From Ancylobacter lacus (lineage in GTDB: Bacteria; Pseudomonadota; Alphaproteobacteria; Rhizobiales; Xanthobacteraceae): 62,206 nt of DNA. Positions within the stretch are counted from its first letter, which is position 1. Every line of letters begins with the position of its first letter. The stretch lies in the NCBI RefSeq assembly GCF_018390635.1, contig NZ_JAHBGE010000079.1, positions 1 to 62,206 of the forward strand. The letters are read 5' to 3'. The notes beneath the pieces were generated by a model. It was not told where the DNA came from and searched no databases. It worked only from the letters and a program-made list of their open reading frames with translations. The translations under genes were made by a program, and so were the position numbers. Positions 1 to 62,206 of the stretch are shown in pieces.

Positions 1-53
1 AACGGTGGCCGGATAATGATTGGAATAGGTGGCCGGTTACGTCGGAATCCGCA
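1..53. mobile_element. IS21-family-like insertion sequence, right terminal fragment
   Basis: The first 53 bases contain two copies of a GGTGGCCGG unit separated by TGATTGGAATA-like sequence and end in GTCGGAATCCGCA. Repeated TGGCCGG...GGAAT blocks near a CA-3' end are typical of the terminal transposase-binding repeats of IS21-type (istA/istB) elements. The downstream sequence starts in mid-codon of an aldehyde dehydrogenase, which places the element end at about base 53. Only the end is present; no transposase is visible. Family assignment is from memory of such ends, not from a search. Confidence 0.5.
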
Positions 54-146
54 GGCTATGGCCGCGAGCTCGGCGACATGGGCATCCAGCAGTTCGTGAA
101 CAAGAAGCTGGTGCGCTACGTCCCGGCCATGAAGGCACCAGCTTAG
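54..146 (+). pseudogene. Aldehyde dehydrogenase (succinate-semialdehyde dehydrogenase type), C-terminal fragment
   Basis: An open frame runs from base 54 to a TAG at 144-146 and encodes 30 residues beginning GYGRELGDMGIQQFVNKK. The GYGRELG...G...FVN pattern is the conserved C-terminus of the ALDH superfamily, closest in feel to NAD-dependent succinate-semialdehyde or betaine-aldehyde dehydrogenases. The remaining roughly 450 residues are missing because the gene is interrupted on its 5' side by an insertion-sequence end at base 53. It is therefore a non-functional remnant, unless the other half lies beyond the element. Confidence 0.6.
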
Positions 147-161
147 GCCTGACGAACGTTC

Positions 162-185
162 CGCCAGCGGTGCCAGCCGCTGGCG
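162..185 (+). terminator. Possible hairpin after the ALDH fragment
   Basis: CGCCAGCGG (162-170) and CCGCTGGCG (177-185) form a 9-bp perfect stem with a 6-base loop, 15 bases after the ALDH stop codon. There is no T-run, so it may be a weak or Rho-assisted terminator or simply a GC-rich inverted repeat. Confidence 0.3.
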
Positions 186-218
186 CCCCCTCGCAAGGCG
201 AAGACCAAGGTCGTCATT

Positions 219-1376
219 ATGTATGTCAACATTGCCGTTCTCCGGGAAACCCGGCCGCATGAGCGCCGCGTCGCGCTGACGCCCTCGGTCGTGCCCAAGT
301 TGATCAGGCTGGGCGCGAAGCTTCATATGCAGGCCGGCGCCGGCACGGCCGTCCATCTCCCAGACGCCGCCTTCGACAACGTCGCGATCCTCGCCGACCG
401 GGCGGCGATGGTCGCTGATGCGGACGTGGTCCTGGCGGTTCAGCCACCGGCGCTGGGGGTCATCGACGCGATGAAGCCCGGTGCCGTGCTCGCCTGCTAC
501 ATCTATGCCGCGCATGAACCGGAGCTGGTGAGGCACCTGCTGGCGAAGAGGATCACCTGCTTCGCCATGGAACGCATCCCGCGCATTTCCCGAGCGCAGG
601 CCATGGATGCCCTGTCCAGCCAGTCGGCGCTGGCCGGCTATTATGCGGTGGCGCTCGGCATGACCCACATGACAAGCGTGCTGCCCAAGATCACCTCGGC
701 AGCCGGTGTCATCGGGCCGGCCAAGGTGCTGGTCATGGGGTTAGGTGTGGCGGGCCTGGAGGCAATGGCCACCGCTCACCGCCTCGGCGCGGTCGTCGAA
801 GGGTATGACGTGCGGCCAGAGACGCGCGAGCAGGCGCTCTCACTTGGCGGCACCTTCCTCGATACCGGCATCGATGCCACCGGCGCGGGCGGCTATGCCC
901 GTGCGCTCTCGGCGGCGGAAAAGAGCACGGTCGATGCCGCGCTCACCTGGCACATTCAATCCGCCGACCTGATCATCACCACCGCCGCCATTCCCGGCAA
1001 ACCTTCGCCCAAGCTCATCAGCAAGGCGCAGGTGGCGGGCATGAAGGCCGGCTCGGTCATTGTCGACCTTTCGGCCGAGGGCGGCGGAAACTGCGAGGAT
1101 ACCGAACCCGGCCAGACGAAGTTGGTCGGCGCCGTGACCATCGTGGCGCCCCTCAACGTGCCCTCGCTGCTCGGCCGCGACGCCAGCGAACTCTATGCCA
1201 GGAACCAGCATGCGCTGCTCGCGCTGATGATGAAGGACAACATTCTCGTCATCGACTGGACCGACGAGGTGCTGGCCAAGACCGCGCTGACCCACGCCGG
1301 CAAGCTCTGCGATGCCGCTCATGTCGGCGAGGCGCCGCCCCCCGCATCCGGCAAGAATTCCGCAACAGCCGCCTGA
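219..1376 (+). CDS. pntAA: NAD(P) transhydrogenase subunit alpha part 1 (NAD-binding domain I)
   Basis: This 385-residue protein is the soluble domain I of the proton-translocating nicotinamide nucleotide transhydrogenase. That enzyme transfers hydride between NADH and NADP+ while moving protons across the inner membrane. The N-terminus (VLRETRPHERRVALTP) and the Rossmann motif GLGVAGLEAMATAHRLGA at about residue 175 match the alanine dehydrogenase/PNT family. Further family signatures are a Q-rich RQD-loop-like segment and NVPSLLGRDASELYARN near the C-terminus. The split alpha subunit (pntAA separate from pntAB) is the alphaproteobacterial arrangement. pntAB follows after 20 bp and pntB after that, so the three genes form one operon. 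A weak AAGG lies 9 bases before the ATG. Confidence 0.93.
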   Translation: MYVNIAVLRETRPHERRVALTPSVVPKLIRLGAKLHMQAGAGTAVHLPDAAFDNVAILADRAAMVADADVVLAVQPPALGVIDAMKPGAVLACYIYAAHEPELVRHLLAKRITCFAMERIPRISRAQAMDALSSQSALAGYYAVALGMTHMTSVLPKITSAAGVIGPAKVLVMGLGVAGLEAMATAHRLGAVVEGYDVRPETREQALSLGGTFLDTGIDATGAGGYARALSAAEKSTVDAALTWHIQSADLIITTAAIPGKPSPKLISKAQVAGMKAGSVIVDLSAEGGGNCEDTEPGQTKLVGAVTIVAPLNVPSLLGRDASELYARNQHALLALMMKDNILVIDWTDEVLAKTALTHAGKLCDAAHVGEAPPPASGKNSATAA

Positions 1377-1396
1377 GCCAAGCCCCGGAGGGCATT

Positions 1397-1741
1397 ATGG
1401 ACTTCTCGATCACGATGACCGGCTTTGTCGCCCTCTACATCTTCATGCTCGCCGGCTTTGCTGGCTGGGTGATCATCGGCCACGTTCCGGCGATCTTGCA
1501 CACGCCTTTGATGTCCGGCTCCAATTTCGTCCACGGCATCGTGGTGGTCGGCGGCCTGTTCGCCCTCCTCAATGCCAGCACGGTGCAGGAACAGGCGATC
1601 AGCTTTGTCGCCGTTCTGCTCGGCGCCGGCAATGCCGCCGGTGGCTATGCCGTCACCACCCGCATGCTCGCCATGTTCAGGATCAGCGGCGCGCCAGCCA
1701 AACCCGCCCATGCGCGGGTTCATCATATCAAGAAAAGCTGA
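1397..1741 (+). CDS. pntAB: NAD(P) transhydrogenase subunit alpha part 2 (membrane domain)
   Basis: This 114-residue, very hydrophobic protein has about four transmembrane segments. The segment LYIFMLAGFAGWVIIGHVP opens the pattern, and NFVHGIVVVGGL and GAGNAAGGYAVTTRML are strongly conserved in PntAB. It supplies part of the proton channel (domain II) and pairs with PntB. The length is normal for the split form. It has a good GGAGG sequence about 7 bases before the ATG, lies 20 bp behind pntAA and is followed 7 bp later by pntB, so the three are almost certainly co-translated in fixed ratio. Confidence 0.92.
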   Translation: MDFSITMTGFVALYIFMLAGFAGWVIIGHVPAILHTPLMSGSNFVHGIVVVGGLFALLNASTVQEQAISFVAVLLGAGNAAGGYAVTTRMLAMFRISGAPAKPAHARVHHIKKS

Positions 1742-1748
1742 GGCGCCC

Positions 1749-3194
1749 ATGTTCACCCTGATCCCGCAGCTCGTCATAGGAAGTGCGGACCTCGCGGCGG
1801 CCTTCCTCTTCCTGTTCGGCCTGCAACGCATGTCGTCGCCGGCAACGGCGCTGTCGGGCATCTCCATGGCCGGCATCGGCATGGTGGCGGCGGTGCTGGC
1901 CAGCTTCCTGTACGTGTTCAGCGTCAGCGACGCCGCCCGGCCGCATCTGATGACGAATGTCGCGCTGGCACTGATCGCTCTGGCGCTCGGCGGTGGGCTC
2001 GCCTGGTGGAGCGGCCGGAAGGTCGCCATGACCGCCATGCCGGAGATGGTGGCGCTCTACAATGGCATGGGCGGCGGGGCGGCCGCCGCCGTCGCCGCCG
2101 TCGAACTGTTCGGCACGCGGACCAGTGGCACCACATTAGGCGTCGCCCTGCTCGGCGCACTGATCGGCGCGGTCTCCATGTCCGGCTCACTGATCGCCTG
2201 GGCGAAATTGAGCGGGATTCTCAGCAAACCGCTCCGGGTCAAGGGCCAGCAGATCGCGAATGCCGCGGTCATGCTGGTCACGCTGGCGGTGGGCGGGGCC
2301 ATCATCTTCGCAACGCTTTCGGGCGCGCCGCTGCTGCTTCCGACGTCGAGCTGGATCTATATCTTCTTCGGCTGTGCCCTGCTGTTCGGCGTGCTGATGA
2401 CATTGCCGATCGGTGGTGCCGACATGCCGGTTGTGATCTCGATCTACAATGCACTGACCGGGCTTGCGGTCGGACTTGGCGGGTTCGTTCTGCAGAATCC
2501 GGCCTTGATGATCGCCGGCATGGTGGTGGGCGCGGCCGGCCTGTTGCTGACGCTGCTGATGGCCAAGGCGATGAACCGCTCGGTGGCCAACGTGGTCTTC
2601 ACCAATTTCGGCGAGGGGGCAAAGCACGCGGCCAGGACGATCAAGGGCAGCCTGCGTCCCGTCGCAGCCTCCGATGCCGGCATTGCCATGCGCTATGCCG
2701 CCAAGGTCATCATCGTGCCGGGCTATGGGCTGGCGGCCGCGCAGGGGCAGCAGAAGCTCTATGAATTCGTCAAGCTGCTACAGGCGGCCGGCGTCAGCGT
2801 CCGGTTCGCGATCCACCCGGTCGCCGGCCGCATGCCCGGCCAGATGGACGTACTGCTGGCGGAAGCCGGCGTACCCTATGACATGATTTTCCAGTTGGAA
2901 GACATCAATGACGACTTCGCCACTGCCGACGCCGCGCTGGTGATCGGTGCCAACGACGTGGTGAATCCGGCGGCCCGGACTGACAAGTCGTCGCCGATCT
3001 TCGGCATGCCGATCCTCAATGTCGACAAAGCGAATCAGGTCTTCGTGGTCAAGCGCGGCGAAGGCAAGGGCTATGCCGGTATCCAGAACGCGCTGTTCTA
3101 CGGCGACAACTGCAACATGGTCTACGGCGATGCACAGGCCGTGCTGGTGCAGATGATCGAGGCCGTCCGGGGGCTCGGCGCCGCAGCCGCCTGA
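1749..3194 (+). CDS. pntB: NAD(P) transhydrogenase subunit beta
   Basis: This 481-residue subunit has an N-terminal membrane part of about eight or nine helices (residues 1-275). The segment GADMPVVISIYNALTG near residue 222 is a family signature. The C-terminal part is the NADP(H)-binding domain III, with VIIVPGYGLAAAQGQ, HPVAGRMPGQMDVLLAE, GANDVVNPAA and VVKRGEGKGYAG. The frame is open further upstream into pntAB, but the ATG at 1749 gives the canonical N-terminus and sits 7 bp after the pntAB stop. It completes the three-gene transhydrogenase operon. The alcohol dehydrogenase gene 49 bp downstream may be co-transcribed, since no terminator is seen between them. Confidence 0.93.
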   Translation: MFTLIPQLVIGSADLAAAFLFLFGLQRMSSPATALSGISMAGIGMVAAVLASFLYVFSVSDAARPHLMTNVALALIALALGGGLAWWSGRKVAMTAMPEMVALYNGMGGGAAAAVAAVELFGTRTSGTTLGVALLGALIGAVSMSGSLIAWAKLSGILSKPLRVKGQQIANAAVMLVTLAVGGAIIFATLSGAPLLLPTSSWIYIFFGCALLFGVLMTLPIGGADMPVVISIYNALTGLAVGLGGFVLQNPALMIAGMVVGAAGLLLTLLMAKAMNRSVANVVFTNFGEGAKHAARTIKGSLRPVAASDAGIAMRYAAKVIIVPGYGLAAAQGQQKLYEFVKLLQAAGVSVRFAIHPVAGRMPGQMDVLLAEAGVPYDMIFQLEDINDDFATADAALVIGANDVVNPAARTDKSSPIFGMPILNVDKANQVFVVKRGEGKGYAGIQNALFYGDNCNMVYGDAQAVLVQMIEAVRGLGAAAA

Positions 3195-3243
3195 TCCACG
3201 CGCAACTTCCCACTGACATCGTTTCTCCCGAAAGGAGCCCATC

Positions 3244-4323
3244 ATGTCTCGCCAGAAGATGCAGGCCGCCGTCGTCACGGCTTTCGGCAAGCCGCTCGAA
3301 CTTCAGGAATGGGACGTGCCGACGGTCGGTCCTGGCCAGATCCTGGTCAAGACCGAAGCCTGCGGCGTGTGCCACACTGACCTGCACGCCCGCAACGGCG
3401 ACTGGCCGCTGAAGCCCAGCCTGCCGTTCATTCCCGGCCACGAAGCGATCGGACGCGTGGTGGCGGTCGGTGCCGGCGTGAAGATCGTGCGGGAAGGCGA
3501 CCGGGTTGGCGTGCCGTGGCTCTATTCGGCCTGCGGCCATTGCGAGCATTGCCTCGCGGCCTGGGAGACGGTGTGCGGCGAAGCTGAGTTCGGCGGCTAT
3601 ACGAAGAACGGCGGCTTTGCCGAATATGTCCTCGCCGATCCGAACTACGTGGCGCACATTCCCGCCGGGCTCGGCCCGCGCGAAGCCGCCCCGATCATCT
3701 GCGCCGGCATCACCACCTACAAGGGGATCAAGGAAACCCGTGCCAGGCCGGGCGAGTGGATCGTGGTCTCCGGCGCGGGCGGCCTCGGCCATCTGGCGGT
3801 GCAGTATGCCAAGGCCATGGGTCTGCACGTCTGCGCGGTCGATATCGATGACGGCAAGCTTGCCCACGCCACGCGGCTCGGCGCCGATCTCGTCGTCAAT
3901 GCACGGCACGGCGATCCGGTGGCCGCGGCGAAGCAGGGGACCAATGGCGGCGCCCATGGCGTGCTGATTACCGCTCCCTCGCTGAGCGCCTTCAACCAGG
4001 GCGTCGGGATGACCCGCAAACGGGGCACCTGCGTTCTCGTCGGCCTCCCGCCGGGCGATTTTCCGTTCCCGCTCTTCGATGTGGTGGCCAATTGCATCAC
4101 CGTGCGTGGCTCTTTCGTGGGCACGCGCGAGGACATGGCCGAATGCCTTTCCTTTGCCGCTGAGGGCAAGGTGAAGGCCGATATCGAGCTTCAGCCGCTC
4201 GCCTCGATCAACGACGTGTTCGAGCGGCTGGAACATGGAGATGTTCCCTCCCGCGTGGTTCTCGACTTCCTGCCGAACGTCGCGCAGGCCTCCATCGCTG
4301 CACGGCCGCTTGAGGCCGTCTGA
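3244..4323 (+). CDS. adhP: Zinc-dependent alcohol dehydrogenase (AdhP type)
   Basis: This 359-residue medium-chain dehydrogenase interconverts primary alcohols and aldehydes with NAD(H). Catalytic zinc ligands are in CGVCHTD and the GHE motif. The structural zinc lobe is CGHCEHCLAAWETVC, with all four cysteines. The Rossmann motif is GAGGLGHLAVQYAK, and a following acidic residue (VDIDD) fits NAD preference. An AAAGGAG ribosome site precedes the ATG. Its position just after pntB suggests that the cell couples NADH from alcohol or fermentative metabolism to the transhydrogenase pool; this is inference. The exact alcohol substrate is not readable from sequence. The tail runs about 15 residues past the usual AdhP end. 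Confidence 0.88.
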   Translation: MSRQKMQAAVVTAFGKPLELQEWDVPTVGPGQILVKTEACGVCHTDLHARNGDWPLKPSLPFIPGHEAIGRVVAVGAGVKIVREGDRVGVPWLYSACGHCEHCLAAWETVCGEAEFGGYTKNGGFAEYVLADPNYVAHIPAGLGPREAAPIICAGITTYKGIKETRARPGEWIVVSGAGGLGHLAVQYAKAMGLHVCAVDIDDGKLAHATRLGADLVVNARHGDPVAAAKQGTNGGAHGVLITAPSLSAFNQGVGMTRKRGTCVLVGLPPGDFPFPLFDVVANCITVRGSFVGTREDMAECLSFAAEGKVKADIELQPLASINDVFERLEHGDVPSRVVLDFLPNVAQASIAARPLEAV

Positions 4324-4369
4324 ACCAAAGGGCAGTCGACAGACACGCCAAACGTGAACACCTCACCTG

Positions 4370-4404
4370 AACGCCCCGGCTGCATTGCCGGGCGGTCGGG
4401 CGTT
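4370..4404 (+). terminator. Imperfect hairpin upstream of the small gene at 4421
   Basis: AACGCCC (4370-4376) pairs with GGGCGTT (4398-4404), and an inner CGGC/GCCG stem (4377-4380 and 4387-4390) closes a TGCATT loop. The structure ends in TTTC and lies 46 bp after the adhP stop and 16 bp before the next start. It could be a weak terminator or a leader hairpin. Confidence 0.3.
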
Positions 4405-4420
4405 TCAGTGGGAGAAGGAC

Positions 4421-4702
4421 ATGGAAAAGATCATTGCGATGTCGTCGGCGGAAACGCCGGGCGGCGACATCGTCACCCTCTACGAGGTGGAAGACGAGAT
4501 GGACGCCGGAACCGAAGCGGAACCGAACAAGCGGAAGGCCGGCATCCGGCGGATGCAGCTCGCAGACGGGCGCGTGCTGACCAGGGTCGGGGACGGTGAA
4601 TACAGGCTTGTAGGGACCGATGAGGTGTTTCTGGTCCGGACGAGGGACCAGGGACAGCGCTATGACGGCGCCGTCCTCACGCCGCCCGATCACAGCAAAT
4701 GA
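4421..4702 (+). CDS. Small hypothetical protein (93 aa)
   Basis: The gene has a strong GGGAGAAGG site directly before the ATG at 4421 and good coding character. The 93-residue product has no signal peptide, membrane helix or cysteine pair. An acidic stretch (YEVEDEMDAGTEAEPNK) is followed by a small beta-rich part (RRMQLADGRVLTRVGDGEYRLVG). I do not recognise a family and assign no function. It sits in a run of small genes between the alcohol dehydrogenase and the DUF3775 gene and reads in the same direction, so it may belong to the same stress-related operon. Confidence 0.6.
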   Translation: MEKIIAMSSAETPGGDIVTLYEVEDEMDAGTEAEPNKRKAGIRRMQLADGRVLTRVGDGEYRLVGTDEVFLVRTRDQGQRYDGAVLTPPDHSK

Positions 4703-4898
4703 TGAGAGGGGCATGCGAGGCGCCGCCCGTTGCGGAACCAGCGCATTTGCGTCTCTCTGGATCCTGTAACCCGCCAGTATTTCCGCGATGCAGGCCGCAG
4801 ACGGCGCACCGTACTGAGTGTTTTCCGAACCTTCCATCTACAGATCGTCGAAGCCTATCCTTTCGATGCCGGATCGTGCTGGCGCGAAGGATTTTCAC

Positions 4899-5087
4899 AT
4901 GAGCTCCAAACCCAACGGAACGATCAAAAAGGCTCCGGCCGATGTCGCCCATCCCGGCATGATGGGGGATGGCACTGAAGAGCAGAGCCTGAATGAACGC
5001 GGTGATCCGGCCGCACGGATCACCAAGGCAGATCTCGACGCCGCATTCGCCGTCAAGATCAAACCGAAGACCGACGCCAAGCGGTGA
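4899..5087 (+). CDS. Small hypothetical protein (62 aa)
   Basis: A GAAGGA site 7 bases upstream supports the ATG at 4899; the frame is open further upstream, but without a comparable site. The 62-residue product is hydrophilic, begins MSSKPNGTIKKAPADVAHPG and ends with a lysine-rich segment. It contains no membrane helix. A pattern of the form GDPAARITKADLDAAF is seen in short uncharacterised alphaproteobacterial proteins, but I cannot name a family. The 196 bp upstream hold no convincing gene. Confidence 0.45.
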   Translation: MSSKPNGTIKKAPADVAHPGMMGDGTEEQSLNERGDPAARITKADLDAAFAVKIKPKTDAKR

Positions 5088-5162
5088 TGCAGGCGAAAGC
5101 ACCGCCGGCGTCGCCCCGGTCGTACGTCCTGTTCCGCGAACTGCCGCGATGTGGAGAGAGCA

Positions 5163-5576
5163 ATGCCCGACATCCCCGATCTGGCCATCGCCACCCGCAA
5201 GGTCTGCTACATTCTGTCCAAGGCGCGGCAGTTTGACGGTAAGGAAGGCATGACGGATCCGGATTCCGGCTCCAACGCCAGCGACGACGGCATGATTGAT
5301 GTGCTTGAAGATGACGGAAACGACCCGGTTCAGCATGAGCTGCGCAGTTTCATCCACGACCTGGACGTGGATGAGCAGATTGAGCTCGTCGCGCTGGCTT
5401 GGCTCGGGCGAGGTGATGGCACCATCGCCGATTGGAGCCAGCTTCAGGCGGACGCCAGATACGCCCATAACGTCCGCACGGCCGGCTATCTGCTGGGCCT
5501 GCCGCTTGTGTCCGACTACCTGGAGGAGGGGCTCTCTTTGTTTGGCGAGACCTGTGAGGGTGTCGACGCGGAGTGA
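5163..5576 (+). CDS. DUF3775 domain protein
   Basis: The 137-residue product starts at the ATG at 5163, which has GGAGAGAG just upstream; an in-frame ATG lies 12 bases earlier without a site. Residues such as KVCYILSKARQFDGKE, DPDSGSNASDDGM, DEQIELVALAWLGRGD and HNVRTAGYLLGLPLVSDYLEEGL match my memory of DUF3775, a soluble family of unknown function common in Alphaproteobacteria. No catalytic motif is evident. It is the last gene of the rightward run that begins with pntAA. The next genes are on the opposite strand. Confidence 0.7.
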   Translation: MPDIPDLAIATRKVCYILSKARQFDGKEGMTDPDSGSNASDDGMIDVLEDDGNDPVQHELRSFIHDLDVDEQIELVALAWLGRGDGTIADWSQLQADARYAHNVRTAGYLLGLPLVSDYLEEGLSLFGETCEGVDAE

Positions 5577-5613
5577 CCGCTGAGGCGCGCCGCACGGCGC
5601 GATCCGACTGCCA

Positions 5614-6316
<703 letters not shown>

Positions 6317-6324
<8 letters not shown>

Positions 6325-7543
6325 GGATCGCCTCCACCGGATCGAGACGCGCGGCTCTCAGCGCCGGCGCCATGCCCGCAGCCACGCCGGTCAGTGTTGC
6401 GACAGCGGCGGCAATGACGAACAGGCTCGGCTCCAGGATCAGCGGGAAGAGTTCCGTGCCGTCGGCCTGCCGTGCAGTCCCGTGCCACAGGCCAAGGGCA
6501 CCGGCCCCAAGGCTCGAACCGATCAGGGAGCCGATGAGGCCGAGCACGCCACCCTGGATCAGAAACACGCCCAGCACCTGGCCACGCCGCGCGCCCATCG
6601 CCCGGAGGATGCCGATGTCCTTCGAACGCTGGATCACCGAGACGACCAGCACGGCCGCGATACCGAAGGCAACCGAGAGCCCCACGAAGGAACGGATCAG
6701 CGTGTTGGACGATTGCTGTGCACTGACCGCCGTGAAGAACTGGGCGTTGGTCTTGATCCAGCTGTCGGCCTGGATGGGAAGCGCGGCCGAGATGTCCTGC
6801 GCGATCGACTCGGCAGCGTAGATGTCGGTGACCGTGACATCGAGGGTCGTCACGCCACCGATCAGGTCTAGCAGGCTTTGCGCCGTCCGCAGCGCGACGA
6901 AGGTATTGCGCTCATTGGCGCTCTTGTTGCCGAGGTCGAAAATGCCGGTGATGGTGAGGACACGTGTGGCGCCCGACGAGACGCTCAGATTGAGCTTGTC
7001 GCCAATGGTGGCGCCGAGATCCTTGGCAAGCTCGGTGCCGATCAATATGTCGTCGCTTTCCAGCTTCGATGTTCCCACGACGATGTAGTCAGGCACCCTA
7101 ACGATCTGGAAATAGAGCTCCGGCTCCATGCCGGTTAAGGTAATGCTGCGAGAAGCGTCGCCGCGAATGGCGAGCGCCGAGCCCGTCGCCGTCGGCGATA
7201 CCGTGACGACGTCGGGCCGCGCCTTCATGGCGGTTCTGATGGTCTGCCACTGATCGATCGACAGGATTCGCTGGGAAGGCCTCTGCACGATGGCGCCCTC
7301 CACGATGTCGGTCCCCGACCGCAACGGCCGCGCGATCTCATCGGGTGGAATAATCTGGATATGGGCCTGGGAGGTCAGCACCCGCTTGATGAAGTTGGCC
7401 TGCAATCCCGCAAGCATCGCCGACATGAAGACGATGACGCCGACGCCCATCGCAATTCCCGTGAGGATGAAGACGGTCTGCATGATTCCCTCGGTGAGGA
7501 AGCGCAGCGCGATCGTCCATTCGATCGGCGCCCAGTTCCTCAT
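6317..7543 (-). CDS. ABC exporter permease, FtsX/MacB family
   Basis: The 408-residue protein has one N-terminal membrane helix (about residues 20-42), a periplasmic domain of roughly 220 residues, and three C-terminal helices. This is the MacB/FtsX topology. The conserved stretch [30 protein letters not shown] precedes the last helices, and the C-terminal [13 protein letters not shown] is a hallmark of the family. MacB itself carries its ATPase fused; here the ATPase is a separate downstream gene. It overlaps the adaptor gene by 4 bp, so the trio is translationally coupled. Confidence 0.87.
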
Positions 7544-8838
7544 GAGGCCACCGGCCGCAGGCGCTGCCCGGCACGAATACCCGCTGCGATAGGCACCAGC
7601 CGTTCACCAGGCGCGACGCCACTGAGTATCTCAATTGAGTCCGCGGCGCGCAGGCCGATATGGACGGTCTGCGCCTGCGCGCGTCCATTCCGGACGACGA
7701 GAACCCAGGGCGCGGCCGTGAGGGAATCGTGAACGGTGCGCGCGGGCACGACCATCACGCCGTCGCGGCGTGCGACTTCGATATCGACCGAAACCGTCAT
7801 GTCCTGGCGCAGATAGGCCGGAGGCTTGGTCGTCGTCAGCTTGACCTCGATTGAGGCGCGGCTGATGTCGACCGAGGGATTGATGTAGGACAGGATCGCC
7901 GGAAAACGCTGGTCGGCATAGGCGTCGGCCGATGCGAGAGCTGCCTGCCCGAGGCTGAGCAGACCGATGTTCTTCTCGTCGATTGCCAGCACGAGCTGGA
8001 CCGCGCCGGTCGGTGCGAGGACGAGAAGGGCCTGACCGGGCGCGACGACCGTGCCGCGCTCGACGCTGCGCGTGATCAGAACGCCGTCTCGCGGCGAGGT
8101 GATGGTGGCATATCCCCGCCGGGCTTTGGCCTCATTGAGGCTGGCCTGCGCCTGTTCGAGCTGGGTTTCGGCCATGACGAAATCCGCGCCGCCGGCCGTT
8201 GAGGTGAAAACCTGCAATTCGGCCGTCCGAACCTGCGTCTTGGCGATGTCGATATCCTTGGTCGCGGCATCGAGAACGGCGCGCGTGCCATAGCCGGAGG
8301 TCGCGAGTTCCTGGGCACGCTGAAAGGCAGCCTCGGCATTCAGAAGTGTTGCCTTGGCCTGCTTGAGGCTCTCCTCGGCCGCGGGCAGTGTCAGTTCGCG
8401 CATCTGGCGGAGCCGGGCGTCGGCTTGTGCCGATGTCGCGAGCGCCTGCACGACGGCGGCCTGAAGTTCCCGCTGGTCCAAGGCGACAAGAGGCTGGCCG
8501 GCGGTGACCGACTGGCCCTCCTCGACGAGAACTTCGGCAACTGTCGCCGTAATCTGGCTGGCGATTTCGACGCGAAACGGCGTCTCCACGTGCCCGCTGG
8601 CAACGACGGTCTTGACCAGATCCGAGCGAAGCACCGGGTAGACCGCGACCTCAGGGCCGACAAGCCAGCGCAGCACGCCCAGGCCGGCCGCGATGCCGAG
8701 GACGAGAACACCGGCGATCACCCATTTGCGTGCCCAGAACCACCGACCGCCTTGCAGCAGCAGAGAAGTCGGGGGCATCGGGGCGTCGATTGCCGCAGTC
8801 TGACCCACTATGACCTCATCGTTGTGCTGAGCGGTCAA
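7540..8838 (-). CDS. HlyD/MacA-type periplasmic adaptor of the ABC exporter
   Basis: The 432-residue protein has a short cytosolic start, one membrane anchor (about residues 37-58) and the adaptor fold. Biotinyl-lipoyl half motifs (ASQITATVAEVLVEEGQSVTAGQPLVAL and RDGVLITRSVERGTVVAPGQALL) flank a long alpha-helical hairpin rich in alanine and glutamine (about residues 135-230). It would bridge the permease to an outer-membrane channel; no TolC homologue is in the window. It is the first gene of the leftward operon, so the promoter must lie in 8839-9202. Confidence 0.85.
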   Translation of the reverse strand: MTAQHNDEVIVGQTAAIDAPMPPTSLLLQGGRWFWARKWVIAGVLVLGIAAGLGVLRWLVGPEVAVYPVLRSDLVKTVVASGHVETPFRVEIASQITATVAEVLVEEGQSVTAGQPLVALDQRELQAAVVQALATSAQADARLRQMRELTLPAAEESLKQAKATLLNAEAAFQRAQELATSGYGTRAVLDAATKDIDIAKTQVRTAELQVFTSTAGGADFVMAETQLEQAQASLNEAKARRGYATITSPRDGVLITRSVERGTVVAPGQALLVLAPTGAVQLVLAIDEKNIGLLSLGQAALASADAYADQRFPAILSYINPSVDISRASIEVKLTTTKPPAYLRQDMTVSVDIEVARRDGVMVVPARTVHDSLTAAPWVLVVRNGRAQAQTVHIGLRAADSIEILSGVAPGERLVPIAAGIRAGQRLRPVAS

Positions 8839-9202
8839 ATAGAAGGCCTACCATACCGATGGGCTAGCATCGGAATCTACGCAGTCCTCGTGGGAGGGCA
8901 GACATTTTACCGATCAGATTGCGATGCTGGTTGTTCCGAAGGTGTTTTAGAGAGCGGTCGATGCGTCGCTTCATGGCTGCGAGAATGGGACCTGAGTAGT
9001 TTCCGGCCCTGCTGTTCTTCTCAAGCTGGCGATAGGTTCCTTCCAGAAATGAGGGGCGTCGAGCGCCTGCCACGGGGCTGCTGAACGCAGCTCTTGAGCG
9101 ATGGTTCGCGCGGGCGGCTCGCCTCGGGAGCCTCCACACGTCGCGCCAGCATCAGGACGGCGCCCTTTTCGGGCGCAGGAGCCGGTCTTTGGGACACGCA
9201 CC
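8839..9202. other. Divergent intergenic region between the ABC exporter and the arc operon
   Basis: These 364 bp separate two divergent operons and must hold both promoters. I find no clear FNR-type box (TTGAT-N4-ATCAA) here. On the minus strand about 50 codons (roughly 8890-9040) read like real protein (YRQLEKNSRAGNYSGPILAAMKRR), possibly a decayed gene fragment. The arcD frame stays open upstream to 9101, but without family similarity. Confidence 0.4.
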
Positions 9203-10687
9203 ATGACACTGCCATCTCTTGAGCGCGTCGAAATTAGGCCAAAAGCAGCCGGCACGCCCGCGAGCGTGCCGCCGGGCGTGCTGGGGCTTGGGGCTCTTAC
9301 CGCCGTCGTCATCGGGTCGATGATCGGGTCTGGCGTCTTCAATCTCCCGCAAAACCTCGCGGCCGGCGCCGGCCCGCTCGCCATCATCATCGGCTGGACG
9401 ATCAGCGGCATCGGCATTCTGGCTCTGGCCTTCGTCTACCAGGGTCTTTCCATCCGGAAGCCGGAGCTGAATTCGGGCCCATATGCCTACGCCAAGGCGG
9501 GGTTCGGACCCTTCGTCGGGTTCAACAGCGCCTGGGGCTACTGGCTCTCCGCATGGATCGGCAACGTCTCCTATGCGGTGGTGCTGTTCAGCGCCCTGTC
9601 CTACTTCTTCCCGCCGTTCGGCAACGGCAATACTTGGCAGGCGGTCATCGGAGCCTCAGCCGTCCTCTGGCTGATCCACAGCCTGATCCTCTCGGGCGTG
9701 AAGCAAGCCGCCTTCGCGAACGTCATCACCACGGTTGCGAAGATCGCGCCAATCGTCGTGTTCATCGCCCTTGCGATCGTCGCCTTCCGGCTGGACGTGT
9801 TCACGCTGGATTTCAACGGCCTCGCAACGCCCGGTCCCGGAACGATCCTCGATCAGGTCAAGAGCACTATGCTGATTACCCTTTGGGTCTTCATCGGCAT
9901 TGAAGGGGCGAGTGTCGTCTCCGGCCGTGCGCGCCGGCGCAAGGACATTGGCGTCGCCACGTTTGCCGGTTTCGTCACCACCCTGTTGATCTACGCGCTC
10001 GTGTCTCTGCTTTCTCTGGGCATCATCAGCCGGCCGGAACTCGCCGTCCTGAAGAACCCCTCAATGGCGGGCGTGCTCGAGCATGTCGTCGGCCCATGGG
10101 GGGCTGTGCTGATCAATGTCGCCCTCGTGGTTTCCGTCCTCGGTGCCTTTCTGGCCTGGACGCTGCTTGCGGCGGAAGTGCCCTATGCGGCCTCGCGCGA
10201 TGGGACGATGCCGCGGTTCTTCGGTTGGGAAAACAAGGCTGGAACGCCGGCCACGTCATTGTGGATCACCAACGGCCTGGTCCAGCTCTTCCTGATCCTG
10301 ACGCTGATCGCCAACAGCACCTATCTTTCGCTGCTCAACATCGCCTCGACAGCCATTCTGATCCCCTACACCTTTTCGGGCGCCTATGCGCTGAAACTGG
10401 CTATCTCGGGCGAAGCCTACAAGCCCGGCGAGCGCCGTGTCCGAGACATGATCGCGGGCGCCGTTGCCACGGTCTATGGCATCTGGCTCGTCTATGCCGC
10501 AGGGCCGACCTATCTGCTGATGGTCGCCATGCTCTATGCGCCCGGCATCGGCATCTATGTCTGGGCCCGGCGCGAGAGCGCCGAAAAAATCTTCACTCCC
10601 ATCGAGATCGCCATCGCCGTCGGGATCGCCATTGCCGCGATCACCGCCGCCTGTCTCATCTGGAACGGAAGTATCAGCCCCCTATGA
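9203..10687 (+). CDS. arcD: Arginine/ornithine antiporter
   Basis: This 494-residue membrane protein of the APC superfamily (basic amino acid antiporter subfamily) has about 12-13 helices. The first helix contains the amino-acid binding motif [14 protein letters not shown], where the GSG loop is typical. It would exchange external arginine for ornithine, feeding the arginine deiminase pathway encoded by the next three genes. I chose the ATG at 9203 because the upstream part of the open frame is arginine- and proline-rich and unlike the family. The stop codon overlaps the arcA start (ATGA), so the two are coupled. Confidence 0.88.
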
Positions 10688-11922
10688 ACGCGATCGCCAC
10701 GACCCAGATCGGCGCCTATTCCGAGGTCGGCAAGCTGCGGGAAGTCCTCGTCCACCGCCCCGACCTCAGCCTGCAACGACTGACGCCCGACAACTGCAAG
10801 GCCCTGCTGTTCGACGATGTCCTGTGGGTGAAGAAGGCCCGACAGGAGCACGACGTCTTCGTCGATGCGCTGCGCGAGCGCGGGGTCGGCGTGATAGATC
10901 AGGGCCAGTTGCTGGCGGACATCGTTGCCATTCCAGCGGCGCGCCAATGGCTGCTCGATCGCCGCGTCAGCGCGGAGACGGTTGGCACGGATCTGGTCGA
11001 CGAAATGCGGGGCTGGCTGGATGGGATGTCTGCCACGGAACTCGCTCGCCTCCTCGTCGGCGGCGTGGCGCGCGCCGAACTGGCGTTCAAGCCGGCCGGC
11101 CTCGCCGGGCGGACCCTGGCGCCGCAAGATTTCGTGCTGCCGCCTTTGCCCAACCAGTTGTTCACCCGCGACAGCTCCTGCTGGATCTACGGGGGCGTCA
11201 CCATCAACGCCATGTATTGGCCGGCGCGCCGCCCGGAAGCACTCAACCTCGCGGCGATCTACACGTTTCACCCGCGCTTCGCGGACGCGACCTTTGAAAC
11301 ATGGTGGGACGGTTCCGACGCCGCCCCCGGCATCGCGACGCTGGAGGGCGGCGACGTTATGCCGCTTGCCGACGGCCTCGTGCTGATCGGCATGGGTGAG
11401 CGCACCACACCGCAGGCGGTCTCCATGCTGGCCGCTCGGCTGTTCGCCGCCGGCACGGCAACGCGCGTACTTGCCGCGCTGATGCCGCGCGACCGCTCGT
11501 TCATGCATCTCGACACCATCTTCACCTTCTGCGATCGCAATCTGGTGACGGTCTATCCGCCAATCGTCGACCGCATCCGGACGTTTTCCCTGCGGCCCGG
11601 CGATAAAGCCGGTGTTCTGGACATCGTGGAGGAAACCGGGCCCTTCATCGATGTCGTGAAGCAGGCCCTGGGGCTCGATGAACTGCGGGTCATTGCGACT
11701 GGCGGCGATGGTTACGAAGCTGAGCGCGAGCAATGGGACGACGGCAACAACCTGCTCGCCATCGAGCCCGGTCTGGTCATCGGCTACGACCGCAACGTGT
11801 ACACCAATACCTTGCTTCGGCATGCGGGCGTTGAAGTGATCACCATAGAAAGCTCCGAGCTGGGCCGTGGCCGGGGGGGAAGCCATTGCATGTCCTGCCC
11901 GATCAGCCGCGATGCTCTCTAG
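10684..11922 (+). CDS. arcA: Arginine deiminase
   Basis: This 412-residue enzyme hydrolyses arginine to citrulline and ammonia, the first step of the ADI pathway. Family motifs are [12 protein letters not shown] at the N-terminus, [20 protein letters not shown], the catalytic histidine in HLDTIFTF, and the catalytic cysteine in [13 protein letters not shown] near the C-terminus. The length matches the family. It overlaps arcD by 4 bp and is followed after 15 bp by arcB with a good AGAGAAGG site. The pathway produces ATP without respiration and ammonia that can buffer acid. Confidence 0.95.
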
Positions 11923-11937
11923 AGAGAAGGTCGATCC

Positions 11938-12939
11938 ATGCCCCTCAATCTGCACGCCCGCAGCGTCCTGACGCTTGATGACTTCAGCCCCGGTGAGATC
12001 CGCTTCCTCCTACAATTGGCCAGCCAACTCAAGGCGGCCAAGGCAGCGGGGACGGAGCAGCGAAGGCTGGAGCGGCGAAACATCGCCCTCATCTTTGAAA
12101 AGGACTCGACCCGCACGCGCAGCGGCTTCGAGGTTGCGGCCTATGATCAAGGGGCGCATGTCACCTTCATCGGACCGAGCGGCAGTCACATCGGCCGCAC
12201 GGAGACGATCAAGGACACCGCTCGCGTGCTCGGTCGCATGTACGACGCCATCGAGTATCGCGGCTTCGACCAGTCGGTCGTCGAGGCTTTGGCGAAATAC
12301 GCCGGAGTACCGGTCTATAACGGCCTCACCAATCAGTCGCACCCGACGCAGGTGCTTGCCGACTTCATGACCATGCGCGAATTCACGCACAAGCATCTGT
12401 CCGACATGGTGCTGGCCTTCATGGGCGATGGTCAGGACAATGTGGCGATGTCGCTGGCCATCGGCGCCGCGAAAGTTGGCATGGACATGCGCATCGCCGC
12501 GCCACGCAGCCGGTGGCCCAAAGCGGGCTTCATCGCCCATGTGGAGGCTCTGTCCAGAGATACGGGCGCCAAGCTGACGGTGACCGAGACCGTGGGCGAT
12601 GCGGTCAAGGGTGCCGATTTTCTTTACACCGACGTCTGGTTGTCCATGGGGGAAGATGAGGCGGAATGGGGCAAGCGCATCGAGTTGCTCGCGCCCTACC
12701 GCGTCACCCGCGACGTAATGGCGGCAAGCGGTAATCCCTACGTCAAGTTCATGCATTGCCTGCCGTCTTTCCACAACGCGGAGACCAGCGCCGGTGCCGA
12801 TATCCAGAAGCGGTTCGGCATCGACTGCATGGAAGTCACCGAGGAGGTGTTCGAGTCCCCGGCCTCCATTGTCTTCGACCAGGCTGAGAACCGGATGCAC
12901 TCCATCAAGGCGATCCTCATCGCCACCATCGGAGGCTGA
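11938..12939 (+). CDS. arcB: Ornithine carbamoyltransferase, catabolic
   Basis: The 333-residue enzyme cleaves citrulline with phosphate to ornithine and carbamoyl phosphate. The carbamoyl-phosphate motif STRTR occurs in [14 protein letters not shown], the HPTQ motif in [13 protein letters not shown], and the active-site HCLP loop in [10 protein letters not shown]. Its place between arcA and arcC argues for the catabolic role rather than arginine biosynthesis (argF), although the reaction is the same. The tail [14 protein letters not shown] is family-like. Confidence 0.94.
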
Positions 12940-12942
12940 GCG

Positions 12943-13878
12943 GTGCGATTGGTTGTGGCACTTGGCGGAAATGCACTGCTCAAGCGGGGTGAGCCGATGA
13001 CTGCCGCCGCCCAGCGCGCCAATGTGGGCCGCGCTGCGACGTCATTGGCGGCGGTGATTGCTGCGGGCCACCACGTGTTGATTACCCATGGTAATGGCCC
13101 ACAGGTGGGGCTGATTGCGCTTCAGGCGGCCGCCGGCCCCGCGGACGGGGCCTATCCGCTCGACATTCTCGGCGCGGAAAGCGAGGGGATGATCGGCTAC
13201 CTGATCGAGCAGGAGCTGGGCAACCGGCTCGGTAGCGGCGCGCGGCTCGCCACCCTGCTCACGCAGACCCGCGTCGATCCCGCCGATCCGGCCTTCCATG
13301 CGCCCAGCAAGCCCATCGGCCCGCTCTATGACGGCGCCGCCATGCAGCGCCTGAAGGCGGAGCGGGGCTGGGCGTTCAAGCCTGAAAACGGCACGTGGCG
13401 GCGCGTTGTCGCCTCTCCCGAGCCGCTGGAAATTCTTGAGATCAAAGTCATCGCGATGTTGCTGGAAAGCGATGTCACCGTCATCTGCGCCGGCGGCGGC
13501 GGCATCCCCGTGGTCGCGCGCGCCGATGGCAGTCTGGCGGGTGTCGAGGCCGTTATCGACAAGGATCGCGCCAGCGCCCTGATTGCCCGTCAGCTATCGG
13601 CCGACAGGCTTTTGCTACTGACCGACGTGGACGCCGTCTATCTCGACTTCGGCACGCCGCAGGCCCGGTCGATCGTGCGCGCCGGCGCCGCCTCACTGTC
13701 GGCAGGCGCGTTTGCTGCCGGCTCTATGCGCCCGAAGATCGAGGCGGCGACGCAATTCGCGGCCCTGACCGGCCATCCCGCGGCCATCGGCCGGCTCGAA
13801 GACGCCATGGCCATGCTCGAGGGAAATGCCGGGACGCTCATCTTGCCCGGCGCGCTGGATGTTCAGTATCGCGACTGA
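12943..13878 (+). CDS. arcC: Carbamate kinase
   Basis: The 311-residue kinase makes ATP from ADP and carbamoyl phosphate, the energy-yielding last step of the ADI pathway. Motifs are VVALGGNALLKRGEPM at the N-terminus, LITHGNGPQVGL, and the IDKDRAS and LLTDVDAVY segments of the amino-acid-kinase fold. It starts with GTG at 12943, supported by GGAGG just upstream and only 3 bp after the arcB stop. It completes arcDABC. No regulator gene (ArgR or ArcR) lies next to the operon. Confidence 0.94.
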   Translation: MRLVVALGGNALLKRGEPMTAAAQRANVGRAATSLAAVIAAGHHVLITHGNGPQVGLIALQAAAGPADGAYPLDILGAESEGMIGYLIEQELGNRLGSGARLATLLTQTRVDPADPAFHAPSKPIGPLYDGAAMQRLKAERGWAFKPENGTWRRVVASPEPLEILEIKVIAMLLESDVTVICAGGGGIPVVARADGSLAGVEAVIDKDRASALIARQLSADRLLLLTDVDAVYLDFGTPQARSIVRAGAASLSAGAFAAGSMRPKIEAATQFAALTGHPAAIGRLEDAMAMLEGNAGTLILPGALDVQYRD

Positions 13879-13963
13879 ACGCCCTCGGCACTCATGGCGT
13901 GAACCGAACCGGCAGCCGACTGGCCGGGATAATCCCGCCATGCTCGATGGCGCCTTTGGGAGC

Positions 13964-13991
13964 GGCTGGGTCCGCGAGCGCGGGCCCAGCC
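13964..13991. terminator. Strong hairpin between convergent arcC and PRC-barrel genes
   Basis: GGCTGGGTCCGC (13964-13975) pairs with GCGGGCCCAGCC (13980-13991) around a GAGC tetraloop, a 12-bp stem with one G-U pair. It sits between two convergent genes and could serve both strands. There is no T-run on either side. Confidence 0.45.
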
Positions 13992-14002
13992 TGGACGCCA
14001 CA

Positions 14003-14395
14003 TCAATAGGTGTAGGTGTAGTCCGGCAGAGCCTTGAGCGAATCCTTAGTCGCGCCGTGCAGGGTGATACGCCCACCCACCACCTCGAGCGAGGACGCAG
14101 GCACCACCACATAGTGCTTGCCCATGCCGAGAAAGCCACCGACCGAAACGACGGCGAACGGAACGCCGTCCTTCGAGGTTACGATAAGGTCATCAATCTT
14201 GCCGATGTCTTCCTTTGCGTCATTGTAGACCGTGCTACCGACAACCTTGCTCGACCGATAGCCCGTGGCCAGGGTCAGAGAGCTAATCTCCGTCAGCGAA
14301 ACGGTCTGCTTGGCGCCCTGCGCCATTGCGGGTGTGATGGCTGCCGAAGCCAGCATGACGAGAGTTCCGGCAACGAAAGCGGCTGAGCGTGTCAT
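14003..14395 (-). CDS. Periplasmic PRC-barrel domain protein
   Basis: The 130-residue product has a clear signal peptide (about residues 1-26, ending AMA-Q). It then has one PRC-barrel domain: SSKVVGSTVYNDAKEDIGKIDDLIV is the characteristic start, followed by SVGGFLGMGKHYVVVP. Exported PRC-barrel proteins of this size are common in Hyphomicrobiales, often near stress genes, and their molecular role is poorly defined. It stands alone on the minus strand, convergent with arcC, with its promoter in the 370-bp gap before the BON gene. Confidence 0.8.
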   Translation of the reverse strand: MTRSAAFVAGTLVMLASAAITPAMAQGAKQTVSLTEISSLTLATGYRSSKVVGSTVYNDAKEDIGKIDDLIVTSKDGVPFAVVSVGGFLGMGKHYVVVPASSLEVVGGRITLHGATKDSLKALPDYTYTY

Positions 14396-14765
14396 GGAAT
14401 ATCCTTCAACTGAATAGGATTGAAAGATGAAAACTCAGATGTCGGAAAAAACCGTCATCAGGCTCGCGGTTTAGCAATCCAGGAGATGCTATCGAGATAA
14501 GCATTCTGCAGTGCCGAAGCATCTAAGGCCGCTTGTCTCTGAAGCTACATGAAAAATATCGATTCCTGTGCGAGTGTGGCAGGATCGGAAAATACTCAGG
14601 GTGGATCTATTGGATGTCTATAGACGCCCTTTGCCGGGAAATTCGGCGGTGAGCGGCTGGGCAGAGTAGATTCCGAGGCTGTTCATTGGCCGTTGCCAAC
14701 CATAGCCGTTGGTGCTCATGACGCCATGTGACGTCATTCCAATGAGCCGAGCTCGGGAGAAAGAC
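14396..14765. other. Intergenic region, divergent promoters
   Basis: The 370 bp lie between the leftward PRC-barrel gene and the rightward BON gene. No credible gene is visible. A palindromic TGACGTCA (about 14730) lies about 36 bp before the BON start and could be a regulator site, but nothing else supports it. The region is noticeably more AT-rich than its surroundings. Confidence 0.4.
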
Positions 14766-15413
14766 ATGTCGAACGATAAAGCACTGAAGCAGACCGTCCT
14801 CGACGAACTGCAGTGGGAGCCGAGCGTCAATGCCGCGCATATCGGCGTGACAGCGAAGGATGGCGTCGTCACGCTGATGGGGCACGTCGAGAACTATGCT
14901 GAGAAAGCCGCTGCCGAGAAGGCCGCGCGGCGGGTGAATGATGTCAAGGCCGTCGCCGAGGAGATCGAAGTTCGGCTGCCGTTCAGCGTCAAGCATGGCG
15001 ACGATGACATCGCTTCTGCGGCCGTCAATCGCCTGCGGTGGGATTCTTCCGTGCCCGAAGGCGCCGTAAAGACGAAGGTTGAGAAAGGCTGGGTCACGCT
15101 TACCGGCGAAGTCGACTGGCATTATCAGCAGGAGGCGGCCGTGAACGACATTCGTGGGCTCTGGGGTGTGATTGGCGTGTCCAACCAGATCACCATCAAG
15201 CCCAGCCCGAATACGTCGACCATCCGGGAGAACATCATCAAGGCACTGGACCGGTCGTGGTTTGATCCCGCAGCTATCGACGTGACGGCCCAGGGCGGCA
15301 ATGTGAAGCTCACCGGCCGTGTCAATTCCTGGTACGAGCGCGAGGAAGCGAACGCGGCAGCCTGGGCGGCGCCGGGCACGACATCGGTCGAGAACACTAT
15401 CTCCGTCGCTTGA
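14766..15413 (+). CDS. Triple BON-domain protein (OsmY-like, cytoplasmic)
   Basis: The 215-residue protein consists of three successive BON domains at about residues 3-70, 75-142 and 145-213. Each shows the pattern of a helix, then VTAKDGVVTLMGHVE-type strand and AAARRVNDVKAVAEEI-type helix. It has no signal peptide, unlike E. coli OsmY. BON domains bind membranes or lipids, and such triple-BON proteins are usually induced by stress. GGGAGAAAG directly precedes the ATG at 14766. Repeat domains in tandem suggest internal duplication. It is followed by a perfect hairpin. Confidence 0.8.
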   Translation: MSNDKALKQTVLDELQWEPSVNAAHIGVTAKDGVVTLMGHVENYAEKAAAEKAARRVNDVKAVAEEIEVRLPFSVKHGDDDIASAAVNRLRWDSSVPEGAVKTKVEKGWVTLTGEVDWHYQQEAAVNDIRGLWGVIGVSNQITIKPSPNTSTIRENIIKALDRSWFDPAAIDVTAQGGNVKLTGRVNSWYEREEANAAAWAAPGTTSVENTISVA

Positions 15414-15479
15414 TCATAGCAGCGGCCTCGGCGTTTGACCGAGCCTGAGCGGGTTCGCTCGATTACCGCACGGGCTTTA

Positions 15480-15514
15480 CCAAGGGCCGATGAGCGAAAC
15501 TCATCGGCCCTTGG
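15480..15514 (+). terminator. Perfect 15-bp hairpin after the BON gene
   Basis: CCAAGGGCCGATGAG (15480-15494) and CTCATCGGCCCTTGG (15500-15514) are exact reverse complements with a CGAAA loop, 66 bp after the stop codon. The stem is the most regular hairpin seen in this part of the window, but it has no T-run. It may terminate on both strands or protect the mRNA end. Confidence 0.6.
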
Positions 15515-15665
15515 TATCAGGCGGACGACCGCCATGAGTATCTTCCGAAGCTGATGCGACGCTCGGCCGGCCTATAAGCTGCTGTGCAGTCAGCCGCCCG
15601 CCGATGGGGTGCATAGCCCGGGGAGGCAACGCGCCGGCCGTGTACTGGCAGGCCAGGAGAGCAAC

Positions 15666-16403
15666 ATGAAAGAACCCGACATCATCGAAGCGTCCGGCAC
15701 CGCAGCGGGCGTCCTTCGGTCGCTCTCGCATCCACACCGCCGTACGCTGGAGATGACGTTCCATCATCCCCTGGCACATAATCTCGAATGGCGCGACGTC
15801 GTCGCCTTGATCGCCGACATTGGTGAAGTCGAGGAGAAGGCAAGCAATGAGTTTGTCTTCGAGGTTGCCGACCACCGGCATATCATGCGCAAGCCCCACA
15901 CCAAGAATCTGACGACGTCCGAGGTGATGGAGGTTCGCCACTTCCTGGAGCGGGCCGGTCTGTCCCCCAAGCCTGTGCCCGAGGCGAACGCCCCGTCTGC
16001 TCCGTCGGCCCCGGCGCTGCTGATCGCGGTTGATCATCACGAGGTGCAGATCTTCCATGTCGATGTCTCTTCCGACGACATCTCCCTGCATGCCACCTTG
16101 CCGCACGATTCGCAGAACCTCCCGCGCCATCTCCACAACGAACAATCGGGAGAACAGGAGCCGCGAGCGCCGGACGATCCGGACTTTTATGAATCGATCG
16201 CGACGGCCATCGCCTTGGGCGGCAACATCGTCATCGTCGGCCATGGAGCCGGCAACGGAAATGCCGCGCATCATCTGGCCGCGCATCTCAAGAATCACCA
16301 CGTCGAGACCTATCGACGTATCGTCGGTGAGCTGACAGCGGATCTCTCGTACATCACCCCGCCGCAGCTTCTCAATCTCGCACGACAGTCCTTGCGGTCA
16401 TGA
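15666..16403 (+). CDS. Two-domain protein: HicA-like N-terminus and possible eRF1-like C-terminus
   Basis: The 245-residue product starts at 15666 behind a CAGGAGAG site. Residues about 30-95 (LEWRDVVALIADIGEVEEKASNEF, then HIMRKPHTKNLTTSEVMEVRHFLERAG) resemble the small RNA-binding fold of HicA mRNA interferases. Residues about 117-243 begin ALLIAVDHHEVQIFHVD and contain GGNIVIVGHGAGNGNAA, resembling the C-terminal part of eRF1/Dom34-type ribosome-associated proteins found in some bacteria. The two parts are joined by a proline-rich linker (PEANAPSAPSAPA). A role in RNA or ribosome quality control is an inference. It overlaps nnr by 4 bp (ATGA), so translation is coupled. Confidence 0.5.
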   Translation: MKEPDIIEASGTAAGVLRSLSHPHRRTLEMTFHHPLAHNLEWRDVVALIADIGEVEEKASNEFVFEVADHRHIMRKPHTKNLTTSEVMEVRHFLERAGLSPKPVPEANAPSAPSAPALLIAVDHHEVQIFHVDVSSDDISLHATLPHDSQNLPRHLHNEQSGEQEPRAPDDPDFYESIATAIALGGNIVIVGHGAGNGNAAHHLAAHLKNHHVETYRRIVGELTADLSYITPPQLLNLARQSLRS

Positions 16404-17980
16404 ACACCGGCATCGCGGCGAGCCTGGCGTTGCCCGACGTCTCTGCCGCTCTGGGGCACGAGCGAACCGACGCGGCGACATTCGGTTCGCCATCGGCTTT
16501 GCTCGATGTCCGACAGATGGGCGAGGTCGATCGCCTGACCATCGCCGCCGGAACCTCGGGTATCGTGCTCATGGAGAATGCTGGCGCTTCGGTTGCCTGC
16601 GCGATCATCGACCGGTTTCTGCCGTGCAGCGTCACCGTTCTCTGTGGTCCCGGCAACAATGGCGGCGACGGTTTTGTGGCTGCCCGCCATCTCGTTGATG
16701 CCGGCTGGACCGTGCGCCTGGCGCTGCTCGGGTCGCGCGGCGCCTTGAAGGGCGAAGCGCACCATCATGCGGAGCGCTGGAGCGGGCCGGTGGAGCCGCT
16801 GACGCCGGCCGCGCTCATCGGAGCGGAACTGATTGTGGATGCGCTCTTTGGGGCCGGGCTGAGCCGGGCGCTGGATGGAGCGGCGGCCGAAACGTTGGCC
16901 GCGGCATCCCAACGAGGGTTGCTTATCGTCGCCATCGACATGCCGAGCGGTGTGATGGGGGATACGGGCGAGGCTCTCGGCGCCGTCGCGGCCCATCTCA
17001 CCGTCACCTTCTTCCGAAAGAAGCCGGGACACCTCCTGCAGCCCGGCCGGTCACTGTGCAGCGAGGTCGTGGTGGCTGATATCGGCACGCCGCCATCGGT
17101 TCTGGCGACCATCGCGCCCGCCACGTTTGAAAACGGCCCGGCTCTCTGGCTAGCGCAACTTCCGCGGCCGACCGAGGGTGGCAACAAATACACGCGCGGT
17201 CACGCGCTGATTTCCGGCGGCTATCCGATGACGGGCGCCGCCCGCATGGCGGCGCGCGCCGCTGCACGGGCCGGCGCCGGCCTGACAACAATTGCCGTGC
17301 CCGAGATCGCATTGCCGATCTATGCGGCCGCGCTGACCAGCATAATGGTCAGCCCCATCGCCGTTCCGGAACAATTTGCGCAGCTGCTCAACGACGTTCG
17401 TGTCTCCGCTTTCTTGCTAGGCCCGGGTGCGGGCGTGGGCGAGGCGACCCGTGGCCGGGCGCTTGCCATGCTGTCTACCGGCCGCGCCACGGTGCTCGAC
17501 GCGGATGCCCTCACCTGTTTTCAGGATGATCCTCTGGCGCTGGATCATGCCATCGCTGGCCCCTGCGTACTGACGCCCCACGACGGTGAATTCGCGCGCC
17601 TGTTCGACACGGACGGCGACAAGCTCTCGCGCACGCGTGCCGCTGCCCGCCGCTGCGGTGCGGTCGTCGTTCTGAAGGGCACCGATACCGTGGTCGCCGC
17701 TCCGGATGGCCGGGCCATCATCAATGCGAACGCCCCGCCAACCCTCGCAACGGCCGGCGCCGGCGATGTCCTCAGCGGCATCGTATTGGGGCTGCTGGCG
17801 CAGGGCATGGCGCCGTTTCCGGCGGCCGCCGCGGCCGTCTGGCTGCACGGAGCGGCCGCAAGCGCGTTTGGTCATGGCCTCCTTGCGGAAGACTTGCCGG
17901 ATCTTCTGCCGCGCGTGTTCCAGCGGCTGCGTCACACGTTGGACGCCGAAGGGAATGCACTGTGCAAGCAATGGTCCTGA
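16400..17980 (+). CDS. nnr: Bifunctional NAD(P)HX epimerase / ADP-dependent NAD(P)HX dehydratase
   Basis: The 526-residue fusion repairs hydrated, inactive NADH and NADPH. The N-terminal YjeF domain (about residues 35-240) has MENAGASVA and the GPGNNGGDGFVAARHL motif. The C-terminal ribokinase-like dehydratase (about residues 255-515) has GGYPMTGAARMAARAA, LTPHDGEFARLF, VLKGTDTV and the catalytic GAGDVLSG. The length is normal. The ATG overlaps the previous stop (ATGA), and the next gene, an alcohol dehydrogenase, overlaps its 3' end. Repair of damaged NAD(P)H fits a locus rich in NAD(P)H enzymes, including transhydrogenase. Confidence 0.92.
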   Translation: MNTGIAASLALPDVSAALGHERTDAATFGSPSALLDVRQMGEVDRLTIAAGTSGIVLMENAGASVACAIIDRFLPCSVTVLCGPGNNGGDGFVAARHLVDAGWTVRLALLGSRGALKGEAHHHAERWSGPVEPLTPAALIGAELIVDALFGAGLSRALDGAAAETLAAASQRGLLIVAIDMPSGVMGDTGEALGAVAAHLTVTFFRKKPGHLLQPGRSLCSEVVVADIGTPPSVLATIAPATFENGPALWLAQLPRPTEGGNKYTRGHALISGGYPMTGAARMAARAAARAGAGLTTIAVPEIALPIYAAALTSIMVSPIAVPEQFAQLLNDVRVSAFLLGPGAGVGEATRGRALAMLSTGRATVLDADALTCFQDDPLALDHAIAGPCVLTPHDGEFARLFDTDGDKLSRTRAAARRCGAVVVLKGTDTVVAAPDGRAIINANAPPTLATAGAGDVLSGIVLGLLAQGMAPFPAAAAAVWLHGAAASAFGHGLLAEDLPDLLPRVFQRLRHTLDAEGNALCKQWS

Positions 17981-18945
17981 AGGCGCTGCGGACCCCTCTT
18001 GAGTGGACCACTCTGCCGGATCGACAACCTGGACCGGGACAAATCCGCGTCAAGGTGTCCGCCTGCGGCGTCTGCCGGACAGATCTGCACGTGATTGACG
18101 GCGACCTGCCAGATCCTCAGCTGCCGATCATTCCGGGGCACGAGATCGTCGGCCGGATCGATGCCATCGGCTCCGGCGTGGACGGACTGAAAATGGGAGA
18201 CCGCGTCGGCATCCCGTGGCTTGGCCACACCTGCGGAACCTGCCCCTATTGCCGCATGCAGCGGGAGAACCTCTGCGACCATCCCGAGTTCACCGGGTTC
18301 ACCCGAGACGGCGGCTTCGCAACGGCGACGATCGCCGATGCACGCTTCGCATTTACGCTGGGCGAAGCGGGCAGCGATGTGTCGCTGGCACCTCTGCTGT
18401 GCGCCGGGCTGATCGGCTGGCGGTCGCTGGTCATCGCCGGCGCGGGCAAGAAGCTGGGCCTCTACGGCTTTGGCGCAGCGGCCCATATCATCGCGCAGGT
18501 CGCATTATGGCAGGGGCGGAGCATCTTTGCCTTCACCAAGCCGGGCGATACGGTCACGCAGGACTTCGCCCGCTCGCTGGGAGCCATCTGGGCCGGCGGG
18601 TCGGATGAGGCTCCGCCCGAGTTGCTCGATGCGGCCATCATCTTTGCAACCGTGGGGGCTCTCGTTCCGCTGGGGCTAAGGGCCGTCCGCAAGGGCGGGA
18701 CCGTGGTGTGCGCGGGGATCCATATGAGCGATCTCCCGAGCTTCCCCTATGGGCTGCTCTGGGAGGAGCGCCAGCTCCTGTCTGTGGCCAATCTCACCCG
18801 GCAGGACGGCATCGATTTCCTCCGCCAGGTTCCGGACATGGGCATCGTCACGCACACCACCACCTATCGCCTCGAAGAGGCCAATCAGGCGCTGGCCGAT
18901 CTGCGCGCCGGCCGTTTCGACGGCGCCGCCGTGCTGGTGCCCTGA
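17962..18945 (+). CDS. Zinc-dependent alcohol dehydrogenase, second copy
   Basis: The 327-residue medium-chain dehydrogenase has catalytic zinc ligands in ACGVCRTDLH and PGHE, and a structural zinc site CGTCPYCRMQRENLC with four cysteines. The Rossmann motif (YGFGAAAHI) is weaker than in the copy at 3244. It matches a shorter subfamily (zinc-binding ADH, about 330 residues) often found in stress loci of Alphaproteobacteria. A GTG at 17962 or an ATG at 17971 could start it; both overlap the end of nnr, so it is translationally coupled. The substrate is unknown. An aldehyde-reducing or fermentative role is inference. Confidence 0.83.
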   Translation: MQAMVLKALRTPLEWTTLPDRQPGPGQIRVKVSACGVCRTDLHVIDGDLPDPQLPIIPGHEIVGRIDAIGSGVDGLKMGDRVGIPWLGHTCGTCPYCRMQRENLCDHPEFTGFTRDGGFATATIADARFAFTLGEAGSDVSLAPLLCAGLIGWRSLVIAGAGKKLGLYGFGAAAHIIAQVALWQGRSIFAFTKPGDTVTQDFARSLGAIWAGGSDEAPPELLDAAIIFATVGALVPLGLRAVRKGGTVVCAGIHMSDLPSFPYGLLWEERQLLSVANLTRQDGIDFLRQVPDMGIVTHTTTYRLEEANQALADLRAGRFDGAAVLVP

Positions 18946-19027
18946 ACCGACCTTGCGATCCGGCTCCAAAGCCAGCTTGCGTAAAGCCGCCTGTGACGTG
19001 TCCAAAGGTCATCGGAGTGTCAGCAAC

Positions 19028-20104
19028 ATGTTCGGCTGGATCGAAGTAGTCCTCTTGGCGGCAGCCGTGGTGCTGTTCGCACTCCGCCTGTTGCCTCGTC
19101 TTCGGGCCTATCGCTCCCTGCTGGATGGCGGCTGCGTGCTGCTGCTGGTTACGACGCTGTTTCCACGGACAGGCAATCCGGTTGGGGAATTCCTGTTTGG
19201 TAAAAGCGGGGGCGGGCCGTTCCTGCCGCGTGAACTGTTCGGCGTCCTGTGGTGGGTGCTCGGTGCGTGGCTGGTCAAGAGCCTGCTCGACCTGGTGCTT
19301 CGGCGTACATTTTTTCCCGATAATGACGAGCCTCACGCGCGCCGGCTGTTCGCGGATCTGGCATCGGGGTTCATCTATGTCTTCGCCTTCATCGGCATCG
19401 TCGGCACGGTGTTCAACGAGCCCGTCTCCACCCTGCTGGCGACCTCCGGCGTTATGGCCATCGTGCTCGGATTGGCGCTGCAGAACACCCTTGGCGACGT
19501 CCTGTCCGGCCTCGCGATTAATATCGAACGCCCGTTCGGGGCCGGGGACTGGATCAGCCTGTCCGAACAGACGTCGGGTCAGGTCATGCAGGTCAACTGG
19601 CGCGCCACACGGTTGACGACATGGGAGCACGACACGGTCGTTATACCGAACAGCGTTGTGACGAAGTCCGTGGTGACCAACCACAGCCGTCCCAAAGGAC
19701 CCCATCGCTGCATCATCCGGCTAAAGGTCGATGTGGCGGTCGCACCGTCGTACGTGATCAATGCAATGGTCACGGCGACTGCCGGCAGTGCGAACGTCGT
19801 TCACGGGACCGTGCCACAGGCCTATGCCTGCGCCGTTTTCGACTCGCTCATCGAATACGAACTGGTCTTCGCGATAGAGAGCTTCGTGAGGATGCCCGCT
19901 GCGAGATCGGAGATGCTGGGGCGCATCGTGGACGCCTTCCGGGCGCTCGGTATCAGCATCGGGACGTCTGTCCTGGATGTCCGGCTCCATCCGTGGCGTG
20001 ATCCACCTGAACCCGCGCAAGGCTCAACTCCGGCGCGGCCGGATGAGCCGCCTATGGTCCTTGCGCGCGCGTACACGACGCATCTTCCCGCTCCACCGAC
20101 TTGA
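19028..20104 (+). CDS. MscS-family mechanosensitive ion channel
   Basis: The product from the ATG at 19028 has 358 residues; the longer frame upstream overlaps the alcohol dehydrogenase and is not protein-like. Three to four N-terminal helices are followed by the MscS pore helix and beta domain. Signatures are ATSGVMAIVLGLALQNTLGDVLSGLAINIERPF and GDWI, then TRLTTWEHDTVVIPNSVV. It would release solutes under hypo-osmotic stress. The C-terminal tail of about 30 residues is rich in proline and arginine. GGAGTG lies about 12 bases before the start. Confidence 0.85.
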   Translation: MFGWIEVVLLAAAVVLFALRLLPRLRAYRSLLDGGCVLLLVTTLFPRTGNPVGEFLFGKSGGGPFLPRELFGVLWWVLGAWLVKSLLDLVLRRTFFPDNDEPHARRLFADLASGFIYVFAFIGIVGTVFNEPVSTLLATSGVMAIVLGLALQNTLGDVLSGLAINIERPFGAGDWISLSEQTSGQVMQVNWRATRLTTWEHDTVVIPNSVVTKSVVTNHSRPKGPHRCIIRLKVDVAVAPSYVINAMVTATAGSANVVHGTVPQAYACAVFDSLIEYELVFAIESFVRMPAARSEMLGRIVDAFRALGISIGTSVLDVRLHPWRDPPEPAQGSTPARPDEPPMVLARAYTTHLPAPPT

Positions 20105-20116
20105 GGCGACACGCCG

Positions 20117-20397
20117 ATGATCTTTCCTGGACAGCGGGAACGGGACCGCATGGGAAGAAGCGGCTGGCTGAGAGCCGCCGTGCTCGGCGCCAATGACGGT
20201 ATTCTCTCTACCTCAAGCTTGGTGCTGGGCGTCGCGGCTGCAATTAGAGCGTCCTTGTCGCCGGCCTTGTCGCGGGTGCGATGTCGATGGCGGCCGGGGA
20301 ATATGTCTCGGTTCATTCGCAGGAGCATACCGACCTGGCGGACCTGGCGGACCTGGCGGACCTGGCGGGTGGTCGACGGCGACACGGGCGCAGTTGA
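20117..20397 (+). pseudogene. VIT1/CCC1-family transporter remnant (frameshifted and truncated)
   Basis: From the ATG at 20117 the frame encodes LRAAVLGANDGILSTSSLVLGVAA, the unmistakable N-terminus of VIT-type iron/manganese transporters. At about 20245-20255 the frame breaks. The next family segment (VLVAGLVAGAMSMAAGEYV, then HSQEHTDLADL) continues one base out of phase and runs into a tandem repeat, ending at a TGA at 20395-20397. The remaining roughly 150 residues are absent. The break is probably a small deletion around the end of helix 1. The TGA overlaps the ATG of the cupin gene, so the remnant may still couple translation. Confidence 0.75.
20332..20367 (+). repeat. Tandem repeat, four copies of a 9-bp unit
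   Basis: The unit GACCTGGCG is repeated four times without change. In the VIT-type frame it encodes DLADLADLADLA, an expansion of the natural EHTDLADL motif. A 9-bp unit keeps the frame, so changes in copy number alter only length. It marks the point where the transporter sequence stops. Confidence 0.9.
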
Positions 20398-20921
20398 TGC
20401 GATGGCCGCGCGCCGTATTGGCGGTGGCCGTACTGCAACGTGTTTCCGACAGCCGCACAGCCGCACAGCCGCACAGCCGCACAGCCGCGACGGAGCAGCT
20501 GGCACCCGCTTCCGATGCGGATATCAAGATCGTCCGCGCCAAGGATGCGCCCTCGACGCCGGGACCGTCGGCCTATTTCACAGGCGACGTTCGCGTCTCC
20601 GGCAATTTCCGCGGCGATGCGCCGGTGCGTGTGAGCGGCGCGACGGTGCATTTCGCGGCGGGCGCCCGTACGGCGTGGCACACGCACCCGCTGGGCCAGA
20701 CGCTGTTCATCATTTCCGGACGCGGCTGGGTGCAGAAAGAAGGGGCTCCGGTCGAGGAGGTGGCGCCCGGCGATCTCGTCTGGATACCTGCCAACCTGCG
20801 CCACTGGCACGGCGCCAGCGCCGATCAGCCCATGGCCCATCTGACCGTGGCCGAAGAACTCGACGGCAAGGTTGTCAACTGGATGGAGAAGGTGACGGAT
20901 GCGACGGGCCTAGATGAATAA
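20397..20921 (+). CDS. Cupin domain protein with repeat-disrupted signal region
   Basis: The 174-residue frame contains a single cupin barrel at about residues 60-165. Metal ligands are visible in TAWHTHPLGQT and in the second motif IPANLRHWHG; the ending KVVNWMEKVTD is typical of small exported cupins related to manganese-dependent mandelonitrile lyase-like proteins. The start at 20397 (MRWPRAVLAVAVLQ) looks like the beginning of a signal peptide. The hydrophobic stretch, however, breaks into RVSDSRTAAQPHS, encoded by an 8-bp tandem repeat. The true start and export state are uncertain, because the repeat may have shifted the frame. The reaction is unknown. Confidence 0.65.
   Translation: MRWPRAVLAVAVLQRVSDSRTAAQPHSRTAATEQLAPASDADIKIVRAKDAPSTPGPSAYFTGDVRVSGNFRGDAPVRVSGATVHFAAGARTAWHTHPLGQTLFIISGRGWVQKEGAPVEEVAPGDLVWIPANLRHWHGASADQPMAHLTVAEELDGKVVNWMEKVTDATGLDE
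20450..20489 (+). repeat. Tandem repeat, five copies of an 8-bp unit inside the cupin reading frame
   Basis: CAGCCGCA occurs four times exactly and a fifth time as CAGCCGCG. Eight is not a multiple of three, so gain or loss of one unit shifts the frame between the start region and the cupin domain. This is the structure expected of a slipped-strand phase-variation tract. Confidence 0.9.
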
Positions 20922-21261
20922 GGTCAGCGCGCCCTTATGAAAGGCCTCCCACGAGGCTAAAGCGCCGTTCAGGCCTTGCTTCCCGTACAGTCGTGGCGCT
21001 CGGCCTTACCGAGGCGGTGGTGACCCTATACTTGCAATCCGGAAGATCCCGCCTTTACGGAATTACTGCGCGAAAACTTCGGCAAGGGCCGCGCCGAGCC
21101 CGTGGTCTTTGACCCCCCCCCCTCCAGGGACGCGAAGCCAGTCAACGTGTCTATTGTGCCCACAACACGGGCGGACATGCTTGATGGGGTTGGTATCGCT
21201 AACGATCTGGAGGGACGGCACGAGAGGGGGGGAATGTCGCGGTGCTGCGCGCCCGTAGGTC
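20922..21261. other. Intergenic region with poly-C tract and a possible gene remnant
   Basis: The 340 bp hold no intact gene. On the plus strand about 21050-21230 reads as protein-like sequence (AFTELLRENFGKGRAEPVVF, later VPTTRADMLDG) without a start, crossed by a run of ten C at about 21111-21120. I do not recognise the family. The low protein quality and the homopolymer suggest decay. Confidence 0.35.
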
Positions 21262-21954
21262 TCAGGACACGCGCATGACCGCACCTGTATCGAGCCGTTT
21301 CACGTAATCCACCACGCGGCCGTTCCAATGATAAGCGAAATGCGCGCCCTGCGTCGGGATCGGTACGACATCGGGCCAGAACACGGCGATGCAGTCTCCA
21401 TGGGAATACCGTACGCTTGGCCACGTGACACCGTTCGACCCCTCGGCCCGCCGCGCGGCACCAAATACCTGGGACGCCGTGTAATCATTCGGGTCCAGCA
21501 AGTCGGTGCTGCCTGTTGCGTCGTCCAACTCGGCATCGACCGAGCCGATCAGCTCCCGGAACTGTGACGTCCACCCGGGCGGCTCGTCGGTGGCGAGCAT
21601 CATGCGCCTATGGTGGTGAATGGTTTCAGCGATAGCCACTTCGGTGCAGTCGCCTGCGTAATAGATACCGAACGAGCCGTCAGTGAAGCGGCCCGGCCGT
21701 AGGGGTGAGCAGTGGACGAAGGGCGCCATAACCCAACTGGCGCCGGGCCCGGTTATGCGGCGGGCCGCGGGTACCTTGGCGAGATCGCCTATGCTCTCGC
21801 GGATACGCGGATTGAACTTGGCTTCAGCTGAGGCGAGCGCCTCCCAGTCGGCCGGATCCGCAATATCCTCGAACAGATCGATGGGCGGATGAATCGAACG
21901 TATGATGCGGACGGTACGTGGCCAAACCACGCGGCGGACGCGCACGGTCACCAT
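21262..21954 (-). CDS. RES-domain toxin of a type II toxin-antitoxin system
   Basis: The 230-residue protein fits the RES family (MbcT/ParT-like toxins), which degrade or modify NAD+. The typical RES layout is visible: a hydrophobic Arg-containing start (TVRIIRSIHPPIDLFEDIAD), the central GSFGIYYAGDCTEVAIAETIHHHRR, and the late SVRYSHGDCIAVFWPDVV. Its start overlaps the end of the gene before it by 7 bp, as usual for antitoxin-toxin pairs in this order. It is next to an integrase, a common place for such modules. Toxicity is not testable from sequence. Confidence 0.82.
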   Translation of the reverse strand: MVTVRVRRVVWPRTVRIIRSIHPPIDLFEDIADPADWEALASAEAKFNPRIRESIGDLAKVPAARRITGPGASWVMAPFVHCSPLRPGRFTDGSFGIYYAGDCTEVAIAETIHHHRRMMLATDEPPGWTSQFRELIGSVDAELDDATGSTDLLDPNDYTASQVFGAARRAEGSNGVTWPSVRYSHGDCIAVFWPDVVPIPTQGAHFAYHWNGRVVDYVKRLDTGAVMRVS

Positions 21955-22361
21955 GCACCGCGCTCAGCGTCGAGATAGGCCCGCAGGTCGATGAGATCAG
22001 TAATCTCGCCACGCATCATGATGTCGAGCGCGCTTCGCCCGTCGAAGTTTGCATTCGGCTTGCGAATCCAAGCATAGCCCCGCGTGGGATCGCTGAAGAG
22101 GTAACGAAGCCCCTTATGGATGCCCATCAGGATGGCCATGCGGGCGCGCAAGTCGCGGTCGATCCGCCCGATACTGCCCTCCTTCCAACGAGCCCAGGTG
22201 CGCTGAGCCATATCGCCTAGCAGGGTTCTGGCCTCAATGTCGCTCAGTTGCCACGCCCGAAACAGGTTCACCGTCGCGCGAGCAAGAGCGGCGGCTTCCG
22301 CATCAGTGATCGCCGGGAGGTCGGGTCGGGAAGCGGTCGGTTGGATCGTGGCAAACTGCAT
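21948..22361 (-). CDS. Antitoxin, MbcA/ParS/Xre family (DUF2384)
   Basis: The 137-residue product precedes the RES toxin and overlaps it by 7 bp. It has an N-terminal helical part (about residues 20-75, with RTWARWKEGSIGRIDRDLRARMAILMGIHKGLRYLF) and the C-terminal MbcA/ParS/Xre toxin-binding segment (YAWIRKPNANFDGRSALDIMMRGEITDLIDLRAYLD). The pattern NxxFxGxSALDxMxxG is the family hallmark. It should neutralise the toxin and repress the operon. A candidate operator lies just upstream. Confidence 0.84.
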   Translation of the reverse strand: MQFATIQPTASRPDLPAITDAEAAALARATVNLFRAWQLSDIEARTLLGDMAQRTWARWKEGSIGRIDRDLRARMAILMGIHKGLRYLFSDPTRGYAWIRKPNANFDGRSALDIMMRGEITDLIDLRAYLDAERGAW

Positions 22362-22374
22362 GGCGAAACCTCAT

Positions 22375-22401
22375 TGGCATGAAAGTAATCATTAAATGCC
22401 A
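22375..22401 (-). promoter_or_regulatory. Candidate autoregulatory operator of the toxin-antitoxin operon
   Basis: TGGCAT (22375-22380) and ATGCCA (22396-22401) form an inverted repeat spaced by 15 AT-rich bases, 14 bp upstream of the antitoxin start; a further TTGGCA follows at 22403. Placement and symmetry fit binding by the antitoxin. The assignment is inference. Confidence 0.4.
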
Positions 22402-22441
22402 TTTGGCAAGGTGGAGGCGATTGAAGGTTCGCAAGCCACAG

Positions 22442-23785
22442 TCACGCCGCTATGCGGGAGGCTGCTATTGCTCGCCGCGCCGCCCCCGGACCGAGCCAGG
22501 AGCGAACTGTCTGGTCCTTGCAGGTCAATTCGCCAATCGATCCGAACATCGTGTCGCTGATCGCCTGCTGTTGGGTCCGAAGATGATGCTCAAGTAGCTT
22601 GTGCCGAGAAATGTAGCCGGCATTCACCCCCGGAATGGCGTGGTTCATCAACAAGCGGGCGTCAAACTCGGAGACTCCGGCTGATGTAGCGAGCGTCCGG
22701 AAGGTCTGACGTAGATCGTTACCCCACTTCGCCAGAACGCGCCGTGCCTCCTTCTGCTCGGCTAGATGTCCACTGTCACTCTCTGCTGGGAACAGCCATT
22801 GCGTGGCCTCACGCGGATAGAGATGCCGACCAAACCGCATCACCCGCAGAAGGCACAAAACCATCTGCCGCGACAATGGTATATCAAACGCTCGGTCCGC
22901 ACCGCCTTTCGGCCGGGGGATATGCAGCACTCGGCGGCGAAGATCGAGATGGTGCGGTTTAGCCTCCATGAGTGCCGTCGGCCGGCTGCCCGACAACAGC
23001 GAGAACAGGTGGAATTCGCGACGAATGGGATTGGGCAGCGCTGCGACCTGCTGAAACCACTGCGGCAGGTCATTCAGTCCCATTGCTGTGCTGCGGCGCT
23101 GCTCCGAGTTCCAGTCAACGGCGCTGGCTGGGTTGTCGGTCGGTAGATGGCGATGCGCCTTGCGCGCGTGATTATAGACGGCTCGCAGCGTCCGCATGCT
23201 GCCGTTTGCAATGTAAGGGCCGTGCTCCGCCGTTATCTCATCGTGCCGTGCAATGACCCTGCTGGGATCGTCGGCGAGGACTTTCAATGGAAGATCAAGC
23301 CAATCCTTGAAGAGACGCTCTATGTGATCGCGGTAACCTTCGATCGTTCCTGCGCTCCGCCCCTTTCGGACAAGGTGCGCATCACGATAGCGCTCCCAAG
23401 CCTGCTGAAGGGTAACGCCTTGGGGAGTTGCATCACGCCGTCCATTAAAATCGATCCCAAGAGATGCGCGTGCTGGTGACGTTCGCGAGTTCGCAGTTCT
23501 GGGCTCTGGGTGCTCTCCCTTTGCGATCTGTGCGAGGTGTGATTTTGCGATCGCTCGGGCCTCACGTGTCGACATGGCTGTAGCATCGCCGATCCGCACC
23601 GAGATCGAGGCAACGCGTTGTCCGTCTTTCCGCAGGTCGCCCTGGACTGCGAATGACTTGGTCCGCGTGCCTACCACGACGTGGAAGCCCTTGAGTTGAG
23701 TATCGCGCGCGCGATATTGCCCGGAATGGGGCGGTTTCAGTTCACTTACTGACCTGTCGTTGAGGAGGATACGGATGTCGGCCAT
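22442..23785 (-). CDS. int: Tyrosine-type site-specific integrase
   Basis: The 447-residue protein has an N-terminal DUF4102-like arm-binding part, a core-binding domain (about residues 125-215) and the catalytic domain. Catalytic residues visible are Arg in LLSGSRPTALMEAK, Lys in PRPKGGADRAFD, Arg in GNDLRQTFRTLA (the usual preceding His is Asn here), His in LMNHAIPG and Tyr in GYISRHK. The length is normal for island integrases. The gene points away from the tRNA-Arg(ACG) fragment that lies 190 bp upstream of its start, as expected for an element integrated in a tRNA gene. It defines the right end of the island. Confidence 0.9.
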   Translation of the reverse strand: MADIRILLNDRSVSELKPPHSGQYRARDTQLKGFHVVVGTRTKSFAVQGDLRKDGQRVASISVRIGDATAMSTREARAIAKSHLAQIAKGEHPEPRTANSRTSPARASLGIDFNGRRDATPQGVTLQQAWERYRDAHLVRKGRSAGTIEGYRDHIERLFKDWLDLPLKVLADDPSRVIARHDEITAEHGPYIANGSMRTLRAVYNHARKAHRHLPTDNPASAVDWNSEQRRSTAMGLNDLPQWFQQVAALPNPIRREFHLFSLLSGSRPTALMEAKPHHLDLRRRVLHIPRPKGGADRAFDIPLSRQMVLCLLRVMRFGRHLYPREATQWLFPAESDSGHLAEQKEARRVLAKWGNDLRQTFRTLATSAGVSEFDARLLMNHAIPGVNAGYISRHKLLEHHLRTQQQAISDTMFGSIGELTCKDQTVRSWLGPGAARRAIAASRIAA

Positions 23786-23824
23786 AGCGCAATCCCAGCG
23801 AATCCAATGCTTGGCGGGCTAAAA

Positions 23825-23848
23825 TTAAGCCGGTTTTTAAGCCGGTTT
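23825..23848. repeat. Direct repeats upstream of the integrase (possible arm sites)
   Basis: TTAAGCCGGTTT is repeated twice in tandem, and a related TTAAAGCCGG occurs at about 23940, between the integrase gene and the attachment site. Such short direct repeats are typical of integrase arm-binding sites. Confidence 0.45.
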
Positions 23849-23976
23849 TAGACTCGCACAGGATCAAGTGGCGCGTCCACGCTAAAATACGACATGATAC
23901 TCAAGTGGCTGAAAATAATGGAAAATACGAGTATGTAGGTTAAAGCCGGATAGGGGCGGCGAATGATAAAAGTAAA

Positions 23977-24021
23977 CTACGAATCTGGGGGTCAGAGGTT
24001 CGAATCCTTTCGGGCGCGCCA
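23977..24021 (+). other. Attachment site: 3' fragment of tRNA-Arg(ACG)
   Basis: The 45 bases match the 3' part of a tRNA. They contain an anticodon loop CTACGAA (23977-23983, anticodon ACG), 3' anticodon stem TCTGG, a variable loop, a T arm with TTCGAAT, an acceptor strand CGGGCGC, a discriminator G and an encoded CCA ending at 24021. The sequence upstream of the loop (AAAGTAAA) cannot pair with the stem, so this is not a full tRNA. It is the att copy left at the far end of an island that entered the tRNA gene with crossover in or near the anticodon loop. The island therefore lies to the left. Confidence 0.8.
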
Positions 24022-24351
24022 TCGCTTTTGTGTCACGTCATAATTTCCTAATGCCTTGAATAGAAACGCGATTTCGGCGCTTACGGCTCCGTTTCGCGAT
24101 TATGCGACAGGCGATTTGCGAAGGTCAGCTCGAGGGCTGTCCGCCTCGATCCTCTCTTGACCCTGGCGTATCGAGGGGTGGGCGAGGAAGGCCATCGCGC
24201 GTTCAACATCTCGTCGAACGGACGCTTTGGGCCCGGCCGATGGAAAGCTTTTTCGAGACGGCCCCCGTTTTCCCTCTCCAGCTTGGCGACGCTGCCCCCA
24301 CAGGCGAGATCGCGGTGGGGTCTGGGACTCGATGATGCTGTTGACCAGCTG
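24022..24351. other. Unassigned 330 bp between the att site and the truncated fructokinase
   Basis: On the minus strand an open frame reads protein-like (e.g. AKLERENGGRLEKAFHRPG and TPRYARVKRGSRR) and ends at 24081, but it has no start of its own and no family I recognise. It replaces the missing 3' part of the fructokinase gene, so it is probably foreign or rearranged DNA. Confidence 0.35.
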
Positions 24352-24693
24352 CTAGATTTGCCGATCGCGTCCGACCGCCCCGCGCTGTTCGCCGTGGAAG
24401 GAGTAGCGCGGCTGCCCGTCCGGGGCGGTGGCGACGGCGGAGAGGGTGGAGAGCCGATCGGTGCGAAGGAGGAAGCGGGTGTCGACGCCCTCACGCTCCA
24501 GGATGTCGGCGAGCAGCATGCCGAAGCGGTCGCGCGAGATGCCGCCGAAGCAGGTCGAGCGCGCGCCCAGCCGCGCGAGGCCGATGGCCACGTTGAAAGG
24601 CGAGCCGCCGGCAACCGCGCGCGTCGGCATCTCGGCGCCCTCCGGCGGCCCGACGAACAGGTCGATCAACGCCTCCCCACAGACGAGGATCAT
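24352..24693 (-). pseudogene. frcK: Fructokinase (PfkB/ribokinase family), N-terminal fragment
   Basis: The 113-residue frame starts MILVCGEALIDLF and contains AGGSPFNVAIGLARLGARSTCFGG and RFGMLLADILEREGVDTRFL. This is the N-terminal third of a bacterial fructokinase, normally about 300 residues. Family similarity stops after about residue 98 (RYSFHGEQ), and a stop follows 15 residues later. The ATP-binding and catalytic GAGD part is absent. Adjacent frc genes identify the lost function as phosphorylation of imported fructose. The truncation may be linked to the neighbouring island junction. A complete kinase must be encoded elsewhere if fructose is used. Confidence 0.78.
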
Positions 24694-25133
24694 GAAGCGG
24701 CCCGTTCCGGCTGGATGACGCCCTTGCGCAGGATGATGTTGCCGTAGAGCCGCCGTTCACCGGAGGCGATGATGGCATAGGCGGCGCGAACGCGGTCGTA
24801 GAACGGCTCGCCGGGAATCGGTACCAGCCGGAAGCCCGGCTCGCGACGCGCGATCACTTCCGCAAACTCGACGAACACCGCCTCCAGCCGCCCGCAATCG
24901 CCATAGGCGCAGGGGCGAAAGGCCGCCGCCTCGACCGCGGCATCGAGCGGCATCAGCGAGAGCACCGCGTCGAGGATCGCCGGCGCGGCGTGCCCGTCCA
25001 TTCGGATGAGGCGCCGGGCATGCGCGTCGGCCGGGTAGTTGGCATCGACGATGGCGATCTCGTCGCCATGGCCCATGGCCCGGAGTGTCTTCAGCAGATC
25101 CGGTCCGATCAGCGGGTCGATACCCTTGAGCAT
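24690..25133 (-). CDS. RbsD/FucU family sugar mutarotase
   Basis: The 147-residue protein starts MLKGIDPLIGPDLLKTLRAMGHGDEIAIVDANYPA, the classic RbsD/FucU signature with the catalytic His in GHGD. Further marks are FEPxx-like central helices and the C-terminal YGNIILRKGVI. It speeds interconversion of sugar anomers, here plausibly of fructose or another sugar taken up by the divergent ABC transporter. It overlaps the fructokinase fragment by 4 bp and lies 3 bp behind the ROK regulator, so the three form one leftward operon. Confidence 0.85.
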   Translation of the reverse strand: MLKGIDPLIGPDLLKTLRAMGHGDEIAIVDANYPADAHARRLIRMDGHAAPAILDAVLSLMPLDAAVEAAAFRPCAYGDCGRLEAVFVEFAEVIARREPGFRLVPIPGEPFYDRVRAAYAIIASGERRLYGNIILRKGVIQPERAAS

Positions 25134-25136
25134 GGT

Positions 25137-26396
25137 CTACTCCTTGAACAGCACGTCGAAATCGCGGGCGAAGGTAGCCAGCAGCGGCAGCGCGGCGCCG
25201 CCGATGGCCCGGGCATCGCGGCCGACCGAGCCTTCCACCACCACGGCGTCGGTGAGGCCCTGGCGGTCGATGGCGGCGAAGCGCTGCCGGGTTCGCGCGA
25301 CGAGACGGTTGCGCACATCGGCGGGGAAGGCGCCGTCGATGACGACGGCTTCGAAATCGATCACCGACAGCGTGGCCGCGATCGCCTGGGCAAGGCCGTC
25401 CGCAGCCTCGTCCATCCACTCCTCCAGCGGTTCGGCGAATTTCGACCAGTCGTCGGGCGACTGCCAGATGTCGGTGCCGGGCAGGCCGCGCGCGATCAGC
25501 CGGCGCTCGAGCCGATAGATCGAGGCGATGCGGATCAGCTGCTGCAGGCTCGCCGTGCCATCCGCCTCACGCCGCAGGACCGGCATGGAGCCGAGCGCGC
25601 CGGCATTGCCCGAGCGGCCGGGGAGCAGGCTGCCATTCAGCACCACGCCGCCACCGATGAAGGTGCCGATATAGAGATAGGCGAAGTCGTGGAATGCCGC
25701 GCCGCAGCCGAAGGTGAGTTCGGCGGCGCAGGCGGAGGTGGCATCGTTGCACATCCGCACCGGCCACTCGGGGAACAGCTCGCCCAGCGTCTGCGCCACG
25801 TCGAAGCTCCGCCAGCCGGCGAGCGCACCCGGCGCCGTCTCGAGGTCGGCTTCCCAGTTCCACAGCTCGAAGGGCATGGCGACGCCGATGCCGGTGATGC
25901 GGCTGCGCTGCTCCTCGGTGAGCACGGCGGTCAGACGGGGAATCTCGCGTTTGGCGAACGCCATCAGCGCCTGCGGCAGCGGATAGGCGTAGGTGAGGCG
26001 GGCTCGGGCGCGAATGCCGGCGGTGAAGTCCATCAGCACCAGATCGGAGGAGCGACGGCCGATCATCAGACCGAGGCCGAAGGCGCCGTCCGGGTTCAGC
26101 GAGAAAGGCACAGAGGGCTGGCCGATACGCCCGCGCTGGCGCTCGCCAGCGGTCAGCAGGCCTTCGGCGTGCAGCCGGTTCATGATCACGGTGGTGGTCT
26201 GGGTTGAAAGGCCGGTGAGACGCGCGATCTCGACCTTTCCCAGCGCCTTGTGTCGACGGATCAGGGAGAGGATGACCCGCTCATTGTAGAGCCGCACGCC
26301 GGTCGGATTGGTGCCGCGGCCCGAAGGGGAAAGCGGCACGGGATCGTCCGGGGTCCGGACGTACGCCGCCTCGTCCATGTCCCTCGCGTTCCTCAT
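25137..26396 (-). CDS. frcR: ROK-family transcriptional repressor of the fructose locus
   Basis: The 419-residue protein has an N-terminal winged helix-turn-helix (about residues 38-90: ALGKVEIARLTGLSTQTTTVIMNRLHAEGLL) and a C-terminal ROK sugar-binding domain with IGTFIGGGVVLNG and LPGRSGNAGALGS. The usual ROK zinc-binding cysteine motif is absent. It is divergent from frcB across 197 bp, where a palindrome TAAATC-N5-GATTTA lies. By position it is the FrcR equivalent, expected to release DNA on binding fructose or a derivative. ATGs at 26396 and 26378 are both possible starts. Confidence 0.82.
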   Translation of the reverse strand: MRNARDMDEAAYVRTPDDPVPLSPSGRGTNPTGVRLYNERVILSLIRRHKALGKVEIARLTGLSTQTTTVIMNRLHAEGLLTAGERQRGRIGQPSVPFSLNPDGAFGLGLMIGRRSSDLVLMDFTAGIRARARLTYAYPLPQALMAFAKREIPRLTAVLTEEQRSRITGIGVAMPFELWNWEADLETAPGALAGWRSFDVAQTLGELFPEWPVRMCNDATSACAAELTFGCGAAFHDFAYLYIGTFIGGGVVLNGSLLPGRSGNAGALGSMPVLRREADGTASLQQLIRIASIYRLERRLIARGLPGTDIWQSPDDWSKFAEPLEEWMDEAADGLAQAIAATLSVIDFEAVVIDGAFPADVRNRLVARTRQRFAAIDRQGLTDAVVVEGSVGRDARAIGGAALPLLATFARDFDVLFKE

Positions 26397-26476
26397 CGTC
26401 TTTTCTCGCGCTGCCGCTTCATCGGGCAGGTCTATCGCCGTGAGGATGCGCCAAGCAAGTTCACACCGTCAATTAT

Positions 26477-26503
26477 TAAATCTGTATGATTTATTTATTG
26501 ACA
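26477..26503 (+). promoter_or_regulatory. Candidate frcR operator and -35 element of frcB
   Basis: TAAATC-TGTAT-GATTTA (26477-26493) is a perfect inverted repeat in an AT-rich block between the divergent frcR and frcB genes. It is followed at once by TTGACA (26498-26503), a consensus -35; the matching -10 (CTTCAT after 17 bases) is poor. The layout suits repression by the ROK regulator. Confidence 0.5.
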
Positions 26504-26593
26504 GCCGAAAAGCGCTGCGGCTTCATGAATGGATCAAACAACACGTCGCGGCACGAACCCGCGCAAGGTCACAATGTCCCAAGGGAGGGAAGA

Positions 26594-27643
26594 ATGCGCC
26601 GCTCGTTCGAGCACCATCTCGTTATTTCCGCCGTGTCCGCCGTCGCGCTCGCCGCTGCCATGTTCGCGGGTGCCGGGCCCGCCGCGGCCGCCGACAAGCC
26701 GATCGTCGGCATCATCACCAAGACCAACACCAACCCCTTCTTCGTGAAGATGAAGGAGGGCGCCCAGGCCGAGGCCAACGAGCTCGGCATGGAACTGCGC
26801 TCCTTCGCCGGCAAGGTCGACGGCGACAACGACTCGCAGGTCGCGGCGGTGGAGAACCTCATCGCCGCCGGTGCCAAGGGCATCCTGATCACGCCCAGCG
26901 ACAGCCGCGCCATCGTCCCGTCGATCGAGAAGGCGCGTGCCGCCGGCATCCTGGTGATCGCGCTCGATACGCCACTCGACCCGGCGAACGCGGCCGACGC
27001 CACTTTCGCCACCGACAATTTCCTCGCCGGTCAGTATGTCGGCCAGTGGGCTGCCAAAGTACTGGGCGACAAGGCCGGCAGCGCCAAGATCGCGCTGCTC
27101 GACCTCAACGTGAACCAGATCTCGGTCGACGTCGCGCGCGACCAGGGCTTTCTCAAGGGCTTCGGCGTCGACCTCGCCAATCCGGCGGTGATCGGCGACG
27201 AGAAGGACAAGCGCGTCGTCGGTCACGACACCACGCTCGGCAATGAGGAGGGCGGCCGCAAGGCGATGGAGAACCTTCTCCAGAAGGACCCCGAAATCTC
27301 CGTCGTCTACACCATCAACGAGCCGGCGGCCGCCGGTGCCTATGAAGCCCTCAAGTCGGTCGGCCGCGACAAGGACGTGCTGATCGTCTCGGTCGACGGC
27401 GGCTGCCCCGGCGTGCGCAACGTGGCCGACGGCGTCATCGGCGCCACCTCGATGCAGTTCCCGCTGCTGATGGCCTCGAAGGGCGTGCAGGCGGTGTTCG
27501 ACTACGCCAAGACCGGCGCCAAGCCGCAGGCGACTCCCGGCCTCGACTTCGTGAACACCGGCGTGGAGCTGGTCACGGACAAGCCGGTCGACGGGCTCAA
27601 GTCGATCCCGTCCTCCGAAGCACTGAAGAAGTGCTGGGGCTGA
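26594..27643 (+). CDS. frcB: Fructose ABC transporter, substrate-binding protein
   Basis: The 349-residue periplasmic protein has a signal peptide of about 33 residues ending AAAA. The mature part begins [24 protein letters not shown]. It follows the Sinorhizobium FrcB pattern closely in memory, including [67 protein letters not shown] and the C-terminal KCWG. It binds fructose and possibly ribose or mannose. I took the ATG at 26594, which has GGGAGGGAAG upstream; the frame is open 36 codons further. A hairpin separates it from frcC. Confidence 0.88.
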
Positions 27644-27700
27644 CCGCCCGTCCGCGCGCCATCGCCGCGCCTTGCGCGCGGCAACCCAGTTGAACCAATC

Positions 27701-27724
27701 GAGAGGCGCTCACGGGCGTCTCTC
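27701..27724 (+). other. Intercistronic hairpin between frcB and frcC
   Basis: GAGAGGCGC (27701-27709) pairs with GCGTCTCTC (27716-27724) around a 6-base loop, with one G-U pair. There is no T-run. Hairpins after binding-protein genes often protect the upstream mRNA and give more binding protein than permease; that role is inferred. Confidence 0.4.
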
Positions 27725-27774
27725 CCGGCACTGCGCCGCGCCAGTGCGGAGCCGGTCTGCGGGAGGACATGGCG

Positions 27775-28875
27775 ATGACCGATGTGAGCAGTTCCGGCGC
27801 GCCCCCTTCGGGTCGCCCGGCGAAACAGGCCTTCGAGCAGGTACTCGAGAAGCGCGACAACCGCGTCGCCGAGTTCGACGTCACCCCCAAATCGCCGCTG
27901 CAGCGCGTGCAGCACTTCCTGCACGCCAACCCGACGGCGGTGCCGGCCATCGTGCTACTGCTCGGCATTGTCGGCTTCAGCCTCATCGTGGGCGGCCGTT
28001 TTCTGTCGTCCTTCAACCTGTCGCTGATCATCCAGCAGGTGACGATCATCGGCATTATCGGCATCGCCCAGACGCTGATCGTCATCACCGCCGGCATCGA
28101 TCTGTCGGTAGGCGCCATCATGGTGCTGTGCTCGGTGGTGATGGGCAAGCTGGCGGTGACGATGGGGTTGCCGGCGCCGCTCGCCTTCCTGGCCGGCATC
28201 GGCGTGGGCGGCGGCTGCGGCGCCATCAATGGCGTGCTGGTGACGCGGCTCAAGCTGCCCCCCTTCATCGTCACGCTGGGAACCTGGTCGATCTTCTTCG
28301 CGCTGAACCTGTGGTACTCGGGCTCCGAGACCATCCGCTCCCAGGACGTGGCCAAGGCAGCCCCGCTCCTGCAGTTCCTCGGGACGCCGGTAGACGTGCT
28401 CGGCGCGCGCTTCACCTATGGCTCCTTCTTCATGCTGGGGCTGGTCGCGCTGGTCTGGTATGTGCTCAACCGCACGGCTTTCGGCCGGCATCTCTACGCG
28501 GTCGGCGACGACCCCGCCGCCGCCGAGCTGGCTGGCATCCGCACCCGCAAGGTCCTGTTCTCGGTCTACGTTGCGGCGGGTGTCATCTGCGCGCTGGGCG
28601 CCTGGGCGTTGATCGGGCGCATCGGCTCGGTCAGCCCGCAGGCCGGCCAGACCGCCAATCTCGACAGCATCACCGCGGTGGTGATCGGCGGCGCCAGCCT
28701 GTTCGGCGGACGCGGCTCCATCATCGGCACGCTCATCGGGGCGCTCATCGTCGGCGTGTTCCGCAACGGCCTCGCGCTCTCGGGCGTCGACGTGCTGTGG
28801 CAGGAATTCACCGTCGGCATCCTCATCATCGTCGCGGTCGCGCTCGACCAGTGGATCCGCAAGGTGTCGGCATGA
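27775..28875 (+). CDS. frcC: Fructose ABC transporter, permease
   Basis: The 366-residue CUT2 permease has about ten membrane helices after a 50-residue soluble start. The loop GIDLSVGAIMVLCSVVMGKLA is the CUT2 permease signature, and the C-terminal half carries VVIGGASLFGGRGSIIGTLIGALIVGV. An in-frame ATG at 27769 lies only 2 bases after GGAGG, whereas the ATG at 27775 has proper 8-base spacing, so I chose the latter. The stop overlaps frcA (ATGA). Confidence 0.88.
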   Translation: MTDVSSSGAPPSGRPAKQAFEQVLEKRDNRVAEFDVTPKSPLQRVQHFLHANPTAVPAIVLLLGIVGFSLIVGGRFLSSFNLSLIIQQVTIIGIIGIAQTLIVITAGIDLSVGAIMVLCSVVMGKLAVTMGLPAPLAFLAGIGVGGGCGAINGVLVTRLKLPPFIVTLGTWSIFFALNLWYSGSETIRSQDVAKAAPLLQFLGTPVDVLGARFTYGSFFMLGLVALVWYVLNRTAFGRHLYAVGDDPAAAELAGIRTRKVLFSVYVAAGVICALGAWALIGRIGSVSPQAGQTANLDSITAVVIGGASLFGGRGSIIGTLIGALIVGVFRNGLALSGVDVLWQEFTVGILIIVAVALDQWIRKVSA

Positions 28876-29693
28876 GCACTCAATCCACGCTCACGGAACT
28901 GAAGCCCGCCTCCGCCCCCCTCACCCCGGTGCTGTCCGCGCGCGGCCTCGTCAAGCGCTACGGGCGGGTGACGGCCATGGACCGAGCCGATTTCGACCTC
29001 TATCCCGGCGAGATCCTCGCGGTGATCGGCGACAATGGCGCCGGCAAGTCCTCGCTCATCAAGGCGCTGTCCGGCGCCCTGATCCCCGATGACGGCGAGA
29101 TCCGGCTCGATGGCGAGGTGACGAGGTTCGCCTCACCGATGGACGCCCAGAGAGCCGGCATCGAGACGGTGCACCAGTCGCTGGCGCTGTCGCCCAGCCT
29201 GTCCATCGCCGACAACATGTTCCTCGGCCGCGAGATGCGCCGGCCCGGCGTGCTCGGCTCGGTGTTCCGCATGCTCGATCGGCCGAGGATGCAGAAGATC
29301 GCCCGGGACAAGCTCTCCGAACTCGGGCTGATGACCGTGCAGAGCATAAACCAGCCGGTGGAGACGCTCTCGGGCGGCCAGCGGCAGGGCGTAGCGGTGG
29401 CGCGGGCGGCCGCCTTCGGCTCACGTGTGGTCATCATGGACGAACCGACCGCCGCCCTGGGCGTGAAGGAATCACGCCGGGTGCTGGAGCTGATCCTCGA
29501 TGTGCGCTCGCGCGGCCTGCCCATCGTGCTGATCAGCCACAACATGCCGCATGTGTTCGAGATCGCCGACCGCATCCACATTCACCGGCTGGGCCGGCGG
29601 CTCTGCGTCATCGATCCGAAGAACCACACCATGTCCGACGCGGTGGCCTTCATGACCGGCGCCAAGACCCCGGCGGAGGAACTGGCGGCCTAG
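28872..29693 (+). CDS. frcA: Fructose ABC transporter, ATP-binding protein
   Basis: The 273-residue single-domain ATPase has Walker A GDNGAGKSS, Q-loop TVHQ, signature LSGGQRQGVAVARA, Walker B VVIMDEPTAALG and switch His in LISHN. FrcA-type proteins have one nucleotide-binding domain, unlike two-domain RbsA; the length agrees. It is coupled to frcC by ATGA overlap and ends the operon, followed 75 bp later by a strong terminator. Confidence 0.9.
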   Translation: MSTQSTLTELKPASAPLTPVLSARGLVKRYGRVTAMDRADFDLYPGEILAVIGDNGAGKSSLIKALSGALIPDDGEIRLDGEVTRFASPMDAQRAGIETVHQSLALSPSLSIADNMFLGREMRRPGVLGSVFRMLDRPRMQKIARDKLSELGLMTVQSINQPVETLSGGQRQGVAVARAAAFGSRVVIMDEPTAALGVKESRRVLELILDVRSRGLPIVLISHNMPHVFEIADRIHIHRLGRRLCVIDPKNHTMSDAVAFMTGAKTPAEELAA

Positions 29694-29768
29694 CGACGGT
29701 AAAGGCGCAGCGGGAAACCGTCCCGTCTTCCCAGATCGCGGCCCGTCTCCCGCCGGCGCCGCGGCGTG

Positions 29769-29807
29769 CCGCCGACCCGCTCGCGCCGAGCGGGTCGGCG
29801 GATTTTT
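29769..29807 (+). terminator. Rho-independent terminator of the frcBCA operon
   Basis: CCGCCGACCCGCTC (29769-29782) pairs perfectly with GAGCGGGTCGGCGG (29788-29801) around GCGCC, followed by ATTTTT. The 14-bp stem plus T-run, 76 bp after the frcA stop, is a textbook intrinsic terminator. Confidence 0.88.
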
Positions 29808-29938
29808 CGGCGACTCCCGTCACCCGTCCGGGACGCATAGCTCCAGCGCGGATTTCGCGCTACTGCGATGCTGCATCGCACACTAGTCTCCTCATGTTCT
29901 TGCTGCTCTGCAGCACGGCCAAAGAAGGAGAACATGTC

Positions 29939-30166
29939 ATGCAGATCGAACAGATCAGCATCGCCTTGCGGACGGCTTTTGCGCGCCGCCGCCTCTACAA
30001 CAAGATCGCCGACGAGCTTTCCGCCTACACCGACCGTGAGCTCGCCGATCTCGGCCTCAGCCGCTACGACATTCCGACTCTCGCCCGGCAGGGAGCCTAT
30101 CCCGCCGTCGAGAACCCGCCGGCTGCCACGGTGCAGCACGATCTGCACTTCGCGCGCGCCGCCTGA
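29939..30166 (+). CDS. DUF1127 (YjiS-like) small protein
   Basis: The 75-residue product contains a DUF1127 core: RRRLYNKIADELSAYTDRELADLGLSRYDIPTLAR. The TDRELADLGLSRxDI pattern defines the family, which is abundant in Alphaproteobacteria. Small arginine-rich members have been linked to RNA binding and to phosphate and carbon metabolism. AAGGAG lies 9 bases before the ATG. It is a single-gene unit: the frc terminator precedes it, and a 450-bp region without genes follows. Confidence 0.88.
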   Translation: MQIEQISIALRTAFARRRLYNKIADELSAYTDRELADLGLSRYDIPTLARQGAYPAVENPPAATVQHDLHFARAA

Positions 30167-30603
30167 GTCGACAGCACGCCCATCGCAGCACGCCGATCCG
30201 TCCGACGGCGCGCTGCGATGGCTCATCCCCCAGGCCTGGGCTGGACGACCATCACCTGCCCCTGGTCGCGTGCCCGGCACCGCGCATTTTGCCGGCGAGG
30301 CAGGAATACCCCGCGGCTCATCGATCCCGGAGCATCCGGCATCTCGACCGCCGGAACCGCTGGCAGCAGGGGCGGAACAGCCGCCGCGCTCACATCGGCC
30401 TGCCTTGCCCCCTTCCCTGCCCTAACCGCGGGCGCGTGCCGATATCCTCCGGCGCCACCGCTTCCCCTGCCCGATAGCTCGGCTCGGTGATGTCAACGGC
30501 GCCGTCGCGCTCGAACCCTTCGTGACATGTGCGCGCCACATCCAAGGGCTCCTTGCCTCACAGGACGCTCTCCTGCAGTGGCGCTCGACACAGCGCGATA
30601 TGC
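30167..30603. other. Intergenic region between DUF1127 and marR genes
   Basis: About 437 bp with no convincing gene on either strand; the open frames here are short, proline- and arginine-rich and shadow-like. No intrinsic terminator with T-run is seen after the DUF1127 gene. The region should contain the marR promoter near its right end. Confidence 0.4.
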
Positions 30604-30616
30604 TGGTATATACACG
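30604..30616 (+). promoter_or_regulatory. Candidate MarR operator at the start of marR gene 1
   Basis: TGGTATATACACG lies 4 bases before the ATG at 30621. It contains the self-complementary GTATATAC and resembles the GTGCATATACAC site at 33553. Its place over the ribosome site or transcription start suggests autorepression. Confidence 0.45.
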
Positions 30617-30620
30617 CATC

Positions 30621-31022
30621 ATGGAGACGCCCTGCTACTGCACCCAATTGCGCCAGGCCACGCGCCGGCTCAGCGCTGCCTATGACGACGCATTGGCGCC
30701 GCTCGGCATCAATGTTGCCCAATATGCGCTGCTGCGCCGGATCGAGCGGAACGAGCCGGTCAGCCTGACGCGGCTCGGCAGCCTGTGTGACCTTGACCGC
30801 TCGACCGTCGGACGCAACGTGCGTGTGCTCGAGCGCATGGCGCTGGTGACCAGCGCCCGCAGCGGCGAGGACCAGCGCGAGACCATGATCACGCTTTCCG
30901 AACATGGCCGCGACCTGCTCGAACAGGCCGTCCCGATCTGGGAAGCAACGCAGAAGGCGGTCGCGGCGCGACTCGGCCCGCACCGCGTCAAAGCGCTTGA
31001 GGATATTATCGCCGCCATCTGA
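30621..31022 (+). CDS. MarR-family transcriptional regulator (1)
   Basis: The 133-residue protein from the ATG at 30621 has the MarR winged-helix core: ALAPLGINVAQYALLRRIERN, then SLTRLGSLCDLDRSTVGRNVRVLERMALV as helix-turn-helix, and the wing SGEDQRETMITLSEHG. A conserved cysteine pair at the N-terminus (CYC) could sense oxidants or ligands; this is a guess. Upstream in-frame ATGs at 30600 and 30522 lack sites. It precedes, in the same direction, an MFS transporter and an aldo/keto reductase, and probably controls them. Confidence 0.82.
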   Translation: METPCYCTQLRQATRRLSAAYDDALAPLGINVAQYALLRRIERNEPVSLTRLGSLCDLDRSTVGRNVRVLERMALVTSARSGEDQRETMITLSEHGRDLLEQAVPIWEATQKAVAARLGPHRVKALEDIIAAI

Positions 31023-31093
31023 CCCGATTGGCCTGCCCCCTTCAGGGCCATAGCCGCGCATGGAAGCGGGCATCTACCCGCAGAGAGAGAACG

Positions 31094-32400
31094 ATGGAAA
31101 ACCCCCTGCCCGCTCCACCGGCCCCGACCCCGAGGCTTCCCGCCTTCTTCGCCCGTCGCGGCATCCATTACGGCTGGGTGGTCGCGGCCGTCACGTTCCT
31201 CACCATGCTGGTCACCGCCGGTGCGGTCGGGGCTCCCGGCGTATTGATGGGACCGCTGGAGCGCGAGTTCGGCTGGGCGACCGCGGATATTTCCTCGGGC
31301 TTCGCCATCCGGCTGGTGCTGTTCGGGCTGATGGGCCCGTTCGCCGCCGCCTTCATGAACCGCTTCGGCCTGCGTCCGGTCGCCACCGTTGCGCTGTCCC
31401 TCATCGGCCTCGGCGTGTTCGGCTCGTTCTTCATGACGAAGGTCTGGCACCTGATGCTGCTCTGGGGCGTCGTGGTCGGCTTCGGCACCGGGCTCACCGC
31501 CATGGTGCTCGGCGCCACGGTGGCCACGCGCTGGTTCGCCCAGCGGCGCGGCCTGGTGCTGGGCCTGCTCACCGCGAGCACGGCGACGGGGCAGCTGGTG
31601 TTCCTGCCGCTGCTGGCGCATCTCACCGACACGCTCGGCTGGCGCACGGCGCTGTCGCTGGTGCTGACCATGCTGCTGGTGGCCGCGGTCGCTGTCCTCA
31701 CCCTGTTGCGCGACCGGCCCTCCGACATCGGGCTGCTGCCCTATGGCGCCACCCAGCCGCCCGCCAACCCTGCCCATCCCACCACCTTGAAGGCGATGCT
31801 CGCCTCGCCCCTGCTGGCGCTGCGCGACGCCTCCAAATCCGCCACCTTCTGGGTGCTGTTCGCCACGTTCTTCGTCTGCGGCGCCTCGACCAACGGGCTC
31901 GTGCAGACGCATTTCGTTTCGCTCTGCGGCGATTACGGCATGGCCGCGGTGACGGCGGCGGGCATGCTGGCGCTGATCGGGGTGTTCGACTTCATCGGAA
32001 CCGTCGCCTCGGGCTGGCTGTCCGACCGCTTCGACAGCCGGTGGCTGCTGTTCTGGTACTACGGGCTGCGGGGTCTCTCGCTGCTCTATCTGCCGTTCAG
32101 CGATTTCAGCTTCTACGGCCTGTCGATCTTTGCCGTGTTCTACGGCCTCGACTGGGTCGCGACCGTGCCGCCCACGGTGAAGCTCACCGCCGACCGGTTC
32201 GGCGACCGGGCGAATCTGGCTTCGGGTGGATCTTCACCAGCCACCAGCTCGGCGCCGCCTCGGCCGCCTATGGCGCCGGCTTCAGCCGCACCTTCTACCA
32301 GACCTATCTGCCCGCCTTCTTCATCGCCGGCATCCTCTGCCTCATCGCCTCCCTCGCCATCGTCGCCGTTCGCGAGCGCCGGGCGCCGGTGGCCGTGTGA
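31094..32400 (+). pseudogene. MFS transporter with a frameshift near its C-terminus
   Basis: The protein starts at the ATG at 31094 behind GAGAGAGAACG and has about 12 predicted helices of an OFA/MCT-like carboxylate or drug transporter (FFARRGIHYGWVVAAVTF is the typical start). At 32216-32217 the frame breaks. The first frame continues as serine/proline-rich nonsense to 32434, while the family C-terminus (GFGWIFTSHQLGAASAAYGAG, TYLPAFFIAGILCLIA) continues one base out of phase to a TGA at 32400. One missing base explains it. Either this is a recent pseudogene or a sequencing error. If intact it would have about 435 residues. Confidence 0.8.
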
Positions 32401-32430
32401 CGTCACTCGACCCCATCCCATGAGGACATC

Positions 32431-33447
32431 ATGAAGTACGCGTTGCTTGGACGAACAGGGCTCAACGTATCGGAGCTGGCGCTTGGCACGGCCAATTTCG
32501 GTGGCCGTTGGGGGCACGGCGCGGATGCGGCGGAGAGCGCCGCAATCCTGAACCTCTATGCCGAGGCCGGCGGCAATTTCATCGACACGGCGGATGTCTA
32601 TCAGTTCGGCGAGTCGGAAGAATTTCTCGGCGACCTGCTGCAGGGTCGGCGGGAGGATTTCGTGCTGGCGACGAAATTCAGCAATGGCGCCTCCGCCCAT
32701 GCCGGCCGGCTTGTGACCGGCAACAGCCGCAAGGCGATGGTCGCCTCGTTGGAAGCGAGCCTGAAGCGGCTGAAGACCGACAGGATCGACCTGTACTGGG
32801 TCCATCATCCCGACGCGGTGACGCCCTCGGAGGAGATCGTGCGCGGGCTCGACGACCTCGCCCGCGCCGGCAAGATCATCTATGCAGGCCTGTCGAATTT
32901 CCCCGCCTGGCGGCTGGCACGCGCGGCCACGCTGGCGGAGCTGACAGGCGCGGTGCCGATCGCCAGCGCCCAGTTCGAATACAGCCTCGTCCATCGCGAG
33001 CCCGAAGCCGACCTGTTGCCGGCCTCGCGCGCACTGGGCCTGGGCATCGTCACCTGGTCTCCGCTTGGCGGCGGCATGCTCACCGGCAAATACCGCGGTG
33101 GCGAAAAGGGCCGCGCCGAGGCGTTGGGCGGCAAGGTGTTCCAGGCGGAAGACACGGACCAGCGCAGCGCGATCCTCGACGCGGTGCTTGCCGTGGCGGC
33201 CGAGCTTGGCGCCAGCCCGGATCAGATCGCCATTGCCTGGGCGGCCAGCCGGGGCGTCATCCCGCTGATCGGCCCGCGCTCGCAGGCGCAGCTGAAGAGC
33301 AATCTGGGCGCCACCTCGCTCAGGCTTGGGCCGGACCATCTGGCGCGGCTCACCGACGCCAGCCGGCTGACGCAAAGGGCCGAGACGGCGCCGGCGGTGG
33401 GGCTCTCGCACGGTGATACCGAACGGCCCGTTCTGCCGGTCGCATGA
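32431..33447 (+). CDS. Aldo/keto reductase
   Basis: The 338-residue NADPH-dependent reductase has the AKR tetrad in view: Asp and Tyr in FIDTADVYQFGESEEFLG, Lys in VLATKF and His in YWVHHPD. LGRTGLNVSELALGTANFGG at the start and IPLIGPRSQAQLKSNLGA near the end (nucleotide binding) are standard for the YajO/AKR11-14 type. It follows the MFS gene by 30 bp and is likely co-transcribed with marR gene 1. Aldehyde or ketone detoxification is the natural guess; the substrate is unknown. Confidence 0.88.
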   Translation: MKYALLGRTGLNVSELALGTANFGGRWGHGADAAESAAILNLYAEAGGNFIDTADVYQFGESEEFLGDLLQGRREDFVLATKFSNGASAHAGRLVTGNSRKAMVASLEASLKRLKTDRIDLYWVHHPDAVTPSEEIVRGLDDLARAGKIIYAGLSNFPAWRLARAATLAELTGAVPIASAQFEYSLVHREPEADLLPASRALGLGIVTWSPLGGGMLTGKYRGGEKGRAEALGGKVFQAEDTDQRSAILDAVLAVAAELGASPDQIAIAWAASRGVIPLIGPRSQAQLKSNLGATSLRLGPDHLARLTDASRLTQRAETAPAVGLSHGDTERPVLPVA

Positions 33448-33542
33448 GCGGGCGGCCACCGCGGGCGACCACGGCGCGTGACGGTACGCTGCGAGCCGCT
33501 GGCGAGGCGGGCCGCCGGTTTCAAAACCGCCGGGCAAGCCTA

Positions 33543-33571
33543 TTGACATTAGGTGCATATACACGTATCTG
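33543..33571 (+). promoter_or_regulatory. Promoter with embedded MarR operator upstream of marR gene 2
   Basis: TTGACA (33543-33548) and TATCTG (33566-33571) are spaced by 17 bases, a good sigma-70 promoter. The spacer holds GTGCATATACAC (33553-33564), nearly self-complementary. It starts 25 bp before the ATG of the gene. A repressor here would block polymerase directly. Confidence 0.6.
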
Positions 33572-33577
33572 ATCGTC

Positions 33578-34033
33578 ATGATACAGAAGACAAGCCGTCC
33601 TTTACCGGCCCTGATCGCGGAAGTGGGACGCACCTGCCTCTGCCGCCGCGTGCAGCATGCCAGCCGGCATGTGGGGCGCCGGTTCGATGACGCTTTCCGC
33701 CCGGTTGGCATCAACAACTGGCAGTTCACGATGCTGATGACGCTGGCGGCGCAGGCATCTCGAACCGTCAACCAGATCGCTGCCGACCTCGGCATGGATC
33801 GCACCACCACGACCAAGAACCTTCGCCCCCTCGAGCGCCGGGGGCTGATCCAGATCCGTGTCGACGACAAGGATGCCCGGGTGCGCCGCGTCAGCCTTAC
33901 GGAAGCCGGCGAACAGCTGCTCGCGGAAGCGCTCGAGAATTGGCGAGTGGTCAATGACGGCATCGCCGCCGCACTGACGCCAGCGCAGCTGGAGGCGCTG
34001 CGCACGGCGCTGGAGGTCATTGCCAGAAGCTGA
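33578..34033 (+). CDS. MarR-family transcriptional regulator (2)
   Basis: The 151-residue protein has the MarR fold: FDDAFRPVGINNWQFTMLMTLAAQ, then TVNQIAADLGMDRTTTTKNLRPLERRGLI and the wing DDKDARVRRVSLTEAG. Cysteines in TCLCRRVQ near residue 22 sit in the dimerisation helix. It lies just before the RND efflux operon in the same direction and is probably its repressor, as in MexR-type circuits. A promoter with an embedded operator precedes it. Confidence 0.87.
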   Translation: MIQKTSRPLPALIAEVGRTCLCRRVQHASRHVGRRFDDAFRPVGINNWQFTMLMTLAAQASRTVNQIAADLGMDRTTTTKNLRPLERRGLIQIRVDDKDARVRRVSLTEAGEQLLAEALENWRVVNDGIAAALTPAQLEALRTALEVIARS

Positions 34034-34086
34034 AGGACATGGGGATGGCGGCGACTGCGCCTCTATACGCATTCCCACCCAAGTAC

Positions 34087-34098
34087 GTGCATATCCAC
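34087..34098 (+). promoter_or_regulatory. Candidate MarR operator upstream of the RND pump operon
   Basis: GTGCATATCCAC differs from the site at 33553 by one base and lies in the 200-bp gap before the pump genes. This supports control of the pump by the adjacent MarR regulator. Confidence 0.5.
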
Positions 34099-34235
34099 TC
34101 ACTATTTTCCGATCGATGACCGAGGCAGGAGATCAACCTTGGCCATCGGGGTGCGGCGGCCGGGCATGCCCCCTCCCGGCCGCCGCAAACCCCACAGCAC
34201 GCATCAAAAGCCTCAGCCGAGCGGGAGCCGGACGC

Positions 34236-35351
34236 ATGCGCTTCAAGAAGACATTGATGATTTCCGCCGCCCTGCTCATCGCCGTTGGCGTCGGCGCTGC
34301 CGTGGTGACGCGCTCGGGAGCCGTCACCGCCGCACCGGAAGACCCGCGGACGGAACCGCCGCTGGTCCGCATTGCGCAGGCCCGTCCCGCGGCGGCCTCC
34401 GCGCGCGCCTTTACCGGCGTCATCGCCGCGCGCGTGCAGAGCAATCTCGGCTTCCGCGTCAACGGCAAGATCATCGAGCGCCTGGTGGATGTGGGCGAGC
34501 GCGTCGTCGCGGGCCAGGCCCTGATGCGCATCGACCCCAAGGACCTCGAACTCACCCTGAGTGCGCGGGAGAATGCGGTCATGGCCGCGCAGGCAAAGCT
34601 GGTCCAGGTGCAGGCCGACGAGGTGCGCTACAGCCGCCTCACCGCCGATGGCTGGACCCCGAAGCAGCGCTACGAACAGGCGAAGGCGGCCGCCGACACG
34701 GCGCTCGCCGAGCTCGATTCCGCGCGGGCGCAGGCGGAAGTGGCCCGCAACGAGACGGGCTATGCCGTCCTGCGCGCCGATGCCGACGGCACGGTGATGG
34801 AAACGCTGGGCGATCCCGGCCAGGTCGTGGCGGCCGGTCAGGTGGTGGTTCGCCTCGCCCATGCCGGCGCCCGCGAGGCCGCGGTCAACCTGCCGGAGAC
34901 GGCGCGGCCCGGCCTCGGCACGCGGGCGGAAGCCCAGGTCTATGGCATGGCCGGCGGCCGATCGCCGGCACAGCTGCGGCAGCTCGCCGATTCCGCCGAT
35001 CCGGCCACCCGCACCTATGAGGCACGCTACGTGCTGGAGGGTGACGCCGCGCAGGCTCCCCTCGGCGCGACCGTCACGGTCTGGCTGCCGCGGACCGACC
35101 CCACCTCCGGCGAGGAGACGGAGATTCCCCTTGGCGCGCTCCTCGACGACGGGCGCTCGAGCAGCGTGTGGGGTCTCGGCGCCGACAGCTCGACCGTCAG
35201 CCGCCGCCCGGTCGCCATCCGCCGCCTTGGCAAGGAAACCGCCGTCGTCACCGGCCTTGCGCCCGGCGAAACCGTCGTCGCGCTCGGCGCCCACCTCCTG
35301 CATGAAGGCGACCGCGTCCGCGCGGCCGAGGCACAGGCTACAGCCCAATGA
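34236..35351 (+). CDS. RND efflux pump, periplasmic adaptor subunit
   Basis: The 371-residue membrane fusion protein begins at the ATG at 34236 with GGGAG upstream and an N-terminal signal anchor (LMISAALLIAVGVGAAVV). Lipoyl half-motifs (NLGFRVNGKIIERLVDVGERVVAGQALMRID and ADADGTVMETLGDPGQVVAAGQVVVRL) flank a helical hairpin with QAKAAADTALAELDSARA. The C-terminal part is the beta-barrel and membrane-proximal domain. It links the inner-membrane pump to an outer-membrane channel, which is not encoded here. It overlaps the pump gene (ATGA). Confidence 0.9.
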   Translation: MRFKKTLMISAALLIAVGVGAAVVTRSGAVTAAPEDPRTEPPLVRIAQARPAAASARAFTGVIAARVQSNLGFRVNGKIIERLVDVGERVVAGQALMRIDPKDLELTLSARENAVMAAQAKLVQVQADEVRYSRLTADGWTPKQRYEQAKAAADTALAELDSARAQAEVARNETGYAVLRADADGTVMETLGDPGQVVAAGQVVVRLAHAGAREAAVNLPETARPGLGTRAEAQVYGMAGGRSPAQLRQLADSADPATRTYEARYVLEGDAAQAPLGATVTVWLPRTDPTSGEETEIPLGALLDDGRSSSVWGLGADSSTVSRRPVAIRRLGKETAVVTGLAPGETVVALGAHLLHEGDRVRAAEAQATAQ

Positions 35352-38300
35352 CCGGTTTCAACCTTTCCGCGCTGGCGGTTCGCGAGCGGGCCGTCACCCT
35401 GTTCTTCCTCATCGCGATCGCGCTGGCGGGGATCTTCGCCTTCGTGAAGCTCGGCCGCGCCGAGGACCCCACCTTCACGGTGAAGGTGCTCACCGTCACC
35501 GTCGCCTGGCCCGGCGCCACGGCGCAGGAAATGCAGGAACTGGTTACCGAGCCGCTGGAGAAGCGGCTGCAGGAGCTGCGCTGGTATGACCGCGTCGAAG
35601 CGCTGATCCGTCCCGGCCTCGCCTTCCTGACCGTGACGCTGCGCGACGACACCCCACCCGCCGAGGTCCCGGAGCAGTTCTACCAGGCGCGCAAGAAGAT
35701 GGGCGACGAAGCCCGCAACCTGCCGGCGGGCGCTCTCGGCCCCTTCGTGAACGACGAATATTCCGACGTCACCTTTGCGCTCTACGCCCTGCGCGCCCCG
35801 GACCTGGCGCCGCGCCTTCTGGTGCGTCAGGCGGAAGCGATCCGCCAGCGATTGCTGCAGGTGCCGGGCGTCAACAAGGTGAGCATCCTCGGCGAGCGGC
35901 CGGAGCGCATCTTCATCGAATTCTCCTATCCCCGGCTCGCGACACTGGGCATCTCGCCACAGGATGTCTTCGCTGCGCTGGCGCGGCAGAACGCCATCAC
36001 GCCGGCCGGCTCGATCGACGCGGACGGACCGCAGGTGATCGTGCGCCTCGAAGGCGCCTATGACGACCTGCAGAAGATCCGCGACACGCCGGTGGTGGCG
36101 AACGGGCGCACGCTCAAGCTGGCCGACATCGCCACGGTCGAGCGCGGCTATGAGGACCCGCCGACCTTCCTCATCCGCAATCAGCAGGAGCCTGCCCTGG
36201 CGCTCAGCGTCGTCATGCGCACGGGGTGGAACGGGCTGGACCTCGGCAGGGCGCTGGAGGCGGAAACGGGCAGGATCGTCGGCACGCTCCCCCTCGGCAT
36301 CACGCTGACCAAGATCACCGATCAGGCGGTGAACATCACCGAGTCCGTCAACGAGTTCATGCTGAAGTTCTTCATGGCGTTGGGCGTGGTCCTGTTCGTC
36401 AGCCTTGTCAGCCTCGGCTGGCGGGTGGGCATCGTTGTTGCGGCCGCGGTGCCGCTCACACTTGCAGCCGTCTTTGTCATCATGCTGGAGACCGGCCGCT
36501 TCTTCGACCGCATCACCCTTGGCGCGCTCATCCTCGGCCTCGGCCTGCTGGTCGACGACGCCATCATCGCCATCGAGGTGATGGTGGTGAAGATGGAAGA
36601 GGGCATGGACCGCATCAAGGCGGCCGCTTACGCATGGAGCCACACGGCCGGGCCGATGCTCTCGGGCACGCTGGTGACCATCATCGGCCTCATGCCGGTT
36701 GGCTTCGCCCATTCCTCGGCGGGTGAATATGCCGGCAACATCTTCTGGATCGTCGCCTTCGCGCTCATCGTGTCCTGGTTCGTGGCGGTGGTGTTCACGC
36801 CCTATCTCGGCGTCAAGCTGCTGCCCGACATCAGGCCCATTCCCGGCGGCCACCACGCCATCTACGACACGCCGGGCTACCGCCGGCTGCGCGGCGTCAT
36901 CTCCTGGGCGGTGCAGCGCCGGTTCCTCGTCGCCGGGGCGGTGGTGCTGGTCTTCGCCGTCGCGATCCTTGGCATGGGCAAGGTGCGGCAGCAGTTTTTC
37001 CCGGTTTCCGACCGGCCCGAGGTGCTGGTCGAACTCCGCATGCCGGAAGGCACCAGCATCGCCGTCACCCAGAACGCGGTGGAGCAGGTCGAGGCCTGGC
37101 TGCACATGCAGAAGGAGGCCGAGATCGTCACCTCCTATATCGGCCAAGGAGCGCCGCGCTTCTTCCTCGCCATGTCGCCGGAGCTGCCCGATCCTGCCTT
37201 CGCCAAGATCGTCATCCTGACCCCGAACGCCGAAGCGCGCGAGGCGCTCAAGCTGCGCCTTCGACAGGCCGTCGCCGAAGGGCTTGCTCCCGCCGCCTAT
37301 CTCCGCGTGACGCAGCTCGTTTTCGGCCCCTACACGCCCTTCCCGGTCGAGTTCCGGCTGCGCGGGCCGGACGCCACCGTGCTGCGCGGCATCGCCGACG
37401 AGGCGCTCGCCATCATGCGCGCCAACCCGAACACACGGCAGGCCAATCAGGACTGGGGCCGGCGCGCGCCGACCCTGCGCTTCGTGCTCGACCAGGACCG
37501 CCTGCGGCTGATCGGCCTCTCACCGGCCGAGGCGGCGCAGCAGCTGCAGTTCCTGCTCACCGGCGTGACGGTGACCCAGGTGCGCGAGGACATCCGCACG
37601 GTGGACGTCATCGCCCGGAGCGCCGGTGGCGAGCGGCTCGATCCGGCTCGGCTGTCCGACTTCACCCTTACCTCGCGGGACGGCAAGCTCATCCCGCTCG
37701 ACCAGATCGGCCATGCCGAAGTCCGCATGGAGGAGCCGATCCTGAAGCGCCGCGATCGCATTCCGACGATCACCCTCCGCTCCGATATTGCGGAGGGCCT
37801 GCAGCCGCCCGAAGTCTCGAAGGAACTGCTCGCCGCTTTCCAGCCGCTGATCGCCCGCCTGCCGGAGGGCTACAGCCTGGAGATGGCCGGCTCGATCGAG
37901 GAGGCGGGCAAGGCCAACGTCGCGCTGGCCGCGGTCTTCCCGCTCATGCTCACCCTGATGCTGGCGGTCATCATGCTGCAGGTACGCTCCTTCTCCGCCA
38001 TGGCCATGGTCATGCTCACGGCGCCGCTCGGCCTTGTCGGCGCGGTGCCGACGCTGCTGGCGTTCAACCAGCCCTTCGGCTTCAACGCCATCCTCGGGCT
38101 GATCGGGCTGGCCGGCATCCTGATGCGCAACACCCTCATCCTCATCGGCCAGATCCACACCAATCAGGAAGAAGGGCTCGATCCGTATCGGGCGGTGGTC
38201 GAGGCGACGGTGCAGCGGGCGCGGCCGGTCATCCTCACCGCGCTGGCGGCGGTGCTGGCCTTCATCCCCCTGACCCATTCCGTCTTCTGGGGCTCGCTCG

Positions 38301-38470
38301 CCTATACGCTGATCGGCGGCACGGCGGTGGGCACGGTGCTGATCCTCGTCTTCCTGCCCGCGCTGTACGCCATCTGGTTCCGGGTGCAGCCGGTGACGCC
38401 GCAGCCCTCCGCCGCCGCGCCATCCCGACTGGGCGAGAGGGCCCCGCACGTCGCCATCGTTACGGAATGA
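35348..38470 (+). CDS. RND efflux pump, inner-membrane permease
   Basis: The 1040-residue AcrB-type pump has 12 helices and two large periplasmic loops. The proton-relay aspartates are present in LGLGLLVDDAIIAIE, and VYP-like starts (GATAQEMQELVTEPLE) match the porter domain. The second half carries NQPFGFNAILGLIGLAGILMRNTLILIGQI. The length is normal. Within RND families it resembles hydrophobe/amphiphile exporters rather than metal pumps, because no metal-binding methionine or acidic cluster is evident. It is coupled to the adaptor by ATGA overlap. Substrate range is unknown. Confidence 0.92.
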   Translation: MTGFNLSALAVRERAVTLFFLIAIALAGIFAFVKLGRAEDPTFTVKVLTVTVAWPGATAQEMQELVTEPLEKRLQELRWYDRVEALIRPGLAFLTVTLRDDTPPAEVPEQFYQARKKMGDEARNLPAGALGPFVNDEYSDVTFALYALRAPDLAPRLLVRQAEAIRQRLLQVPGVNKVSILGERPERIFIEFSYPRLATLGISPQDVFAALARQNAITPAGSIDADGPQVIVRLEGAYDDLQKIRDTPVVANGRTLKLADIATVERGYEDPPTFLIRNQQEPALALSVVMRTGWNGLDLGRALEAETGRIVGTLPLGITLTKITDQAVNITESVNEFMLKFFMALGVVLFVSLVSLGWRVGIVVAAAVPLTLAAVFVIMLETGRFFDRITLGALILGLGLLVDDAIIAIEVMVVKMEEGMDRIKAAAYAWSHTAGPMLSGTLVTIIGLMPVGFAHSSAGEYAGNIFWIVAFALIVSWFVAVVFTPYLGVKLLPDIRPIPGGHHAIYDTPGYRRLRGVISWAVQRRFLVAGAVVLVFAVAILGMGKVRQQFFPVSDRPEVLVELRMPEGTSIAVTQNAVEQVEAWLHMQKEAEIVTSYIGQGAPRFFLAMSPELPDPAFAKIVILTPNAEAREALKLRLRQAVAEGLAPAAYLRVTQLVFGPYTPFPVEFRLRGPDATVLRGIADEALAIMRANPNTRQANQDWGRRAPTLRFVLDQDRLRLIGLSPAEAAQQLQFLLTGVTVTQVREDIRTVDVIARSAGGERLDPARLSDFTLTSRDGKLIPLDQIGHAEVRMEEPILKRRDRIPTITLRSDIAEGLQPPEVSKELLAAFQPLIARLPEGYSLEMAGSIEEAGKANVALAAVFPLMLTLMLAVIMLQVRSFSAMAMVMLTAPLGLVGAVPTLLAFNQPFGFNAILGLIGLAGILMRNTLILIGQIHTNQEEGLDPYRAVVEATVQRARPVILTALAAVLAFIPLTHSVFWGSLAYTLIGGTAVGTVLILVFLPALYAIWFRVQPVTPQPSAAAPSRLGERAPHVAIVTE

Positions 38471-38672
38471 GGCTCCGTCGCCCGACAGGTCCTGAGCGTG
38501 CGGTCATGGAGGGAGATAGTGCGGCATCGCCGGGCCACGCGTTGCCCCCCTTCATCACCGAACCTCCCGATGATCGGGGCGACGGCACAAAGCCGAAGGA
38601 GAGGGCCGTCATTCCGCTGATGCAGAAGCGGCCGGAAGCTGAACGGCTCGATGCCGCGGGCAGCTACCTCCT

Positions 38673-39695
38673 TCAGGCCGCGGGCGTGCCGGCGAGCTGA
38701 AGGGCCATGTCGATCGCCTCGATCAGGCTTTCCTCATTGGCGATGCCTTTGCCGGCAATGTCGAAGGCGGTGCCGTGATCGACCGAGGTCCGCAGGATGG
38801 GCAGCCCGAGGGAGATGTTGACGCCGGACAGCGCCTTCCACGCGCCGGTTGCGGGATCGACGTCGAAGCCGAGCAGTTTCACCGGGATGTGGCCCTGATC
38901 GTGGTACATCGCGACCACGGCATCGTAGCTGCGGCCGCGCAACTTGACGAAGACGGTGTCGCCGGGCACCGGGCCGATCACCGTGACGTCCGAACCCTCG
39001 TAGCTCGCGACGAGAGGGGCGGTCACCTCGATATCCTCGCGGCCGAAGATGCCACCTTCGCCGGCATGGGGATTCAAGGCGGCGATGCCGATGCGCGGGT
39101 GCGGGATGCCGAGCGAGCGCAGCATCGCCGCGGTCAGCTCGATGACGCGGCGCAGGCGCGCCGGCGTGAGCTTCGACGGAACATCCGCCAGGGCGACATG
39201 GGTGGTGAGGTGGCTGACGCGAAACGCGCCATGCGCCAGCATCATCACGGAATCACGCGCGCCCGTGAGGTGGGCGAGCATGTCCGTGTGCCCTGAATAG
39301 GCGTAGCCGGCGAGATTGAGCGCCTCCTTGTTGAGCGGCGCGGTGACGAGCCCGGCCACCGCGCCAGCCTCGGCGAGGCGCACGGCCTTCTCGATGGCGA
39401 GGTAGGCAAGCCGACCGCCTTCCGCACTCATCTGGCCGAGCCGGATCGGCTCCAGCTCGGCGCCGGCAGCCACAATGGCGAGGGGCGCGGGCTGCGCGGC
39501 ATCAGTGATCTCGGGGATCGGCGGTGTCGCGAGCCGGGACTCCGCCGCACGAAGGGCGGCCACGCTGCCGATGACGAGGAGCGACAGCTCTCCGGCCTCC
39601 AGACGATGGGCGAGACGGGCGCCGGCCTTGGCGATGATTTCCGGGCCGATGCCGGCAGGGTCGCCCATGGTGATGGCAAGACGCGGAACGGCCAT
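38673..39695 (-). CDS. pdxA2: PdxA2: 4-phospho-D-threonate/D-erythronate dehydrogenase
   Basis: The 340-residue protein belongs to the PdxA family. AITMGDPAGIGPEI is at the N-terminus, metal-binding His is in YSGHTDMLAHLTG, HAGEGGIFGREDIEV and AMYHDQGHIPVKLLGFD follow, and the end is family-like. PdxA proper acts in vitamin B6 synthesis. Next to a DUF1537 kinase, as here, the PdxA2 form is known to oxidise and decarboxylate 4-phospho-D-threonate or D-erythronate to dihydroxyacetone phosphate. I chose the ATG at 39695, whose product begins as the family does; another ATG is at 39725. It is third in a leftward operon after deoR and the kinase. Confidence 0.85.
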   Translation of the reverse strand: MAVPRLAITMGDPAGIGPEIIAKAGARLAHRLEAGELSLLVIGSVAALRAAESRLATPPIPEITDAAQPAPLAIVAAGAELEPIRLGQMSAEGGRLAYLAIEKAVRLAEAGAVAGLVTAPLNKEALNLAGYAYSGHTDMLAHLTGARDSVMMLAHGAFRVSHLTTHVALADVPSKLTPARLRRVIELTAAMLRSLGIPHPRIGIAALNPHAGEGGIFGREDIEVTAPLVASYEGSDVTVIGPVPGDTVFVKLRGRSYDAVVAMYHDQGHIPVKLLGFDVDPATGAWKALSGVNISLGLPILRTSVDHGTAFDIAGKGIANEESLIEAIDMALQLAGTPAA

Positions 39696-39764
39696 GAACG
39701 TCACCCATTGATCAGAATACGTCATTAAATATCAAAAAATATCATCCGCGCGCAATGACGTTCT

Positions 39765-40850
39765 TCAGGACACGTCCGACGCCTCATCCAGTAGCGTGCG
39801 CAGAAGGCCCGGACGGCCGAACGCCCCGGACTTGGAAAGGACGCGGGTGCCCCCGAAGCGCCCGCCCTGCAGCCGCGACACGGCCAGCCCCGGCTCACGC
39901 GCGCCCTCCACCGCGAGACGCTCAGCACAAACGGCATCGGCGACATCGCGCAGCGTCTCCCCGCCGGCTACGAACAGCGTTCCGGGCGGCGGGCAATGGG
40001 CGAGCAGGCGGGAGAAGCGTTCGGCAATGACGGTCGCCGCGGCGGCGCGATCGCCCTCGAAGGCCACGGTGACGATGCAGGAGCGGCCCCGCGCGAGACG
40101 CTCCAGAACCGCGTCGATATCCGATGGGTTCGCCGAGAGCCTTGCCAGGCGGCGCGGGTCGGGCGCCACGGCATGGTCGATCTGTGCCCGCATCACCGGA
40201 TGATGCGAACCTATGAGCGCCAGAACGGGGCCTCGCACCGACCGATCGGCGGGTGGCTGGCCTGCGGCAGGGGATGGGGGCCGGGCCCGTGCGAGCGCGG
40301 CGGCGAGACCGCCGGTGCCGACCCACAGCACGCGGGTGCCGCCGGCCATCTCCTGCGCGACGACAGCGTCGAGATCGCGATCCGTCTGCGCGTCATGCAC
40401 ATGGAGATCGGCATCGACGAGCCCGGCGCCGCGCAGCGCAGCGGCGATATCGCCCCCGAGCGGCTGGTCGGCATCCCGCCGCCACTGGCGGCCGGCCCGT
40501 GTGACCCGTCCCTGGAAGGGAAAGGCCGGGGCCACGACGACCCGCCAGCCCGCCAGCCGTGTCGCCAGCCCGCCGAGTTCGGCGGCCCAGTTGCCGCGCA
40601 TCAGGCTGTCGATCTTCTTGAAGGCGAGCCCGCCGCCCAGAAGCCAGTCGGCGAACCTGTCGTGGCGGCTGGCCGCCCGTTCGGCATCGACCTCGCGCGT
40701 GGCGGCATCGACGGCCGCCATGGCCGGCAGCACGAGCGGGACGCGCCACAGGACCGGGACCGGGCAATGCGGCGTGGCGAAGGCCGCGGCGCTGTCCAGC
40801 GCGCCGGTCAGGTCGTCGGCGAGAAGACGCAACCCCGTGCGTTCAGCCAC
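39765..40850 (-). CDS. Four-carbon acid sugar kinase (DUF1537; DtnK/DenK-like)
   Basis: The 361-residue protein starts with LRLLADDLTGALDSAAAFA, the signature of the DUF1537 N-terminal domain. FKKIDSLMRGNWAAEL and VVAPAFPFQGRVTRAGRQ (substrate domain) follow, and the nucleotide-binding C-terminus has LFVAGGETLRDVA and GGRFGGTRVLSKSGAFG. The family phosphorylates D-threonate, D-erythronate or keto-tetronates at O-4. The partner pdxA2 directly downstream points to D-threonate or D-erythronate. At 361 residues it is shorter than the usual 420-480, with short loops. It overlaps the DeoR gene by 8 bp. Confidence 0.85.
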   Translation of the reverse strand: MAERTGLRLLADDLTGALDSAAAFATPHCPVPVLWRVPLVLPAMAAVDAATREVDAERAASRHDRFADWLLGGGLAFKKIDSLMRGNWAAELGGLATRLAGWRVVVAPAFPFQGRVTRAGRQWRRDADQPLGGDIAAALRGAGLVDADLHVHDAQTDRDLDAVVAQEMAGGTRVLWVGTGGLAAALARARPPSPAAGQPPADRSVRGPVLALIGSHHPVMRAQIDHAVAPDPRRLARLSANPSDIDAVLERLARGRSCIVTVAFEGDRAAAATVIAERFSRLLAHCPPPGTLFVAGGETLRDVADAVCAERLAVEGAREPGLAVSRLQGGRFGGTRVLSKSGAFGRPGLLRTLLDEASDVS

Positions 40851-41700
40851 GGCCGCGGCCCTGCCGGGGCACGGAGATGACGCGCAGCGCGACGTTCAGC
40901 CCCCTCAACTCCGCCAGCACCGAGGGGGCGGCGCCGTCGTCGGTGACGATCTCCTGGACATCCGCGACATCGCAGATGGTGCAGAAGCTCGCGGTGGTGA
41001 ATTTCGAGCTGTCCGCCAGCACGATGACGTGCCGGGCCGCGGCAATCATCGCCTGCTTCATCGCCGCGACATCGAGCGCGGTCTCGGTCAGTGTCCTCCC
41101 GGTAATGGCATGGGTGCCGAGCAGGGCGATGTCGGCATGGATGCCGCGCAGGAACTCCTCTCCGGGTCGGCCGACCAGCGTCGTCGATCCCGGACGTACC
41201 GTTCCACCCGGCACGATGAGCTGCACGGCGGGCGCCTCGGCCAGCACTTGGGCGGTCGTGAGGCTGTTGGTGACGGCCGTCAGGGGAAGGCGCCGGGCGA
41301 CCACGGCGCGCGCCACCGCGAGCACCGTCGTGCTGGCGTCGAAGATCACGCTCTGTCCGGGACGCAGCCCGTCAGCGACAGCCGCGGCGATGGCGTGCTT
41401 CTCGTCGCGCCGCAATTGCGCGGCAAGGGCGACATCCGGCTCGAAGGTGGCGCGCTCGGTGCTCTGGAGCAGCGCGCCGCCATGGGTGCGTTCCAGCGCG
41501 CCCTGCTTCACCAGATGTTCGAGGTCGCGCCGGACGGTGGAGAGCGAAGCGCCGATGGCGTCGGCAAGCTCCTGTATGCCCGCCGCCCCCTCGCGCCGGA
41601 GGCGCTCCAGGATGAGCGCGCGGCGCTTGGCCGGTATCATCTCGACCCGGCCGCGCGGGGAGTCCTCGACGCCATCGCCCTGCCCTTCGCGACTGTTCAT
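40843..41700 (-). CDS. DeoR-family transcriptional repressor
   Basis: The 285-residue regulator from the ATG at 41700 (GGAGG 4 bases upstream) has the DeoR helix-turn-helix (RALILERLRREGAAGIQELADAIGASLSTVRRDLEHLVKQGALERTHGGA). It also has the sugar-phosphate-isomerase-like sensor domain with IFDASTT, TNSLTTAQVL and VVLADSSKF-type motifs. Such proteins respond to phosphorylated sugar intermediates, so the product of the adjacent kinase is a plausible inducer. It is first in the operon deoR - kinase - pdxA2 and divergent from the sugar ABC genes across 413 bp. Confidence 0.85.
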   Translation of the reverse strand: MNSREGQGDGVEDSPRGRVEMIPAKRRALILERLRREGAAGIQELADAIGASLSTVRRDLEHLVKQGALERTHGGALLQSTERATFEPDVALAAQLRRDEKHAIAAAVADGLRPGQSVIFDASTTVLAVARAVVARRLPLTAVTNSLTTAQVLAEAPAVQLIVPGGTVRPGSTTLVGRPGEEFLRGIHADIALLGTHAITGRTLTETALDVAAMKQAMIAAARHVIVLADSSKFTTASFCTICDVADVQEIVTDDGAAPSVLAELRGLNVALRVISVPRQGRGRG

Positions 41701-42113
41701 GCGGCCTCCGCAGCACCGCGCGCGTGCGGGATGTCCGCGGCGCACAATGATTGATCATGAAACATTTTGACGAATTTCGATGGCTTCTTCCAGGTCCGGC
41801 GGAAATTTTCGATGCGCGGTCTACCCGCCGCTTCCCTGTGCGCGCCTCTGCCTTGCGAAGGAGACGGCGCCCGCCGTGGCACGCCCACCGCCCACGCAGG
41901 CGCAAGCGCCCAGCGTCTCGCCCTGCCGGGCGCGATCTATTTTCGTAAGACATATCAATGATCTAATCTACACCTTCTCCGCCCCGGCATAGCCCGAGCC
42001 ACAAAACGGAATAACGGCGCTTGACCGAAGTCCGAAACCACGCCAACAATGAGAACGTTCTCAGAGAACGTTCCCCGATAGAGGGACGACTCCGGGCGCG
42101 TGGAGGAAAAAGA
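41701..42113. other. Divergent intergenic region of the two catabolic operons
   Basis: The 413 bp between the deoR and ABC operons contain no credible gene. The left half includes an AT-rich block (TGATTGATCATGAAACATTTTGACG, 41751-41775 region) that may serve the deoR promoter. The right half holds the ABC promoter and LacI-type sites described separately. Confidence 0.5.
42021..42075 (+). promoter_or_regulatory. Promoter and tandem LacI-type operators of the sugar ABC operon
   Basis: TTGACC (42021-42026) and AACAAT (42045-42050) form a plausible promoter with an 18-base spacer. Overlapping its start is a perfect 14-base palindrome TGAGAACGTTCTCA (42050-42063), followed directly by a second, one-mismatch copy GAGAACGTTCCC (42064-42075). 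The AACGTT centre is typical of LacI/PurR-family operators, and a lacI-type gene lies in the same operon (47202). Confidence 0.72.
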
Positions 42114-43727
42114 ATGACGGACGCCAAAGGCCGCCCCGGCACCGGGGAGCGGCACCCCTTGTCTCGTGAGATGCGCGCCGCTGGCCTCAGCAAGTCCTAT
42201 GGCGCGACCGTTGCTCTCGAACATGCCGACATCGCCCTCAAGGCCGGCGAGGTTCATGCCCTCCTCGGCGAGAACGGGGCCGGCAAGTCCACTCTCGTGC
42301 GCATCTTCACCGGTGCGGTGATCCCCGACCGCGGCGAGATGCAGCTGCATGGCGAGCCCTATGCGCCGCGCTCCATCCTCGAGGCGCGCCGGCGCGAGGT
42401 CGCGACGGCCTTTCAGGAACTCAGCCTCGTTCCAAACCTCAGTGTGGCGCAGAACTTCCTTCTGCCGGCGCTGGCCGGGGCCGGCTCGCCGCTGATATCG
42501 CGGCGCCATGTCCTCGCCCGCGGCGCGGACATCCTCGCGCGCCATGGCCTCGGCCGGATCGATCCGGCCGCGTGCGTCGGCGACCTGCCGCTCGCCGAGC
42601 GCCAGCGCATCGAGATCGCCCGCGCCATCGAGAACGCCGGTCGTGTGCTGATCCTCGACGAGCCGACCGCCTCGCTTGCCGAGACCGACTGGCTGTTCGA
42701 GCAGATCGCCAAGGCCCGCGCGCGCGGGGTAGCCATCCTCTACATCTCCCATCGCCTCGCCGAGGTGCGCGAGATCTGCACGTCCGCAACCGTGCTGCGC
42801 AACGGCCGCTCCATCGGCACGGTGGGCCTTGGCAGCGCCAGCGACGGCGACATTTTCGAGATGATGGTCGGCCACCGGGTCGAGCATGCCCGGCGCCCGG
42901 CCCGCGTGGCGGGGGCGGCGCGCGCCCCGCGCCTCGCCGCCGAGGATCTGGCCGGCCACGGGTTGCGCGGGGTCAGCCTGCAGCTCGGGGAAGGCGAAAT
43001 CCTCGGTGTTGCCGCGCTGGAAGGTCAGGGACAGCGTGGTCTGTTCCGGCTGCTGGCCGGGCTCCAGACGCCCACCGGCGGGGTGATCCGCGTCGACGGC
43101 CGGGCCGCGGCCTATCGCAGTCCGCGCGCCGCCCTGCGCTGCGGCTCGGGCATCAGCTACCTCCCGGAAGAGCGCAAGACCGAGGGCATCCTCGCCGGCC
43201 TCTCGGCCGCCACCAATGTGGTCCTGCCCTTCCTGCCGCGCGTTGGCCGGGCGGGGTTTATCGGCCGGCACGACGAGGCGAAGGCGGCGCAGCCCTCGGC
43301 GGATGAGGTGGCGCTGAACCCGCGCTATCTCGCCTTCGCCATCGGCGACCTCTCGGGAGGCAATCAGCAGAAGGCGCTGATGGCCCGCACGCTGGCCACC
43401 GGCGCCCGCACGTTGCTGCTTTTCGACCCCACGCGGGGCGTCGATGTCGGCACCAAGGAATCCATCTATGCCGCGATCCGCGCCTTCGCCGAACGCGGCG
43501 GCTCGGTGCTGTTCTATTCCTCGGAACTGCCGGAGATCGTCCAGCTCGCCGACCGCTGCCTCGTCCTCTACGGCGGGCAGGTGTTCCGCGAACTGGAGGG
43601 CGACGACATCGCCGAACAGAAGCTGGTGGCGGCGATGATCGGTCATGGCTCCCGTGCGGCGACCGGCCATGTGCCCGCACCCGCCGCTCCCGCCCACGCC
43701 CACGCCGCCGCGGAGAGTGCCCGATGA
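42114..43727 (+). CDS. CUT2 sugar ABC transporter, two-domain ATP-binding protein
   Basis: The 537-residue ATPase (RbsA/XylG type) starts at the ATG at 42114 behind GGAGGAAAA. The first domain has Walker A GENGAGKST and Walker B VLILDEPTASL, but a degenerate signature (LPLAERQRIEIARA instead of LSGGQ). The second has the usual degenerate Walker A (ALEGQGQRGLF), a good signature LSGGNQQKALMARTLA and LLLFDPTRGVDVG, where the Walker B glutamate is replaced by proline context. Overlap with the permease gene is 4 bp. It opens an operon of ABC genes, regulator and enzymes. Confidence 0.9.
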   Translation: MTDAKGRPGTGERHPLSREMRAAGLSKSYGATVALEHADIALKAGEVHALLGENGAGKSTLVRIFTGAVIPDRGEMQLHGEPYAPRSILEARRREVATAFQELSLVPNLSVAQNFLLPALAGAGSPLISRRHVLARGADILARHGLGRIDPAACVGDLPLAERQRIEIARAIENAGRVLILDEPTASLAETDWLFEQIAKARARGVAILYISHRLAEVREICTSATVLRNGRSIGTVGLGSASDGDIFEMMVGHRVEHARRPARVAGAARAPRLAAEDLAGHGLRGVSLQLGEGEILGVAALEGQGQRGLFRLLAGLQTPTGGVIRVDGRAAAYRSPRAALRCGSGISYLPEERKTEGILAGLSAATNVVLPFLPRVGRAGFIGRHDEAKAAQPSADEVALNPRYLAFAIGDLSGGNQQKALMARTLATGARTLLLFDPTRGVDVGTKESIYAAIRAFAERGGSVLFYSSELPEIVQLADRCLVLYGGQVFRELEGDDIAEQKLVAAMIGHGSRAATGHVPAPAAPAHAHAAAESAR

Positions 43728-44740
43728 GCGATATCGCCACCACGGGCGCATCCCCGCCGGCGGCTTCCGTCACCCGCTCCGGCCCGGCCCCGCGTCACCG
43801 GCTCTGGCGTCTGACGCACGGTGCCGGCCTGATCTTCGGGCTCTACGTCCTGCTTTATGCGCTCTACGCCTACCAGCAGCCGCGGGCGCTGGACGCCTAT
43901 GCCATCGCCGCGCTGGTGAACAACACGGCGCCGCTGGCGCTGGCGGCGGCCGGGCAGACCCTGGTGGTGCTGAGCCGGGGTTTCGACCTCTCCATCGCCG
44001 GGGTGATCTCGCTCACCAACGTCGTGCTGGCGGTCTATCCCCTGGACGGGCCGGGCGGCGCGCTGGTCTCGCTGCTGGTCTGCCTTGCCATCGGCGGTGT
44101 TGTGGGGGCGGTGAACGGCTGGCTGGTCGCCTATCTCCGGCTCCAGTCCATCGCCGCCACGCTGGCGACCATGATCATCTGCCAGGGCATCGCGCTGGTC
44201 ATCCTCAATGCGCCCGGCGGGGCCGTTTCAGACTGGATCGCCGACGAGCTGACAGCCCGGCTGGGCAGCGTCGTGCCGGTGTCCGGGCTGGTGGTCGCCA
44301 CCGTGGTCGGACTCTGGCTGCTGGTGCGGCGCAGCGATTACGGCGTCGCGCTCTATGCCATCGGCGCGGACGAGCCCGCCGCCGCGCTCTCGGGCGTCAA
44401 TGTGCGGCGGACCCGCTTCATCACCTTCGTCGGGGCCGGCATGCTCTACGGCCTCGCCGGGCTGATGCTGAGCGCGCAGACCGCGACCGGCAATCCCAAT
44501 TCCGGCACGCCGCTGCTGCTGCTCTCCTTCGCGGCCGTGGCGCTGGGCGGCACCTCGCTGAGCGGCGGGCGCGGCGGGCTGTTCGCCTCGGTGATGGGAG
44601 CGGCAACCCTCACCCTGCTGCAGAAGGTGCTGTTCTCCAGCGGCGTCTCCTCCTTCTACACCGGCCTGTTCCAGGGCGTGGTGCTGATCGTGGCGGTGGT
44701 CTTCAGCGGCCTCCTGAGCCGGATCGGAGAGCGGAAATGA
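43724..44740 (+). CDS. CUT2 sugar ABC transporter, permease 1
   Basis: The 338-residue membrane protein has about nine or ten helices. The CUT2 loop is RGFDLSIAGVISLTNVVLA, and the C-terminal half has ALGGTSLSGGRGGLFASVMGAATLTLL. Two different permease genes follow the ATPase, so the transporter is probably a heterodimer. It overlaps both neighbours by 4 bp (ATGA). Confidence 0.9.
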   Translation: MSDIATTGASPPAASVTRSGPAPRHRLWRLTHGAGLIFGLYVLLYALYAYQQPRALDAYAIAALVNNTAPLALAAAGQTLVVLSRGFDLSIAGVISLTNVVLAVYPLDGPGGALVSLLVCLAIGGVVGAVNGWLVAYLRLQSIAATLATMIICQGIALVILNAPGGAVSDWIADELTARLGSVVPVSGLVVATVVGLWLLVRRSDYGVALYAIGADEPAAALSGVNVRRTRFITFVGAGMLYGLAGLMLSAQTATGNPNSGTPLLLLSFAAVALGGTSLSGGRGGLFASVMGAATLTLLQKVLFSSGVSSFYTGLFQGVVLIVAVVFSGLLSRIGERK

Positions 44741-45762
44741 CGGTCATGAACGAAAATCCGATCGCGCAGGCCGGTTTCCAGCAGAGCGCCGACACCCGGC
44801 GCAGCGCACGGGTCAGCGCCGAGACGGTCAGCACCCTCGCGGTCGCGGCCCTGTGCGTCGTGCTGCTGGTCGGTGCGCGCTTCATCAGTCCCTCGCTCGG
44901 CTCCTGGTCGCAGGTCGAGACCGTGCTGGTGCTGGGCTCCTTCCTGGTGGTGCTGTCCTTCGGGCAGGGACTGGTCATCCTCACCGGCGGGCTCGACCTG
45001 TCGCTGCCGGCGGTGGCGACGCTGAGCGGCATCCTCGCCACCAACTGGGTGGGGGCGAGCGACCCCGGCGCCTGGTGCCTGCTGCCCGTGGTGCTGCTGG
45101 CCTGCGGGTGCGTCGGCTTCCTCTCCGCCGCCGGCATCGTCTGGCTGAAGGTGCCGCCCTTCATCATGACGCTGGCGATGTCGATCATCGTGTCCTCGCT
45201 GCTGCTCGGCTACACCAAGGGCACGCCGCGCGGCGCGGCGCCGGATGCGGCGGTTGCGCTGATGAAGGGCCACCTGCTCGGCCTGCCCGCGCCCGTGCTG
45301 TTCCTCGTCGGCTTCGTCCTGCTGGGCTGGCTGTTCCAGAGCCGCTCCGTGTACGGGCGCTACCTCTATGCCATCGGCACCAATGTCGAGGCGGCGCGCA
45401 TTGCCGGCGCCCCGGTCACGGCGATGCGCATCCTGCCTTATGTGATCAGCGCGCTGAGCGCCGGCTTCGCCGGCCTGATGCTGGTCGGCTATTCCAGCGG
45501 CGCCACGCTGCGCATGGGCGACAGCTACCTGCTGCCCTCGATCGCCGCCGTGGTGATTGGCGGCTCCTCGATCCTCGGCGGGCGCGGCACGTTTCTCGGC
45601 ACGGTGGGCGGGGCGATCCTGCTGACCACGCTCGGCACCATCATCTCCGCCATCGGGCTCGAATTCGGCCTGCGCACCATCATCGAGGGCGCCATCGTCC
45701 TCGTGGCGCTGCTGCTGCTGCGCGAGGAGCTTTTCCAGAAACTCGGCTCTCTCTGGCGCTGA
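44737..45762 (+). CDS. CUT2 sugar ABC transporter, permease 2
   Basis: The 341-residue permease has the loop GGLDLSLPAVATLSGILA and the C-terminal motif VVIGGSSILGGRGTFLGTVGGAILLTTL, with about nine helices after a 30-residue soluble start. It pairs with permease 1. The start at 44737 overlaps the previous stop; a second ATG lies 9 bases later. The binding-protein gene follows after 56 bp. Confidence 0.9.
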   Translation: MTVMNENPIAQAGFQQSADTRRSARVSAETVSTLAVAALCVVLLVGARFISPSLGSWSQVETVLVLGSFLVVLSFGQGLVILTGGLDLSLPAVATLSGILATNWVGASDPGAWCLLPVVLLACGCVGFLSAAGIVWLKVPPFIMTLAMSIIVSSLLLGYTKGTPRGAAPDAAVALMKGHLLGLPAPVLFLVGFVLLGWLFQSRSVYGRYLYAIGTNVEAARIAGAPVTAMRILPYVISALSAGFAGLMLVGYSSGATLRMGDSYLLPSIAAVVIGGSSILGGRGTFLGTVGGAILLTTLGTIISAIGLEFGLRTIIEGAIVLVALLLLREELFQKLGSLWR

Positions 45763-45818
45763 TCCAGGACGGGCGAGACGAACGACAAGAACAAAGTCAA
45801 ATATCAGGAGGAACGACC

Positions 45819-47042
45819 ATGATATCGACACTGCTCAAGACCGCGACCGCCGCGCTGCTGCTGGGCGCGGCGTGCCTTGGCGCAATCCAGCCCGCCGAGG
45901 CCGGCGCCCCCAAGGACGGAAAGAAATACAAGATCTATCTCAGCCTCAGCTATTCGGGAAATGCGTGGCAGTCCGAGGCGGCCAACATCGTCAAGGCGCT
46001 GGCGGCCACCCCGCCCTATAACGATCTCGTCGAGCTGAAGGAGGTCATCTCCGGCGCCGACCCGCAGGCGCAGATCTCCGCCTATGAGAGCATGATCGAT
46101 GCCGGCGCCGACGGCATTGTGAGCTTTCCGATCTCCGCCACCGCGCTCAACCGCACCATCAAGCGCGGCTGCGAGCAGGGCGTGCTGTTCTTCATGTACG
46201 ACGCCACCGTGACCGAGAGCTGCGCCTACAATGTGAGCTATCTCTCCTCCGGCTTCGGCGAGAACTCGGCGCAGGCGCTGGTCAACGCGCTGGGCGGCAA
46301 GGGCAAGATCTTCCTGTCGCGCGGCGTGCCCGGCAACTCGGTGGACCAGCGCCACACCGACGGTGCCAAGCACATCTTCGCCAAATATCCCGGCATCGAG
46401 GTGGTGGCCGAATATTACTCGTTCTGGGACGACCGCACGACCCAGCAGGAGACCGCCAAGGCCCTCGCCGCGCATCCCGACGTCCAGGGCATCTGGGCGC
46501 AGGCGGGTGAATACGGCGCCATCCAGGCGCTGCTCGACAAGGGCGGAAATCTCGTACCGGTCACGGGCGAAAACTCCAACGGCTTCCGCCTCGCCCTTGC
46601 CGATCCGGCGATGCAGGCCAAGGGGCTGACCGGCGTCTCGGCCGGCTCGCCGCCGGCGCAGTCGGGCTATGCCTTCAAGCTGATGATGGAAATCCTCACC
46701 GGCAAGCGGGAGCTGAAGCCCACCAATATCGAATACCCGCTGCCCTGGGTTCCCGCCGATAAGGTGAAGCTGTGCTCGGGTGACACGTTCGAGAACGGCT
46801 GCAACGTCTTCCCGAAGGAGCGCGTGCCGTCGTCCTTCGTCACCGAGGTGCTGAACCCCGTGCTGCTGCCCGAGCTGAACATCGAATCGGCCCTGAACGG
46901 CACGCCGGTGAAGGGCGCGACCATCCAGCCGCTGCCGGCGGAAGTGATCAAGGCGGCCAATGAGCCGGGCATCAACTGCTCCCGCTGCGAGGCCGCGAAG
47001 GACCAGTACAAGCTCACCAAGATCGCGCCGACGGTCAACTGA
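45819..47042 (+). CDS. CUT2 sugar ABC transporter, substrate-binding protein
   Basis: The 407-residue periplasmic protein has a signal peptide (residues 1-28, ending AEA-G) and a type 1 periplasmic-binding fold: YKIYLSLSYSGNAWQSEA, ISAYESMIDAGADGIVSFPIS, VSYLSSGFGENSAQALV, and GIWAQAGEYGAIQALLDKGG. It is larger than ribose- or fructose-binding proteins (about 310-350) and has an unusual C-terminal extension with cysteines (INCSRCEAAKDQYK). The ligand cannot be read off. The neighbouring enzymes suggest a small polyol, sugar or sugar acid. AGGAGG lies 8 bases before the ATG. Confidence 0.88.
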   Translation: MISTLLKTATAALLLGAACLGAIQPAEAGAPKDGKKYKIYLSLSYSGNAWQSEAANIVKALAATPPYNDLVELKEVISGADPQAQISAYESMIDAGADGIVSFPISATALNRTIKRGCEQGVLFFMYDATVTESCAYNVSYLSSGFGENSAQALVNALGGKGKIFLSRGVPGNSVDQRHTDGAKHIFAKYPGIEVVAEYYSFWDDRTTQQETAKALAAHPDVQGIWAQAGEYGAIQALLDKGGNLVPVTGENSNGFRLALADPAMQAKGLTGVSAGSPPAQSGYAFKLMMEILTGKRELKPTNIEYPLPWVPADKVKLCSGDTFENGCNVFPKERVPSSFVTEVLNPVLLPELNIESALNGTPVKGATIQPLPAEVIKAANEPGINCSRCEAAKDQYKLTKIAPTVN

Positions 47043-47065
47043 GCCGGTGTGAACCGACCCGATCT

Positions 47066-47097
47066 GCCGTCTGGCCCCCTCACAGGTGCCAGGCGGC
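47066..47097 (+). other. Hairpin between the binding-protein gene and lacI
   Basis: GCCGTCTGGC (47066-47075) pairs with GCCAGGCGGC (47088-47097), a 10-bp stem with one G-U pair and a 12-base loop. No T-run follows. It may stabilise the upstream mRNA or reduce read-through into the regulator gene. Confidence 0.4.
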
Positions 47098-47201
47098 TCC
47101 GCCCACCGGCTCGCTCGATATCGTGGTTGCGAGAGAATCAGCTCTCCTGCCGCAGCGGGATCGACGGCGCCGCCGGTGGTTATGAGGAAGGGAGACAGGC
47201 C

Positions 47202-48245
47202 TTGAGTGACGCACAGCGAGGCAAGGGACGTCGGGTGACCGTGAAGGATCTCGCGCGCGATCTCGGCATGTCGGTCTCGACGGTCTCGCGCGCCTTTTAC
47301 CCCGACGCCATCATCGCTCCGGAGACGCGCCGGCTGGTGCTGGAGCGCGCCACCGCGCTCGGCTACCGCCCCAACCCCTTCGCCCAGAGCCTCATCACCA
47401 AGAAGACCCAGATCGTCGGCATGGTGGTCGCCGACCTGACGAACCCGTTCTATCCCGAAGTGATGACCGAGATGACGGCCATGCTGCAGGAGGCGGGCAT
47501 GAACGTGATGCTCGCCGCCGCCAACCAGCCGGAAAAGATCGACGATGCGGTCGACCTGCTGCTGACCTATCAGCCCGACCTCGTCATCGTGCTGGCCGCC
47601 AACATGGCCTCGCACGCCCGCGAGAAATGCGAGGGCGCCGGGGCGCCGTGCATCTTCTTCAACCGGTTGTCCGCCGACGGCCTCGGCTTCGGGGTGACCT
47701 GCGACAACGAGGCCGGCGGCCGGCGGGTCGCCGACCACCTCATCGAGAGCGGGCACCGCCATCTCGCCTATGTCTCGGCCTTTCCCGGCGCCTCCACCAA
47801 TGTAGAGCGCGGCAAGGGCTTCTGCAGCCGGGCGGTGGAACGCGGCTTCGCGCCGCCGCTGGTGATCGAGGCCGGCCGGTTCAGCTACGAGGCCGGCTAT
47901 GCCGCCGGGCTCGAGGCGGCGCAGGCGGAGCGCCCGCTCGACGGCGTGTTCTGCGCCAATGACATCGTCGCCATCGGCTTCATCGCCGGGGTTCAGGAAA
48001 GCGGCCGGTTGCGCGTGCCGGACGACATCTCGGTGGTGGGTTTCGACGACATCACCATGGCCGGCTGGCCCTCGCACCTGCTGACGACGGTGGCGCAGCC
48101 GCTGGACGGGATGATGGCGGCGACCGTCAGCCTCGCCCGCGCGCTCGCCGTCGACCGCCGGCAGGACCCGCACATCCTGCGGCTGCCGCCGGGCGAGCTG
48201 ATTGAGCGAAACACCACCCGCAGGCGCGATGGAGGGGCCGCATGA
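47202..48245 (+). CDS. LacI-family transcriptional regulator
   Basis: The 347-residue protein, taken from a TTG at 47202 with GAGGAAGGGA upstream, has the LacI headpiece (VTVKDLARDLGMSVSTVSRAF, then ETRRLVLERATALGYRPNPFAQSL) and a periplasmic-binding-like sensor (QIVGMVVADLTNPFYPEVMTEM, CDNEAGGRRVADHLIESGHRHLAYVS, GVFCANDIVAIG, SVVGFDDI). It should bind the TGAGAACGTTCTCA operator at 42050 and be released by the transported compound or a metabolite. A GTG at 47235 is an alternative start. It overlaps the next gene (ATGA). Confidence 0.88.
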   Translation: MSDAQRGKGRRVTVKDLARDLGMSVSTVSRAFYPDAIIAPETRRLVLERATALGYRPNPFAQSLITKKTQIVGMVVADLTNPFYPEVMTEMTAMLQEAGMNVMLAAANQPEKIDDAVDLLLTYQPDLVIVLAANMASHAREKCEGAGAPCIFFNRLSADGLGFGVTCDNEAGGRRVADHLIESGHRHLAYVSAFPGASTNVERGKGFCSRAVERGFAPPLVIEAGRFSYEAGYAAGLEAAQAERPLDGVFCANDIVAIGFIAGVQESGRLRVPDDISVVGFDDITMAGWPSHLLTTVAQPLDGMMAATVSLARALAVDRRQDPHILRLPPGELIERNTTRRRDGGAA

Positions 48246-48796
48246 CGATGCAACAACGTGTTCTCTTCGACCGACTGACGACGGTGCATCGCCCCGACTG
48301 CGCGTTCTTTGCCGACGGGCCGCTCCCCGTGCCGGTTGCCGGCCCCGACGATCTGGCCCCGCAGCTCGGCTCGGACGCGGTCGCCCGCTACGCCGAGGCG
48401 TGCCGCCCGGTGTTCGAGGATCTGCGGCGGGTCATCGGCCAGCTGGCCGGGCTGATGATCCTGGCCCAGCTCACCCGCTCGTCGGAGGTGGCCGGCCTCG
48501 ACGAGCTGGCGAGCTGCCGGCGGCGCTGGGCCGAGGCGGGCGAGCGGATCGAGGCGCTGACGGGACCCGATCCCCTTGCCCCGCACCGGGCCCAGATCGT
48601 GGCCGCGCACGCTTTTTCCGGCCTGGCGCTGAGAACCTTCTCAGAGCTTCGTCCGCGCGCCGACAACGAGGCCGCCTTCGACACCATCTCCCGCCATGTG
48701 CGCCGCGCCTACGCGCATCTGAGCGCGGCCACCGCCGAAAAGGCCGGGCTCGCCATGGTGGACCTCTCCCATGCCTGTTGCTCCTGCGGACGCTGA
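48242..48796 (+). CDS. Hypothetical protein (184 aa) within the catabolic operon
   Basis: The 184-residue product is mostly helical and soluble. I do not recognise its family. It starts MTMQQRVLFDRLTTVHRPDC and ends with a cysteine-rich tail (SHACCSCGR), which could bind metal or an iron-sulfur cluster. The coupling to lacI (ATGA) and the position directly before a metallo-hydrolase show it belongs to the operon; a maturation or enzyme-accessory role is possible but unproven. A near copy of the LacI operator lies inside its coding region (48630-48643). Confidence 0.65.
   Translation: MTMQQRVLFDRLTTVHRPDCAFFADGPLPVPVAGPDDLAPQLGSDAVARYAEACRPVFEDLRRVIGQLAGLMILAQLTRSSEVAGLDELASCRRRWAEAGERIEALTGPDPLAPHRAQIVAAHAFSGLALRTFSELRPRADNEAAFDTISRHVRRAYAHLSAATAEKAGLAMVDLSHACCSCGR
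48630..48643 (+). promoter_or_regulatory. Near-perfect copy of the LacI-type operator inside a coding region
   Basis: TGAGAACCTTCTCA differs from the perfect palindrome at 42050 by one central base. It lies about 200 bp before the MBL-fold gene. It could be an auxiliary operator or chance. Confidence 0.35.
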
Positions 48797-48844
48797 ACGA
48801 CCCGCCGGAAACAAGAGAAAAGCAGAAAAGGAAGGAAACGAGCC

Positions 48845-49735
48845 ATGTCCGACTATTCGATCTGGGTGTGCGAATATTCCTACGTCAAGAACTACCACAA
48901 GAGCGGCGTGCTCTACGGCGCGCATAACCAGGGTTTCGTCAAGCTTCCCTACTGCTACGTCGTCATCAAGGGCCGCGATCATGTCGCGATGGTCGATGTC
49001 GGCTACAGCGACAAGGACTATGGCAAGGTCCTGGGCGATCGCTTCGGTGTCGAGAACTGGCGCAATCCCACCACGGTTCTCGCCGAGATCGGGGTGAAGC
49101 CGGAAGAGGTGGACACCTGCTTCATCACCCACGCGCATTTCGATCATTTCGGCAATGTCGAGGACTTCCCGAACGCCAAATTCTACATTCAGGAACGCGA
49201 GATCGCGAAATGGGTCTGGGCGATGTCGCTGCCCGATCGGCTGCGCTGGATGATGGTGGCGGTCGATCCCGGCGACATCGTGCGCGGCGCCGATCTCGCC
49301 CGGCAGAAGCGCCTCGTCACCGTGAACGGCGCGGTGAGCGACGTGCTGCCCGGCATCGACCTGCACGCGGCCGATGACAGCCACACCTGGGGCTCCATGT
49401 GGGTCACGGTGCGCAACGACGGGAAGACGGCCTCGCAGGACAGCTGGGTGCTGGCGGGCGACCTCGTCTATGTCTTCGAGAACATCCACGGCCCCGGCGC
49501 GGCGGTGGACGAGAAGGAAGTCTACACCCCGGTGGGCCTCGCGGTCGGCAGCCAGGCCAATCTGGTGCTCGCCACCGAGGCGATGATGAAGCAGGTCAAT
49601 TACGACTCCCACCGCGTCATTCCGGTGCATGAGGAGCGCCTGCGCGACACCTTCCCCTCGCGCATCACCCGCGAGGGGCTGCGGATCACCGAGATCTGCC
49701 TCGCCGACGGCGAAACCTCGAAGGTGTCGGCATGA
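48845..49735 (+). CDS. MBL-fold hydrolase, N-acyl-homoserine-lactonase-like
   Basis: The 296-residue protein has the metallo-beta-lactamase zinc motif HxHxDH in ITHAHFDHFGN, followed by WVLAGDLVYVFEN (bridging Asp) and VIPVHEE (last His ligand). The overall plan (VAMVDVGYSDKDYG, IQEREIAKW) resembles AiiA-type lactonases. In this operon, hydrolysis of a sugar lactone is more plausible than quorum quenching; this is inference from neighbours. The start has GGAAGGAAACG upstream. It overlaps the next gene by 4 bp. Confidence 0.82.
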   Translation: MSDYSIWVCEYSYVKNYHKSGVLYGAHNQGFVKLPYCYVVIKGRDHVAMVDVGYSDKDYGKVLGDRFGVENWRNPTTVLAEIGVKPEEVDTCFITHAHFDHFGNVEDFPNAKFYIQEREIAKWVWAMSLPDRLRWMMVAVDPGDIVRGADLARQKRLVTVNGAVSDVLPGIDLHAADDSHTWGSMWVTVRNDGKTASQDSWVLAGDLVYVFENIHGPGAAVDEKEVYTPVGLAVGSQANLVLATEAMMKQVNYDSHRVIPVHEERLRDTFPSRITREGLRITEICLADGETSKVSA

Positions 49736-50712
49736 CGCGCCCGGCCCCCGTCGCGGCCCCGATCACGCCCCCGCCGGCCGCCCATGCCGTCGCCATCGTC
49801 GGCGCCGGACTGGTCGGCTCCGGCTGGGCGCTGGTGTTCGCCCGCGCGGGACTGCGGGTCCAGATCTACGATCCCGTCGCCGGGGTGCGCGCCGGCATCC
49901 CGGCCTGGGCGCGGGAGAGCGCGGCCGCGCTGGCCGGGGCCGGGCTGATCGCGGATGTCGAGGCGGTGATCGGCCGGCTCCATGTGGTCGACACGCTGGA
50001 GGCGGCGCTCGCGGGCGCCACCTATGTGCAGGAATCCGTTTTCGAGCGGGTGGAGGTGAAGCGCGACATCTGCCGCGCCATCGACGCCGCGATGGCGCCG
50101 GAGACGATCGTCGGCTCCTCCTCCTCCGGCATTCCCGCCTCGCGCTTCACCGAGGGCTGCACCCACCGCGGGCGCTTCCTCATCGCCCATCCGGTCAACC
50201 CGCCGCATCTCGCCCCCGTGGTCGAGCTGGTGCCGGCGCCCTGGACGGAGGCCGCCGCGCTGGCGGGGGCGCGCGAGCTGATGCTGGCGGTCGGGCAGGT
50301 GCCGGTGGCGCTCACCCGCGAGATCGACGGCTTCATCCTGAACCGCCTCCAGGGCGCGCTGCTGAACGAGGCCTGGGCGCTCTATGACGAGGGCTATGCC
50401 GGGCTCGCCGACATCGACGCCACCATTGCCCATGGGCTCGGGCTGCGCTGGGCCTTCATGGGGCCGTTCGAGACGATCGACCTGAACGCGCCCGGCGGCA
50501 TTGTCGATTATGCCGCCCGGCTCGGCGGCATGTACCACGCCATGGCGCAGAGCCGCACGCCGCGCGCCTGGCCGGAAGACACCATCCGCCGCGCCGGCGA
50601 GGAGCGGCGCCGCGCGCTTCCCGAAACGGAGCTCGCCGCCCGCCGGGCCTGGCGCGACCAGGCGCTGACCGGCCTCGCCGCCTTCAAGAAGGCCAGCGGG
50701 CTCGCTCCCTAG
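49732..50712 (+). CDS. 3-hydroxyacyl-CoA dehydrogenase-like NAD-dependent dehydrogenase
   Basis: The 326-residue enzyme has an N-terminal Rossmann domain ([21 protein letters not shown]), catalytic His in [20 protein letters not shown], and a C-terminal helical domain with [21 protein letters not shown]. Relatives with this pattern include L-gulonate 3-dehydrogenase and carnitine dehydrogenase as well as 3-hydroxybutyryl-CoA dehydrogenases. The HPVNPPH context is typical of the non-CoA group, so oxidation of a hydroxy acid (a sugar acid) is likely here. It overlaps the MBL gene; the HisD-like gene follows after 56 bp. Confidence 0.82.
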
Positions 50713-50768
50713 CCCGCCGCCCTTCCCTTCCCGCCTTCGAGACACACCTGAACGTAAGGACCAGCACC

Positions 50769-52079
50769 ATGGCCGTAACCCATTTGAAGCGCGGCAAGCC
50801 TGCCGAGGAGCGCTCGCAGGACGACCGCAAGGTTCGCGAGACGGTCGAGACCATCCTCGCCGATATCGAGGCGCGCGGCGATGCGGCGGTGCGCGAGCTG
50901 TCGGAGAGGTTCGACCGCTATTCGCCGCCGGCCTTCCGGCTGACGCTGAGCGAGATCGAGGCGCTGATGGCGCGGGTCTCGACGCGGGATATGGAGGACA
51001 TCCGCTTCGCGCAGGCGCAGGTGCGCAATTTCGCGCAGGCCCAGCGCAATTCGATGACGGATATCGAGATCGAGACGCTGCCCGGCGTCATTCTCGGCCA
51101 CAGGAACATCCCGGTGCAGTCGGTCGGCTGCTATGTGCCGGGCGGCAAGTTTCCCATGGTCGCCTCGGCCCACATGTCGGTGCTGACCGCCGCGGTGGCG
51201 GGCGTGCCGCGCATCGCCGCCGCCACCCCGCCGTTCAAGGGAGAGCCCAACCCGGCGGTGATCGCCGCCATGCATCTGGGCGGCGCCCACGAGATCTACG
51301 TGATGGGCGGCATCCAGGCCGTCGGCGCGCTGGCGATCGGAACCGAAACCATCGCCCCGGTCGACATGCTGGTCGGCCCCGGCAATGCCTATGTCGCCGA
51401 GGCCAAGCGCCAGCTCTATGGCCGCGTCGGCATCGACCTGTTCGCCGGTCCCACCGAGACCATGGTGATCGCCGACGACACGGTGGATGGCGAGATCTGC
51501 GCGACCGATCTGCTCGGGCAGGCCGAGCACGGCTACAACTCGCCGGCTGTTCTGGTCACCAACAGCCGCCGGCTGGCCGAGGACACGCTCGCCGAGATCG
51601 ACCGCCTGCTCGGGCTCCTGCCGACCACCGATACCGCGACCAGGTCGTGGGCCGACTATGGCGAGGTCATCCTGTGCGACACCCATGAGGAGATGCTGGA
51701 GGTCGCCAACGACATCGCCTCCGAGCACGTCCAGGTCATGACCGACCGCGACGACTGGTATCTCGCCAACATGCACTCCTATGGCGCGCTGTTCCTCGGC
51801 CCCCGCACCAATGTCGCCAATGGCGACAAGGTGATCGGCACCAACCACACGCTGCCCACCCACAAGGCCGGGCGCTATACGGGCGGGCTCTGGGTCGGCA
51901 AGTTCCTGAAGACGCACAGCTACCAGAAGATCACCACCGACGAGGCGGCGGCGACGATCGGCGCCTACGGTTCGCGGCTGTGCCTGCTGGAAGGCTTCGT
52001 CGGTCACGCCGAGCAGTGCAATGTGCGGGTGCGCCGCTACGGGCGCAAGAACGTGCCCTATGGCGAGGCCGCGGAATGA
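50769..52079 (+). CDS. HisD-like NAD-dependent alcohol dehydrogenase (histidinol dehydrogenase family)
   Basis: The 436-residue protein is a histidinol dehydrogenase homologue outside any his operon. [17 protein letters not shown] (a variation on the HisD VPGG start) and [12 protein letters not shown] are conserved. Zn ligands and catalytic residues appear as Gln and His in LLGQAEHG, Glu-His in ASEHVQVMT, Asp in [15 protein letters not shown] and His in GFVGHAEQ. Such paralogues include HpsN, which oxidises (R)-dihydroxypropanesulfonate to an acid in two steps. A four-electron oxidation of a primary alcohol to a carboxylate is therefore the likely chemistry. The stop overlaps the SDR start. 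Confidence 0.85.
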
Positions 52080-52837
52080 GCGCCGCCGCGCCCCCGTTCC
52101 GGCTCGACGGGCGCCGGGTGCTGGTCACGGGTGCGGGGCGCGGCATCGGCCTCGCCATCGCCCGGGCCTGTGCCGCCTCGGGCGCGGAGGTCACGCTCTG
52201 CGCCCGCTCGGCGGACGAGATCGGCGCGGCGGCGGAGGCCCTGCGCGGGGAGGGCCTGAAGGCGGAGGCCCTGCCCGCCGACGTCACCGATGTGGCGGGG
52301 TTTGCCGCGCTCATCGCCGCCCTGCCGGCCTTTGACGCGTTCGTCAACAATGCCGGCACGAACCGGCCGAAGCCGCTCGCCGACGTGACGGTCGAGGATT
52401 ACGACGCCGTGCTGGGGCTGAACCTGCGCAGCGCCATCTTCGCCGCGAAGGCGGTGACCGCCCGCATGATCGAGGCGGGGCGCGGCGGATCGGTGATCAA
52501 CATGTCCTCGCAGATGGGCCATGTCGGCGCGGCCAGCCGCACGCTCTACTGCGCCTCGAAATGGGGGCTGGAGGGCTTCACCAGGGCGCTGGCGGTGGAG
52601 CTGGCGCCGCACCGCATCCGCGTCAACACCATCTGCCCGACCTTTGTCGAGACGCCGATGACGGAGCCCTATTTCCGCGACCCCGCCTTTCGCGCCGAGG
52701 TGCTGGGGAAGATCCCGCTCGGCCGCGTGGGCCGGGTGGAGGAGGTGGCGGCGGCGGCGGTGTTCCTCGCCAGCGAGGCCGCCGCCCTGATGACCGGCAG
52801 CGCGCTGATGCTGGATGGCGGCTGGACGGCGCTGTGA
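52076..52837 (+). CDS. Short-chain dehydrogenase/reductase (SDR)
   Basis: The 253-residue classical SDR has TGAGRGIG (cofactor), NNAG, the catalytic Ser in INMSSQMG and YCASK. The C-terminus ([13 protein letters not shown]) is standard. It is the last gene of the operon, coupled to the HisD-like gene by ATGA overlap. The same HisD-plus-SDR pairing is seen in polyol and sulfonate catabolic loci. It probably oxidises a secondary alcohol of the transported substrate or an intermediate. Confidence 0.87.
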
Positions 52838-53243
52838 GCCCGGCCGGGCGGTGCCGGTCCGTCTCCCGGCGGGCCGCCGACAGCGAGAGCCGCACGGCAG
52901 CGGAGGCGCGGGCGAAGCGCGCCCGCGCCGCTGGACCGCGATCTCTGAACCGCTATTCTCGATCTGCCCGGATCCCTTTGGAAACAAAGGCGATTCGGGC
53001 CGTCGGGGGTGCATCGAAAGGGCGGTCTCGCTCAGAACAGGGCGAGCGGGTCCGGGTTTTTTCGCGGGCGCCGGCGGCGTTGGCCGGAAAAGCGCACGAT
53101 GTTCTCATCGTGCCGATCCGTGAAGCTCAGTTATGTGGACATCGCCGCGCGGGGGCAGATTGGCCTCGATGCGGCGCAGGTAGGCTTCACATTGTTCCTT
53201 GCCGTTGCCGAAGCGGGCGATGTCGACGACCCTTTCCACGGCG
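52838..53243. other. Intergenic region with hairpins between the SDR gene and the cas9 pseudogene
   Basis: The 406 bp have no complete gene. On the plus strand GCCCGGAT...ATTCGGGC (about 52967-53000), enclosing CCTTTG-GAAA-CAAAGG, forms an extended hairpin. A smaller CTCGC/GCGAG stem and a T6 run (about 53058-53063) follow. This could be a terminator of the catabolic operon or a relic of a Cas9-linked RNA such as tracrRNA. About 53105-53240 on the minus strand reads like a protein fragment (FGNGKEQCEAYLRRIEANLPP) of unknown family. Confidence 0.4.
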
Positions 53244-56200
53244 TCAGGCCCCCGGCTTCGGCTTGCGAGCGGGAAAGCCGGGATCGAGGACGCGGCCGAG
53301 CTCATCGATGCGCACCTGCCGCGCCTTCCAGCGCCGCAGCGAGCCCGGCGAGCCATAGACGTAGCGGAAGGGGTCGCTCTTGTCGGCGTCGCGCGCCTTC
53401 AGGCTGCCCGCCTCCTGCGGCGGGGCGAGCACGAGCGTGCCGCCGGAGAACTTCGCCACCCGCATCAGCTCGCGCGCGCCCTCGCGCTCGATGGCCACGA
53501 CGTCGTTCTGCTGGAGCGAGAGGACCTTGCGCGCGGTCGGGTTGTCGCGGCGGGTCGGCGATGTCCTGTCCCGCTGGTGCGCCTCGAACATCGAGACGAC
53601 CTCGTCCTTCCACACGCCGGTCTTCAGTTCCCAGACGTCGAAGCGATAATTGGAATCGCCCTTATAGGCCTTGTAGGGGCACCCGCTGCGGTCGCGGATC
53701 GGGATGACGGAGAGCGGCTCGACCACCCGGACACGGCGGATGCCGGGGTAGAGGCGCGGGCCGCGCTCGGGATGGCCGAAGCTGCGCACGGCCTGCTCGA
53801 AGGCGGCGCCTTCCTTGCCGGCGGTCCAGTCCCTGAGCTTCACCCTGAGATCGTCGTCGCGGATCGCCTCGATGTCGGACGGCTTCCGGAATGCGGAGAG
53901 AGGCTTGCGGGTGACGACGATGTCGCGGCCGCTCCTGTCCTTTGCGCCGGTCAGTCCATAGGCGGTCTCGTTGTGGAGCCGGCCCGCGGTGGCGTTGCGG
54001 TCCTTCGGCCGCCCGGCCTTGGCGGCGCTGCCATGGTCGGGGCGATGGCTGACCGTGATGTTGCGCACGATCCGCCCGACCTCGTCGGAGAACCCCTCCC
54101 AGGGATCGGGAATCGCCTCGGCGACCCGGCCCGCCGCCATCAGCCCCTCGCGGCCGGCCTCACGGGCGATGCGGCTGAGGAGGGAGCGATCGGTCACGCC
54201 GACGACGATCGCGTCGATCGCGTGGTGCCGGTGGTCGCGGCGGTTCTTCGGCTGGTCGCCGCCGCCCGAGAGATTGTGGTCGGGCAGGTGGTGATTGAGG
54301 CCCCAGCTTCGGCGCAGCATCTCGGTGAGCCGGCCCGGCGAGACCCAGACATGGCTGGAGCCCTCGCCCTTTTCGGGATAGAGCGCCGACAGATACTCCC
54401 GCGCGAGGCGGGAGAGATATTGCGTGTCGGTGAGATGACGGGCGAGGAAGCCGCCCTTGTCGTTGAACCGGGCCATCGCGTCCGGCTCGAAGCGCCGGCG
54501 TTTCTCGCGCGGGAGGCGCGCCGTGCGCGCGGCGATGGCCTCCCAGCCGGCATCCGGCCCGAAATGGGCGCGCAGGTCGTCCCGGGCTTCATAGGGCGAG
54601 CGGTTGCGCTTGATGCGGTTCACCTCGCGCAGGCAGAGGATGCGGTTGGCGTTGGAATCGTCCAGCGTCTGGCTGAAGGGGAGAATGTGATCGACCTCGA
54701 CGGCACCGGAGAACAGCATCTCCACCGGGATCTGCCGCCCGGTGTAGACGCAGCGCCGGTCGTGCGCATTGTCTTCGTTCAGCTCCTCCCACAGCCTGAG
54801 GATGGCGCGGTTGCCGCCCTTGTCGGCGATGCCCAGCTCGTTCAGCTTTCTTGAGCGCCCCTCCGCCGCCACGCGGTTCCTGCGGTTCCTGTCGTTGACC
54901 TCGCCCTTGCGCTCCGCGTCGAGCTTGAGTTCGCGGGCGAGCTCAATGGCTATCTCTGCCGGCGGCCCGTAGCGGCGGATCAGCGCGTTGAGCACCCGGC
55001 GGAGCTGGTTGAGGCCGATATGCACGGTCGGGTTGGTCAGCCGGCCGAGGCGGAGCGCCTCGTCCTGTTCGTTGGGATCGGCGGTGCCCGGCAGGATGGG
55101 CCGTTCGAGAACGGGCGCCATAATAAGGCAGGGCGGCATGGCCCTTGCCGTCCTGCCAGACCCGCCCGTCGCGGAAATCCGAGTGGTGGCCGAGCCCCGC
55201 CCGCTGCACCGCCTCGCTATAGACGATGACGTCTTTTCCATCTCGGCGATCAGCCGGCGCGTCGCCGTTTCGCCGAAGCGGCCAAAGCCCTCGGCCAGCC
55301 GCACGCGCGTCACGGCCCGGGCCTCCTCGGCCGAGAGGCCGTGCCGTTGCCGCAGCCCATCCGAAGGCGGCCATCTCGGCGTCGCTTTCCAGCCCGTCGA
55401 GGCCGGCGAGGACCTCCCATTGAACGGCAGGATCGAGGCCGAACCAGCGCTTCCCGAAGCGGGTCTTGCCGGCCATCTCGGCGGCGACCTCGTCGCCCTT
55501 CATATCCCTGCGGTTCTCGCCTTCCTTGTTGAAGCGGGCGTCGGGATCGAGCTTGAGCGCCTTGCGAAGGCTTTCATAGGAAACAGACGTGCGCTGGCCC
55601 AGCCTGGAGAGGAGCGCGTCGCGCTCGGCCCGTGAAAGCGCGCGCGCCTCGGCGCCCGGCAGCAGGACGCGCAGCGCATTGACCTCTTCCAGCAGCCGCC
55701 GCCGCTGGAACAGTGGATGCGCCTTGGGCAGGCGCGGCTCCGGCGGCAGCAGGGTGCAGAAGCCGATCCTTCGGCTTCCGGAGCGGGCGCTGGTGGAAGA
55801 TGATCTCGTAGAACTGCGCGCGCGGCTCCTCGGTCAGGACCTCGGGATGGTGCGGGGACTGCGCCTGCCAGATGGCGGCGAACTCGTCTTCCAGCATCTG
55901 GCGGTCGGGGTAGAAATCATAGGCTTCGCTCGCCTTGCCGTCCTCGGCGGTGAGGGTGACGACGCGCGTGCGCACATGGGGAATGGCGTTCGGGTCGTCG
56001 GCGCCAGCCCGCCTTTTGTGGAGGAACGCGCCGAGCGTGCGCGCTTCGGCCTCCTCCATCTGCTCATGGAGCCGGGCGACACCGACGCGGATCGTGCCGG
56101 CGTCGTCCTCGGCGCCGCGATCCGCCTAGCGGTTCGACTTGAAGCCGCGCCGCTGGTTGAGATGGAACAGCGCGCGACCGATCTCCGGCAGCGTCAGCTT

Positions 56201-56400
56201 TTCGTCGAGAGCCCGGGCACGCAAGGCATAGGGGTCGAGCCCGGCCAGCGCCTCGCCGGCCTCCGGATCGGATGGGAACAGACCGGCACGCGTCAGATAT
56301 TTGATCAGCGCCGCCCGGCGCTGCTTGTAGCGGTCGCGCCGGATTTCGGCTCCCCGCCTGAACCGTCGACGCTTCCGCTCGCGCCCCGGCGCGCGGCCGA
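53244..56400 (-). pseudogene. cas9: Type II-C Cas9, multiply broken
   Basis: Read leftwards from about 56400, the arginine-rich region survives (RRDRYKQRRAALIKYL, then ALFHLNQRRGFKSNR). So do RuvC-II (PPAEIAIELARELK), the HNH nuclease (VDHILPFSQTLDDSNANRILC...NRIKRN), RuvC-III (HHAIDAIVVGV) and a C-terminal PAM-interacting part ending at 53244. The gene is dead. RuvC-I and the true start are missing. An in-frame TAG replaces the codon after KSNR (56126-56128), and frameshifts occur near 55768, 55345, 55232 and 55112. No cas1, cas2 or CRISPR array is present in the window. The last 1.9 kb remain open, so the decay is fairly recent. Confidence 0.88.
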
Positions 56401-56456
56401 TCAGGTTCCTGCACCCCCGTCGGGCCGCCCCCCGGCCTTGGGCCTACCGGCCGGCC

Positions 56457-59400
56457 TTAGCTGGAAGCCCACACATCCTGGAGATAGCGGCGGGAGGCCT
56501 CCAGCTCGGCCAGCGCCGGGGCGCCGAGGATGTCGGCGAAGGCCGCCCGCACATCGGGCGCCATGGTGCGGGCGTTGCCGCAGATCAGCACCGAGCCGCC
56601 GCGGCGCACCATCTCCCCGACCACGTCGGCATGGGTGCGCAAGAGGTCCTGCACATAGGTCTTGGGGGTGCCGGCGCGGCGCGAGAAGGCGACGGCGAGC
56701 AGGTTCAGCGTGCCGTCGTCCCGGTAGGCCTCCAGTTCCTCGCGATAGAGATAGTCGCTCTCGTTCCGGCACCCGAAGAACAGCAGGACCGGCCCCACCG
56801 CCACGCCCTGTTCCCGCAGGGCGTGGCGCTCCTGTATGAAGCCGCGCAGCGGCGCGATGCCGGTGCCGGGACCCACGAGGATGAGCGGCACGGCCGGATC
56901 GTCCGGCAGCTGGAAGGAGCTGCCCGTGTCCTTCACCGCCACCCGCAGCGCCGTTCCCTCGGCACAGCCGGCGAGATAGGTGCTGCACAACCCCTCCTCC
57001 ACGCGGCCGTCCGCGCAGGCGAAGCGGTGCGCCCCCACGGTGAGGGTGCAGGCGTCGGGCGACAGCCGCGGCGAGGAGGAGATGGAGTAGTAGCGCGGCT
57101 TCAGGCCGGGCCGCAGGCCCAGCAGCGTGGCGAGCTCGAGCCGGACGGAAGGCACCTGCGCCAGCAGGTCCATCATGCGCGGCTTGCCGGCGGCGAGGCC
57201 GGGGAAGTCCTCCAGCCACTGCGCGATCTGCTCCCGATCCGGCGGGCACCGGGCGGCCCTGGCCCATGCCCTGAGGTCGCGCCGCGTCACCGGGCCGGCA
57301 AGGTCGACATGCTCGGCGAGCAGTTCGCCCACCCGCACCGGCACGCCGAAGGGCAGGCCGCCGCCGTTTTCCGCCGCCGGCCCGAGGGCGGTGAGGATCA
57401 CGCTTGCCTCCGCGTCGAGGCCGCAGCGTTCCGCCGCCGCGGCCACGAGGGCGGGGGGATTGCAGGGGAACACGCCGAGATGGTCCCCGGCGGCATAGGT
57501 GACGCCCGCCGGCAAGGGCAGCTCGATATGCCGGGTCGAGCCGGACGCGCCGGGCGCCTGCAGCTCCCGGTTGACGCGCACCGCGCTGACCACGGCGCCG
57601 GCATCCGGCGCGCTGGCACGGCGCGGCGCCTCCCCCGCCGCCGCGACGGCGCCATGCGCCACCTCCACCCCGATCGCCGGCGCCTCCACCGCCTCGCCCT
57701 CCGGCGCGAGCCCGGCAAAGGCGCGGTCGAGCGCGGGCCACAGGGCGGCGGTCCAGCTCTCCACCGCGGATTCGAAATCGCCGTCCGCATCCGCCGCGCC
57801 GGTGTCCAGAAGCGGCGTGCCGCCGCGCGCCGCCAGACCCTCGGCAATGGTGCGGGGGAACTTCTGGAAGGTCTGGCGCCACTGCGCATTGCCGCAGCCC
57901 AGCACCGCGAAGCGCAGGCCGGCGCAGGCGTCCGGTGGGGCGCTGTCCAGCCAGCGGGCGAAGCCGGCGGCATTATCCGGCGGCGCGCCATTATAGGTGG
58001 AGGTGACGATGACCACCGGCCCGTCCGCCGGCCAGGGCTGGCCGGCCTGCGTGTCCAGCTCCGCCACGCGCGGGGCAAAGCCACGGCTGGCCGCCTCGCG
58101 GGCGAGGCCGGAGGCGATGTCGCGGCAGCCGCCCATGTTGGAGCCGTACAGCACGCTCATCGGCCGGCCCGCCGCGGCCACCGGCTCGGGCGCCGGCTCG
58201 GCCCTGGCGGGCGCCTTCCGCACGGGGAAACGGCCCTTCACCTCGGGGCGGCGCTCCAGCAGCATCTCCAGATGATCCGGCTTCACGGTGAGCGCCTGCT
58301 TGTGGCGCAGCACGTAGTGCGGATCCTTCGGGCGGGCGACGAAGCGCTGGATGAAGCGGGCCAGCACCATGCGCGCTTCCAGCAGGGCGAACTGGAAGCC
58401 GATGCAGGAGCGCAGGCCCATGCCGAAGGGATGGTAGGCATCGCGGTGGTGCGTGTTCTCCTCCCCGGGCAGAAAGCGGTCGGGGCGGAAGGCATGGGCA
58501 TCCGGCCCCCAGAAGCGCGGATGGGTCTGCATCGTCGTCAGCGACACGAACATGCGCTCGCCGGCCTTCACCTCGTAGCGCCCGTTGCCCACCGTGGTGT
58601 CGCGGGTGACATGGCGCGGGAAGACCGGCACCGGCGGGCAGAGCCGCAGCGCCTCCTTCAGCACGCGCTGGGTGTAGTCGAGCCGGCCGCAATCCTCATA
58701 GGTCGGGACGTAGGAGAAGTCGCGCCCCAGCACCTCGTCCACCTCGGCAATGAGCTTTTCCAGCACCTCCGGGTGCTTCCAGAGAAAGTAGAGCGCGTAG
58801 GAGAGCATCCCGCTCGTGGTCTCGTGCCCCGCGATCAGGAGCACGATGAGCTGGCCGCGAATATTGTCGTCCGGCAGCTTCAGCCCGGTGACGCGGTCCG
58901 GCGTGGTGAGCATCACCTGCAGCAGGTCGGTGGGCACCGCCTCGCCGCGGGCCATGCGGTCGCGGCGGTCGCGGATGATCGCGTTCACGTCGTCCAGCAT
59001 GATCCGGTCGGCGGCCGCGCGCTGGCGGCGGGCCTCGTGGTAGAAGATCTCCGGCAGGACACGCCTGGTCTCCTGCATGGCGTCGTCCAGAACCCGGTTC
59101 ATCGCCTCCACGAAGGGAGGCAGGGCCGGGGAATCGATGGCGCCGTAACGCTTGTCGAAGGCGGCGTAGGAGATGGCCTCGAAGGTCATCCGGGTCATCA
59201 GGTCGGTGACCAGGAAGCCGGTGTCGGGCCCCAGCCGGTCGAGATGCGCCAGCAGGTCGTCCGCCACCTCGACGATGCGGCCATAGTAGTTCTTCAGCGC
59301 CGCCGAGCCGAAGGCGGGGGCGAGGATGCGGTGGGCGCGGTGCCACAGGGGATCGTCGTCGCTGGCCGTGAACAGCGCGCTGCCGACACTCTTTTCCGCG

Positions 59401-59897
59401 AGGTTGCCGAGGCCGCCCCGGCCATCCACCACCTTGGCGAAGACATCGGGCGCCGCGCACATCTCCGAGACGATATCGGCATCGGCGCAGAAATAGCCTT
59501 TGCCGGCGGGCGCCGAGAAGGCGAAGAACGTGCCGTGCTTGGCGTGGAGATCGGCCAGCGCGCCCACGAGGCCGCCGGGATGGCGCAGTTCCGGCAGATT
59601 GCCGAGGAGCGGATAGGGCCTCGGGCCGGGCACCACGCCATGGCCGGGCGCGGCGCCCTCGCCCTGCGTGACGAGGTTCAGCCGCGTACCGTCGGGAATG
59701 CTGTCGTCCAGCGCGACGGCGGTGCCGTCCGGCGTTTCCACATGGAAGGCGGCTCCGGCCGACAGCCGCGCCGCCGCCCGCACCGCCTCGACCACCGCCT
59801 CCCGGCTGGCCCCGGGAAACCAGCCGACCCGCACGTTGCCGGCGGCACCGCCGAGCTCGATGGTCTTGAGGGCAGGCGCGGACTCGGTGGTGGACAT
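56457..59897 (-). CDS. Self-sufficient cytochrome P450-NADPH reductase fusion (CYP102 type) with extra N-terminal domain
   Basis: The 1146-residue enzyme joins a P450 (about residues 88-540) to a diflavin reductase, as in P450 BM3. The I-helix is AGHETTSG, the ExxR motif is KEALR, and the heme loop FGMGLRSCIG places the ligand at Cys498. FMN domain from about 580 (VLYGSNMGG); FAD binding RYYSISSSP; NADPH motifs GPGTGIAPLRGF and FFGCRNESDYLYREEL. CYP102 enzymes hydroxylate fatty acids near the omega end. The first about 87 residues form an added small domain (VRVGWFPG, FHVETPDGTAVALDDSIPDGT) not found in BM3. GGAGG precedes the ATG. It is third in an operon with a glycosyltransferase and an exporter. 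Confidence 0.92.
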   Translation of the reverse strand: MSTTESAPALKTIELGGAAGNVRVGWFPGASREAVVEAVRAAARLSAGAAFHVETPDGTAVALDDSIPDGTRLNLVTQGEGAAPGHGVVPGPRPYPLLGNLPELRHPGGLVGALADLHAKHGTFFAFSAPAGKGYFCADADIVSEMCAAPDVFAKVVDGRGGLGNLAEKSVGSALFTASDDDPLWHRAHRILAPAFGSAALKNYYGRIVEVADDLLAHLDRLGPDTGFLVTDLMTRMTFEAISYAAFDKRYGAIDSPALPPFVEAMNRVLDDAMQETRRVLPEIFYHEARRQRAAADRIMLDDVNAIIRDRRDRMARGEAVPTDLLQVMLTTPDRVTGLKLPDDNIRGQLIVLLIAGHETTSGMLSYALYFLWKHPEVLEKLIAEVDEVLGRDFSYVPTYEDCGRLDYTQRVLKEALRLCPPVPVFPRHVTRDTTVGNGRYEVKAGERMFVSLTTMQTHPRFWGPDAHAFRPDRFLPGEENTHHRDAYHPFGMGLRSCIGFQFALLEARMVLARFIQRFVARPKDPHYVLRHKQALTVKPDHLEMLLERRPEVKGRFPVRKAPARAEPAPEPVAAAGRPMSVLYGSNMGGCRDIASGLAREAASRGFAPRVAELDTQAGQPWPADGPVVIVTSTYNGAPPDNAAGFARWLDSAPPDACAGLRFAVLGCGNAQWRQTFQKFPRTIAEGLAARGGTPLLDTGAADADGDFESAVESWTAALWPALDRAFAGLAPEGEAVEAPAIGVEVAHGAVAAAGEAPRRASAPDAGAVVSAVRVNRELQAPGASGSTRHIELPLPAGVTYAAGDHLGVFPCNPPALVAAAAERCGLDAEASVILTALGPAAENGGGLPFGVPVRVGELLAEHVDLAGPVTRRDLRAWARAARCPPDREQIAQWLEDFPGLAAGKPRMMDLLAQVPSVRLELATLLGLRPGLKPRYYSISSSPRLSPDACTLTVGAHRFACADGRVEEGLCSTYLAGCAEGTALRVAVKDTGSSFQLPDDPAVPLILVGPGTGIAPLRGFIQERHALREQGVAVGPVLLFFGCRNESDYLYREELEAYRDDGTLNLLAVAFSRRAGTPKTYVQDLLRTHADVVGEMVRRGGSVLICGNARTMAPDVRAAFADILGAPALAELEASRRYLQDVWASS

Positions 59898-59950
59898 GGG
59901 GGCCTCCTGGCGGCCGGATGCGGTCAGCGTTCGCGGTGCGGCGACACGGC

Positions 59951-61207
59951 TCAGCCCCCGCGCGCCGGAACGGCGGCAAGGGCCTCGATCGCCGCCACGG
60001 TGCGGGCCATGTCGCGGTCGGGGTCGATCTCCCGGGCGACCGCCCGCGCCCGCGCGGCGAACGCCGGGTCCTCCAGCACGGCGCGCAGGCTCCTTTCCAG
60101 CGTGTCGCGGTTGACACTGGTGCGGGGCAGCACCGCGCCCACGCCCAGGCGGCGCATCCGCATGGCGTTGTCGGGCTGGTCGAAGGCGAACGGAATGGTC
60201 AGCACCGGAACGCCTGCCCGCAGCGCCTCGGCGCAGCCGCCGACGCCGCCGTGCTGCACCACGGCGGCGGCATGGGGAAACAGGCTGGAATGGGGGGCGT
60301 AGTCGAGCGCCAGCACCTTGTCGGCCGGCGCGTCCGGCCGCGGGTTGTTGCCCATCAGCAGGATGGCGCGGCGCCCGAGCGCCAGCGCCGTCTCCGCCGC
60401 GACCTTGTAGAAGTCGTGCGCCAGATGGACCACCGTGGTGCCGAGGGTGAAGACCACCGGGGGCGGCCCTGCCGCCAGGAAGGACGCGATCCGGGCGGCC
60501 GTTTCGGGGTCGGCTTCCTGCGTGAAGAAGGGAAAGCCGGTCTGGACGGACGCGGCCGGCCAGTCCCGCTGGGGCGCCCCGAAGGCGGGCGGGAACAGCA
60601 CCAGCACCAGATGCGGCGAGAACTTGTCGGTGAACACGATGTCGCCGGTGCCCACCCCCATCTCGCGCTGAAGCGCCAGCAGCGGCGCGCCCCAGCGCGT
60701 GACCTGCCGGCGGATGACGCGGAACATCAGCCGCTGCGGCCAGGCCCCGAGATGGCGCAGATGGTAGCCCGCGGGAAACCAGGTGAGCACGCTCGGGTCG
60801 AGCGCCGACATCATGGTGGAAGGCGCGAGCATGACGCTGGCCCAGGGCAGGCCGCGCCGCGCCGCCACCAGCGGCGCGACATAGACCAGCTCGCCCACGA
60901 CGAGGGCATCCGCGCCCTCGGTGGCGGCGAGCAGGTCGTCGAAGGTCGCGCGCGTCTGGGGAAAGACGGTGTCGTGATAGAGGCGGCGCCCGCCATGCAC
61001 CGGGTCGCCGAAAATCTCCATCAGCACCTCAGGGGAGAAGTCCGGCCGCAGGGGATGGAAGTCGAGGCCGAGCGCGGCGACGCGCGGGCCGTAGGAAGCC
61101 GGCGCCGCGATCACCGGGGTGTGGCCGCGTGCGCGCAGCGCCTGCGCGATCGCCAGCAGGGGGTAGAGATCCCCGAAGGATCCGAGCGTGGCGAGGACAA
61201 TGCGCAT
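59951..61207 (-). CDS. GT1-family glycosyltransferase (UDP-sugar: lipid or natural product)
   Basis: The 418-residue GT-B enzyme begins RIVLATLGSFGDLYPLLAIAQALRARGHTP, typical of the RhlB/sterol-glucosyltransferase/macrolide group, and has the nucleotide-sugar motif QHGGVGGCAEALRAGVPVLTIPFAFDQPDNA. The ATG at 61207 overlaps the stop of the exporter gene; a GTG three bases upstream is an alternative. It lies between an MFS exporter and a fatty-acid-hydroxylase-type P450, so a hydroxylated fatty acid is a likely acceptor. This is inference; the sugar is unknown. Confidence 0.86.
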   Translation of the reverse strand: MRIVLATLGSFGDLYPLLAIAQALRARGHTPVIAAPASYGPRVAALGLDFHPLRPDFSPEVLMEIFGDPVHGGRRLYHDTVFPQTRATFDDLLAATEGADALVVGELVYVAPLVAARRGLPWASVMLAPSTMMSALDPSVLTWFPAGYHLRHLGAWPQRLMFRVIRRQVTRWGAPLLALQREMGVGTGDIVFTDKFSPHLVLVLFPPAFGAPQRDWPAASVQTGFPFFTQEADPETAARIASFLAAGPPPVVFTLGTTVVHLAHDFYKVAAETALALGRRAILLMGNNPRPDAPADKVLALDYAPHSSLFPHAAAVVQHGGVGGCAEALRAGVPVLTIPFAFDQPDNAMRMRRLGVGAVLPRTSVNRDTLERSLRAVLEDPAFAARARAVAREIDPDRDMARTVAAIEALAAVPARGG

Positions 61208-62160
61208 CACGACACCGCCTTGACGACATCCGGCGCGGCCGATGGCTTTCCGCGCATCAGCAGCAGCGCCGCGAGCAGACCCAGCGCCACCATGCCGGTT
61301 CCCACATAATAGCCCTCCGCGATGCTTCGGGCAGCACTCAGACGCAGCGCGGAGGCGACGGCCGGCCAGTGTTCCACCAGCGCCCGCACCGCCTCCTCCC
61401 GGCCGTAGACGGCCTGTTCCATCAGGCTTTCGAGCTGCGTGCGGGCCGCCCCTTCCGGCGCGGCCTCGGCCGCGATGGCGAGGAAGCGGCTGCGCTCGAG
61501 CCCGGCGACCACGGTGCCGATCGCCGCCATGCCCATGGCGCCGCCGAGCTGCCGCACCGTGTCGAGCGCGCCGAAGCCCCGGCCCCGCTGGCCTTCCGCC
61601 ACGCGCGAGGTGCCGTCGGTGTAGGTCTGCGACACCCCGAGCCCCACGCCGGCGCCGATGACGATGAGGGCGGGGAACATCAGCAGGAAGTCGACCCGTA
61701 TCAGCGCCTGCGTCTCCCAGAGCAGCCCGAGGGTCGCCAGCGCCATGCCCGTCGCCACCGGCAGCCGTGCGCCGTAGCGGTCATACAGCATGCCGGAAAG
61801 CGGGGCGCAGATCATCAGCGGCACAAGGAACAGCAGCATGGCAAGGCCGGACTGCAGCGGCGTGAAATGCAGGATGCGCTGGAGATAGATCGCGCCGAAG
61901 GCGGACTGGCCGACAAGGGCGCTCTGGGCGCAGAACAGCACGATGCTGTCGGCGGCGAACTGCCGGTCCCGGAACAGCGCCATGTCCACCAGCGGTTCGC
62001 CCGCGCGACGCTGCGCCCGGAGGAACACGGCGAGCAGCACCACGCCGACGGCGACGAGGGAGATGGTGAGCGGCGAGGCCCAGCCCCAGGCATGGCTTTG
62101 CTGCAGGCCGAGCACCATGGGCCCGAGCGCCGCCGCCAGCAGCAGGCTGTAACCGGGCCG
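61207..62160 (-). pseudogene. MFS exporter (DHA2/EmrB type), C-terminal part, interrupted at the right edge
   Basis: About 317 residues of the C-terminal half are present. LLLAAALGPMVLGLQQSHAWGWASPLTI is a family-like helix 7-8 region; ALFRDRQFAADSIVLFCAQ and GAGVGLGVSQTYTDGTSRVAEGQRGRGFGALDTVRQLGGAMGMA are typical of 14-helix DHA2 drug/lipid exporters. The natural sequence stops near 62160, where a different sequence with the look of an insertion-sequence end begins. The N-terminal half is therefore missing or separated by the element. It would have been the first gene of the exporter - glycosyltransferase - P450 operon, so the insertion may also cut the operon from its promoter. Confidence 0.75.
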
Positions 62161-62206
62161 AGGCTGTGTGAGAACTCTGTGGCTCGTCGCGCAGGTTGTT
62201 GCCACG
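62161..62206. mobile_element. Insertion-sequence end at the right edge (IS1182-like, tentative)
   Basis: The last 46 bases start AGGCTGTGTGAGAACTCTGTGG, unlike MFS coding sequence. A GGCTGTGTGA(A/G)AACTC start is familiar from terminal repeats of IS1182-type elements. No transposase is visible. The identity is from memory. Confidence 0.45.

What the first reader, a model, noticed from the sequence alone, without database searches (positions are those of the whole stretch)
56457..62160. Candidate bacterial glycolipid cluster: fatty-acid P450 (CYP102 type), GT1 glycosyltransferase and MFS exporter in one operon
The sequence shows three tightly packed leftward genes: a DHA2-type exporter overlapping a GT1 glycosyltransferase, and 53 bp later a P450-reductase fusion with all BM3-type motifs. 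Yeast sophorolipid and ustilagic-acid loci combine a fatty-acid-hydroxylating P450, a UDP-glycosyltransferase and a transporter. A bacterial version would make a glycosylated hydroxy-fatty acid (biosurfactant). I know of no described system of this layout in Alphaproteobacteria.
Basis: partly seen in the sequence, partly recalled or inferred. Interest (0 to 1): 0.75.

Follow-up and report, generated by a model that had tools for sequence, protein, structure and literature searches.

The report
Sophorolipid-style glycolipid cassette in bacteria
A three-gene unit that recurs in at least four bacterial genera, coding for a self-sufficient P450 with a predicted ubiquitin-like front domain, a sugar transferase and an exporter-type pump, likely makes and secretes a sugar-linked hydroxy-fatty-acid surfactant in the style of yeast sophorolipids; in this strain the pump gene is cut in two, apparently by a mobile element.

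Summary
In detail: P450-reductase fusion (56457-59897, -), GT1 glycosyltransferase (59951-61210, -), DHA2-like exporter (61207-62159, -). The exporter is interrupted at 62160 by an IS-like repeat; its other half is on contig C67. The genes are a conserved unit: same order and strand in all nine loci read in full, from four genera, almost without shared flanking DNA; in the genus, P450 and GT are both present in 6 of 30 genomes and both absent in 24. New here: an N-terminal P450 domain of about 85 residues, modelled as a ubiquitin-like, perhaps PB1-like, beta-grasp. It is kept in 82 of 120 listed homologues; none of 17 CYP102-type loci without it that I read has the GT or exporter beside it. 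The GT is related to RhlB of rhamnolipid synthesis, though source names of its homologues are mixed. Best reading: the P450 hydroxylates an acyl chain, the GT adds a sugar (probably glucose; this genome has no rmlD over cut-off), the exporter secretes a glycolipid. Substrate, sugar and product are untested. Detoxification by oxidation, glycosylation and export is the main rival.

The parts
56457..59897 (-). self-sufficient cytochrome P450-diflavin reductase fusion, 1146 aa
   Evidence: ORF; Pfam p450/Flavodoxin_1/FAD_binding_1/NAD_binding_1; PDB BM3-type full-length hits from residue 87-89 on
59634..59897 (-). N-terminal ubiquitin-like (possibly PB1-like) domain of the P450, residues 1-88
58248..59633 (-). 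heme domain, residues 89-550 (F176 = BM3 F87; AGHETT; heme Cys498)
56460..58166 (-). FMN/FAD/NADPH reductase part, residues 578-1146
59951..61210 (-). GT1-family, RhlB-related glycosyltransferase, 419 aa
   Evidence: AF2 model pLDDT 94.2, GT-B fold
61207..62159 (-). 3' part of DHA2-like MFS exporter gene (the 5' part is on contig C67:53-646)
62155..62159 (.). GGGCC, repeated beside the other IS-like end on C67: likely target duplication
62160..62206 (+). end of an IS-like repeat that interrupts the exporter gene and ends the contig
   Evidence: same 24 bp at the ends of contigs C4 and C20; inverted end on C67

Best explanation
The three genes are a conserved unit, probably a transferable operon, that likely makes and exports a glycosylated hydroxy-fatty acid: the P450-reductase would hydroxylate an acyl chain, the RhlB-related transferase would attach a sugar (probably glucose) to it, and the EmrB-like pump would secrete the product. 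Shown: gene order, linkage, the near absence of shared flanking DNA, catalytic motifs of the P450, relatedness of the GT to RhlB, and interruption of the exporter here. Predicted from a model: the P450's N-terminal domain has a ubiquitin-like beta-grasp fold. Inferred: substrate, sugar, product, export, transfer between genomes, and that this domain holds the P450 in oligomers or beside the GT, as PB1 domains do. Compared with rhamnolipid synthesis, the P450 would take the place of RhlA as the source of the hydroxyl that receives the sugar; compared with sophorolipid synthesis, a one-chain bacterial P450 would replace CYP52 and its separate reductase. In this strain the exporter is interrupted, so secretion through it is probably lost.
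For: Linkage: MFS-GT-P450 in the same order and strand in nine of nine fully read loci; GT and P450 both present in 6 of 30 and both absent in 24 of 30 genus genomes. Flanks (up to 6 kb a side, compared as DNA) share no stretch of 200 bp or more, except 206 bp directly upstream of the MFS in one pair and one 233-bp stretch at unlike places in another, so the three genes look like a travelling unit. Specificity: of 24 genomes of the order with a self-sufficient P450 that lacks the front domain, 17 loci were read and none has the GT or MFS within 4 kb. P450: F176 (the BM3 F87 position) kept in 80 of 82, AGHETT and heme Cys kept. GT: 7 of 120 listed homologues (52-56% identity) are named 'rhamnosyltransferase subunit B'; 36.7% identity, 162 bits to the RhlB-like GT of Burkholderia arboris, whose neighbours pass the EmrB (TIGR00711) and rhamnosyltransferase (TIGR01556) cut-offs. 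The same neighbourhood, rhl genes with an EmrB/QacA transporter, is reported for B. thailandensis (PMC2804600, passages). RhlB homologues can give glucolipids: Pantoea ananatis (PMC4863597 and PMC8171317, passages). Sophorolipid logic P450 + UGT + exporter: PMC4384140, passages.
Confidence: 0.45

Rival explanations
1. A detoxification module: the P450 oxidises a foreign hydrophobic compound, the GT masks it with a sugar and the pump removes it (phase I, II and III in one operon).
For: Same three activities in one unit; rifamycin- and macrolide-type GTs and DHA2 efflux pumps are the top named profiles; 13 of 120 GT homologues are named YjiC-type; patchy presence in 6 of 30 species and almost no shared flanking DNA fit a mobile resistance-like cassette.
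Against: GT scores are far below the inactivation-family cut-offs, and a Burkholderia RhlB-like GT gives the same weak hits. The F87-type pocket residue is kept.
Confidence: 0.3
2. The operon decorates a terpenoid, sterol- or carotenoid-like lipid rather than a fatty acid.
Against: No neighbour beyond the triplet is shared as DNA between loci, so no terpenoid gene is linked in common. The GT paralogues of the genus and order form a separate, supported clade.
Confidence: 0.11
3. The operon modifies acyl signals such as N-acyl homoserine lactones by hydroxylation and glycosylation, for signalling or quorum quenching.
For: BM3-type P450s are recalled to hydroxylate N-acyl homoserine lactones (from memory); such substrates lack a carboxylate, which fits the missing R47/Y51 anchor.
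Against: No neighbour beyond the triplet is shared as DNA, though the flanks were not scanned for luxI/luxR-type genes as such; glycosylated signals of this kind are not known to me.
Confidence: 0.07

Closest known systems
Yeast sophorolipid cluster (Starmerella bombicola; CYP52M1, UGTA1, UGTB1, AT, MDR)
   Same: P450 plus glycosyltransferase plus exporter in one cluster (PMC4384140, passages)
   Different: Eukaryotic; CYP52 with separate reductase (recalled); two glucosyltransferases, an acetyltransferase and an ABC exporter. Here: P450-reductase fusion, one GT, MFS exporter.
Rhamnolipid rhl clusters (RhlA-RhlB-EmrB/QacA-RhlC; Burkholderia, Pseudomonas)
   Same: RhlB-related GT beside an EmrB-like MFS
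   Different: RhlA, the maker of the lipid acceptor, and RhlC are missing from the triplet; a P450 stands in their place; GT identity to the Burkholderia RhlB-like GT only 37%; own genome has no rmlD over cut-off.
Pantoea ananatis RhlA/RhlB glucolipid (ananatosides)
   Same: RhlB-family GT, with glucose on a hydroxy-fatty-acid lipid (PMC4863597, PMC8171317, passages)
   Different: works with RhlA; no P450 mentioned in the passages seen.
CYP102A1 (P450 BM3) and other CYP102-type self-sufficient P450s
   Same: heme domain plus diflavin reductase in one chain; F87-type, I-helix and Cys motifs
   Different: extra N-terminal ubiquitin-like domain; own supported clade (with two rows that lack the domain), 35-41% heme identity to 14 canonical forms in the sample; linked to GT and MFS.
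PB1 and other ubiquitin-like interaction domains
   Same: beta-grasp model; conserved Lys/Arg in strand 1 and acidic loop
   Different: no Pfam match over cut-off; fused to a bacterial P450, which I know from no described system.

Membership tests
CYP102-type self-sufficient P450 | P450 heme domain fused to FMN/FAD/NADPH reductase in one chain | tested here: met
CYP102-type self-sufficient P450 | I-helix AGHETT and heme-Cys signature | tested here: met
   A356, T360, C498 in 82 of 82; E359 in 80 of 82 (D in 2)
CYP102-type self-sufficient P450 | F87 pocket residue | tested here: met
   F176 in 80 of 82 UBL forms (numbering of BM3 recalled)
CYP102-type self-sufficient P450 | BM3 carboxylate anchor R47/Y51 (a BM3 feature, not family-defining: most forms without the front domain in the sample lack it too) | tested here: not met
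   G132/K133 and F136 at these places in the window; Y or F at 135 in 81 of 82 UBL forms
CYP102-type self-sufficient P450 | more than 40% heme identity to CYP102 (naming rule, recalled) | tested here: inconclusive
   35-41% to 14 canonical forms; BM3 itself was not in that alignment
RhlB rhamnosyltransferase | GT1/GT-B enzyme of the EryCIII-like type | tested here: met
RhlB rhamnosyltransferase | groups with RhlB in a tree | tested here: inconclusive
   triplet clade and RhlB group are separate supported groups; the branch between them is open; no macrolide-GT reference rows included
RhlB rhamnosyltransferase | operon partner RhlA | tested here: not met
   the GT's direct neighbours are MFS and P450 in nine of nine loci; wider flanks were compared as DNA only
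RhlB rhamnosyltransferase | dTDP-L-rhamnose supply (rmlD) | tested here: not met
   own genome best 64.9 bits against cut-off 224.05; 27 of 30 genus genomes have it, including all 5 other triplet carriers
Sophorolipid-type cluster | P450 + UDP-sugar GT + exporter co-located | tested here: met
   (layout only; donor sugar not known)
Sophorolipid-type cluster | product is a glycosylated hydroxy-fatty acid | not testable with these tools
   needs chemistry
Ubiquitin-like / PB1 domain (N-terminus of P450) | beta-grasp fold | tested here: met
   predicted model only
Ubiquitin-like / PB1 domain (N-terminus of P450) | PB1 motifs (Lys in strand 1; acidic OPCA loop; recalled) | tested here: inconclusive
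   K/R11 in 79 of 80, D/E57 in 70, D/E65 in 74; Pfam PB1 only for 1 of 12 members at E 0.0039
DHA2/EmrB exporter | TIGR00711 efflux_EmrB over cut-off | tested here: not met
   intact relative L066 scores 215.2 against cut-off 230.2: DHA2-like, just outside the curated subfamily

The most novel reading that the evidence does not exclude
A bacterial sophorolipid-type pathway without RhlA, built around a new P450 architecture: a PB1-like ubiquitin-fold domain on a self-sufficient P450 assembles the enzyme into oligomers that hand hydroxylated acyl chains to an RhlB-like glucosyltransferase and a dedicated exporter, all carried as a movable three-gene cassette; the same UBL-P450 in Myxococcota points to a wider, undescribed P450 family.
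Probability: 0.25. Interest if true: 0.82.

Novelty: new variant of a known kind. Interest (0 to 1): 0.6.

Why it matters
If true, bacteria have their own short route to sophorolipid-like surfactants: three genes and a self-contained P450 instead of a CYP52 system with its own reductase, easy to move into laboratory hosts. Apart from the product, a ubiquitin-like domain fused to a CYP102-type P450 is a layout that the searches here did not find in print. It makes a clear question testable: does the domain control oligomer state, electron transfer or partner binding of self-sufficient P450s?

Tried and rejected
Considered and rejected: a chance neighbourhood (nine of nine loci, hardly any shared flanking DNA); a larger cluster with a fourth gene common to the loci (none found when flanks were compared as DNA; protein-level likeness of flanks was not tested); a rhamnolipid in this strain (no rmlD over cut-off; but rmlD does not follow the triplet: 22 of 24 genus genomes without the triplet have it); a viral source (no relative confirmed among 28 pattern matches in IMG/VR); plasmid carriage of the UBL form (5 plasmid P450 records at E <= 1e-100, all under 60% identity and none matching before residue 97).

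Stand-alone copies of the UBL domain: 4 hits, of which P0241 and P0242 read as N-terminal pieces of such P450s and P0243 and P0244 are unclear. Pfam on the domain: nothing over cut-off. PDB profile search: no convincing hit (the lowest E-values are designed proteins). Fold search of the GT cannot tell RhlB from macrolide GTs, as no RhlB structure is among the rows shown. Carotenoid GTs and fungal CYP505 were not compared for want of reference rows. Paper searches for the layout found nothing that describes it: (0, 0, 1, 0 and 2 papers, the three judged unrelated from their titles and abstracts in the listing; 10 of 11 listed; 15 of 29 listed) showed only other topics, judged from the listing. 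PMC12299268 (Rouxiella glucoselipid operon; passages) turned out to use acyltransferases and no GT. One search gave no annotated features; (viral library) mostly repeated the ubiquitin-like result. A motif upstream of the MFS that I first took for a promoter may be coding (see Noticed in passing).

Rows dropped before counts: in the GT tree 4 of 52 rows were dropped (one fragment, three short or partial paralogues), and G008's GT was not put in; in alignment A1 it enters from residue 27 on because of a frame break. L082 (MFS and GT complete, P450 cut by the contig end) is not counted among the nine.
Full report
What is there. The window is the whole contig C79 of a 90-contig genome. Its right end holds three genes on the minus strand. 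A P450-diflavin reductase fusion of 1146 aa lies at 56457-59897, a GT1-family glycosyltransferase of 419 aa at 59951-61210, and the 3' part of a DHA2-like MFS gene at 61207-62159. The MFS stop and the GT start overlap; 53 bp separate GT and P450. Codon comparison with four relatives gives dN/dS of 0.19-0.24 (P450) and 0.17-0.21 (GT), and with three relatives 0.20-0.24 (MFS 3' part), so the genes have been under purifying selection.

The exporter is broken. Homology to intact MFS relatives stops at 62160, where GAGGCTGTGTGAGAAC begins. The same 24 bp stand at the ends of contigs C4 and C20 (the control pattern gave none). The MFS 5' half lies at C67:53-646, next to an inverted copy of that end, and GGGCC is found on both sides. 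This is what one IS insertion with target duplication leaves in a short-read assembly; the element itself was not read.

The triplet is a conserved unit. Among 61 genomes (own, 29 of the genus, 7 of the family, 24 of the order), P450 matches over the full length at 76-82% identity are in five other genus genomes, and GT matches at 80-83% are in the same five. So 6 of 30 genus genomes have both and 24 have neither. In all five others a full MFS gene precedes the GT. A named search returned 17 GT loci. A Rhizobiales MAG has MFS and GT and a P450 cut by the contig end. The other 13, with GTs of 31-46% identity, show no P450 or MFS match at 1e-5 in the DNA held. That makes nine loci read in full (six of the genus, Aquabacter and these two), nine with MFS-GT-P450 in the same order and strand. 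They are the UBL-P450 loci whose DNA I reached. Up to 6 kb of flank on either side, compared as DNA, shares nothing of 200 bp or more between loci, except 206 bp (87%) directly upstream of the MFS in one pair and one 233-bp match at unlike places in another. In the protein database, 13 of the 32 closest P450s have the same longest-contig length as a listed GT homologue (compared by eye). The unit is rare: in even samples, UBL-P450 was found in 4 of 397 genomes of the order and 1 of 385 of the class, the own genome counted in both. A GT match at E <= 1e-60 was found in 4 of 398 of the phylum, the own genome and G008 among them, the other two weak and not examined for neighbours.

The domain tracks the operon. 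In the sample of the order, 28 genomes have a self-sufficient P450 at E <= 1e-150: 4 with the front domain and 24 without. I read 17 of the 24 loci without it; none has a GT or MFS homologue within 4 kb at E <= 1e-4. A heme-domain tree of 39 rows separates the UBL forms (with two rows that lack the domain) from canonical CYP102-type forms at 100/100; one origin of the domain is allowed but not shown.

P450 chemistry. F176, at the place of BM3 F87, is kept in 80 of 82 UBL forms, and the I-helix AGHETT and heme Cys are kept. The BM3 carboxylate anchor R47/Y51 is mostly absent in either group; Y or F stands at position 135 in 81 of 82 UBL forms (BM3 numbering recalled). So the enzyme looks able to oxidise acyl chains, but the head group may be something other than a free acid.

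GT identity. Of 120 listed homologues, 7 (52-56% identity) are called 'rhamnosyltransferase subunit B' by their source and 13 'UDP:flavonoid glycosyltransferase YjiC', among them the two nearest with a functional name (P0141, P0142); such automatic names decide nothing. A locus of Burkholderia arboris holds an alpha/beta-hydrolase, a GT, an MFS over the EmrB cut-off and a GT over the TIGR01556 rhamnosyltransferase cut-off; I read this as an rhl cluster (gene names recalled). The window GT is 36.7% identical to its GT (162 bits). In a 48-row tree the triplet GTs (three of them called so from equal contig lengths) form two supported groups inside a supported 14-row clade with three rows whose neighbours were not read. 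The Burkholderia RhlB-like row sits in another supported group, genus and order paralogues in a third, and the branch order between them is open. No macrolide GT was included as a row. Scores to macrolide and rifamycin-inactivation profiles stay far below cut-off, as they do for the Burkholderia control. The GT model (pLDDT 94.2) matches GtfD and GtfB best.

Sugar. rmlD over cut-off is missing from the window's genome (99.64% complete) but present in 27 of 30 genus genomes, including all five other triplet carriers, and in the two further carriers outside the genus that were tested. Since 22 of 24 genus genomes without the triplet have it too, rmlD says nothing of a link, but it makes rhamnose an unlikely donor in this strain. 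A glucolipid made with an RhlB homologue is known from Pantoea ananatis (PMC4863597 and PMC8171317, passages). I therefore favour UDP-glucose, as inference.

Function. Acyl hydroxylation, glycosylation and export explain the three genes, the RhlB likeness, and the parallel with rhl clusters, where an EmrB/QacA pump accompanies rhl genes (PMC2804600, passages). It is the sophorolipid logic (PMC4384140, passages) with bacterial parts. The chief rival is a detoxification module with the same three steps; nothing computed here excludes it. I give 0.45 to the glycolipid reading and 0.30 to detoxification.

Novelty. P450s of this type, RhlB-like GTs and EmrB-like pumps are each known. Their joint operon, and a ubiquitin-like domain fused to a self-sufficient P450, were not found described in searches of the open library; subscription papers are not covered. 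I class it as a new variant of a known kind.

Noticed in passing
window 53244-56443 (-): Remains of a cas9 gene (TIGR01865) in at least four frame pieces directly beside the P450 gene; no CRISPR-like array in 52000-57000. A decaying type II system next to the cassette.
   Followed up: partly
G000 (whole genome): No rmlD over the TIGR01214 cut-off, unlike 27 of 30 genomes of the genus.
   Followed up: partly
L065:9556-9639 and 9632-10786 (G008, contig of the same length as that of A. polymorphus DSM 2457): The GT gene is split by a frame break near residue 28 (also L083), so a second carrier may have a damaged operon, or the assembly has an error.
   Followed up: no
window 49732-52837 (+): Run of a 3-hydroxyacyl-CoA dehydrogenase-like gene, a histidinol-dehydrogenase homologue and a short-chain dehydrogenase; may be a catabolic operon rather than histidine synthesis.
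   Followed up: no
upstream of the MFS gene in L062-L066, L084, L145: TGGACNAG is invariant in seven upstream regions (TGGACAAG in six). In L062 it reads ATG GAC AAG in frame with the MFS ORF, so it may mark a conserved start or leader and not a promoter.
   Followed up: partly
L086 (candidate division KSB1): A GT of the same broad family (36% identity) sits between two ORFs of 2032 and 2217 aa that look like PKS/NRPS genes (judged by eye).
   Followed up: no
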